Positions 1 to 41,163 of a DNA stretch of 41,163 nt are shown piece after piece; position 1 is the first letter of the stretch; each line of letters begins with the position of its first letter. The notes under the pieces were generated by a model, which was not told where the DNA came from, did no database searches, and saw only the letters and a program-made list of their open reading frames with translations. Made by a program: the position numbers and the translations under genes. Source of the stretch: Candidatus Woesearchaeota archaeon (GTDB taxonomy: Archaea; Nanobdellota; Nanobdellia; Woesearchaeales; DSVV01); assembly GCA_016219865.1 (NCBI GenBank), contig JACRKF010000002.1:1-41163 (forward strand), written 5' to 3'.

Positions 1-420
1 AAAGTTATTTATGAAAAAGATATTCAAGAACTTGAAAAAACGTTGAACAGCCCAGAACTTTATATTACTGAAGAAACTTTACAGAAAGTCTATGAACAAC
101 ATAAGGGAACACTTACTCAATTTATTAAACATATTTTAGGATTATATAAATTTCCTGATTCGCAGCAGAGAATTGAAGAAGATTTCAAGAAATTCATAGT
201 AGCTCATAATAAAGTTTATACTGCGGATCAGATAAATTTCTTAAGAGCATTAATGACTGTTTTTAGTAAAAAGAAACATATTGAATATCATGATTTTTTT
301 GAACCACCATTTACAAATTTTGGGACACATGCTCCTACACCATTATTTTCTGAAGAACAGCTAAAAGAAATGGTTGAGTTATGTAATCAATTGGAAAAAG
401 AACTGTTTGCTTCTACTTGA
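1..420 (+). CDS. hsdR: Type I restriction enzyme R subunit, C-terminal fragment (5' end outside window)
   Basis: Frame is open from base 1; the C-terminal sequence ('QINFLRALMTVFSKKKHIEYHDFFEPPFTNFG') resembles HsdR C-termini, and hsdM/hsdS lie downstream. Confidence 0.75.
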   Translation, partial: KVIYEKDIQELEKTLNSPELYITEETLQKVYEQHKGTLTQFIKHILGLYKFPDSQQRIEEDFKKFIVAHNKVYTADQINFLRALMTVFSKKKHIEYHDFFEPPFTNFGTHAPTPLFSEEQLKEMVELCNQLEKELFAST

Positions 421-450
421 TGTAGACAAAGTTAGCATGATTTGTCTACA
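421..450. terminator. Perfect 10-bp stem-loop immediately after the hsdR stop codon
   Basis: TGTAGACAAA-gttagcatga-TTTGTCTACA, starting at the base after the TGA. Confidence 0.55.
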
Positions 451-486
451 ATAACATTTTTAAATAAGTTAGCTTTTCGCTCATTT

Positions 487-918
487 ATGGCAACAAAAGA
501 GTGGAAAGCAATATCAGTTAAAGTTAATGAAGACGTTCGTAATGCAATCGAACTAATATGCAGAAGAGAACAAATCACAGTAAGTAGATTCTTAGCCAAT
601 CTTGTTGCACATGAAGTAGAACCTATTCTTAACCCGAACATACTACCTGAAAATAAAGGCATTCCATTAATTGGTGAAAATAAATTCAAATACACAGCAG
701 AATCAGATTGTTTTCTTTGGCAAATTGATTTAGGTATAAACGGTTTTGCTCTACTTGGTGAAAACATACCACCAATTTATGTGGAAAATTTACAAAAAGC
801 AATAAATGATGGACTTTTACAAAGAACAGAATTTCTAAACACTAACAAGAAAGGAGCAGTAATACCTCCTAAATTATTAAAATATAAGGTGAAGAAACAT
901 GCTAGCACAAGAACTTAA
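487..918 (+). CDS. Small ribbon-helix-helix-like / hypothetical protein between hsdR and hsdM
   Basis: ORF 442-918; likely start is the internal ATG at 487 (MATKEWKAISVKVNEDVRNAIELICRREQITVSRFLANLVAHEVEP), because the 442 start lies inside the 421-450 hairpin. N-terminal beta-helix-helix pattern suggests RHH. Confidence 0.55.
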   Translation: MATKEWKAISVKVNEDVRNAIELICRREQITVSRFLANLVAHEVEPILNPNILPENKGIPLIGENKFKYTAESDCFLWQIDLGINGFALLGENIPPIYVENLQKAINDGLLQRTEFLNTNKKGAVIPPKLLKYKVKKHASTRT

Positions 919-2416
919 GGGAAAAATAAGCAAATTATGGGATAAGTTTTGGGCAGGAGGACTTGCTAATCCATTAACGGCAATAGAGCAAATTTCTTAT
1001 TTAATATTTATGAAAAGATTAGAAGATTTGGATAATCTTGAAGTAAAAAGATCAGAAGCACGCAAAGAGAAATATATTTCAGTTTTTGAAGGCAATGAAG
1101 ATTGCCGTTGGTCTCATTGGAAACATTTTAACGCAGATGAAATGATTGTTCACGTACGAGACAAAGTATTTCCATTTCTAAAAAATATCAAGAAAGGTGA
1201 AGATGGAGAATTTTCAAAGCAAATGCAGGATGCAATATTTTTAATCCCAAAACCGTCTTTATTACAAGAAGCTGTTTCAATAATTGATGAATTAAATATT
1301 ACTGCAAGAAACCAAGATACACAAGGAGATATTTACGAGTTTTTACTTTCAGAATTAAATCAAGCTGGGAAAGCAGGACAATTCAGAACTCCAAGGCATA
1401 TTATTCGGATGATGGTTGAGCTTTTGAATCCACAACTTGGAGAGAAAATATGCGATCCTGCTTGTGGAACTGCAGGTTTTTTAATCAATGCTTACCAGTA
1501 TTTACTAAAAATGAATACTTCTTCAGATTTAATTAAATTTGATAATGAAGGTGTAGCATACAATCTGATAGGAGATAAAATTGTTGATAAACAACACTGG
1601 AATCTTTTAAGGAGACAAACTCTTTATGGTTTTGACTTCGATCCTACAATGGTTAGAATAGCCTCTATGAATATGATTTTACACGGAGTAGAACACCCAA
1701 ATATTAAAAGATTTGATACATTATCCAAAGGATTTGAACATAAAGCAGATTATGATGTTATACTTGCAAATCCACCTTTTACTGGAAGCATTGATGCTTC
1801 AGATATTAACAATAATTTCAAAGTTGGAACAACAAAAACAGAATTATTATTTTTAGAGTTATTTTACAATCTGCTCAGTATTGGTGGCAGATGTGCGGTT
1901 ATTGTTCCCAATGGTGTATTATTTGGAAGTTCAAATGCGCATATAAAAGTTAGACAATTATTATTAGAAAAATGCCAAATGGAAGCAGTTATTTCAATGC
2001 CCTCTGGTGTCTTTAAGCCATATTCTGGAGTAGGAACAGCTATTTTGATTTTTACTAAAGGTGGAAAGACTTCCAATGTTTGGTTTTATGATATGAAATC
2101 AGATGGGTTTAGTCTTGACGATAAAAGAGATATTGTTGATGGAAAAGGAGATATTCCTGATATTGTAGAACGTTTCAAAAACAGGCAATCCGGAGAAAAT
2201 AGTATTATTGTTTCATTTGATGATATTAAGAATAATGATTATAATTTGTCTATTTCAAGATACAAAGAAGTGAAACATGAAGATGTGGTATATCAAAAGC
2301 CAGAATTGATTATCGAGGGAGTATTAAAAAAAGAAAAAGAAATTGCTAATGAACTTAAAAGTTTACATGATGGATTAACAAGAGGTCTGAAAAAAGGATT
2401 GAAGGACGGATTGTAA
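899..2416 (+). CDS. hsdM: Type I restriction-modification system methyltransferase subunit
   Basis: N-terminal HsdM helical domain, 'DPACGTAGFLI' SAM motif and 'ILANPPFTG' catalytic NPPF motif. Confidence 0.95.
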   Translation: MLAQELKGKISKLWDKFWAGGLANPLTAIEQISYLIFMKRLEDLDNLEVKRSEARKEKYISVFEGNEDCRWSHWKHFNADEMIVHVRDKVFPFLKNIKKGEDGEFSKQMQDAIFLIPKPSLLQEAVSIIDELNITARNQDTQGDIYEFLLSELNQAGKAGQFRTPRHIIRMMVELLNPQLGEKICDPACGTAGFLINAYQYLLKMNTSSDLIKFDNEGVAYNLIGDKIVDKQHWNLLRRQTLYGFDFDPTMVRIASMNMILHGVEHPNIKRFDTLSKGFEHKADYDVILANPPFTGSIDASDINNNFKVGTTKTELLFLELFYNLLSIGGRCAVIVPNGVLFGSSNAHIKVRQLLLEKCQMEAVISMPSGVFKPYSGVGTAILIFTKGGKTSNVWFYDMKSDGFSLDDKRDIVDGKGDIPDIVERFKNRQSGENSIIVSFDDIKNNDYNLSISRYKEVKHEDVVYQKPELIIEGVLKKEKEIANELKSLHDGLTRGLKKGLKDGL

Positions 2417-4156
2417 ATGAAAGAAAATAAATATAAAACAAGAGATGAGTGGAAGAAGTTATTACTTACTCTATCTGAACAAGAGTTTCAGGATCTCTCT
2501 TATGATATTTTAAAAAAAAATTCTTTTCAGAATGTTAGACCAAGAGGTAAAGGTGGCGATGGTGGTAGAGATATTCAAGCTGAATTTGTTCAAAAGATAG
2601 GAAAAGAAACGTTAACCCAAAAGTTTTGGTTTCAATGCAAAAGATATGACATAACACCCTTAAATTTCAAGGCTTTTTCAACAGAAGTAGTAAGAGCGCA
2701 AGATGATGGAATAGACAGATTTGTAGTTATGTCAAATAAGGACATGACATCCGATACAAAAACAGAAATAGAAAAATGGAACAATCGTAATAAATGCCAG
2801 ATTAGTGATTGGACTGGAACCCTATTTATAGACATGCTTTGGGAGTTACAAAATGTTTGTAAAACATATTTTCCCGATGAAAAAATTCCACCTCTTGTTG
2901 ATGTAAAAGAACCAATTTCTGCAATTTATCAGTCAGAAAATGTAGGAAAGAGGTTTGGCGTTGAATTACAAATTCAAACTAAAAAAGAAGTTAATCTTAA
3001 TAATCCACAAGAAGTTGCAGATATAATAAAAGACGCTTTAGTTAATTTAAATCAAATTGACATCAATATAAAGTCCCTACTTTATCAAAAAATAAGCTTA
3101 TTTTTCTTTTCATTTGATAGAATTGATGACGCTTTAATGCTTTTAAATAAGTCATTGGAGATCACGCCAAAGAATATTGAAGCGTTATTGAATAAAGGAT
3201 TTATTTTAGAAAGAATAAATGAGCTTGAAGAATCTAATGAATGTTACGATGAAATTCTCACAATAGAACCAAATAATAAATATGCATTAAATAATAAAGC
3301 TCATAATTTACATAGACAAGGGGAGTTAGAGGAAGCTCTTGAAATAATAACAATAGCTCTTGAAAAAGATAAAGATTTCATAATTTCAGTAAAAAATAAA
3401 ATAAATATTTTAAAGGCTTTAGATAGGGCTGATGAGGCACTTAATTTCCTCAAAGAAAAAGAAGAGCTTCTAAAAAAGTCAAATGATCTTAGGCAAACTG
3501 AGATTGATTTATGTATTTATCTGATTGATTTAAAAAAAGCATACGAACTTAATGAACAGATTTTAAATGAGAATTCAAATGAGATTAATGCTATAAATAA
3601 CAAAGGAGTAATATTCGAAAAAAATTCTAATTATCAATATAAAGAAAAATATCTTGAACTTGCATTTCAATGCTTTGATGAAGTTGTAAAGAAAGATAAG
3701 ACATTTGTGCTTGGTTGGTCAAATAAAACAGCTGTTTTACTATATAAAAATATTGAAGAAGCTTCTAAGATTATTGATTTAGCATATACATCATTCTCAA
3801 AATCTTCCTATATTCTAAATGAGAAAGGAAAGATTCTACTGATGAATAATCGATTTAAAGAAGCTCTTGATTATTTTGAAAAAGCTTTAAAATATCAACA
3901 ATATTATGATGAAAAGTTCTTAATAAATAAAGCCAGTGCTTTTATCGAATTAGGAAGATATAAAGAAGTGTTACAAATAGCTGAAAGGATACTTCATTTT
4001 AATCCTAAGAGTTCGGCAGCGTGGCATATTAAAGCCCAAGCATCTCATTTTTTACATGAACCTACAAAAGCGAGAATATTTACTCAAAGAGCTGAGCAAT
4101 ACATTAAGAAGCCAATTAGTTTGTTAGAGGGGGAAAATGAATTCAAATCAAAATAA
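2417..4156 (+). CDS. Mrr-like (PD-(D/E)xK) restriction endonuclease domain fused to TPR repeats
   Basis: N-terminal 'GGDGGRDIQAEF...FWFQCKRY' Mrr_cat-like motif; from about residue 210, repeated helical TPR units ('ALLNKGFILERINELEESNECYDEILTIEPNNKYALNNKAHNLHRQGELEEALE'). Confidence 0.8.
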   Translation: MKENKYKTRDEWKKLLLTLSEQEFQDLSYDILKKNSFQNVRPRGKGGDGGRDIQAEFVQKIGKETLTQKFWFQCKRYDITPLNFKAFSTEVVRAQDDGIDRFVVMSNKDMTSDTKTEIEKWNNRNKCQISDWTGTLFIDMLWELQNVCKTYFPDEKIPPLVDVKEPISAIYQSENVGKRFGVELQIQTKKEVNLNNPQEVADIIKDALVNLNQIDINIKSLLYQKISLFFFSFDRIDDALMLLNKSLEITPKNIEALLNKGFILERINELEESNECYDEILTIEPNNKYALNNKAHNLHRQGELEEALEIITIALEKDKDFIISVKNKINILKALDRADEALNFLKEKEELLKKSNDLRQTEIDLCIYLIDLKKAYELNEQILNENSNEINAINNKGVIFEKNSNYQYKEKYLELAFQCFDEVVKKDKTFVLGWSNKTAVLLYKNIEEASKIIDLAYTSFSKSSYILNEKGKILLMNNRFKEALDYFEKALKYQQYYDEKFLINKASAFIELGRYKEVLQIAERILHFNPKSSAAWHIKAQASHFLHEPTKARIFTQRAEQYIKKPISLLEGENEFKSK

Positions 4157-5303
4157 TTGGGAATGGAAAAAAATAGGTGAGATTTGTAATTTAGTAAGAG
4201 GAAGTTCTCCAAGACCAAAAGGAGATCCAAGATATTACTATGGAAAAATTCCTAGATTAATGATATCAGATATAACTAGAGATGGAATGTATACCACACC
4301 AAAAACAGATTTCTTAACAGAAGAAGGTGCAAAACTAAGTAGGCCTATGAAAAAAGGGGAAGTAATTATGGCTGTAAGTGGTAATCCGGGATTAGCAACT
4401 ATTCTTACGATAGATGCTTGTATTCATGATGGGTTTGTTGGATTTAGAGAATTAAATCTCGAAATTAAACCAGAATTTTTGTACTACTATTTAAAATTCT
4501 ACAAAGAGTTACATAATTCACAATCAGTTGGTGCAGTATTTAAAAATTTGAATACAATTCAGATAAAACAATTCAAAATGCCAGTGCCACCTATTACAAC
4601 TCAAAAACATATTGTAGAGATTCTTGCTCGCATAGAAAAAATAAAGCGAAATAGAGAAAAATTAAATGAAGAGACAAACAAGATTATTCCAAGTATTCTT
4701 TATAAGATGTTTGAAGAAGACAAATACCACACTGAAGAAATTAGAAACCATGTTGAAGAAGTTAATTCAAGAGATCCTACTAAAAAACCAGATGATATTT
4801 TCAAATATTTAGATATATCTGGAATAGATAATCAACAAGGCAGTATTAAAGAGTATAAAGAAATTATTGGTAAAGATGCACCAAGCAGAGCAAGAAGAGA
4901 GATTAAAGAAAACGATGTGATTATTTCAACAGTTAGACCAAACTTAAATGCAACTGCTTTAATTCCTAAAGTCCTAAATAATCAAATTGCTTCAACTGGC
5001 TTCTGTATTCTTCGATGTAAAAAAACGATTAATCCAAGATATCTCTTTAGTATTACACGACAAAAGAGATTTGTAGACAATTTAGTTTCTAAGATGAAAG
5101 GAGCATCTTATCCTGCAATTACCAATAACGATATTCTAACCTTTAAAATTTCAATTCCACCTATCCCCCTTCAAAATCAATTCGCTTCCATCGTTGAAAG
5201 AGTAGAATCAATAAAACAAAAGCAGAACCAAGCAACGACTGAAATAAACGCTTTATCTGATACGTTAATACAGAAAGCGTTTAATGGAGAGTTAACCAAT
5301 TAA
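4137..5303 (+). CDS. hsdS: Type I restriction enzyme specificity subunit (two TRDs)
   Basis: Two TRD plus coiled-coil halves ('MPVPPITTQKHIVEILARIEKIKRNREKLNEETNKI' and 'ISIPPIPLQNQFASIVERVESIKQKQNQ'). Confidence 0.92.
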   Translation: MNSNQNNWEWKKIGEICNLVRGSSPRPKGDPRYYYGKIPRLMISDITRDGMYTTPKTDFLTEEGAKLSRPMKKGEVIMAVSGNPGLATILTIDACIHDGFVGFRELNLEIKPEFLYYYLKFYKELHNSQSVGAVFKNLNTIQIKQFKMPVPPITTQKHIVEILARIEKIKRNREKLNEETNKIIPSILYKMFEEDKYHTEEIRNHVEEVNSRDPTKKPDDIFKYLDISGIDNQQGSIKEYKEIIGKDAPSRARREIKENDVIISTVRPNLNATALIPKVLNNQIASTGFCILRCKKTINPRYLFSITRQKRFVDNLVSKMKGASYPAITNNDILTFKISIPPIPLQNQFASIVERVESIKQKQNQATTEINALSDTLIQKAFNGELTN

Positions 5304-5304
5304 A

Positions 5305-6159
5305 ATGCCAAAAATAAATCTCTATAAACCAGTTGGAATAATTGTAGTTGTGTTTATAATTTTGATACCTATTTTTTCATTATTCAAAGAAGACCCAATT
5401 GACATTACTGCAAGCTTTGGTTGTATTGGAGGAAGTTCTTGTTTTGTTGGTGAAATTCTTAAATTAAATGTTAAAATTAACAGTAATGAAGAAACTTTAA
5501 CAAATCAGAATAAGTCAATTAGTGTTATATCAACAGCAATTCAGGGAGAGCAAATTGTGAATACCACAATTATTGGAGCTGATACTCAATTATCTATTCC
5601 ATTAAAATTAAGTTTGGAAGAAGGTAAATATAAAATTAAGATTACTTCAGATCTAGTTAATGTAGGTGGATTTTTTGATAAAGTTTTATTGAGTATCAAA
5701 TATCTATTTTATGAAATATTCGACATTAAATATTCTTACACTCAAGAGATAATAGTGAGATATCCTGTTGTTAAATCAACAAGTGTTAATTATGTTTGTA
5801 CAGATAAAGGTTTTTATTTTGAAGCGATTAAATTAAAACTAGAAGATAATAACCTTCAAGAACTAAATTGTAAAATGAGAATTTATACTAATAAGTTAGT
5901 ATCAACAAGTCATTCCTTATTATCAGAATCACCTTTAAGTGCGCAACTTCATTATTATGATAGTAATTTCACAAATATTAATAAAAAAGATCTATCGGGG
6001 TCAATTCAAAAAGTTTCCTTCTTTGCAGATCCTGCTGTTCAGCAAATAGATACTAAGATCGTACCTGTTTGTTTAATCGAAAACAATGAAATTGAGGTCA
6101 AGAAATATGAAGAAAGGCTCTTACGATGTAAAGTAAATAAAAAGTCATTCTGGAGTTAA
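5305..6159 (+). CDS. Hypothetical membrane-anchored protein, last gene of the RM operon
   Basis: One N-terminal TM (IIVVVFIILIPIFSLF) followed by a probable beta-rich extracytoplasmic region; starts 2 nt after hsdS stops. Confidence 0.6.
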   Translation: MPKINLYKPVGIIVVVFIILIPIFSLFKEDPIDITASFGCIGGSSCFVGEILKLNVKINSNEETLTNQNKSISVISTAIQGEQIVNTTIIGADTQLSIPLKLSLEEGKYKIKITSDLVNVGGFFDKVLLSIKYLFYEIFDIKYSYTQEIIVRYPVVKSTSVNYVCTDKGFYFEAIKLKLEDNNLQELNCKMRIYTNKLVSTSHSLLSESPLSAQLHYYDSNFTNINKKDLSGSIQKVSFFADPAVQQIDTKIVPVCLIENNEIEVKKYEERLLRCKVNKKSFWS

Positions 6160-6199
6160 TTGAATACTTATTTTACGACCTTACTTACGAAGTTACATT

Positions 6200-9100
6200 T
6201 CAGCGTTTTAAGCCCCCATACCTTGAATTTCGATAGTCTACGAAGTTTAAAACTCCCCCTATATTTGAGTTCTTTTGTCCACTGAACTGAAACTCTGTAA
6301 ACTGTTTTATTTGATTACGACCTAATATTTTAATCCCATATTTTGTATAACTATCAAATTTATTCATATCAGTCAGCACAATATACCCCCTCTCCCCATA
6401 CTTTCTTTTAACTTCAGTAAATTTCTCATCAATTCTATCTCGATGTTTATCAATTTCCTTCCCTGTTTCAATTTCTAAGACTATTTCCTGTCCTGCTTTG
6501 TTGATAAATATAATGTCTGGCTTTTTGGTTTGATAAGTCCAAACCTGATCTGTATATTTTCTAATCTCTTCAAGAATCAATCCAACAAGTAAGGTATGTT
6601 CTAAAGATTCTGGATGTCGTGGTTTAATGTAGTATGAATGCGGACCAGATTCTAAACCATGTCCTTTTTTTAACATAAAACCCTGATTGTTTAGAAAGTT
6701 AATTTGTAAAATGCTTAAGTTCTTTGCTAAGAATATTAATTTGGTTGTATCCAAATCTGCTCGTTCTTCTTCTTTATTTGATTGTTTTGCTTCCTTAAGC
6801 TCATTTATCTTAATCAGCTCATCAGGATTGGTTGTAATCAATCTGTGCTCTTCTGGTGAAGCAATAACCTCAAGCTCCTGATGCTCATTTTCTAAAATCA
6901 GAATTCCATTGCCAAGAGAAGCTGCAATTAAGAAATCTTTTTCAGCCTGACTTAAGTTGAATGTTTTTGCAACATTACTGATAACTGCTGGTTTCTGCCG
7001 TAATAAGAATGTATACGAAGTATTGGCTAAAACAGCATGCCCTGCTTTGGAAGCAACTAAATCTGCAACATCCTGCGTAATCATCAATAAACCAAGATTA
7101 TATTTTCTGCAGGTTTTTACGATTTCAAAAATATATGAACTTTCTTCAGCAGTCTGAAGCATGCTCCATGCTTCATCAATGATTAACAATTTTCTGCGAT
7201 TGCTGTCTTTCATTTTCATATAGACATAATCCAGAACGAGATACATAACAACTGGCTTCACTTGCTTTGGCATTGAACCAATGTTAAAACAAACAAAATT
7301 ACTGTCAAAATTAATCTCTGTATGCCTGTCAAGAAATCCAAATACTCCTTTAGAAGTATACATCTGAATTCTATTCATTAATGCACGATAGGTTACTTTT
7401 TCCTGCTGGACAGCAGTTCTTTCAAGCTTTGCCAATGTATTGTATAAATCAGTCATTATTGGTGGTTTGTGACTCTCGTAATCATCCCGTGTTATTCCGC
7501 AGTTTTCATAGGTTAAATCAATTGCTTTGTCAAGAATTGATTTTTGCAGTTCATTAATATCGCCAAACATAATCTGAAATACATCTAACAAAGATAACCT
7601 TTTTTCAAGATATTCGTGCCCCATTAAATCAAGCGGATTAATCACTGTTTTAGAATTCTTTGAGATAGTAATACATTCGCCGCCATAATGCTGCGTAATC
7701 GCAAGATATTCACCCTGTGGGTCAATGATAATAACGTCGCAACCATTCATATACTGCCGTGAAATAAGCAATTTCGTAAAATAGGATTTGCCAGCGCCAG
7801 AAGTTGCTAAAATAATTCCGTTTGCATTGGTAAGATTAAAGATATTTTTGATATAGGGAATTTTGTTTTTATTCAACCCTAACAAAATGCCATTATCATC
7901 ACCATCAAGAAAAGGAGAAGAAAAAGGAAAGAATGCTGCTAATCCTTCAGTGTGAATATTTCGTTTTATCTTCAGCTTGTTGTTAGCAAGTGGCAGCATA
8001 GACGCATATCCTTCCATCATTTGAAATAATGGCACACTGCTTTGTATCATTAATCCGTCAAACTCTGCTTTTACTCTTTTTGCCAGTAAATGTGTTTCTT
8101 CTTTTGCGCCTTTGCACATAACATAAAGAGAAACATCAAATAATTTCTGTTTTCCTTTTTGTAAATCTTCAAGTACTTTCTTAGTAGAAGAGAATTTTAT
8201 TTCCAGTGATGGATTTAATATGCCTTTTTTAGAATCAGTATAAAGATCAGCCTGCTGTTTCTGCAAGTCTCTGTTTAATTGCACCATTGTAAAATCTAAT
8301 GGGTATGGTTCAATGTGAATACTGATGTCATACTTTTCTCCTGAAGAGATTATTTTATCCAGAAATCCCATCTCCACAGAATGAGGATAGCCTGTTACTG
8401 CCAATATTTTACAGAAGATATTATCAACTTCAAAATAGTCTGGATAAAAACTTATTTTTTCTGGAGCAAACATAAAGTGAGCAATCTCTTTCACTTCCTC
8501 TGCCTGCGCTTCTTTTTGTTTGTTGTTTGCTATGTAGGAATAAAATAATTCGATTAATTTCTTTTCCTGCAACTGTTTGACTTTTAATCCTAAACTTGCT
8601 AACTTTTCACTGCATACCTTTACTTGCACATCTAAATAATCTTTTTCCTGAATAATAATATAGAAATTCCTGTTCTGAATCTTATTCTCTTTGATTGTTT
8701 TCTTTACAAACTCGCAATAGGAATTTATCAGATTTTGCAGTAGTTCTGCTTTCTTTTCATCTTTAATTGATTTTATTTTTTCTTTGATTTTATTGTCTGT
8801 ATATCGCAAATGTTCAGAAAGCTGAATTGGTGTGCTTGTTATATGAATTTGAATAGGAAAATCAAGCCCATTAAGAAATTTCTGAAATCCTACGATAATT
8901 GCATTCTTTTCTTCTTCAGTCTTGAGCATAAAATTGACTGGAGTTATTTCCAGAATTGCCAACTTATTCTTATTTTGATATACAGTTGCCTGTTCTATCT
9001 TCTTAATATCAACAATTTGTTTAAGCAAATTGCTTAATACCTCTATCTTTGGATTTCTCAGATAATTGTACCAATGCTTGATTTTATTGAGTCCATCAAA

Positions 9101-9334
9101 GAACATGAAAAAAGCTGCCATAAAGAAAATGAAAATAGAAATCGAACCAGAAATAGAAATGGGAAGAGCTGTTTTAAGAATTAATAGGAATACAAGAAAG
9201 AAAGCAGGGAAAGCATACGCTAATTGCGGGAATGTCAAGCCAAAGATGATCTTTTCTTTGTGCTGCAATGGTGGAGGAATGTCGTATGCCATTGAATATG
9301 ATATTGAGTTACTCATTTTATAGCGAGTTGACAA
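6200..9334 (-). CDS. VirB4-like type IV secretion ATPase with N-terminal TM segment and C-terminal PD-(D/E)xK-like extension
   Basis: Walker A 'ATSGAGKSYFTK', Walker B 'KLLIIDEAW', 'MITQDVADL' motif; N-terminal hydrophobic segments; C-terminal 'KKPDIIFINKAGQEIVLEIETGKE'. Confidence 0.88.
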   Translation of the reverse strand: MSTRYKMSNSISYSMAYDIPPPLQHKEKIIFGLTFPQLAYAFPAFFLVFLLILKTALPISISGSISIFIFFMAAFFMFFDGLNKIKHWYNYLRNPKIEVLSNLLKQIVDIKKIEQATVYQNKNKLAILEITPVNFMLKTEEEKNAIIVGFQKFLNGLDFPIQIHITSTPIQLSEHLRYTDNKIKEKIKSIKDEKKAELLQNLINSYCEFVKKTIKENKIQNRNFYIIIQEKDYLDVQVKVCSEKLASLGLKVKQLQEKKLIELFYSYIANNKQKEAQAEEVKEIAHFMFAPEKISFYPDYFEVDNIFCKILAVTGYPHSVEMGFLDKIISSGEKYDISIHIEPYPLDFTMVQLNRDLQKQQADLYTDSKKGILNPSLEIKFSSTKKVLEDLQKGKQKLFDVSLYVMCKGAKEETHLLAKRVKAEFDGLMIQSSVPLFQMMEGYASMLPLANNKLKIKRNIHTEGLAAFFPFSSPFLDGDDNGILLGLNKNKIPYIKNIFNLTNANGIILATSGAGKSYFTKLLISRQYMNGCDVIIIDPQGEYLAITQHYGGECITISKNSKTVINPLDLMGHEYLEKRLSLLDVFQIMFGDINELQKSILDKAIDLTYENCGITRDDYESHKPPIMTDLYNTLAKLERTAVQQEKVTYRALMNRIQMYTSKGVFGFLDRHTEINFDSNFVCFNIGSMPKQVKPVVMYLVLDYVYMKMKDSNRRKLLIIDEAWSMLQTAEESSYIFEIVKTCRKYNLGLLMITQDVADLVASKAGHAVLANTSYTFLLRQKPAVISNVAKTFNLSQAEKDFLIAASLGNGILILENEHQELEVIASPEEHRLITTNPDELIKINELKEAKQSNKEEERADLDTTKLIFLAKNLSILQINFLNNQGFMLKKGHGLESGPHSYYIKPRHPESLEHTLLVGLILEEIRKYTDQVWTYQTKKPDIIFINKAGQEIVLEIETGKEIDKHRDRIDEKFTEVKRKYGERGYIVLTDMNKFDSYTKYGIKILGRNQIKQFTEFQFSGQKNSNIGGVLNFVDYRNSRYGGLKR

Positions 9335-9394
9335 GATTAATATTGCAGAACAGGGTTAAAAATGGCATTAACAAGAATTACGGGTTATACTATT

Positions 9395-10015
9395 TCAAGC
9401 AGATTTAATCTTTTTTTCTATAATAAATCCAGCAGGTACTAATCTAACTGTTTGAGTTTTTTTACTATACACTTGCATAGTAATATTTGATCCGGGATAA
9501 AAAACAAGAGATACTGGAAAATTTATTAGACCCTTTATTTTTGGTGTGAATGTTAGCATTTGAGATAAAAAAGCCAAACTAGGCATATTAAATGTCTGCC
9601 ATTTTTTCACCAGATGAGAATATCTCTGATTGAATATTTTTAGAACTTGTTCGATTGCAAATTTAAGAGGGGGCTCATTATTATACTTTAAAAGAGTATG
9701 AGATTCAATCTTTTTTTTATTTTCGCTGATATGAAAATGAAGTTGTTTAAGCGACATATTATCTACTCGAATTTCTATCTTTTGATTTGCGGAACTAAAA
9801 TGTACAGAAGCATCAACAAATTTCTTCTCATTATCATCATAATGATTCTCAGTAAATAATAAATTTAAAGTGCCTTCTTCTGAGATTAAAACTGCTTTAA
9901 ACTGGTTATCATATCTGGGATGTTCAGTTGTCAAATTACAACCGCCATTCATTAATGACCTTATCCAAATATTCTTATCTATTCTAGTTATGAGCTCTGC
10001 AGTTATATTTACCAT
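9395..10015 (-). CDS. Hypothetical protein in the VirB4/VirB6-like cluster
   Basis: 206-aa ORF, same strand, between virB4-like and virB6-like genes. Confidence 0.5.
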   Translation of the reverse strand: MVNITAELITRIDKNIWIRSLMNGGCNLTTEHPRYDNQFKAVLISEEGTLNLLFTENHYDDNEKKFVDASVHFSSANQKIEIRVDNMSLKQLHFHISENKKKIESHTLLKYNNEPPLKFAIEQVLKIFNQRYSHLVKKWQTFNMPSLAFLSQMLTFTPKIKGLINFPVSLVFYPGSNITMQVYSKKTQTVRLVPAGFIIEKKIKSA

Positions 10016-10107
10016 AATACAGAATGGAAGTAGAATTAGTCTGTTTATATGTTTTTTTATATGTTTTAAGTGGAGGTTGTTAACGATATTAATTTAAACC
10101 AATAGAG

Positions 10108-12168
10108 TTATCCAGCCAACAGTGCAATATACTTTGCTGCCTGCTGAATGTCATCTTTGATGGAAACATTGCTTGATTTCTTCATTGCGAATTTAATCGC
10201 AAGCCATAATGTGTAATTGACAATAGCAAAGCAGGTTATCATCACAAGAATTTTTATGTTCTCAAATAATGGAACTTCAATCAGTTTTGAACATGCTAAA
10301 ATAATGAGCAGATCAATAAATGTAATGAAAATAAATATTCCAAGCAGATTAAGAATAAACTTTCCGTATCCTTTTAATGGCGGGATAAAATAGAGAAATA
10401 TTCCTAATGGAAACAATATAACACCAAAGCTGACAACAAGATAGCGTAGGACAAGCATGAGCATGGTAAAGAATAATGTTAGTGCATACACAAATGACAT
10501 AATAAATTCTAACCCAATATTAACAAGATTATCTGCTGTTAGTAAAAAGAATTTAGGATCAATCATTGAGAGAATTGTGCTGTTCATTACACTGCTCAAG
10601 CTCAGAATTAAATCATAAATGTAAAATGATCCTTGAATAAGCACAATCATAATAAAAGTATTTGTGAGCATGTCTTTTGCATACGATCGTTTAATCGGGT
10701 TGGCATTTGACGTAAGAAAGATAAAGCCTGCATAGAGAATAAAGAAAACGTAAAAGAAGCTCAGAATATATCTGATAACTGACCAAACATGCTGAAAGAT
10801 AGCAATGGAAACATCAGCAGTAAGCAGTTTCTGAACGGAAATCAACATAGGTAATAAAGGAGCATTAATTATCATGAGAATATAGTTATACATTTTTTCT
10901 GGAATGCAGGAAGCTAAATTTGTTATGCCACATTCTTCCTGCTCTGGCTCAGCAGCAACAAAAGGAGTAGCAATCAATAAGAGAAAAATAAAAACAAACG
11001 TAAGCTTTTTCCATTGGAACTTTAATATTTTGTAAATTATGTAAACAAACAAAGTAAAAATAAGAATATAAAGCAGGAGACTTAAATCCACTTTCTTTTC
11101 TATTGTTGTTAATTGCTCAATATTCTCCTGCTTTAAAGTCAGATTACAAGTAGTATTCAACTGATAAAAATGATTATACGCAAATAAATTGCAGCTATCA
11201 GTATTTTTTACAAAAAAAGTATTGTTTGTTAAGAAGAGGTTGCTTTGTGTAGTAACAGAGGTATTATGCGCTTGTAAATAAGCAATATAATACGGTTTCT
11301 TATTAAATTTTAAGTCATAATAATATTGCTGCTTTGTAATTGAAGAATTTTGAAAGCTGATCTTAAATAAACTGTAATCCTGAGCTGAAAATGTGCCTTT
11401 TGTCGTATTAAGATAATTATTTGTTGCTGTTATTTTAGCAGAAGGTTTTTTAGTATAAAGTTGAACATCCTTATTTTCTGAAATGGTAAGGCTATCTGAA
11501 TCATAACCTGTATATTTGTAATTGCAGGTGTAACAATACTGCACACACTTGCCTTTTTTCTTTGCGCAGCAATATTTATCCCATTGGTAATGATCTGCTT
11601 TTACCTGTGCTATTATTGTTAATTGTGATGTTATCTTGCCATTATTATTAACTGAAAGAGCAGCTAATTTGTCCTTTCCTTTATACACTGAATTATGAAA
11701 ATATTCTAATTTTGCAGTATTATCCGCTAAGTTGTATATTGTTTTACATTCTGCATTCTGCTGCTTGTTTGAGGAATAATAATTCTGAGGAATCTGAACA
11801 TTATAGTTATACTCGCTCCAAACTTTGATATTCTGTGGAATAAACAAAATATCTTTTTCAATTACAGAAGGGAAAATAGCAAGAAAAGAAAGCCACGCAT
11901 TCTTGATATATTTCGAATAATAAAACTGCGTATTTTCAGGCGCAAAAGTAATTACTTTTCCTAAATTATAGTTTTCTACAAAAGCATGATCCGGATAAGA
12001 ACTTTTCTCATAAAGCAAAGAGGAATAGAGTGCATCTTTCTCAGTTTCGTTGAATGCAAAATTTTCAATTTGATTGCAATAAGCAGGATCACTTGTTAAA
12101 CTGCATTGAAAACCTAAAACAATAGGGAGCAGCAATAATGCTGCAACCAAAAAAATAATTTTTTTCAT
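10108..12168 (-). CDS. Two-part membrane protein: Cys-rich extracytoplasmic half plus polytopic VirB6/TrbL-like half
   Basis: N-terminal signal peptide, 'YCCAKKKGKCVQYCYTCNYKY', mid TM, a second signal-like segment ('FVFIFLLLIATPFVAAEPEQEECG'), then multiple TMs. Confidence 0.65.
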   Translation of the reverse strand: MKKIIFLVAALLLLPIVLGFQCSLTSDPAYCNQIENFAFNETEKDALYSSLLYEKSSYPDHAFVENYNLGKVITFAPENTQFYYSKYIKNAWLSFLAIFPSVIEKDILFIPQNIKVWSEYNYNVQIPQNYYSSNKQQNAECKTIYNLADNTAKLEYFHNSVYKGKDKLAALSVNNNGKITSQLTIIAQVKADHYQWDKYCCAKKKGKCVQYCYTCNYKYTGYDSDSLTISENKDVQLYTKKPSAKITATNNYLNTTKGTFSAQDYSLFKISFQNSSITKQQYYYDLKFNKKPYYIAYLQAHNTSVTTQSNLFLTNNTFFVKNTDSCNLFAYNHFYQLNTTCNLTLKQENIEQLTTIEKKVDLSLLLYILIFTLFVYIIYKILKFQWKKLTFVFIFLLLIATPFVAAEPEQEECGITNLASCIPEKMYNYILMIINAPLLPMLISVQKLLTADVSIAIFQHVWSVIRYILSFFYVFFILYAGFIFLTSNANPIKRSYAKDMLTNTFIMIVLIQGSFYIYDLILSLSSVMNSTILSMIDPKFFLLTADNLVNIGLEFIMSFVYALTLFFTMLMLVLRYLVVSFGVILFPLGIFLYFIPPLKGYGKFILNLLGIFIFITFIDLLIILACSKLIEVPLFENIKILVMITCFAIVNYTLWLAIKFAMKKSSNVSIKDDIQQAAKYIALLAG

Positions 12169-12494
12169 ACGAAAATGTACTTAACAACGAGTGGAGCAAC
12201 CCAGATGACAATAAGTCCAATGACAACACCTACTGCCATATTTTTTGCTCTCTCTTTTTTGCCAGTATCTCCTCCAGATGTTACAAAAGAAATTCCTGAA
12301 AACACCAGCATGAGTACACCTGCAACTGTTGCAGCATACTTGATGAATTCATAAATCTTCATCACTGGTGACAGAATTTCATCAAACTTTTGTTTTTCAT
12401 CCGCTGTTAAGTCTTTGTCAAAATCTATGTCTGCCAGTACAACATGAACTGCTACCAGCAGCAATAGAAAAAATATTGGCGCCAATTTTTTCAT
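12165..12494 (-). CDS. VirB2/TrbC-like pilin-type small membrane protein
   Basis: Signal peptide plus two TM segments separated by 'TSGGDTGKKERAKN'; next to virB6-like and virB4-like genes. Confidence 0.65.
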   Translation of the reverse strand: MKKLAPIFFLLLLVAVHVVLADIDFDKDLTADEKQKFDEILSPVMKIYEFIKYAATVAGVLMLVFSGISFVTSGGDTGKKERAKNMAVGVVIGLIVIWVAPLVVKYIFV

Positions 12495-12736
12495 TGTGCT
12501 TTCCCTCCATCAGTTTTATTCTCAGAAAACAATTGTCTGAACGCAAGCAATTCGTCTGGTTCTTCATCATGTTCAATGAGTGGAATCGGTTTACTTTTTT
12601 GTAATGGAATAAACTTTGTTCGAACAAATTTTACTGCTTTTTTGCGAGGTTCACATAACAAAAAAATAACAATAATAACTGTAATAATCAATAAACCTAA
12701 CAAAACTCCCATTAATACTGCAATTATTTCATCCAT
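12491..12736 (-). CDS. Small single-TM protein of the secretion-like cluster
   Basis: 81-aa ORF with N-terminal TM; overlaps its neighbours by 4-8 nt. Confidence 0.5.
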   Translation of the reverse strand: MDEIIAVLMGVLLGLLIITVIIVIFLLCEPRKKAVKFVRTKFIPLQKSKPIPLIEHDEEPDELLAFRQLFSENKTDGGKAQ

Positions 12737-13652
12737 GGTAGAAAACCTCCCTTATTTTTTCTGCAAGAGAATACGACAATAATGGTGGAACTGCATTGCC
12801 AATTTGTTTAATCATAGAAGTTCTTGAACCAGTAAATTCAAAATCATCAGGAAATGATTGCAATCGTGCTAATTCTCTCGGTGTAAGGAATCTATCTTCA
12901 GTTGGATGAATATACAATGGTTTTGTAACAATTGTTTTAGAAGGTTTATCTGCTTCTAATCTTTGTCTGCAAAAATTGAATTTGTTGGATAATTTCTCTC
13001 CTTGCTTTAAAGTTTTTATTCTTTCAAGTATTGCAGGAGTTGTATCGAGAAATTGATGTGCATTACAATCTAATTGAATGTTTTGTAATGCTTCAGCAAC
13101 AGTAATTATTTTATTCTGAGATTCTGGATAGAAATTTAGTTTTACAGCAATGATAATTAATCTTTCTCTATCTTGTGGAACATTGTAATCAGAAGCTTTG
13201 AGAACTTTGTAGCAAACGGAATAATTGAGCCTAATAAAATCTTCAACGATTTTATGAATAACAAATTCATTCTTTTGATTCTTCATGCTGAGAATTCCTT
13301 TGACATTTTCCATTACCACTAATTTTGGTTCGATAACACTGACAAATCTGAGAAATTCTTTGTAGAGCTTGTTTCTATTATCTTTTGGATCACGTTTTCC
13401 ACAAAGAGAAAATCCTTGGCAAGGTGGACCACCTACAATAATGTCAACTTTCCCCTTGTAAGAAACAAGGGTTTCATACGGCACTTTGCTAATATCAGTA
13501 CCTATATGAGGTGCGTTTGGATGGTTTTTGAGAAATGTTGTTATTGCAGGTTTCCACCATTCAACAAAGCCAAGAACTTCAAAACCTGCTTGTGTAAAGC
13601 CATGACTAAAGCCGCCACAGCCTGCAAAAAGATCGAGAATAGTAGGCTTCAT
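12729..13652 (-). CDS. DNA (cytosine-5)-methyltransferase
   Basis: Motif I 'LDLFAGCGGFSHGF', motif IV 'GGPPCQGFS', motif VI 'MENVKG', C-terminal 'RELARLQSFPDDFEF...QIGNAVPP'. Confidence 0.95.
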   Translation of the reverse strand: MKPTILDLFAGCGGFSHGFTQAGFEVLGFVEWWKPAITTFLKNHPNAPHIGTDISKVPYETLVSYKGKVDIIVGGPPCQGFSLCGKRDPKDNRNKLYKEFLRFVSVIEPKLVVMENVKGILSMKNQKNEFVIHKIVEDFIRLNYSVCYKVLKASDYNVPQDRERLIIIAVKLNFYPESQNKIITVAEALQNIQLDCNAHQFLDTTPAILERIKTLKQGEKLSNKFNFCRQRLEADKPSKTIVTKPLYIHPTEDRFLTPRELARLQSFPDDFEFTGSRTSMIKQIGNAVPPLLSYSLAEKIREVFYHG

Positions 13653-13792
13653 TTTCTCAACCTCTTGTATTCCTGCTGAACATCATGACGCTGCTGCTTT
13701 GAGTAGTTGTATAAGTGAAACTCAAAGCAGGTTTGGCAGAAATCTTTTTGATTTCGTTTTAGTTTCTTACCGCAGGTTTTGCACAAGCTCAT
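13649..13792 (-). CDS. 47-aa zinc-ribbon miniprotein overlapping the methyltransferase start (ATGA)
   Basis: Not in the ORF track. Reads MSLCKTCGKKLKRNQKDFCQTCFEFHLYNYSKQQRHDVQQEYKRLRK*; CxxC...CxxC pair; TGA overlaps the ATG of the next gene. Confidence 0.65.
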   Translation of the reverse strand: MSLCKTCGKKLKRNQKDFCQTCFEFHLYNYSKQQRHDVQQEYKRLRK

Positions 13793-14169
13793 AGAAAACT
13801 AATAGCCCTAAGAACTATTTGAACATCCTTAACAAGAACAACGGAGAAAATACGGAGCAGTTTTATCGTCTCAATTATTTTCAAAATAACGGGAGGCTTT
13901 AAATAGCAGGTTAGCCTACTTATTATTTAGAAGCTTTAGGATTGGAGCAATAAATTCAGGAAATCCAATTGCGCCAAAAACAAGAAATCCAAGTTCGCAA
14001 AAAATTTGTACCATGAAAAGCGAACTAAGGCTTATAAAGCTCAATTTCAAGGGTTTAAGGTGCTTCGTAACTAACAAGTAACAACAGTTCCGAAACATTT
14101 ATATATAAATTATACAATAAAGCATATATAATTAGAAATACTATATAGTAATTATAGTAGTGAGCTAAA

Positions 14170-14418
14170 ATGGAAGAAACAACCAATATTGAAAAGAAAG
14201 TTGAAAAGAAAGAAGAAAAATCATTAGATACAAATATCTCCAAAGAAGCAGGAAAAACACTCGAGATTAAGATGCCACAAGAATGTAAGTTATTTGCTGA
14301 TTACCAAGATCCTATTTGTGATGACTATTTATTAGATATGTGCAATAAAATCAAAGAGAAAAGACAAATATTTGATTTATGGAATCAAAGAGATAAAGGA
14401 ATCCATAACTGGATGTAA
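14170..14418 (+). CDS. Small hypothetical protein
   Basis: 82-aa ORF with an A/T-rich promoter-like region upstream; no recognisable family. Confidence 0.45.
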   Translation: MEETTNIEKKVEKKEEKSLDTNISKEAGKTLEIKMPQECKLFADYQDPICDDYLLDMCNKIKEKRQIFDLWNQRDKGIHNWM

Positions 14419-14439
14419 TTGTTTGTTATGCAAAACTAA

Positions 14440-14874
14440 TTATTGTGTGTTCTTTGCTAAACATTTCTTAATTTGTTCACAATAATCAATGCTTTCATTG
14501 TGTTCATATTTCTTATGCGGCCATTTGAATTGAATGCCATCAGTGTTATATCTCGGTATAATATGATAATGAATATGAAAAACAATCTGACCAGCTGCTT
14601 TTTCATTGTTCAGAAAGATGTTTAAACCATCTGCTTTAGTTGCTTCCTTTATAGATTTTGCAACAGTATGCACAGCTTTTGATAGAAACTCAAATTCTGA
14701 TTCTGGAACGTCAAAAATATTTGTAAAATGATTCTTTGATATAATTAATGCATGGCCTTTGTTAGCAGGTGAGATATCAAGAAATGAGAGCGTATTATCA
14801 TCTTCATAGATAACATTGCTTGGCAATTCTCGTTTAACTATCTTACAAAAAATACAATTATCCATTTGATTCAC
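14440..14874 (-). CDS. HIT family hydrolase
   Basis: 'CIFCKI...VFHIHYHIIPRY' HxHxHxx motif. Confidence 0.93.
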   Translation of the reverse strand: MNQMDNCIFCKIVKRELPSNVIYEDDNTLSFLDISPANKGHALIISKNHFTNIFDVPESEFEFLSKAVHTVAKSIKEATKADGLNIFLNNEKAAGQIVFHIHYHIIPRYNTDGIQFKWPHKKYEHNESIDYCEQIKKCLAKNTQ

Positions 14875-15274
14875 CTTTATCTGCTTTTTTCAGTCTCTTT
14901 TCTTCTTTCTCTATCAATTTAATCTTTTCCCAGTTCTGCCTGATCTCTTCAATTGAATTTACTTTAACATCGCCAAATACATGAGGATGTCTTCTGACTA
15001 CTTTCTCCCTAATTGCTGATAAAACATCGTTAATATCAAACAAATTCTTTTCTTTTGCAATCTGCGTGACTAACAAAATGTTAAGTATTAAATCACCAAG
15101 CTCTTTTTTGACCTCTTCAATGTCATCTTTATCAATTGCATCAGCAATCTCTTGAGCTTCTTCAATAAGAAATTCCTTCATTGTAATAAATGTTTGTTCT
15201 TTATCCCATGGACAACCATTTTCAGAACGCAATTGCTCTATAAGTTGGACAAATTCTTGGAAATTTTGCTGCAT
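14858..15274 (-). CDS. mazG: MazG-like nucleotide pyrophosphohydrolase
   Basis: 'LRSENGCPWDKEQT...EEAQEIADAID...ELGDLILNIL' MazG motifs. Confidence 0.9.
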   Translation of the reverse strand: MQQNFQEFVQLIEQLRSENGCPWDKEQTFITMKEFLIEEAQEIADAIDKDDIEEVKKELGDLILNILLVTQIAKEKNLFDINDVLSAIREKVVRRHPHVFGDVKVNSIEEIRQNWEKIKLIEKEEKRLKKADKGESNG

Positions 15275-15364
15275 TTTAAGAAAGATAAAATATTACTATA
15301 TAAAATTAATTAAAAAATGTACATAAATAGATAGTAACTATGATATGATTTTGTAAAGTTCTCC

Positions 15365-15880
15365 TTACATGCTTGCTTCAATTTCTTTAATCTTATCACG
15401 CAAATGATCTATTGTTCTAGTATTATCTTGCTGCTGCAATAACGTGCCGCATTCAGGACATTTAAACTCTAGTTCAGTACTTTGTTCGAAATCAAGACGT
15501 GAACAAGCATTTGTGCAAAGGAAAAAACAGCCTTTATTTGCTTCTTCTTTTTGCAAACGCTGCTTTAACATACCTAGTTTTTCTTTATACATGCTTAATA
15601 AAAGATCCTTTACTTTCTTTTGATGGAATGTCCAATAACTTATGTAATATCCTTTCTTAGAATCTTTTTTTCGCTTGTATGAAGCAAGATTTTGATTGTG
15701 CATTCTGTAAAGAATATTTCTTACCTGATGAATTTCAACTTTTGTTTTTTCTGCAACAATAAATTCAGAAATATTCTTTCTGCTTTTCAAGAAATTAACA
15801 ATAGGCATAACATCAGAACCTAGCGCTTCAACTAATGTATCTTCAATAATTTTATTTGTTAATCGTATTTTTTTTGTCAT
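15365..15880 (-). CDS. tfe: Transcription factor E subunit alpha
   Basis: N-terminal winged helix plus 'CTNACSRLDFEQSTELEFKCPECGTLL' zinc ribbon. Confidence 0.85.
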   Translation of the reverse strand: MTKKIRLTNKIIEDTLVEALGSDVMPIVNFLKSRKNISEFIVAEKTKVEIHQVRNILYRMHNQNLASYKRKKDSKKGYYISYWTFHQKKVKDLLLSMYKEKLGMLKQRLQKEEANKGCFFLCTNACSRLDFEQSTELEFKCPECGTLLQQQDNTRTIDHLRDKIKEIEASM

Positions 15881-16061
15881 TTTAATAACTTACAATTGTT
15901 ATTGATAATACTGATGATTTAATATTACTGTAATTATACTGCCAATAATCAATGAGTTAGTATAAGATAACCTACACTATGCTTATAATTATTTGACACC
16001 AACCTTTTTTTGAGAATATATTATTTGAATAAACCCAATGATTAATATTTAATATAATAAA

Positions 16062-16141
16062 GGGGTGGTATAGGATATCTTGGTATAAATAAGAGGTGAT
16101 AGAATATTTTCTATTCTATTATTAGTCCTTACCACACCCCC
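16062..16141. ncRNA. Candidate structured small RNA / conserved stem (unassigned)
   Basis: GGGGTGGTA-t-AGGA ... TCCT-TACC-acACCCC closing stem enclosing hairpin TGATAGAATA-ttttc-TATTCTATTA; intergenic, with an A/T-rich promoter-like stretch just upstream. Confidence 0.35.
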
Positions 16142-16381
16142 AACTGATCATGATATATATGTACGGTATATTCACACAAACAATATATTTAGATTATGAT
16201 AAATAGTGTTAACATAACCCTCAACTTACTATTTTTGGTAATCTTTGTTTATAAAGATTTATGTATTGTAATATAGATGATGTAGGATGTATTGAATAAA
16301 CACTGCATTTACTATCCTTCTCTAATAAATAACAATATTTATATACCAGTATCACTAATTATATACATATGGGGTATAGAA

Positions 16382-16765
16382 ATGGTTATATTATTTGATA
16401 GATTTAATCTTCCAGAAAATATTTATGAAGTCATATTTGCAACAGATCAACAAAGAATAGTAGGTAAATTACTGATTAAGGAGATTAAAAAAAAAGGCGG
16501 CGAAGTAACAAAGACAGAGATGTCTATGTTTGCAATAGCACTCCATGAAGGAAATGTTATCACTGAAATTGATCTTCCACAATACAAAGGAAAACAAGTA
16601 AAGATTTCTTACAACAAAAGACAGTTTTATGATAGAATATTAACACCTATGAAAGCAATGGGATTAATAGATTATGATTTGTATAAAAAAACATACAGAA
16701 TTTCTGATAAGTTTAACAAAGCTATGATTAAAATAGGTTTAATGTGGTTGAGAGAAATTAGATAA
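16382..16765 (+). CDS. Hypothetical protein, winged-helix-like
   Basis: ORF 16292-16765; MVILFDRF start at 16382 preferred; basic helical sequence. Confidence 0.5.
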   Translation: MVILFDRFNLPENIYEVIFATDQQRIVGKLLIKEIKKKGGEVTKTEMSMFAIALHEGNVITEIDLPQYKGKQVKISYNKRQFYDRILTPMKAMGLIDYDLYKKTYRISDKFNKAMIKIGLMWLREIR

Positions 16766-16781
16766 ACAGTTTATTAATACA

Positions 16782-17318
16782 ATGGAACAAAACAAAAGTG
16801 TTACAAATCTTCAAGAAGAAATATCAATAAAATTATTAAAAGATGAACAAAAACAGGAGTTTATTCATTATCTTCAAACAATACCATTTTACTTTAATGA
16901 AGATGTTCTATTGGATGAAGCAGATCTAAAAAATTTTGAATTTAATGACCTTAATGAATATATTATTGCTACTGTAAGAAAAGAGATTATTGGACATATT
17001 GCAATACAATATCAAGAGTATAAATATGGCTACCATCAAGAACACTGTATTGAAGTACATATAAATATTGCAAAAGAATACCAAAATAAAGGAATAGGCA
17101 AGACATTGCTTGAGTATATGCTAAAGCATATACAAACAAAAACAAAAATTAGCAAAATAAAAACAAAAATGCTTGAAAATAATCAAGCTGCTATACAATT
17201 ATTTGAAAGCTTTGGTTTTGTAAAAGAAGCAGTCTTAGAAAAAGAATGGAAAGTAATTATAAAAGATAAAGAAGAATATATTAATGGAATATATATGAAG
17301 AGAATTTTAAGAAAATAA
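16782..17318 (+). CDS. GNAT family N-acetyltransferase
   Basis: 'IAKEYQNKGIGKTLLEYML...NNQAAIQLFESFGFVKEAVLEKEWK'. Confidence 0.9.
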   Translation: MEQNKSVTNLQEEISIKLLKDEQKQEFIHYLQTIPFYFNEDVLLDEADLKNFEFNDLNEYIIATVRKEIIGHIAIQYQEYKYGYHQEHCIEVHINIAKEYQNKGIGKTLLEYMLKHIQTKTKISKIKTKMLENNQAAIQLFESFGFVKEAVLEKEWKVIIKDKEEYINGIYMKRILRK

Positions 17319-17329
17319 GGTTTTTTATT

Positions 17330-17617
17330 ATGAAACAAGAAAATATAACACAAGAAAGAATCACATACAAGCTTGAACTTGAGAAAGCTATTGAAAAAAT
17401 AAAAGAAAGCAATGCAAAGATAGTATGCATACAACTCCCTGATGGATTAAAACCACGCGCAAAAGAAATAAAAGATAAATTACAACAAGAAACAACAGCA
17501 GAGATTCTTATATGGGGCGGAAGCTGTTATGGCGCATGTGATTTTCCAACTGAAATAGAAAAAATAGGCGTAGATTTACTGATTTCTTTTGGTCATAGCG
17601 ATTGGAGATGGCAATAA
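17330..17617 (+). pseudogene. dph2: Truncated diphthamide synthase subunit Dph2 (N-terminal domain only)
   Basis: 'IQLPDGLKPRAKEI...ILIWGGSCYGACDFPTEIEKIGVDLLISFGHSDW' matches the Dph2 N-terminus, then stops after 95 aa; full-length proteins are about 300+ aa. Confidence 0.7.
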
Positions 17618-17628
17618 ATTTATATAAG

Positions 17629-17654
17629 AGAATTTTGCTAAATAGCAAAATTCT
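17629..17654. terminator. 12-bp perfect inverted repeat just after the truncated dph2
   Basis: AGAATTTTGCTA-aa-TAGCAAAATTCT. Confidence 0.5.
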
Positions 17655-17727
17655 TAAATTATGCCAAAGATAGTCGACTTAATCGACATTATCAAGTATT
17701 GCTTACAATAATAAATTCGGACAAACA

Positions 17728-18948
17728 GTGGAAAAAATGAATAAATGTTTAATTACATCACAAAATCTAGAAAAATTGCAGCCAGTATTAAATAAAGCTG
17801 CAGAAGCAATCAAAGATGCTATAAAAGAAAAGAGACCAATCCTAATAAGACATCATGCGGATACAGATGGCTATGCTGGAGCAATTGCATTGCAACAAGC
17901 AATAATACCTCTACTGTATAAAGCCCATGCACGAGAAAGAGATATGCAGCATTATTATACACGATCACCTTCATTAACGCCATATTATAATAATCAAGAT
18001 GCACTAAGAGATGTTACTAATCTTCTAATTGATAAAAAACAATTTCAGCATAAAGAACCACTAATCATTATTTGTGATTTTGGAACATCAAAACAAAGCC
18101 TTACTGGAATAAAACTTGCAAAAAATTATAGCGCAAAAGTAATTGTCATTGACCATCACCCACCTGATGCAGAAATAAAGGAAGCTGTTGATTTACTGCT
18201 TAATCCTCATCTTATTGGTTGTGATTATGACTTTTGCACAGGCATGATGTGCGCAGAAATAGCTTATATTATTAATCAAAATACTGAAGCTTTAGAATTT
18301 ATAGCTGCTGTTGCAGGCTATGCGGATAAAGTGAAAAGCGAAGAATATTTACAATACTTAGAGCTTTGTAAGAATAAAGGAATTTCAGAAGAAGATATTG
18401 CGACAGCAGCGATTTGTATTGATTATCTAGGTTATGAACTTGGAAATAAAGAAAGCAATGAGATATTGATGGATATTCTTAATCCTAATTCTGCTAATCA
18501 TAAACAATTGATTAAGCTTTTTTCAGATGATATTGATAAGAAAATGAAAAAACAATTAGAATCAAATTTGTTTTATGCAAAAACAACGCATTTGCAGAAC
18601 ACTATGCTGAATAAAATATATGTTGAACTTGATCTTGAAAAAATTAAAAAAGGAAATGAATATCCACGAAGAGGAAAATGCGTTGGCATGATGCATGATT
18701 ATATGCAGAAGACAAACAAAATTCCTGTTGTAACAATAGGATATTCAAAAGATGCAATTACTTTTCGATGCAGTGTTGAGATCCAAGAATTTTCGGTTAA
18801 TGAGATAATCAAACTGCTTAAAGAAAAATTACCTGGAGCGCAAGTTGATGGAGGAGGACATCGAGTTGCAGGAAGCATTAGTTTTATACCGCAAGCATTT
18901 GATGATGTGAAAAAAATAGTGGATGAGTATGTGGAAAAAATTGTGTGA
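17728..18948 (+). CDS. DHH/DHHA1 family phosphoesterase (archaeal RecJ-like)
   Basis: 'IRHHADTDGYAGAIAL', 'VIVIDHHPPD' (DHH), C-terminal 'GAQVDGGGHRVAGSISF' DHHA1 motif; start possibly the internal ATG at 17737. Confidence 0.9.
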   Translation: MEKMNKCLITSQNLEKLQPVLNKAAEAIKDAIKEKRPILIRHHADTDGYAGAIALQQAIIPLLYKAHARERDMQHYYTRSPSLTPYYNNQDALRDVTNLLIDKKQFQHKEPLIIICDFGTSKQSLTGIKLAKNYSAKVIVIDHHPPDAEIKEAVDLLLNPHLIGCDYDFCTGMMCAEIAYIINQNTEALEFIAAVAGYADKVKSEEYLQYLELCKNKGISEEDIATAAICIDYLGYELGNKESNEILMDILNPNSANHKQLIKLFSDDIDKKMKKQLESNLFYAKTTHLQNTMLNKIYVELDLEKIKKGNEYPRRGKCVGMMHDYMQKTNKIPVVTIGYSKDAITFRCSVEIQEFSVNEIIKLLKEKLPGAQVDGGGHRVAGSISFIPQAFDDVKKIVDEYVEKIV

Positions 18949-18951
18949 GAA

Positions 18952-19329
18952 TTAATAATTATTTCTTTTGAGATTTAAGTCTTTTCTTATTTTATCATAA
19001 TATTTATGATCTCCTAAGTGGAATTCTATAAAAATTGAGTTTTTTACTTTTACAAAAAGGATTCTATATTCGACTGCATCAATATTAAATGGATATCGAA
19101 AAACAAGCAGTTGACTGATTGGATATTCTTTATATAGATTATCACTTCTGATTATAATTGGCTGAATTTCTCTTTTAATAATTTCGTTGATCCATGTATA
19201 TATTCTTTCTGCTTTTGAATCTGAAAGAAGAATAACAATCTGCTCAAAATTGTTACCAAGAAACTCCACTTTGTATTGCTGTAAGACAATATTCTGGACC
19301 TTAAGCTTGAATTCATCAGGATTGGTCAT
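18952..19329 (-). CDS. RelE/HigB-like toxin-fold protein (tentative)
   Basis: C-terminal 'VEYRILFVKVKNSIFIEFHLGDHKYYDKIRKDL' resembles RelE-superfamily beta-sheet core; overlaps the upstream NTase gene. Confidence 0.5.
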   Translation of the reverse strand: MTNPDEFKLKVQNIVLQQYKVEFLGNNFEQIVILLSDSKAERIYTWINEIIKREIQPIIIRSDNLYKEYPISQLLVFRYPFNIDAVEYRILFVKVKNSIFIEFHLGDHKYYDKIRKDLNLKRNNY

Positions 19330-19981
19330 AAGTAATTCCTCTGGTTATAGTGTGACATAAATTATATAAAAATCTTTGCGCTGGATAATCAAACAAATCT
19401 TTATATAGAGCAGCTTGTGTGTAAAAAAAACGTCTGATATATGAACGAGTTACTTTTTTATTGATTGTTATAGGAACTTTCTCACTTATATAGCCCAATA
19501 ATTGTTTATAATCTTGATATTGGCTTATTTCTTTATTCAATTCAAATGTATCTAAGATTATTTTGTTTTTGAAATATTCTGTGTATAGGATTAAAAAACG
19601 AACGGACTTATGGAAAGCGTCTTTTTGATTAATAATTGTTGGCACTGCTTCATTGATAACATCCCAGTAATCTGCAATCGTTACTTTTAACTGTTTTTTT
19701 GGCAGTATATTTTTTGCAATACAACTTTTTGATACTGAATGATAAAAAAGAGAATGGAGATTATTAAAATCAATTAGTGTTATTTTTATTTTTGAATTTT
19801 CTAACTCAACCTTCCTTTTAGACCTGCTTACTATGAAAATATCAATATCTTCGTATTTTTCTTTGTATAAAAAAGATCCAGAGATAAAGCAGTATTTAGC
19901 TGAGATTTGAGTTAATAATTGTTCAGCTAATGGAACTCTTTCTGAAAGTATTTGTTCATTATGTGGGTTATAGATAATCAT
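19316..19981 (-). CDS. Nucleotidyltransferase-fold protein
   Basis: 'FISGSFLYKEKYEDIDIFIV' GS-x-DxD motif and C-terminal helices. Confidence 0.65.
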   Translation of the reverse strand: MIIYNPHNEQILSERVPLAEQLLTQISAKYCFISGSFLYKEKYEDIDIFIVSRSKRKVELENSKIKITLIDFNNLHSLFYHSVSKSCIAKNILPKKQLKVTIADYWDVINEAVPTIINQKDAFHKSVRFLILYTEYFKNKIILDTFELNKEISQYQDYKQLLGYISEKVPITINKKVTRSYIRRFFYTQAALYKDLFDYPAQRFLYNLCHTITRGITYDQS

Positions 19982-20344
19982 TATATATTACTTATAATAT
20001 ACAGATATATAAATCTATTCATATTATGTGTAATATGTTATAAAATAAGTAACATAGTAGATATTATTACCACTTGAGAGGGAAAACTTAATAAACAAGT
20101 TGATATCTACAAAAATATGCAACAAAGAATAACATTAATTGTATTTGAAAGAAATTTTGGAAATACTTACCAAGGTGGAGAATTTCATAAGTTACGTTTA
20201 CATACCTTCAATGAATTAACAGGTAATATTGAGAAATATTGCTTAGATTTACTCGAGAGAGAAAAAGTATTGATGCTGAACAATTTTTACGAAGATTACA
20301 AAATAAAATGTTTGATTATTTCCAGAGAGAGTTTAATTATCAAT

Positions 20345-20376
20345 AAAAATAACAATTTTACGAAATTGTTATTTTT
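20345..20376 (-). terminator. 14-bp perfect hairpin at the end of dnaJ
   Basis: AAAAATAACAATTT-tacg-AAATTGTTATTTTT; begins at the dnaJ stop codon, T-run on minus strand. Confidence 0.7.
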
Positions 20377-21475
20377 ACAACGCATCCTTAATCTTATCAA
20401 ACAAACCTTTTTTTGTTTCTTTGTCAAGAGAATCAAATTCTTCTAATAATTCTTTTTGCTGTTTTGAAAGTTTTGTTGGTGTTTGGATGACTGCTTTTAC
20501 AAATAAATCACCACTGCCATAACCACGAAGATTTTTTATACCTTTTCCAGCTAAACGAAAGATTGTATTTGTCTGCGTTCCTGCTGGAATCTTCATCTTT
20601 ACTTTGCCATCAATTGTAGGAATATCAATTTCTCCACCTAATGCTGCTTGAACAAATGTGATTCGCGCTTCTAACTTTAAATCATCGCCTTCACGTTCGA
20701 ATAAATAATGCGGCGCTACTGTTACAATAAGATACAAATCACCATAGCCAGCATCACCTGCTTCTCCTTCTCCACCAATTCTTAATCTTTGTCCTGAATC
20801 AATGCCTGCTGGAATTGTAACTTCTATCTTTTTTGTTTTTTTTACTCTTGCATGACCATGGCATGTTGGACAAACTGTTTTAATTGCTTTGCCTCTACCG
20901 CCGCATTTGTTACACGTTGAACTTGTTTGAAATATCCCAAAAGCAGTCCTTTGCTGTCTCATGAAAACACCAGTACCACGACAGTGTTCACATACAACTA
21001 TATCATCTCTTGATCTTGCGCCAGTTCCTTCACAATCACCGCAGATTTCATGTTTTGGCACAGAAATATTCTTCTTAACACCTTTTGCTGCTTCTTCTAA
21101 TGTTATCTCAATTTCATAACCTAAATCTTCTCCTCGTGAAGAACGTCTTTTACGTGAAGATGTTTGTCCGCCAAAGATTGATTCAAAAATATCATCCATA
21201 TCAAAACCTTCACTAAATGCTGAGTAATCACTTGAATTAAATCCTTGCGATGCTGAAGTGTCTGCTGTTCCAAATTGATCGTAATACTCACGTTTTTTAT
21301 CATCACCTAAAACAGAAGCAGCTTCGTTCAGTTCTTTAAACTTATCAGATGCTTGAGGATTATCTTTATTTAAATCAGGATGATACTTCTTAGCAAGGGT
21401 TTTGTATGCTTTCTTAATTTCTTCTTTTGAAGCACTCTTGCTTACTCCTAATGTTTCGTAATAATCTTTTTTCAT
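20375..21475 (-). CDS. dnaJ: Chaperone DnaJ
   Basis: J domain 'KKYHPDLN', four CxxCxGxG-type zinc repeats, C-terminal substrate-binding domain. Confidence 0.98.
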
Positions 21476-21505
21476 AAAAAAAACTCACTCCGTTCGTTTT
21501 TTTAT
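21474..21505. repeat. Hairpin family copy 1 (overlaps dnaJ start codon)
   Basis: AT-AAAAAAAAC-tcactccgttc-GTTTTTTT-AT. Confidence 0.5.
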
Positions 21506-21511
21506 CATTAA

Positions 21512-22216
21512 CTAAATACTTTTAGTTAATACATCCAGTAACTTTTCTGGCACATCAATTACAAAATCTGCATCCTGTAACTTACTATGATGATGATAAC
21601 CATAAGTTACTGCAACTACTTTGTTTACCTGAGCTGCTTTTCCTGCAGCAATATCTCCATCCATATCTCCAACATAAACTGCTTGCTCTGGCGTTATTTT
21701 TAGTTTTTGCATACATTTTATTAATGGTTCTGGTGAAGGTTTTTCTCCTTCATCATTGCCAGAAATATAATCAAAGTATTGCAAAAGGTTATACTTCTTT
21801 AATCGTGATACAATAATTTCTTTATCACCATTTGAAATAATTGCAAGTTTATACTTTTTATGCAACAAAGGAATCATTTCCATTACATAAGGATAACACC
21901 TGATTTCTTCCTCAAAATCTTTTGTTATCGTTATATAAATTTCCATTGCCTTATCCCATTGCTCTTCCTTAACTAAATCAAATTTTATTAGACAATTTCT
22001 CCAATTTGATTCAAATAGTTCTTGAAATTGCCTTTTTGTAAATGATTTGTCTATTCTAAATTGGCGAAAAATTTCGTTGTAAATATGGCAAGTTAATGTG
22101 AAAGTATCCATCAATGTGCCATCATAATCAAACATGATCAATTTTATGCCATTGCTGTTTTTTTCACTCTTTTTTTTTGTTGAATATTGTTTTATTGAAA
22201 CTTTATTTTTTACCAT
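21512..22216 (-). CDS. HAD superfamily hydrolase (phosphoglycolate-phosphatase-like)
   Basis: 'MFDYDGTLMDTF', 'IISNGD', 'YVGDMDGDIAAGKAAQ'. Confidence 0.92.
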   Translation of the reverse strand: MVKNKVSIKQYSTKKKSEKNSNGIKLIMFDYDGTLMDTFTLTCHIYNEIFRQFRIDKSFTKRQFQELFESNWRNCLIKFDLVKEEQWDKAMEIYITITKDFEEEIRCYPYVMEMIPLLHKKYKLAIISNGDKEIIVSRLKKYNLLQYFDYISGNDEGEKPSPEPLIKCMQKLKITPEQAVYVGDMDGDIAAGKAAQVNKVVAVTYGYHHHSKLQDADFVIDVPEKLLDVLTKSI

Positions 22217-22238
22217 ATGTTTACACTTAGTTAATTTA

Positions 22239-22871
22239 TTACTTTAAAATTTTGCTTAAATCATCTGGTTTAATAGCTAATTTATTAAATATCTGTTTTT
22301 CAACAGCAAACTCATCTGCAACACGTTTTTTCCAAAGTTTTAAACCTCTTATCATAATCTTACCATTATAACGTTTAAATAAATCGTCAATCCTTTGCTG
22401 CAATGGAATTATCTCATCAACAAATACTCTCCAATCAGAATAATGCACTATTTGCTCCTCAACTCTCTTTTCTGATGTGAATATACTACTGTCACCTTCA
22501 TTTTCAATACATTTTGCAAATTCAAAATATTTATCTTTTAAAATTGCGCTAGTTATTTGTGTTTCATGCATTCCAGCGTATTGTTTTTTTAGTTTCTCAC
22601 ACATTGCTATTTCTTCAGCAGTTGGATCTGCTTTGAAAAGAGGATTCTTATCAAGTTTCTTTAATGCAACTGCTTTCATTAAGTCATGCAATAATGAAAG
22701 TCTATCAACCAGAACAATATCTATATCTTGTCCAGATTCTGATAATTTTTTTGCGAGAAATACAGCTACCTGATTGACTTTATAACAATGAATCTTTATA
22801 TTATAGGGAACTTTATATTCTTTAAATAATTGTTCACAATATTCTCTTGTTGGAGATTTAATTATAACCAT
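22239..22871 (-). CDS. HD domain hydrolase-like protein
   Basis: 'VDRLSLLHDLMKAVAL' HD motif and 'VHYSDWRVF'. Confidence 0.8.
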   Translation of the reverse strand: MVIIKSPTREYCEQLFKEYKVPYNIKIHCYKVNQVAVFLAKKLSESGQDIDIVLVDRLSLLHDLMKAVALKKLDKNPLFKADPTAEEIAMCEKLKKQYAGMHETQITSAILKDKYFEFAKCIENEGDSSIFTSEKRVEEQIVHYSDWRVFVDEIIPLQQRIDDLFKRYNGKIMIRGLKLWKKRVADEFAVEKQIFNKLAIKPDDLSKILK

Positions 22872-22930
22872 AATTCACCTTTTTGAAAATGTGAAAAATC
22901 AAAATAAAAAAAATTGAAAAGAAAAAATAA

Positions 22931-24874
22931 TTATTTTTTCTTCTTCTTTGCAGCATCATCTTTTTTGTCATCTTCAACTTTGAAATCTGCATCAACTACA
23001 TCTTCTGCATTTGCTGTATTCTCTGATTTTTCAGTTCCATGAGCTCCTTGCGCATTTGCTCCTTGTGATTGCTGCTGCGCCTGCGCTGCTTTTTGATAAA
23101 GTTCTGTTGACATCTTCTGTAATTTTTGATTAATTGCTTCCATTTTTGTTTTTATAGCTTCAATATCTTTAGTTTCTTTTGCAAGCAATTCTTTTAATTC
23201 TGTGATTTCTTTCTTAACTTCATCAATCTCTTTTGCATCAACTTTTCCTTCAAAGTCTTTAAACAATCTTTCAGACGTATAAACAAGAGATTCTGCTTGA
23301 TTTAATGTTTCTATCTCTTCTTTCTTTTTCTTATCTTGTTCAGCATAGAGTTCTGCATCTTTTCTCATCTTCTCAATCTCAGCCTCAGACAATTTCTGCG
23401 ATGCTGTAATTCTGATAGATTGTTCTCTACCTGTGCCTAAATCCTTTGCAGTTACATGAACAAGACCATTTGCATCGATATCAAATGATACTTCAACTTG
23501 CGGTATTCCCCTTGGCGCAGGTGGAATCCCAATCAAATCAAATCTTCCTAAAGATTTATTGTCAACTGACATTGGTCTTTCTCCCTGCATGACATGAATA
23601 GTTACTGCTGTTTGATTATCTGCAGCAGTGCTAAATACTTGCGACTTCTTTGTAGGAATTGTGGTGTTTCTGTCAATTAATTTAGTCATTACACCGCCTA
23701 AAGTTTCAATTCCTAAACTTAATGGTGTAACATCAAGCAATAAAATATCTTTTACTTCTCCTGATAATACACCTGCTTGGATAGCAGCTCCTTGCGCTAC
23801 ACATTCCATTGAATCAACACCACGTTCAGCTTGTTTTCCAACAAAATCTTCAACAAATTTACGCACAATTGGCATTCTTGTTGGTCCACCAACTAAGATA
23901 ATTTTGTCTACTTCTTTTGCAGTAAGCTTTGCATCCTGCATTGCTTGCTCCATAGGATGTTTACATTTGTCAATAATAGGTTTTATTAATTCCTCTAATT
24001 TTGCGCGTGTTAATTTATACTGAAAGTGTTTTGGACCTTTGTCTGTTGCAGTAATAAATGGAAGATTAATATCTGTTTCTATTACAGTTGACAATTCAAT
24101 CTTTGCTTTTTCTAATCCTTCTCTCAATCTTTGCATTGCCATATCATCATCGCTTAAATCAACACCTTCTGTTCTCTTAAATTCCTTAACAATAAAGTTA
24201 ATAAGAATGTTGTCCATATCAGTTCCACCTAGCTGCGTATCACCAGATGTTGATTTAACCTCAAATACACCTTCACCAAACTCCATAATAGTAACATCAA
24301 GTGTTCCACCACCTAAGTCAAACACCATTATCTTCAAATCCTTGTGCACTTTATCTAAACCATATGCTAAACTTGCAGCTGTTGGCTCGTTAATAATTCT
24401 TACAACTTCTAATCCTGCAATCGTTCCTGCATCTTTTGTTGCTTGACGTTGGTTGTCATCAAAATATGCTGGAACAGTGATAACTGCTTTGTCTATTTTT
24501 TCTCCTAAAAATTCTTCAGCATCTCGCTTAATCTTTTGCAATATTAATGCAGAAATCTGTTGAGGGGTATAATTTTTTCCATGAATAGTTACTTTATAAT
24601 CAGTACCCATTTTTCTTTTAATAGCAGTAATTGTTCCACTAGGATTTGTTGTTGCTTGTCTTCGCGCTGGTTCTCCAATTAATGTTTGGTTGTCTTTTGT
24701 AAATGCTACAACTGAAGGAAATGCTTTTCCGTATTGTGAGGCACCTTCTGCGCTTGGAATAATTACAGACTTTCCACCTTGCAATACAGATGCTGCTGAA
24801 TTGCTTGTTCCTAAATCAATTCCTATTATTTTACCCATATTCTCATCTCCATAGTAAACCAAATTATCAAACAT
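22931..24874 (-). CDS. dnaK: Molecular chaperone DnaK
   Basis: '[15 protein letters not shown]', '[13 protein letters not shown]', 'LVGGPTRMP'; start probably [13 protein letters not shown] (internal ATG). Confidence 0.98.
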
Positions 24875-24886
24875 AAACTCATCTAA

Positions 24887-25258
24887 TTAGCCGAAATATG
24901 TTGGATTTTCTGGTTTTATTTGTTCATTATTTTCTTTGTTTGCTACTTGCAGCTCTTTACTTTTTAGCTGCTTAACTTTTTGCAATTGTTTTGGCATTTC
25001 TATCTTGCCAAACTCTTTTTCATATCTTTTTATTACCTGTAAAAGTAATCTGCTAAATTGCTTAGCATGGTATGGTTCAATCATGACTAAATTATGCTTT
25101 AATGAAATAATATGAGCATCATTGCTTCGCACATCAACACGGGGTGTTAATGACTTAAAGTCAATAAAAAACTGCAATGGATTGAAGTGCACTGATACTT
25201 CATGCGCATAAAATTCTTGCCCGTCTGCAATTGAAAAATTGACTTTACGTTCTGCCAT
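24887..25258 (-). CDS. DUF3467-like protein
   Basis: 'FYAHEVSVHFNPLQFFIDFKSLTPR...IEPYHAKQFSRLLLQVIKRYEKEFGKIE'. Confidence 0.75.
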   Translation of the reverse strand: MAERKVNFSIADGQEFYAHEVSVHFNPLQFFIDFKSLTPRVDVRSNDAHIISLKHNLVMIEPYHAKQFSRLLLQVIKRYEKEFGKIEMPKQLQKVKQLKSKELQVANKENNEQIKPENPTYFG

Positions 25259-25301
25259 ATCATTATCATCTCCAAATGTTAATATTGCAATTTGTTAATT
25301 T

Positions 25302-25862
25302 TTACCTCAATATCTCATAATTCATGATTTTGCGTAACCTTTCTTTATCTGGAACTAATTTATCTAATTCCCCGCCAGGAATAGTTGGATGTGTCTGCAA
25401 GTATTGCGCATACTGGCGGATTGATTCTGCGTCGTTTACATTAACTAAATGATTCAATAAAAACCAAATTGATAATTGTTCACCATATTTGCTTTTAACA
25501 CTGCAAACACGGCAATGTTTTGGTTTTGCTGTGTGTATTGCACATCCTTTTATTTCGTCAAAAAGCATGCATTTTCCGTACGGTTTCCCTTCTTTTTTTA
25601 TCTGCTTTAATTTGTATAATGATGTATTAAACTTTTGATGTTCATCAAAGTACAATTGTTTTACTTTTTCAATTGATATTCCAAAAAAATCTGCAATCTT
25701 TGGAATATCTTCCTCTAATACTAATCCTGAATCAATTGAACAGCATTTGCCACATTGCGTACATTCTTTTCCATAATGTTCAATAATATCTATTGGCGTA
25801 TCTTTTTCGATAATAACAGATGGATCTTTCTTAATCACTTGTTTTATCTTGTGAAACTCCAT
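25302..25862 (-). CDS. YkgJ-family cysteine-cluster protein
   Basis: 'CTQCGKCCSI...GKCMLFDEIKGCAIHTAKPKHCRVC'. Confidence 0.88.
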   Translation of the reverse strand: MEFHKIKQVIKKDPSVIIEKDTPIDIIEHYGKECTQCGKCCSIDSGLVLEEDIPKIADFFGISIEKVKQLYFDEHQKFNTSLYKLKQIKKEGKPYGKCMLFDEIKGCAIHTAKPKHCRVCSVKSKYGEQLSIWFLLNHLVNVNDAESIRQYAQYLQTHPTIPGGELDKLVPDKERLRKIMNYEILR

Positions 25863-26412
25863 TGTTTGTTTGTTCCTCTTTTTTTTTACTTACTTTAACT
25901 TTAGCATATCGAATAATAGTTTCATTCAATGCATACCCTTTTTGTAAAATTGAAAGCACTGTATTCTCAGGAAATTGATTGTTTTCTTCTCTCAATAATG
26001 CTTCGTGCTTGTAGGGATCAAAAGGAATATGAATCGTATCAATTGGACGTAACCCAAAACCTTTTAAAATATCCATCAATTGAAAATAAAGCAACCCCAT
26101 TCCTTTTTCAAACTCGCCTTTATTTTGCGCATTGCGCAATGCCAATTCAAATGTATCAATAATAGGCAACAATTTAGTAATTACAGCGATATTGCCGCGA
26201 AAAACACTTTCTTTTGAAGTTTTATCTGTATGTTTCCTAAAATTATCAAAATCTGCTTGCAATCGCTGCAATAATGCAGTTAATTCTTGAATCTTTAATT
26301 CTTGCAACTCTTGCTGTGATGGTTGTTTTTCTTCTTTTGTTTCTGGTTGTGTTTCAGTACTCTGCTTTTCATGCTCTTGATGAGTATTTTCTTGTTTTTT
26401 ATGGTCTTTCAT
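25831..26412 (-). CDS. grpE: Nucleotide exchange factor GrpE
   Basis: 'LQADFDNFRKHTDK...LLPIIDTFELAL...GFGLRPIDTIHIPFDPYKHEALL'. Confidence 0.93.
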   Translation of the reverse strand: MKDHKKQENTHQEHEKQSTETQPETKEEKQPSQQELQELKIQELTALLQRLQADFDNFRKHTDKTSKESVFRGNIAVITKLLPIIDTFELALRNAQNKGEFEKGMGLLYFQLMDILKGFGLRPIDTIHIPFDPYKHEALLREENNQFPENTVLSILQKGYALNETIIRYAKVKVSKKKEEQTNNGVSQDKTSD

Positions 26413-26532
26413 AATGATACACCGTTGACCTAAAGTTAACTAGATTTAGGTAAAATGAACTAATATATAAATGTTATGGAAGAGAATTTTGCTTGAATAA
26501 TTCGGACAAAGATAATTTTGTCAAAGAAAACT

Positions 26533-26571
26533 GTATTTTTCTGAGTGAACGAAGTGAACTCGAAAAAATAC
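26533..26571. repeat. Hairpin family copy 2 (between tRNA-Arg and grpE)
   Basis: GTATTTTT-ctgagtgaacgaagtgaactcga-AAAAATAC. Confidence 0.75.
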
Positions 26572-26585
26572 TTTAAAGAAAAAAG

Positions 26586-26704
26586 CGAGCCTGTCCGGAC
26601 TTTCAAACAAACAAGTTAACTGTTTGATATTTGAACCGGAGCTTAGCGGTTACTGCGTAATAACACCGAAGCCGCTAGTACTATCCAAGCTATACTACAG
26701 GCCC
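26586..26704 (-). tRNA. tRNA-Arg (anticodon UCG) with two introns: 15 nt at 37/38 (26651-26665) and 30 nt at 59/60 (26600-26629)
   Basis: Mature 74 nt: GGGCCTG TA GTAT AGCTTGGATA GTAC T AGCGG CTTCGGA CCGCT AAGC TCCGG TTCAAAT CCGGA CAGGCTC G; all four stems pair; the T-loop intron has a perfect BHB (TTCA/TGAA helix, AAT and AGT bulges). Confidence 0.92.
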
Positions 26705-26784
26705 ACCTAGTAATGAAATAATAAGCACCTATTTTAATAGTTTTACATTTTGAGAGATAATATAAATTGAAAAAAATAAGAAAT

Positions 26785-27069
26785 CTAAACTTTGCACATA
26801 ACAATTTCAATACTTGAAACACGAACGTCCTTGCCTTCTTTATTTTGAAATTGTTCTGAATCTACCTTGATATCTTTTATACGAATCTTTCCTTCAAGAA
26901 ATCTTTTGCTTGACACTTCTGCAATATCAACTGCAGTAGAGATAAACTTTCCTCGCGCTTTAATTACAACTTCTTCTGCGTTTTTAGCAGTAAATTGCAT
27001 TACAACACTTGTTACATAATTCATAAAAGGTTTTGTTCCTATAAATATTGAATTATCTGTTCCTGTCAT
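26785..27069 (-). CDS. albA: DNA/RNA-binding protein Alba
   Basis: 'NSIFIGTKPFMNYVTSVVMQFTAKNAEEVVIKARGKFISTAVDIAEV'. Confidence 0.93.
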   Translation of the reverse strand: MTGTDNSIFIGTKPFMNYVTSVVMQFTAKNAEEVVIKARGKFISTAVDIAEVSSKRFLEGKIRIKDIKVDSEQFQNKEGKDVRVSSIEIVMCKV

Positions 27070-27114
27070 CGTAGATCACCTTCCTCACTGATATAACTAC
27101 AATAATCTGAGAAT

Positions 27115-27312
27115 TTATTCTATTCCTTTTTTTGCTAAACGAGTAACATAGCCTGCAATAACGTTTCTCATTTTTGGAGAACAATTCTCTAGTAATCCAT
27201 TAACAACTAGCTTATTTTCGTTAAAATCCTTTTTAAAATCAGTTCCGTAGTCTTTTATTAATTTATGCGATAATCGCTTTACCATTGTTGTCTTAATTCT
27301 TCCCATAAACAT
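27115..27312 (-). CDS. rps17e: Ribosomal protein S17e
   Basis: 'MGRIKTTMVKRLSHKLI...VVNGLLENCSPKMRNVIAGYVTRL'. Confidence 0.9.
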   Translation of the reverse strand: MFMGRIKTTMVKRLSHKLIKDYGTDFKKDFNENKLVVNGLLENCSPKMRNVIAGYVTRLAKKGIE

Positions 27313-27352
27313 AACACCAAGAATGAGTTATATGGATTTATTTATAAAGTTT

Positions 27353-27390
27353 TAGTTTTTCGAACTCACTTCGTTCGTTCAGAAAAACTA
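27353..27390. repeat. Hairpin family copy 3 (upstream of S17e)
   Basis: TAGTTTTT-cgaactcacttcgttcgttcag-AAAAACTA. Confidence 0.75.
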
Positions 27391-27428
27391 TAATTGAAGA
27401 TATATTCAACAAAAGTTGAGGATGATAA

Positions 27429-27887
27429 TTATTTGTAACTTGAATTAGCATTATTATAACTAAAATCAGCAAAAACACCTGAAAATGTATTTGTGTAATC
27501 AGTTGAAGAATTATATTGATTTGTCTTTGAATTATTTTTATCTTCTGGATTTGCATCAAAACGCGCCATTATTCTTTCACCACAAGCACAACCCATCGGC
27601 ATTAATAATTCTTTGCCAATTGTATTAGAAGTATATTGAGCATTATCTGCTTGTTGATGAGCTATATTTGTCTGTTGATTATGAGAGGTTAAGTCACTAT
27701 TTAAAGAACCATCTATGCCACTGCCTTGCGATTCTTGCAATGGTTTAATCTGCAAAGGTATGTCTGGATGCTTTTCTAGATGATTTTTTCTATGCTGCTG
27801 CATAGCAATTGCTACTGCGCTTTTTTGCATATCTTCTTCAGAAAAGCTCTTTTCTATCCCTTCTTGAACAATAGTAAAAATAGCCAT
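27429..27887 (-). CDS. Hypothetical protein
   Basis: 152-aa ORF in an intergenic context with a plausible promoter; no recognised domain. Confidence 0.5.
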   Translation of the reverse strand: MAIFTIVQEGIEKSFSEEDMQKSAVAIAMQQHRKNHLEKHPDIPLQIKPLQESQGSGIDGSLNSDLTSHNQQTNIAHQQADNAQYTSNTIGKELLMPMGCACGERIMARFDANPEDKNNSKTNQYNSSTDYTNTFSGVFADFSYNNANSSYK

Positions 27888-27986
27888 ATGTTTTGTACAC
27901 CCCTAAGCTAACTTATAGATGAACTAGTATATAAATCTTCCTACAGGTTTACCACTAATAAGTGGATTAAATAAAAAGAAATAAAA

Positions 27987-28202
27987 TTATCTTCTGTATT
28001 CAGTACTTAAATAAGTAACACCATGATTTTCAAATTCACTAACACCAGGCACAACTAAACTATTTAGTGCTTTCATTTGTTCTACTGTAATTCTACCACT
28101 TGCTATTTGATCTGCTGTAGGTATTCCTCTATTTTTATAATATTCCATACCTATATGCCCATATGCTCTTTCTACTAAACCACTATTGTATATATTTACC
28201 AT
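27987..28202 (-). CDS. Hypothetical small protein
   Basis: 71-aa ORF with normal composition. Confidence 0.5.
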   Translation of the reverse strand: MVNIYNSGLVERAYGHIGMEYYKNRGIPTADQIASGRITVEQMKALNSLVVPGVSEFENHGVTYLSTEYRR

Positions 28203-28293
28203 TTATTTCCACCTTCCAATTTACTTTGAAAGATACTTTGTTTTTTCTAGTTATATATAAAGCTTTTTAAAAAGAAAAGAAAATATATAAGAA

Positions 28294-28734
28294 ATGCTCA
28301 CAATAATAACTGTTGGAAAAGTAAAAGACCAAAACTGTAAACAAATAATAGAGATGTATAAACAAAGAATAGAACAGCAGTTTACAAAACTAAAAACAAT
28401 AGAGATCCGAGAAGAAAAAGATAAACAAAAAGAAACTGAGAATGTTTTAAAACATCTAAACGATAGTTTTATTGTTGTATTAGACGAACGTGGAAAGCTG
28501 ATAAATAGCCATGAGCTGAGTAAAATAATCAATGATAAGATAAATAATAGCGTTGATATTATCTTTGTGATAGGCAATTATTATGGAATTACTTCAGAAA
28601 TAAAAGAAAAAGCAAACCTTATTCTTTCTTTAAGTAAGATGACATTTCCACATGAGATTGCACAATTGGTTTTTGTAGAACAATTATATAGAACATTTAG
28701 TATCTTGAAGGGGTTGCCGTACCATAGGAATTAG
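28294..28734 (+). CDS. rlmH: 23S rRNA (pseudouridine1915-N3)-methyltransferase RlmH
   Basis: 'ITVGKVKD', 'LDERGKLINSHELSKII', 'FVIGNYYGI', 'FPHEIAQLVFVEQLYRTFSILKGLPYHRN'. Confidence 0.95.
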   Translation: MLTIITVGKVKDQNCKQIIEMYKQRIEQQFTKLKTIEIREEKDKQKETENVLKHLNDSFIVVLDERGKLINSHELSKIINDKINNSVDIIFVIGNYYGITSEIKEKANLILSLSKMTFPHEIAQLVFVEQLYRTFSILKGLPYHRN

Positions 28735-28735
28735 T

Positions 28736-28760
28736 GAGTTAACCATTAATGAGTGGTTAC
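28736..28760 (+). terminator. Stem-loop after rlmH
   Basis: GTTAACCA-ttaatgag-TGGTTAC close to the stop codon. Confidence 0.5.
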
Positions 28761-28818
28761 AAAAACAAAAGATTTATATAGAAGTTATGATATGCAATAG
28801 AATAAGGGTGATTTAACC

Positions 28819-29049
28819 CTGAAACCAAATTATGAGAAATTAGATTTAAAATATATAGGAAAAGACGGCAAATATTACTCAACTTCAGAAGCATTACAAC
28901 AAGCAAACGCTGAGTATAATGCACGAATGTTTCAAAAAAAAGAAACAAAACCATTATTCAATGAATTTATTTACACAAAAATAGACAGAACACCAATCCC
29001 AACAACAAAAGTTGATTTAACACCAATTAAAAGATTGGACAAATTATAA
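28819..29049 (+). CDS. Small ORF without an upstream ATG (in-frame CTG at 28819)
   Basis: Frame open 28801-29049: LKPNYEKLDLKYIGKDGKYYSTSEALQQANAEYNARMFQKKETKPLFNEFIYTKIDRTPIPTTKVDLTPIKRLDKL*. Confidence 0.35.
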   Translation: MKPNYEKLDLKYIGKDGKYYSTSEALQQANAEYNARMFQKKETKPLFNEFIYTKIDRTPIPTTKVDLTPIKRLDKL

Positions 29050-29073
29050 TTTTATTTTTTTATTGTGATTCTT

Positions 29074-29979
29074 ATGCAACCTTGGAAAAAAGTTTTAAGT
29101 GGATTTTTAGCTGCCGGAGCTATGCAGCCAGCACTTGTTAGTGGATTGAATGCATTATATTCTTTATTTGCACTAGAACTTCGTGAAATAGAAGCAGAAG
29201 CAGCTGTGCTGGACTCAAGTGAATTGACTGAAAGAGAGAAATGGCTGTTGTATAGATTACCTGAAGTAAGAAATCTAAATACAAGAAGAACTGGAAGAAG
29301 CGCGCAACGAAAAAATTTAGAAACAAAAGTAGTGGAAACAGAAATAGCAGAAACAAAAGAAACAGCTGATGGAACTATTTCAGAATATTTACTGCCCTTG
29401 TCATTTGATCTTGAAAAATTGCCTAAGAGAGTAAAACATAGATATGATCAATTAACTGCTGAAAAAAATAGTTATAATCTCGATACAATTCTTGATAGAG
29501 TATACCAATATCAATCAATAATTGAACCTCTTGCAGAGAAATACAATATTCCGTCGATTATACTTTATGCAGTTGCGCTTGTTGAGTCTGGATCAAATGC
29601 TTCAGTCAATAGTAACGGCTTAATGCAAATAACACCAATTGCTGCTAAACATCTTAATAATTTGCAAAAAGAAAATGGTAATGATGTTGATTGTTATAAG
29701 CGAAGAAATGCTGATGTTAATCTTGAATGTGGCACAATGTTGCTTAGAGATTACTTTGATAAATTTGCTGATAAGGATTTAGATAGAGAAACTCACTGGC
29801 TTTCTGCAATTGCTGCATATAACAGAGGAAAAGGTGGATTGAAATTTGATTTGGAAAGAGCAGGAACAACAAATCCTCTTGATTTGAAAGCATCGCAAAC
29901 AACAGCAGAAGGATATATGTATACTGCAAAAGTTGTTGCGATGATAAAAGTATTGGAAAATACAAGTTTCTTTGAATAA
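29074..29979 (+). CDS. SLT-like lytic transglycosylase domain protein
   Basis: 'IEPLAEKYNIPSIILYAVALVESGSNASVNSNGLMQITPIAAKHL...LSAIAAYNRGKGGL'. Confidence 0.85.
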   Translation: MQPWKKVLSGFLAAGAMQPALVSGLNALYSLFALELREIEAEAAVLDSSELTEREKWLLYRLPEVRNLNTRRTGRSAQRKNLETKVVETEIAETKETADGTISEYLLPLSFDLEKLPKRVKHRYDQLTAEKNSYNLDTILDRVYQYQSIIEPLAEKYNIPSIILYAVALVESGSNASVNSNGLMQITPIAAKHLNNLQKENGNDVDCYKRRNADVNLECGTMLLRDYFDKFADKDLDRETHWLSAIAAYNRGKGGLKFDLERAGTTNPLDLKASQTTAEGYMYTAKVVAMIKVLENTSFFE

Positions 29980-29980
29980 T

Positions 29981-30018
29981 AGTATTTGCTGAGTAAACAA
30001 AGTGAACTCGCAAATACT
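29981..30018. repeat. Hairpin family copy 4 (immediately after the SLT gene)
   Basis: AGTATTTGC-tgagtaaacaaagtgaactc-GCAAATACT. Confidence 0.8.
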
Positions 30019-30063
30019 AAAAAAATAAACATTTAAATACAAACGAGATTCTATTATAAAAAT

Positions 30064-31551
30064 ATGGAACAACAAAATAAATTAGGTATTACTGTCAAAA
30101 AGTCAGACAATTTTAGTGAATGGTATACACAAATTTGCGGAGAAACTGGCGCAGATCTTGTAGATATTCGTTATGATGTGCAAGGTTTTGTTGTGCACAA
30201 ACCATGGGCATTTAAAATTATCAGAAAGATATATGAGTTATTAGAGAAGGAAGTTGAATTAGATAATCACGAACCAATGTTATTCCCTACTGTTATCCCT
30301 GAAGAAAATCTTCTCAAGGAAAAGGAACACGCTGGTTTTGCTCCTGATGTATTCTGGATAACAGAAGCTGGAAAAGAAAAATTAGAAAGAAAAATAGCTT
30401 TACGACCAACTGGAGAAACAGCTATTTATCCAATGTACAACCTCTGGATTAGAACACATAAAGATTTGCCGTTAAAACGATATCAATCACGAATAACTGT
30501 ATTTAGAAATGAAAAAACAACACGACCATTTTTGCGAGGAAGAGAATTTTGCTTTTTTGAAACTCATGATGTATTTGAGACTCATGCTGAAGCAATGCAG
30601 CAGATTCATAAAGACATGGAAATAATGCAAAAAGTTGCATTTCAAAAATTAAATCTGCCATTTATCTTCTTTCAACGACCTAAGTGGGATAAATTTCTTG
30701 GCGCTGATAACACATTTGCTTCTGACAGCTTAATGCCAGATGGCAGAAGAAATCAAATGAGTTCTACTCACGATCTTGGTCATAATTTTGCAAAAGCATA
30801 TAATGTACAATTTAATGATAAAAATGGAACAAAACAATATGGTTATCAAACTTGCTTTGGACCAGGAATATATCGATTAATGGCCGCTTTAATTGGAATA
30901 CATGGTGATGATAAAGGATTAACTTTACCATATAGTGTTGCACCAATACAGATTGTAATAATACCTATTACATTTGCAAACAAAGAACAATTAAACGAAA
31001 AAGTAATTCAAAAATGTTCTGAAGTTGAACGAAGACTAAAAGAATTTGGATATATTATAAAATTAGATTCGAGTGATGAATCACCTGGATTCAAGTATAA
31101 CAAATATGAAATGATAGGTATACCTTTGCGAATAGAAATTGGTCCTAAAGAAGCAGAGAGTGATGAAGTAACAATTGCTCTCCGTACACGAAATAAAAAA
31201 GAAAAAATAAATCTAAAACATTTAGATAAAGAGATTAAGGGTAAAATCGAAGCTTACGAACAAGATATGAAGAAAAGAGCTGAAGAATATTTTAAAGATA
31301 ATACAACACAAACAGAATTATTAGCTGAATTAAAACAGATCATTGAAAAACATAGAGGTTTTATCAAAGTACCATTTTGCAGCACAGATTTTGATGGACA
31401 ACAATGCGCAGAAACATTAAAAACAGAGACAATTGGCGGTGTTGTTTCAGGAACAAAATTTGAGAATCCTGAAAAAGTGCATGCTGGACAACGATGTATT
31501 ATATGCAACAAAGAAGCGAAACATATTGTTTATGTTGCTAAAAGTTATTAA
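30064..31551 (+). CDS. proS: Prolyl-tRNA synthetase (archaeal/eukaryal type)
   Basis: 'IALRPTGETAIYPMYNLWIRTHKDLPLK', 'ETHDVFETHAEA', C-terminal zinc-binding-like domain. Confidence 0.97.
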   Translation: MEQQNKLGITVKKSDNFSEWYTQICGETGADLVDIRYDVQGFVVHKPWAFKIIRKIYELLEKEVELDNHEPMLFPTVIPEENLLKEKEHAGFAPDVFWITEAGKEKLERKIALRPTGETAIYPMYNLWIRTHKDLPLKRYQSRITVFRNEKTTRPFLRGREFCFFETHDVFETHAEAMQQIHKDMEIMQKVAFQKLNLPFIFFQRPKWDKFLGADNTFASDSLMPDGRRNQMSSTHDLGHNFAKAYNVQFNDKNGTKQYGYQTCFGPGIYRLMAALIGIHGDDKGLTLPYSVAPIQIVIIPITFANKEQLNEKVIQKCSEVERRLKEFGYIIKLDSSDESPGFKYNKYEMIGIPLRIEIGPKEAESDEVTIALRTRNKKEKINLKHLDKEIKGKIEAYEQDMKKRAEEYFKDNTTQTELLAELKQIIEKHRGFIKVPFCSTDFDGQQCAETLKTETIGGVVSGTKFENPEKVHAGQRCIICNKEAKHIVYVAKSY

Positions 31552-32083
31552 TTAGATTACTCACACCAAGCGATTGAAATTTCTCTAATAATAATTGTGT
31601 TGCTTGTGTTGAATCTTTTGCCAAAGAATAGTTATAGACATACATTATCTTTTCTGTACGAAGATGCGAAAATCGAGAAAGAATATAAAATAATTCTTTT
31701 GTGCTTAATCCTCCAGCTGAGACATGATTACTTGTCGGAGAATGACATACGTCAAGAACATTGAGATTGACTAAGACTATCAATTGGTCAAATGTTCTTC
31801 CGAATTCCATCAATAGATCAGATGTCTCATCTAGTCCAAAAGAGATTATCTTGTTTACATCATAATTAGCGAGTTCTTTCATATCATACAAAATCTTGTT
31901 TCCTACGAGAGCAATATTTTGTTTTATGCAGATACCATTTACAAATAATTCTTGTTGATCATTTGCTGAGGAGAAAAGAATAAAACCAGTTCTTTTGTTT
32001 CTTGTTTTAAGTATAACTTTGTCTATGTCAATTGCTAATGGTTGTTGCTCTCTTAGTATAATTGCTGTGAATTCGACAGGCAT
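31538..32083 (-). CDS. Arginase/agmatinase-like (ureohydrolase-fold) protein, apparently degenerate
   Basis: 'DQLIVLVNLNVLDVCHSPTSNHVSAGGLSTKELFYILSRF...DSTQATQLLLEKF' parallels the ureohydrolase C-terminal pattern but lacks the metal Asp residues. Confidence 0.55.
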   Translation of the reverse strand: MPVEFTAIILREQQPLAIDIDKVILKTRNKRTGFILFSSANDQQELFVNGICIKQNIALVGNKILYDMKELANYDVNKIISFGLDETSDLLMEFGRTFDQLIVLVNLNVLDVCHSPTSNHVSAGGLSTKELFYILSRFSHLRTEKIMYVYNYSLAKDSTQATQLLLEKFQSLGVSNLINNF

Positions 32084-32157
32084 GTTGAGAAGAAAATATA
32101 ATGAGAATAAAAAGATATCTAATAATTACTATTAGCCACACCAATTATCTAAAAATA

Positions 32158-33249
32158 TTATCTCAATAATTCTTGTTTGTTAATGATATCATAAAGTGAT
32201 TGTGCTATTATTGTATTTCCGTCATCAGTAAGATGAACAATATCAGTAAAATAAGATTTATCGAGTAAAGTTGCAAATGAGATATATGATGCATTGTAAA
32301 GATGTATTTCATTCATATCATCGTATTGACGCTCTGTTACGCAATAAAACCCATAAACTGGAAAATTAATATTATCATTACAAATTGAGTTATTATACTC
32401 TTTTAATGGTTGTAATACTGCAATGTATGATATGTTCATTGCTTGTGAAATTAAAGCTATTTTTTGTAAATTAACTATATAAGCGTTGGAAATTGGTAAT
32501 ACATTTTTAGGAGTTACTTTTTTTACAGTTAAAGGAGGAACATAAGGATAATAAATGCCATTCCAATGCATAGAAGGCCAACGAACACGAGCAATAGCTG
32601 TTTCTGCATTTATATAATCATTAAGACCATCGAATGAAATAAGTAGATCTAAATTGAAGTCCATCAATTCATGAACAAAAACAGCTAATTCTTGTTCAGA
32701 ATTACCTGAAACTATTGCTGCATTCACAAACTCAACTGGTTGATTCTTATTCTTTTCAATCAACTGAGCTAGTTTTGCAATAATTGTATCATTATTTGTT
32801 TTTCCATTAAATGCTGTTGACCCACCAATCATAGCTATACGTAATGTTCTGTTATTTTTAATACCAAGCTCTGGTGAGCGATGACCCAAACTATTTGTAA
32901 TTATTAATTGCTCAGAATCAGCTAATTTCATAATTGCTTTTGTGTTTGGCTGCGATTTAAAGCCAGCATAAGGATGTGGCATCTGAAACTGAAAAATAGT
33001 CTTATCATAATTATAAATAAGATCATTTTCTGGAATGTTAGAAGTTTTAATGAGTTGTTGTTCTGAAATTGCACTAAAATCATTGATAATTTTAGTATTT
33101 TGCATTGCTGAAAGATAGTCTGTTTCTTTAGAATAGATTTTGATGATATAATTATTGTTTATGTATAAATAGGTTGCTATAATTGGAATAATTGTAGAAA
33201 TAAAAATAATTGAGAAGAAGATGATCTTAACAATCATTTTTCTTTCCAT
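32158..33249 (-). CDS. Membrane-anchored SGNH/GDSL-like hydrolase
   Basis: N-terminal TM; 'IAMIGGSTAFNGK', 'LISFDGLNDYINA', 'DIVHLTDDGN'. Confidence 0.8.
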   Translation of the reverse strand: MERKMIVKIIFFSIIFISTIIPIIATYLYINNNYIIKIYSKETDYLSAMQNTKIINDFSAISEQQLIKTSNIPENDLIYNYDKTIFQFQMPHPYAGFKSQPNTKAIMKLADSEQLIITNSLGHRSPELGIKNNRTLRIAMIGGSTAFNGKTNNDTIIAKLAQLIEKNKNQPVEFVNAAIVSGNSEQELAVFVHELMDFNLDLLISFDGLNDYINAETAIARVRWPSMHWNGIYYPYVPPLTVKKVTPKNVLPISNAYIVNLQKIALISQAMNISYIAVLQPLKEYNNSICNDNINFPVYGFYCVTERQYDDMNEIHLYNASYISFATLLDKSYFTDIVHLTDDGNTIIAQSLYDIINKQELLR

Positions 33250-33286
33250 TATATAAAAACCTCTCTAATAAAAATGATTTAGGAAA

Positions 33287-33598
33287 TTATTGCACAAACT
33301 CAACTCTCTTTGCTCTGATACCATAACGTTGCACATGCTGTTTCTTACAAGTTGTACATTCATATCGTAAATCTGTTTTCTTTGTTGTTTTTGCACCAGT
33401 CATTTTAAATTGAGTTACTGCTGGCTTTGAATATCTTCCAAGATTTCCATATCCACGCGCTTTTCCACGCTTTCTTGCTCTGTACTTAGAACCTCGTGAT
33501 AATGAAGAAGGCGCTCTTTTTTTATTAAGCAATATTTTATGTTCAGTATGATGTTTACAATATGGACAATATCTATTTGCTGTTTTTGGTAATTTCAT
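33287..33598 (-). CDS. rpl44e: Ribosomal protein L44e
   Basis: 'YCPYCKHHTEHKI...KARGYGNLGRYSKP...YECTTCKKQHVQR'. Confidence 0.93.
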   Translation of the reverse strand: MKLPKTANRYCPYCKHHTEHKILLNKKRAPSSLSRGSKYRARKRGKARGYGNLGRYSKPAVTQFKMTGAKTTKKTDLRYECTTCKKQHVQRYGIRAKRVEFVQ

Positions 33599-33673
33599 CT
33601 ATTTTCACCCATAATTGACTTGAATATTAAGAAAAAGTTTGCTTATGTTTATAAAGTTTATTATTTGCATTAA

Positions 33674-33707
33674 TATTTGCTTGTTCACTTCGTTCACAAT
33701 GCAAATA
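33674..33707. repeat. Hairpin family copy 5 (L44e/GINS intergenic)
   Basis: TATTTGC-ttgttcacttcgttcacaat-GCAAATA. Confidence 0.7.
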
Positions 33708-33760
33708 CTAAGCTTTGTAATTCGGACTTGTGTTAACTATGATAGGTATTAGTGTTGTTC

Positions 33761-33788
33761 GCACGGCTGAACGAAGTGAATGCTGTGC
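33761..33788. repeat. Hairpin family copy 6 (L44e/GINS intergenic)
   Basis: GCACGGC-tgaacgaagtgaat-GCTGTGC (one G-U pair). Confidence 0.65.
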
Positions 33789-33911
33789 TTAACGTGTTTT
33801 TGGTCAAGGTTTTTCTTAAAAACGTTGGTGAGGTTTGTTCACTCAGTAAATAATAAGTTCTGTAATTCGGATAAAGATAACTATGAAATAATTAAGAGCT
33901 GATAGTAATAT

Positions 33912-34634
33912 TTAACTCACCAACTGCTGATCCTCATCAACTACACCTTGATGCTGTTTCTCTGAATCTTGCACTTCTTCAGCTCTGCTTTTCTTAATTA
34001 ATATATCTGCTATTTTTATAGGCAGAGCTGCTGTTTCATTCTCCTGAAATGGACCATATATTTCCATCTCTTCTCCAACAAACTTAGGAACAGCTGTTAT
34101 GAAACGGATTGTTTTTAATGTCTTTTCTGATTGAACTTGCTGAAAAACTGGTTGTGATAATGGTTGCGAAGGTGATTGCTGCACTTTTTCTTGCACTTCT
34201 TGATGAGATAGTTTATGATTAACTGTTGGTTTTTGCTGCTGAATGAGCTTTTCAAGGATTTCTGTCCTAAAATATCGCATATCTTCAGTTATCTTATCAA
34301 AGAAAAACTTTTCTTCAACAAGCATTGCAGAAGTATTCATTATATTATGCTGTATCCTGACCTTGTTTAAAGCCATTACAATTATCTTTCGTTCTCTTCT
34401 GTCATATAACTCCCGCAATAACTTATGGATATTCTCCAGCTGTATTGTCAGTTTCTTTACTTCTTCTTTCGATTCATTCTTGCTGATTTTATCGTTCAAA
34501 ATAGCATCTTTTTCTCTAAGGTAGGTAATAATATCATTATAGAATGTATTATCTAACTTCTGCAGTTCTTCTCTATTCTTTTCTCTGCGAAATATATCAA
34601 ACAATACTTCGTATGTTATTTTGATGTCATCCAT
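33912..34634 (-). CDS. GINS complex subunit (Gins51-like)
   Basis: ORF track starts at 34697, but MDDIKITYEVLFDIFRREKNREELQKLDNTFYNDIITYLREKD is the likely start; C-terminal beta domain 'IRFITAVPKFVGEEMEIYGPF'. Confidence 0.8.
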   Translation of the reverse strand: MDDIKITYEVLFDIFRREKNREELQKLDNTFYNDIITYLREKDAILNDKISKNESKEEVKKLTIQLENIHKLLRELYDRRERKIIVMALNKVRIQHNIMNTSAMLVEEKFFFDKITEDMRYFRTEILEKLIQQQKPTVNHKLSHQEVQEKVQQSPSQPLSQPVFQQVQSEKTLKTIRFITAVPKFVGEEMEIYGPFQENETAALPIKIADILIKKSRAEEVQDSEKQHQGVVDEDQQLVS

Positions 34635-34680
34635 AAAAATGGGATTACTTCGAGGTATAAAAAGATGATGAATAAAAGGA

Positions 34681-34717
34681 GTATTTCCTGAACTCACTTT
34701 GTTCGTTCAGGAAATAC
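34681..34717. repeat. Hairpin family copy 7 (upstream of the GINS gene)
   Basis: GTATTTCCTGAAC-tcactttgttc-GTTCAGGAAATAC, 13-bp stem. Confidence 0.8.
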
Positions 34718-34991
34718 AAACTCAGAGATTCGGACATGGAGTTAATTACGAGATAGCAACGAATAGAATCAATTATATATTATTTTTGTATCATAGTGGA
34801 ATAATAAAGTTATATTTATGATTAAGAAACTGATATTCTTGTAAAGCAACTGTAACTGTTTCCATTTTCATCACATAGAATCTAAATATCTTTAACTATA
34901 TATATTTTTCTATAGAAATCCAAACTAGTTTTTTTATATTGTGAATGAAATGAACAAATAAAAAAATATAAAAAAAAGGAAAAAAATTCCC

Positions 34992-37673
34992 TTATTGTGT
35001 AGCTGCTGGTGCTGCAGGTTCTGCTGGAGCAACTGGTGCTACAGGTTCTGCTGCTTTAGCCACTTTTTCTTTATCAACTGCTAATTCAGTTCTTGTTTTC
35101 CAAGCAAGTGTGCTTTCACTTACTGTTAAAGCAACAACTTCATCGCCTTTTAACATGAACTTCTTATATTCGTTCAACATTTTAGCAGCTAATCTTGTGT
35201 CGTCAGCTGTTTGTCCTGCTACAACCAAAGCCATCTTTCCACCTTCTTGGTTGTATAGCTTGATTACTGCTTGACCAACTTCAATGCCTAGAGCACTTGC
35301 ACAATCTGCTGGGTTACCCATCAATTCTGATACAACTGCATTAGCGCATGGACCACCTATTGCAATGATGTTCTTTGTTTTTGCATCACTTACTTCAGTA
35401 TCCAATTTTGTTTGATCAACGCCAATTGGTTGCATTTCAGTTGTGTAATCGCCGCCTGCTACAGTTGCTGTTGCAGCTGCTGCTGGTGCTAAGTACACTT
35501 GCGCATATACTGCATTTCTTGGGTGTGTTACTACAATCTTTTGTTTTGATGAATCGTCATCTATCCAAATTTCAGTTCCTTTCAATGTCATTGCAACTTG
35601 GTTGTCATCATCTGTGTTGCTTACTGCTTTTTTACCAAATGTTGTTGCTGGGTTAATTAAATGTCCCCATTCAAATACATTGTCATCTGAGTCATCATAT
35701 GTTCCATTGAACTGAAATTGTCTTCCACTTATTGAATAACTTGCTGTAGCTAAATCACCGTCATTATATTCTGAAAAATTACCAGCATATAATGTATGAT
35801 TCATTGGTGCAAATGTTGCATTTCCATAAAGAGTTGCTGTAATATTACCTGCTTGTATGTTGTGAAATGCAAGAGTTCCTTTTTCTTTTGTTTGAAGTTC
35901 AACGTAACAATCACCTGCTGAACCAGTAGTTGCACCATCTAAATTAGTATAACCTGAACCTAAAGTAGTAAATGCAATGAAACTAGTTCCAGCAACTGAA
36001 TCACCACCACCTATTGTTAAAGTTACTGAACCAGCACCACCACTTAATGAGAAAGTGTTAGCTGCACCTGCTGGACTTCCTGTAAATGCTTTGTCATTTG
36101 TTTCAGTTCCTGTTGTTAAATCTTCAAAGCTAATCTTTGAATCAGTCAAATCTAACTTTGAAATCTTTACTAGGTGACCATCTTTGGTAGTTCCTGATGA
36201 TACAAGGAATTTTGCACCCTTACAATCAGTTAAGTTTACAGATGATACACAAGTATCTCCTTGCAAATAGATTTTACCATCTACTGTGTCAACGTCATCT
36301 CCCCAATATGTCTTAGTATCACCATCTTTTGATTTCAGGTTCAATTTCATATCTTTTCCTTCTCTTGTAACAAACTTAATTGTTCCTGATTTTCCACTTG
36401 CATCAAAAGTAATTGTTTCAGTATCTCCTTTTACAAGTTCACTGAAAATCATTTTGAAGCCGCCAAATACAGGATCAACCAATGAATCACCTGGCGCTAA
36501 ATAAAGCTTATCATTATCAGGTCTTACTCGAACATCCATTGTTTTCCATTTGTTCTTTGTTGCAGTTCCTCCTGAATCTGTACCAAAGTACACATCAGCA
36601 TACCAACCATTAACATCAGAGATTTTCTTTTCATTTAATTTTGCTTCTGTTTGATGTACTAATTCAAGTGTTGCTGCTCCAACAGAGATTTTACAAACAT
36701 CAGTGTCTTTTGCTTCAGAGGCAATTTCTCTTCCTTCAATTGCTCCAATTACAACACCGTTAACTGTTTCAGTTGTTCCTGTATCAACCCATACTGATTG
36801 ACCATCAACGAGTAATCCACAGGATGTTGCTCCTTCGTTTAAATCAGACATTGTTACTGTGTGTTCTGTACCATCAACTGTTACTTTTACAGATTCACCT
36901 TGGCTTAACCATTGAACGTTTTCTCCACCTAATAATTTAAGTGTGTTTACACCTGCAGATGTTGGTGTTGCTCCACCCATTGTACCTAACTTTGAATTGA
37001 CAATAGTAAATGATTTACCCATGATTTTCAAAGTAGTTCCTTCAAGATCTGCTTTTAAAAGCGCAGAAGTTGAATTATCAACATCAACTGCATTGTCAAA
37101 TTCTAATGTATAGTTCCATGCATAATTGTTTGATGCATCTGAAACATACAAGTATGTTCCTGCTTTTGGAGCTACATCATCATCTTGCGCATGCTGCAAT
37201 ACTAAAGTTCTGTCAACTTGGAATCGCAAGTTTTGCACATAGTCTTCAGTATTTTTGTTGTTTCCTTCATTATCTTTGTAAGAACCATCGCCAAATACAC
37301 CAGGTAATTCTGAAGAACCAATGATTGCATCAGTTTGGTTTGCACTTTGGTTGTAATACCAATCATTGCTGCCCATTTTGTAACCGCCAGTTACGTCAAC
37401 TGCTGTTGTTGCTGCTGCGTTTGCATTTTTTAGTGTCTTTTTGACAGCTACTTGCTGCACTGATGTTTGTATAGAACTTAATCCAATAATATCTTCTGCT
37501 TTTGCATTCTTTCCTACAACAAACATACCATCAAACTTTCCGTCTGCGCTAACAAAGTTTGTTGGAAATCCTGCTAAATCTCCTGCAGCCATTGCTCCTA
37601 TAACAGTTGCTCCTAACATTGAAGCACCCATTCCCAATGCTGCGATCTTTTTTACTGTTTTTCTTAATTCCAT
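34992..37673 (-). CDS. S-layer protein
   Basis: N-terminal 'MELRKTVKKIAALGMGASMLGATVIGAMAAGDLAGFPTNFV' signal and 893-aa Ala/Thr/Gly/Asp-rich repetitive protein; 'AIGGPCANAVVSELMG' C-terminal motif. Confidence 0.85.
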   Translation of the reverse strand: MELRKTVKKIAALGMGASMLGATVIGAMAAGDLAGFPTNFVSADGKFDGMFVVGKNAKAEDIIGLSSIQTSVQQVAVKKTLKNANAAATTAVDVTGGYKMGSNDWYYNQSANQTDAIIGSSELPGVFGDGSYKDNEGNNKNTEDYVQNLRFQVDRTLVLQHAQDDDVAPKAGTYLYVSDASNNYAWNYTLEFDNAVDVDNSTSALLKADLEGTTLKIMGKSFTIVNSKLGTMGGATPTSAGVNTLKLLGGENVQWLSQGESVKVTVDGTEHTVTMSDLNEGATSCGLLVDGQSVWVDTGTTETVNGVVIGAIEGREIASEAKDTDVCKISVGAATLELVHQTEAKLNEKKISDVNGWYADVYFGTDSGGTATKNKWKTMDVRVRPDNDKLYLAPGDSLVDPVFGGFKMIFSELVKGDTETITFDASGKSGTIKFVTREGKDMKLNLKSKDGDTKTYWGDDVDTVDGKIYLQGDTCVSSVNLTDCKGAKFLVSSGTTKDGHLVKISKLDLTDSKISFEDLTTGTETNDKAFTGSPAGAANTFSLSGGAGSVTLTIGGGDSVAGTSFIAFTTLGSGYTNLDGATTGSAGDCYVELQTKEKGTLAFHNIQAGNITATLYGNATFAPMNHTLYAGNFSEYNDGDLATASYSISGRQFQFNGTYDDSDDNVFEWGHLINPATTFGKKAVSNTDDDNQVAMTLKGTEIWIDDDSSKQKIVVTHPRNAVYAQVYLAPAAAATATVAGGDYTTEMQPIGVDQTKLDTEVSDAKTKNIIAIGGPCANAVVSELMGNPADCASALGIEVGQAVIKLYNQEGGKMALVVAGQTADDTRLAAKMLNEYKKFMLKGDEVVALTVSESTLAWKTRTELAVDKEKVAKAAEPVAPVAPAEPAAPAATQ

Positions 37674-38027
37674 CGTCCTAACACCTCCTTAGTGTTGTTT
37701 AGGCTACCATTATTTTTTTGTTTTTTTCTTGTTCGTGCACAATACATACAAAGTATTGTATGACACAAACACAAATTCTGTTTAATAGATCCGATAGGTA
37801 TTTGGATACTAAAAACTATAAAACCTAAAAGGCAAAGACTTATTTATAAAACTTTCGTGGTGGTTTTTTATAAGAAAAATAGTTAAATCTGTTTTAACGG
37901 CTAAAAACATAAGATTTTCTTGTTTCAGACGTTTACTACACATAAGTGATAGTCACTTGATTTTCACAATTTTTGAAAAAAGAGTTGTGCAAATTTATAA
38001 ATAAGAAGTTATCTGGTATATTTTGGA

Positions 38028-38450
38028 TTATAATAACTTCAATTTGATTATGCTTTTCAGTTTTATGATTATCTTGTTGATATCCTTTATTTTTCGTTCA
38101 ATATACTCTTTATCAACAAAAAATCCATCATAAGCAATTTTGTTTCTTGTAATTCTTAGATCATCTATTAGCAAGACCTCATATTCGTTAAACTCATGAT
38201 ATTTTGCCTTAATATATTCTATAAGTCTTTTATGCACTCCTTCACCATATGTTTTGTATCCGTCTAACAAAAGAACAATGCTAATCAACTCCCTGATCAC
38301 ATCATAATATTCTTTTGTAATATGGGAGCTGAATTTAGCAATATCTATCACTTTAATCATTTCAATAGTTGCATCTACCATCTTTAAAATAGATTTTGCC
38401 TTTTCCTTATCAGGAGTTATTTTTATTATACCTTCTTCCATTGTGAACAT
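38028..38450 (-). CDS. HEPN domain protein
   Basis: Helical; 'LLIDDLRITRNKIAYDGFFV' HEPN-type motif; overlaps the MNT gene. Confidence 0.75.
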   Translation of the reverse strand: MFTMEEGIIKITPDKEKAKSILKMVDATIEMIKVIDIAKFSSHITKEYYDVIRELISIVLLLDGYKTYGEGVHKRLIEYIKAKYHEFNEYEVLLIDDLRITRNKIAYDGFFVDKEYIERKIKDINKIIIKLKSIIKLKLL

Positions 38451-39058
38451 TCAACCTTCAAATAGCCTTTCAATTTATCTCCATTTATTAAATTATTTTT
38501 CAATTCTTCACTTAATTTGGCAAATTCTTTCTCAAAAAAAAGATTAATCTTTCTGTTTAGTTCCTTTTCATACTTTTGCAAATCTAATTTTTTCTCCCCG
38601 CACTGCAAGTATATATCTATATCACTCTGTTTTGTATCCTCACCCTTTGATGCTGAACCAAAGAGGATAATTACATCAGGCATACATTTATCATATAAAT
38701 AGTCTAAAAGCCCTGATTCTTTTATTGCTTTTATCATTTCTAGTTTTTTTAGAAATTTGAAATAATCCCCATCCCTATTTGCATAATAAACTGGATATTT
38801 ATGAATCCTATGCTCTTTCTTAATAATGAGATTCTCTCTCTCAAGCTCTTCTAGATATAACTTCACTGATTTTGGAGCAAGATCTAACTTTCTACTTATT
38901 TCCCTTAATTGAAATCCTAGTCCAATAGGTAAAGGGTCATCAAAAAATACCCCCAAAACCCGACTAATGTTATCTTTCTTTAACATATGTGATAATAATA
39001 TTACAACTGATATATAAATATTACCATTAGTATTTCTGAATTCGCATTGCTCATTCAA
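38426..39058 (-). CDS. MNT-type nucleotidyltransferase with N-terminal winged helix
   Basis: 'LREISRKLDLAPKSVKLYLEELERENLI' wHTH; 'VIILFGSASKGEDTKQSDIDIYL' NTase. Confidence 0.85.
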   Translation of the reverse strand: MNEQCEFRNTNGNIYISVVILLSHMLKKDNISRVLGVFFDDPLPIGLGFQLREISRKLDLAPKSVKLYLEELERENLIIKKEHRIHKYPVYYANRDGDYFKFLKKLEMIKAIKESGLLDYLYDKCMPDVIILFGSASKGEDTKQSDIDIYLQCGEKKLDLQKYEKELNRKINLFFEKEFAKLSEELKNNLINGDKLKGYLKVECSQWKKV

Positions 39059-39066
39059 GAAATACT
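39029..39066. repeat. Hairpin family copy 8, divergent head (upstream of the wHTH-MNT gene)
   Basis: AGTATTTCT-gaattcgcattgctcattca-AGAAATACT. Confidence 0.55.
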
Positions 39067-39077
39067 ACTTTCTTTAA

Positions 39078-40199
39078 CTACAACATTGATCCTAACTTCT
39101 TCATGTTATTAGTTACATGAATATTATTAGGGTTTAATGCAAACGCTTTTTGCAAAAACTCATATGCTTCTTGATATTGTTTTTTTCCAACAGCTATCAT
39201 TGCTAACCCATTATATGCATCTGCATTTGCTAAATAAGTATTACTTTTCTGGAAACAATCAATTGATTTATCAGAAAGTTGCTGCTGTGAATAAACAATA
39301 CCTAATATATAGTAAAGGTATGATAATTCCTTTGTGTCAATTTCTTGCTGAAATTGAAGATATTGAATATGCTCAACTAATAATTGTTGAGATTCTGCAA
39401 TTCTGTGTATTTTTACTAGAAAATCAGATAAAACCCTAACAATATTTGGAAAATCTTTGTTCTGCCTATATATAGTATGTAATACATCTACTGATTTTGC
39501 CATTTGTTTATTATCAGCATACGCCATTGCAAGATTAAATAGCACAGTTGTATTGTTTGGATAAACTGATAGTTGTTTTTCTGCTAATTTTAGATAATAT
39601 TGTTTTTTTGATTCTAAGAGATTTGCATCAAATCCAATATGATGCACTATATAATTAGTTGCAGCAACCTGCTGTTTTGTATCAGCAATGCCATCCAATT
39701 GCTCATGAATTAAATATTTGTACCGCAATTGTGGAATATTCTTGAATAATTTAATAAAAGGTCTTTCACTAAAACCTTTGAATTGTTTTTGTAAAAACTC
39801 AGGAATATGTTCTTTATCTTCTTGGATGCTGTGAAAAGAAGGGATTGTTGTATTGTTAGTATAGTTTCGCTGCAGAAAGGAAAATGCTAATAATTCTTTA
39901 TTCTTAAACTCCACCAAAATATCTTTAGGATTAAACATTATGAATTCATCAGCATCAATCACAAAGATCCATTCTTTTGTTGCCTTTGATAATGAAAAGT
40001 TTCTAGCTGCTGAAAAATCATTAATCCAAATAAAATCATAAATTTTATCCGTATACTGTTGAGCTATTTCTTTAGTTTTATCTGTAGAACCAGTATTAAT
40101 TATTATAATTTCATCTGCAAAACTTTTAATAGACTCCAAACATTGTTGTAGATATTGTTCTTCATTCTTAACAATCATACATACTGAAATTGTTGACAT
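39078..40199 (-). CDS. Family 2 glycosyltransferase with C-terminal TPR repeats
   Basis: 'ISVCMIVKNEEQYLQQCLESIKSFADEIIIINTGSTDKTKEIA...VIDADEFI' then TPR units. Confidence 0.9.
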   Translation of the reverse strand: MSTISVCMIVKNEEQYLQQCLESIKSFADEIIIINTGSTDKTKEIAQQYTDKIYDFIWINDFSAARNFSLSKATKEWIFVIDADEFIMFNPKDILVEFKNKELLAFSFLQRNYTNNTTIPSFHSIQEDKEHIPEFLQKQFKGFSERPFIKLFKNIPQLRYKYLIHEQLDGIADTKQQVAATNYIVHHIGFDANLLESKKQYYLKLAEKQLSVYPNNTTVLFNLAMAYADNKQMAKSVDVLHTIYRQNKDFPNIVRVLSDFLVKIHRIAESQQLLVEHIQYLQFQQEIDTKELSYLYYILGIVYSQQQLSDKSIDCFQKSNTYLANADAYNGLAMIAVGKKQYQEAYEFLQKAFALNPNNIHVTNNMKKLGSML

Positions 40200-40254
40200 A
40201 ATCTATAGAGAAGTAAGATTTGGTTTATATAATTATATTAAACAGAATTCATCA

Positions 40255-40340
40255 TGTTACGTTAAATCGTAACATACATAGAATAGATGTTACACCAAAA
40301 CGTAACAATTATATAGTAGATGTTACACCAAAACGTAACA
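40255..40340 (+). promoter_or_regulatory. Three palindromic sites at 33-bp spacing upstream of and abutting an ATPase start codon
   Basis: TGTTACgttaaatcGTAACA (40255-40274), TGTTACaccaaaacGTAACA (40288-40307), the same again (40321-40340). Confidence 0.75.
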
Positions 40341-41035
40341 TGGAACTAAAAAAGATTGTTGAATGGAATCCATGGTGGGAAAATATCTCATCATTAGATA
40401 AATTAAAAGGAATTGAAAGAGAGAGTTATAAAGAAATAGTTAAATCAATTGCTATAAAAGAAATAACAATTATACTTGGGGTAAGAAGATCTGGAAAGAG
40501 TACATTAATGTATCAAATGATTTATCATTTATTAGAAAAAGGAATTAATGCCAAACAAATATTGTTTGTCAACTTAGAGGATGTTACGCTAGCAAAAGAT
40601 ACATTAGATGAGATATACCAGTGTTATAGAGAAAATCTTAATCCAGAACAGAAAGCATATATTTTTCTGGATGAAATTCAGCGAAAGGAACACTGGGAAA
40701 GTTGGCTCAGAAAGAAATATGATCTTAAAACAGATGATAAATTTGTAATATCAGGTTCTTGCTCATATCTTTTAAGAAAAGAATATGCAACTTTGCTAAC
40801 AGGCAGGAACTTAACATTTGAAATATATCCGTTAAGTTTTAAAGAATTTCTAGTATTCAAAAATGTATATATAGAGCAAAAAAATATTAAAAAAGAAATA
40901 ATCACAGAAAAGACAAAGACTATAATAATAAATATGCTAAAAGAATACATAGAACAAGGCGGGTTTCCTGAAATAGTCTTAAAAGAAGAACAATATAAAT
41001 CAAAAATTCTAAAACAATATTTCGGGTGCGACTAG
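40340..41035 (+). pseudogene. AAA ATPase of the 'WNPWWEN...GVRRSGKST' archaeal family, truncated 3' half
   Basis: Walker A 'ILGVRRSGKSTLM', 'YIFLDEIQRKEHWESWLRKKY', 'VISGSCSYLL', 'YPLSFKEFL'; the frame stops at 'KQYFGCD*' before the expected C-terminal domain. Confidence 0.65.
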
Positions 41036-41105
41036 TTCTTTTAGGTAACTTCTAGTAATTCTGCTAGTTATTTAACGATAGAAAAGCGAAAACTTTATAT
41101 ATTAG

Positions 41106-41127
41106 TATCTAGTTATATAACTAGATA
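41106..41127. promoter_or_regulatory. 22-bp perfect palindrome upstream of a possible gene running off the window
   Basis: TATCTAGTTATATAACTAGATA, next to 'ctttatata' and 'gaggtgat'. Confidence 0.5.
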
Positions 41128-41163
41128 TTAGTGAGGTGATATCTATCGGATTTAAAACAAGAA

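Follow-up and report, generated by a model that had tools for sequence, protein, structure and literature searches.

We confirmed that positions 26704-26586 on the minus strand of the window, the 41,163-nt stretch of DNA analysed here, encode a real tRNA-Arg(UCG), apparently single-copy and predicted to be spliced twice, once inside the T-loop. Direct reading gives the anticodon TCG and a complete 74-nt mature cloverleaf with the conserved T-loop and D-loop letters once 15 nt at position 37/38 and 30 nt at position 59/60 are removed. An earlier note made from the letters of this DNA had proposed the same two-intron gene at the same two positions, and all its coordinates were correct. The gene falls into five pieces on the minus strand. 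Exon 1 (26666..26704, 39 nt) spans positions 1-37, with the acceptor 5′ strand, D-arm, anticodon stem 5′ strand and TCG, and is followed by intron 1 (26651..26665, 15 nt; TGTTATTACGCAGTA, read from 26665 to 26651) at the canonical 37/38 site. Exon 2 (26630..26650, 21 nt) spans positions 38-59, with the anticodon stem 3′ strand, variable loop AAGC, T-stem 5′ strand and TTCAAA. Intron 2 (26600..26629, 30 nt) follows within the T-loop, before exon 3 (26586..26599, 14 nt) supplies T60, the T-stem and acceptor 3′ strands and discriminator G73, with no encoded CCA. Read directly, the acceptor GGGCCTG/CAGGCTC forms seven pairs including one G-U, and the other stems are GTAT/GTAC (D), AGCGG/CCGCT (anticodon) and TCCGG/CCGGA (T). 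An A/T-rich element, GCTTATTATTT, lies upstream of the gene (26716..26726, minus strand), with ACTTATTATT at the corresponding place in a relative of the same genus, Candidatus Woesearchaeota archaeon RIFCSPHIGHO2_02_FULL_32_12 (G001), and may act as a promoter; a T6 run just 3′ of the gene (26579..26584, minus strand), seen in G001 too, may act as a terminator. From their translations, the neighbouring minus-strand ORFs are Alba-like upstream (26785-27069) and GrpE-like downstream (25831-26412), the latter adjoining a DnaK-like ORF.

When all sets of one or two BHB-like introns were ranked by cloverleaf and motif score, the top solution was this same pair, in agreement with the direct reading. 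The intron annotator was purpose-written for this analysis, and its splice sites are predictions. Requiring 7/7 acceptor pairs, T8, G10, A14, a fully paired 5-bp T-stem and a TTCRA loop, in which an insert was allowed, gave one match in the real window, both strands included, and two in 100 dinucleotide-shuffled windows (0.02 expected). As had been foreseen, a covariance search misses the gene: the Rfam tRNA model is silent over this stretch even at E<=10, and ARAGORN did not detect the locus with or without anticodon-loop introns. The search proposed for another tRNA-Arg(UCG) found none in the DNA of the window's own assembly (G000, 91% complete). CGA codons number 47 among 9,716 codons in the long ORFs of the window.

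The two splice sites differ in their motifs. At 37/38 the motif is relaxed, as originally described, with a CTTC/GCAG central helix of 3/4 pairs and two inner pairs. The T-loop motif had been called a perfect, textbook BHB, with a central helix TTCA/TGAA and a 3′ bulge AGT. A strict form (4-bp centre, two 3-nt bulges) does exist, but the register is ambiguous, with the 5′ bulge AAT in the strict register and TAT in the minimum free energy (MFE) register. The RNAfold MFE structure of the T-arm (-14.1 kcal/mol) has a 6-bp centre with bulges UAU/AGU, and forcing the 4-bp centre and two 3-nt bulges gives -12.0 kcal/mol with an internal loop on the intron side. The 6-bp register is thus about 2 kcal/mol better, and 'perfect' was too strong a word. 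The predicted fold of the precursor contains the T-loop bulged helix, and the tRNA-Asp intron of G000 forms a cleaner BHB than this one.

The gene is closely matched in G001, a named Woesearchaeota archaeon whose shared genus bears out the earlier view of the window as DPANN-like. G001 matches the query at 96% over nucleotides 21-119 and at 100% over 1-23 (96-100% for exon 1), with introns of 14 and 29 nt at the same two sites and a D-loop insertion of about 42 nt. The differences between the two genes fall in the intron loops, and the exons match. Among more distant relatives, tRNA-Arg(UCG) is intronless in G006, G009, G010 and G027, carries the 37/38 intron only in others such as G002 and G046, and has a D-loop intron in G025. 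Because these genes are intronless or carry other introns, the T-loop intron may be either a local gain or lost elsewhere. The failure of every standard tool run to recognise the gene would suit a tRNA pseudogene in decay whose T-loop had gained a hairpin by chance. We consider this extremely improbable, since all stems are intact, G001 keeps the same insert at the same site, no other copy was found in G000, and many other tRNAs carry an insert at 59/60 with a shared TTCR/YGRA centre.

Interrupted tRNAs are common in the rest of the window's genome. The Rfam tRNA model places 18 tRNAs over its cut-off in G000. A partial list built from weak matches, T-arm patterns and resolved stretches gave 28 resolved genes, 19 of them interrupted: nine lack introns, 11 have a 37/38 intron only, and eight carry a non-canonical intron, all eight scoring below the Rfam threshold. 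Five of the eight are interrupted at 59/60 (Arg(UCG), Asp(GUC), Pro(UGG), Ile(UAU) and a Ser-like GAU gene), and the remaining three in the D-loop (Glu(UUC)), near 10/11 (Gln(UUG)) and near 30/31 (Leu(UAG)), with D-arm boundaries that are approximate and often ambiguous. The tRNA-Ile(UAU) gene (G000:C17:2202-2343, L112; G001:C35:2877-3035, L127; also G026:C50, L307) has three introns, in the D-loop and at 37/38 and 59/60. These are best resolved in G001, and we relied on that orthologue as the automatic solution for G000 is poorer. A UAU anticodon for tRNA-Ile is uncommon and has been noted in N. equitans and Korarchaeum (PMC8450103). The class II Ser-like gene (G000:C3:21659-21774, minus strand, L120; also in G002, L300 and L301, and G014, L302) has an anticodon loop YTGATRC that would read GAU, a long variable arm, G73, and complementary leader and trailer sequences (ATTGAG/CTCAAT; TTTTAGG/CCTAAAA). 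Its 59/60 insert sequence (CTTG..CCCTTG) is kept across genera and families, its Rfam tRNA score is only 23 bits, and it is possibly not a translating tRNA. A tRNA-Thr free of introns, with A34 (anticodon AGT), is identical in both congeners (G000:C31:13204-13276; G001:C34:16751-16823); A34 is unusual in archaea.

In the order's 61 genomes the Rfam model detects between 6 and 43 tRNAs each. Where completeness is 95% or more the count still runs from 9 to 43, and a single-contig genome rated 100% complete has 13. Introns at 59/60 with the full TTCA/TGAA centre were read from stretches of G004, G005, G008, G026 and G029, in tRNAs for Glu, Asn, Ala, Leu, Met, Gln, Ser, Ile, Asp, His and Gly, and their bearers include other families and genera of the order. 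Often such a gene holds another intron or two, for a maximum of three per gene. A search of all 61 genomes for the 59/60 pattern gave no excess over a reversed control (231 matches against 288), so only the contrast between groups of genomes counts as evidence. Within genomes at least 90% complete, those with 20 or fewer model-detected tRNAs had 101 matches against 62 in the control, whereas those with at least 28 had 32 against 75 (Spearman -0.52, p 0.0005, a contrast uncorrected for genome relatedness). If the insert were instead left in place, the mature tRNA would carry an extended T-loop hairpin, and the Ser-like T-loop insert on G000:C3, conserved between genera and families, does suggest that some inserts may be more than introns. 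For tRNA-Arg(UCG) we regard this as very improbable, as the inserts are free in length (16-47 nt) and in the sequence of their cores but keep bulged motifs at fixed T-loop ends, and a T-loop left interrupted would disrupt the elbow between D-loop and T-loop.

Near-identical introns were found in different isoacceptor tRNAs within the order. One family (TATCCC..GGATTTGAAAG) occurs in Leu(UAG) of G005, Ser(GCU) of G008 and Ala(GGC) of G029, and, shortened, in both Glu(UUC) and Glu(CUC) of G004. A second (CAAACTGTG..CGCAGT) occurs in Ser(GGA) of G005 and Arg(GCG) of G018, with a related intron in Asn(GUU) of G004. The intron of the Arg(GCG) gene (G018:C9, L043) is 47 nt long and sits at 59/60, and its core is similar to the core of the Ser(GGA) intron in G005, which belongs to another family of the order. 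When 91 intron pairs were compared using mononucleotide shuffles, the top pairs reached z 6 to 16, values inflated by AT-rich composition and by a TGAAAG end that was only partly removed. The T-loop intron of tRNA-Arg(UCG) itself is only a weak match: within the 91 pairs, its 5′ end agrees in 10/11 letters with the Ser(GGA) intron of G005 (z 2.9, p_shuf 0.013). The presence of related 59/60 introns in different isoacceptors across the order suggests intron transposition; the case is good but not final.

Taken as a whole, the gene is very probably a functional tRNA-Arg(UCG), cut by the splicing endonuclease EndA at both introns and joined by RtcB, whose T-loop intron belongs to a recurrent 59/60 class. 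We infer expression, splicing, the subunit make-up of EndA and the route of transposition from sequence. EndA would cut both ends of both introns at BHB-like motifs, RtcB would join the exons into a normal 74-nt tRNA, and this tRNA, apparently the genome's sole copy, would read CGA codons. Since the two introns form independent hairpins, either order of removal would be possible. The TTCR/YGAA centre of the 59/60 introns is built on invariant T-loop letters, so an intron that moved between tRNAs could still be cleaved.

The ligase RtcB is encoded in G000 (G000:C4:15092-16405, E 8e-171). EndA had no match in the G000 assembly, and the 7.5-kb EndA region of G001 gave only short repeat-like matches there. 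Because the whole region lacks a counterpart in G000, we put the absence down to an unfinished assembly. We rejected loss of EndA in favour of an assembly gap, which the missing neighbourhood and 91% completeness fit but do not prove. Pfam PF01974 scored over its cut-off in 57 of the 61 genomes, G001 included, nearly always with one match. EndA of G001 is about 187 aa (stop-to-stop frames in the order are 175-258 aa, for a subunit of about 180 aa), lies above the TIGR00324 endA cut-off, and is closest among solved structures to the N. equitans alpha chain (3IEY_A, 3.6e-37), then to M. jannaschii 1A79 (3.8e-31). The catalytic residues Y123, H133 and K164, together with R157 and W184, are invariant in 52/52 EndA sequences. 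By alignment to solved alpha chains, R157 and W184 correspond to the Arg/Trp pair for bulge recognition; W184 aligns with a Trp in the N. equitans, M. kandleri and Sulfolobus alpha chains and with a Tyr in M. jannaschii. In the 95%-complete G046, two full-length diverged EndA genes (G046:C81 and G046:C26; L168, L169) both carry the catalytic residues and could be either paralogs or contamination.

According to reviews, relaxed introns are removed efficiently only by (alpha-beta)2 and epsilon2 enzymes (PMC6379350, PMC4033280), and the lengths of the CSL and ASL loops and their importance for broad specificity have been described (PMC12397907). The order's EndA appears to fit neither broad design. 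It is a single catalytic subunit of about 180 aa with an N-terminal domain, as in alpha4 enzymes, and is not the roughly 390-aa three-unit fusion with an ASL of the epsilon2 type, as the loop from G44 to E57 is 14-16 residues long with no insertion. The crenarchaeal-type CSL, a 15-18 residue loop with a Lys, was not found in the order's EndA sequences. No consistent second PF01974 or NF007085 match was seen in the 61 genomes, including the single-contig complete one. Extra weak matches to a beta subunit were dismissed as an ABC ATPase, RadA, and methyltransferase-like, membrane or secreted proteins. The predicted broad-specificity enzyme therefore stands in part: the Arg/Trp pair is present, but neither an epsilon2 nor a heterotetrameric enzyme was found in the order. 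The earlier reasoning from a non-canonical site to a broad enzyme also needs adjusting, since a BHB-like motif at a T-loop position would not by itself call for such an enzyme. The better argument is the relaxed 37/38 site together with the D-arm introns of other genes, which would imply a broad EndA in place of the narrow specificity for strict BHB that goes with the alpha4 type.

With no beta subunit found and relaxed introns present, two options are left: a hidden beta subunit or a broad single-subunit enzyme. The T-loop insert could be removed by an (alpha-beta)2 EndA as in Nanoarchaeum equitans, with a diverged beta present and nothing new about the enzyme. The N. equitans alpha chain is the best solved match, the C-terminal Trp is invariant in 52/52 sequences, and the crenarchaeal beta chains 3P1Z and 2ZYZ are missing from the same match list, so a short beta could escape. 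Against this, the N. equitans beta (1.2e-15) and the M. kandleri beta are both detectable from the same G001 query, no second match recurs among the 61 genomes, and the N-terminal domain is retained as in alpha4 enzymes; we find a hidden beta unlikely. The broad single-subunit enzyme, an alpha4-like EndA without a beta subunit or a CSL or ASL that splices relaxed and non-canonical introns, up to three per tRNA, with T-loop introns spreading between tRNAs, is a proposal that we put forward tentatively, at a little under even chances.

Sugahara in 2008 and Fujishima in 2010 are said to have described how Thermoproteales tRNA genes carry multiple and non-canonical BHB introns. Such introns are documented in that group, with 59/60 among the known sites (PMC4090602, PMC4033280). 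The Woesearchaeota genes share with them the 59/60 site, up to three introns per tRNA, and similar introns in different tRNAs that are read as transposition. Unlike the Thermoproteales, the Woesearchaeota are an uncultured DPANN lineage with a congener from non-thermal samples, and their EndA looks single-subunit where that of Thermoproteales is (alpha-beta)2. The Asgard Atabeyarchaeia and Freyarchaeia, also a metagenome-derived archaeal group with many non-canonical and multiple introns, have 92-95% of their tRNAs interrupted, some missed by tRNAscan-SE (PMC11291895); they belong to a different phylum, and their proportion compares with 19/28 resolved genes in G000. Micrarchaeum acidiphilum (ARMAN-2) has non-canonical introns and an epsilon2 EndA (PMC6379350, PMC12397907). 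It is likewise a small DPANN-type archaeon with the Arg/Trp bulge-recognition pair, whereas the Woesearchaeota EndA lacks the three-unit fusion and ASL. N. equitans has the closest solved EndA alpha chain, but differs in having a beta subunit and split tRNAs. In Nst1, similarly, an EndA alpha gene was reported with no beta found, and only two tRNAs bear introns (PMC3655853).

Among the open-access papers searched, none dealt with tRNA introns in Woesearchaeota; subscription papers or databases may hold such work. The kind of intron is known, as 59/60 and multiple introns occur in other archaea; what is unusual is the host lineage, a new one for it, and the extent. In this order, standard models seem to leave tRNA counts badly incomplete, and genes missing from such counts can be mistaken for lost genes or for a sign of dependence as a symbiont. 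The finding also raises the sharp question of whether a single-subunit EndA can be broad, which, if true, would break the rule that broad specificity needs an (alpha-beta)2 or epsilon2 enzyme.
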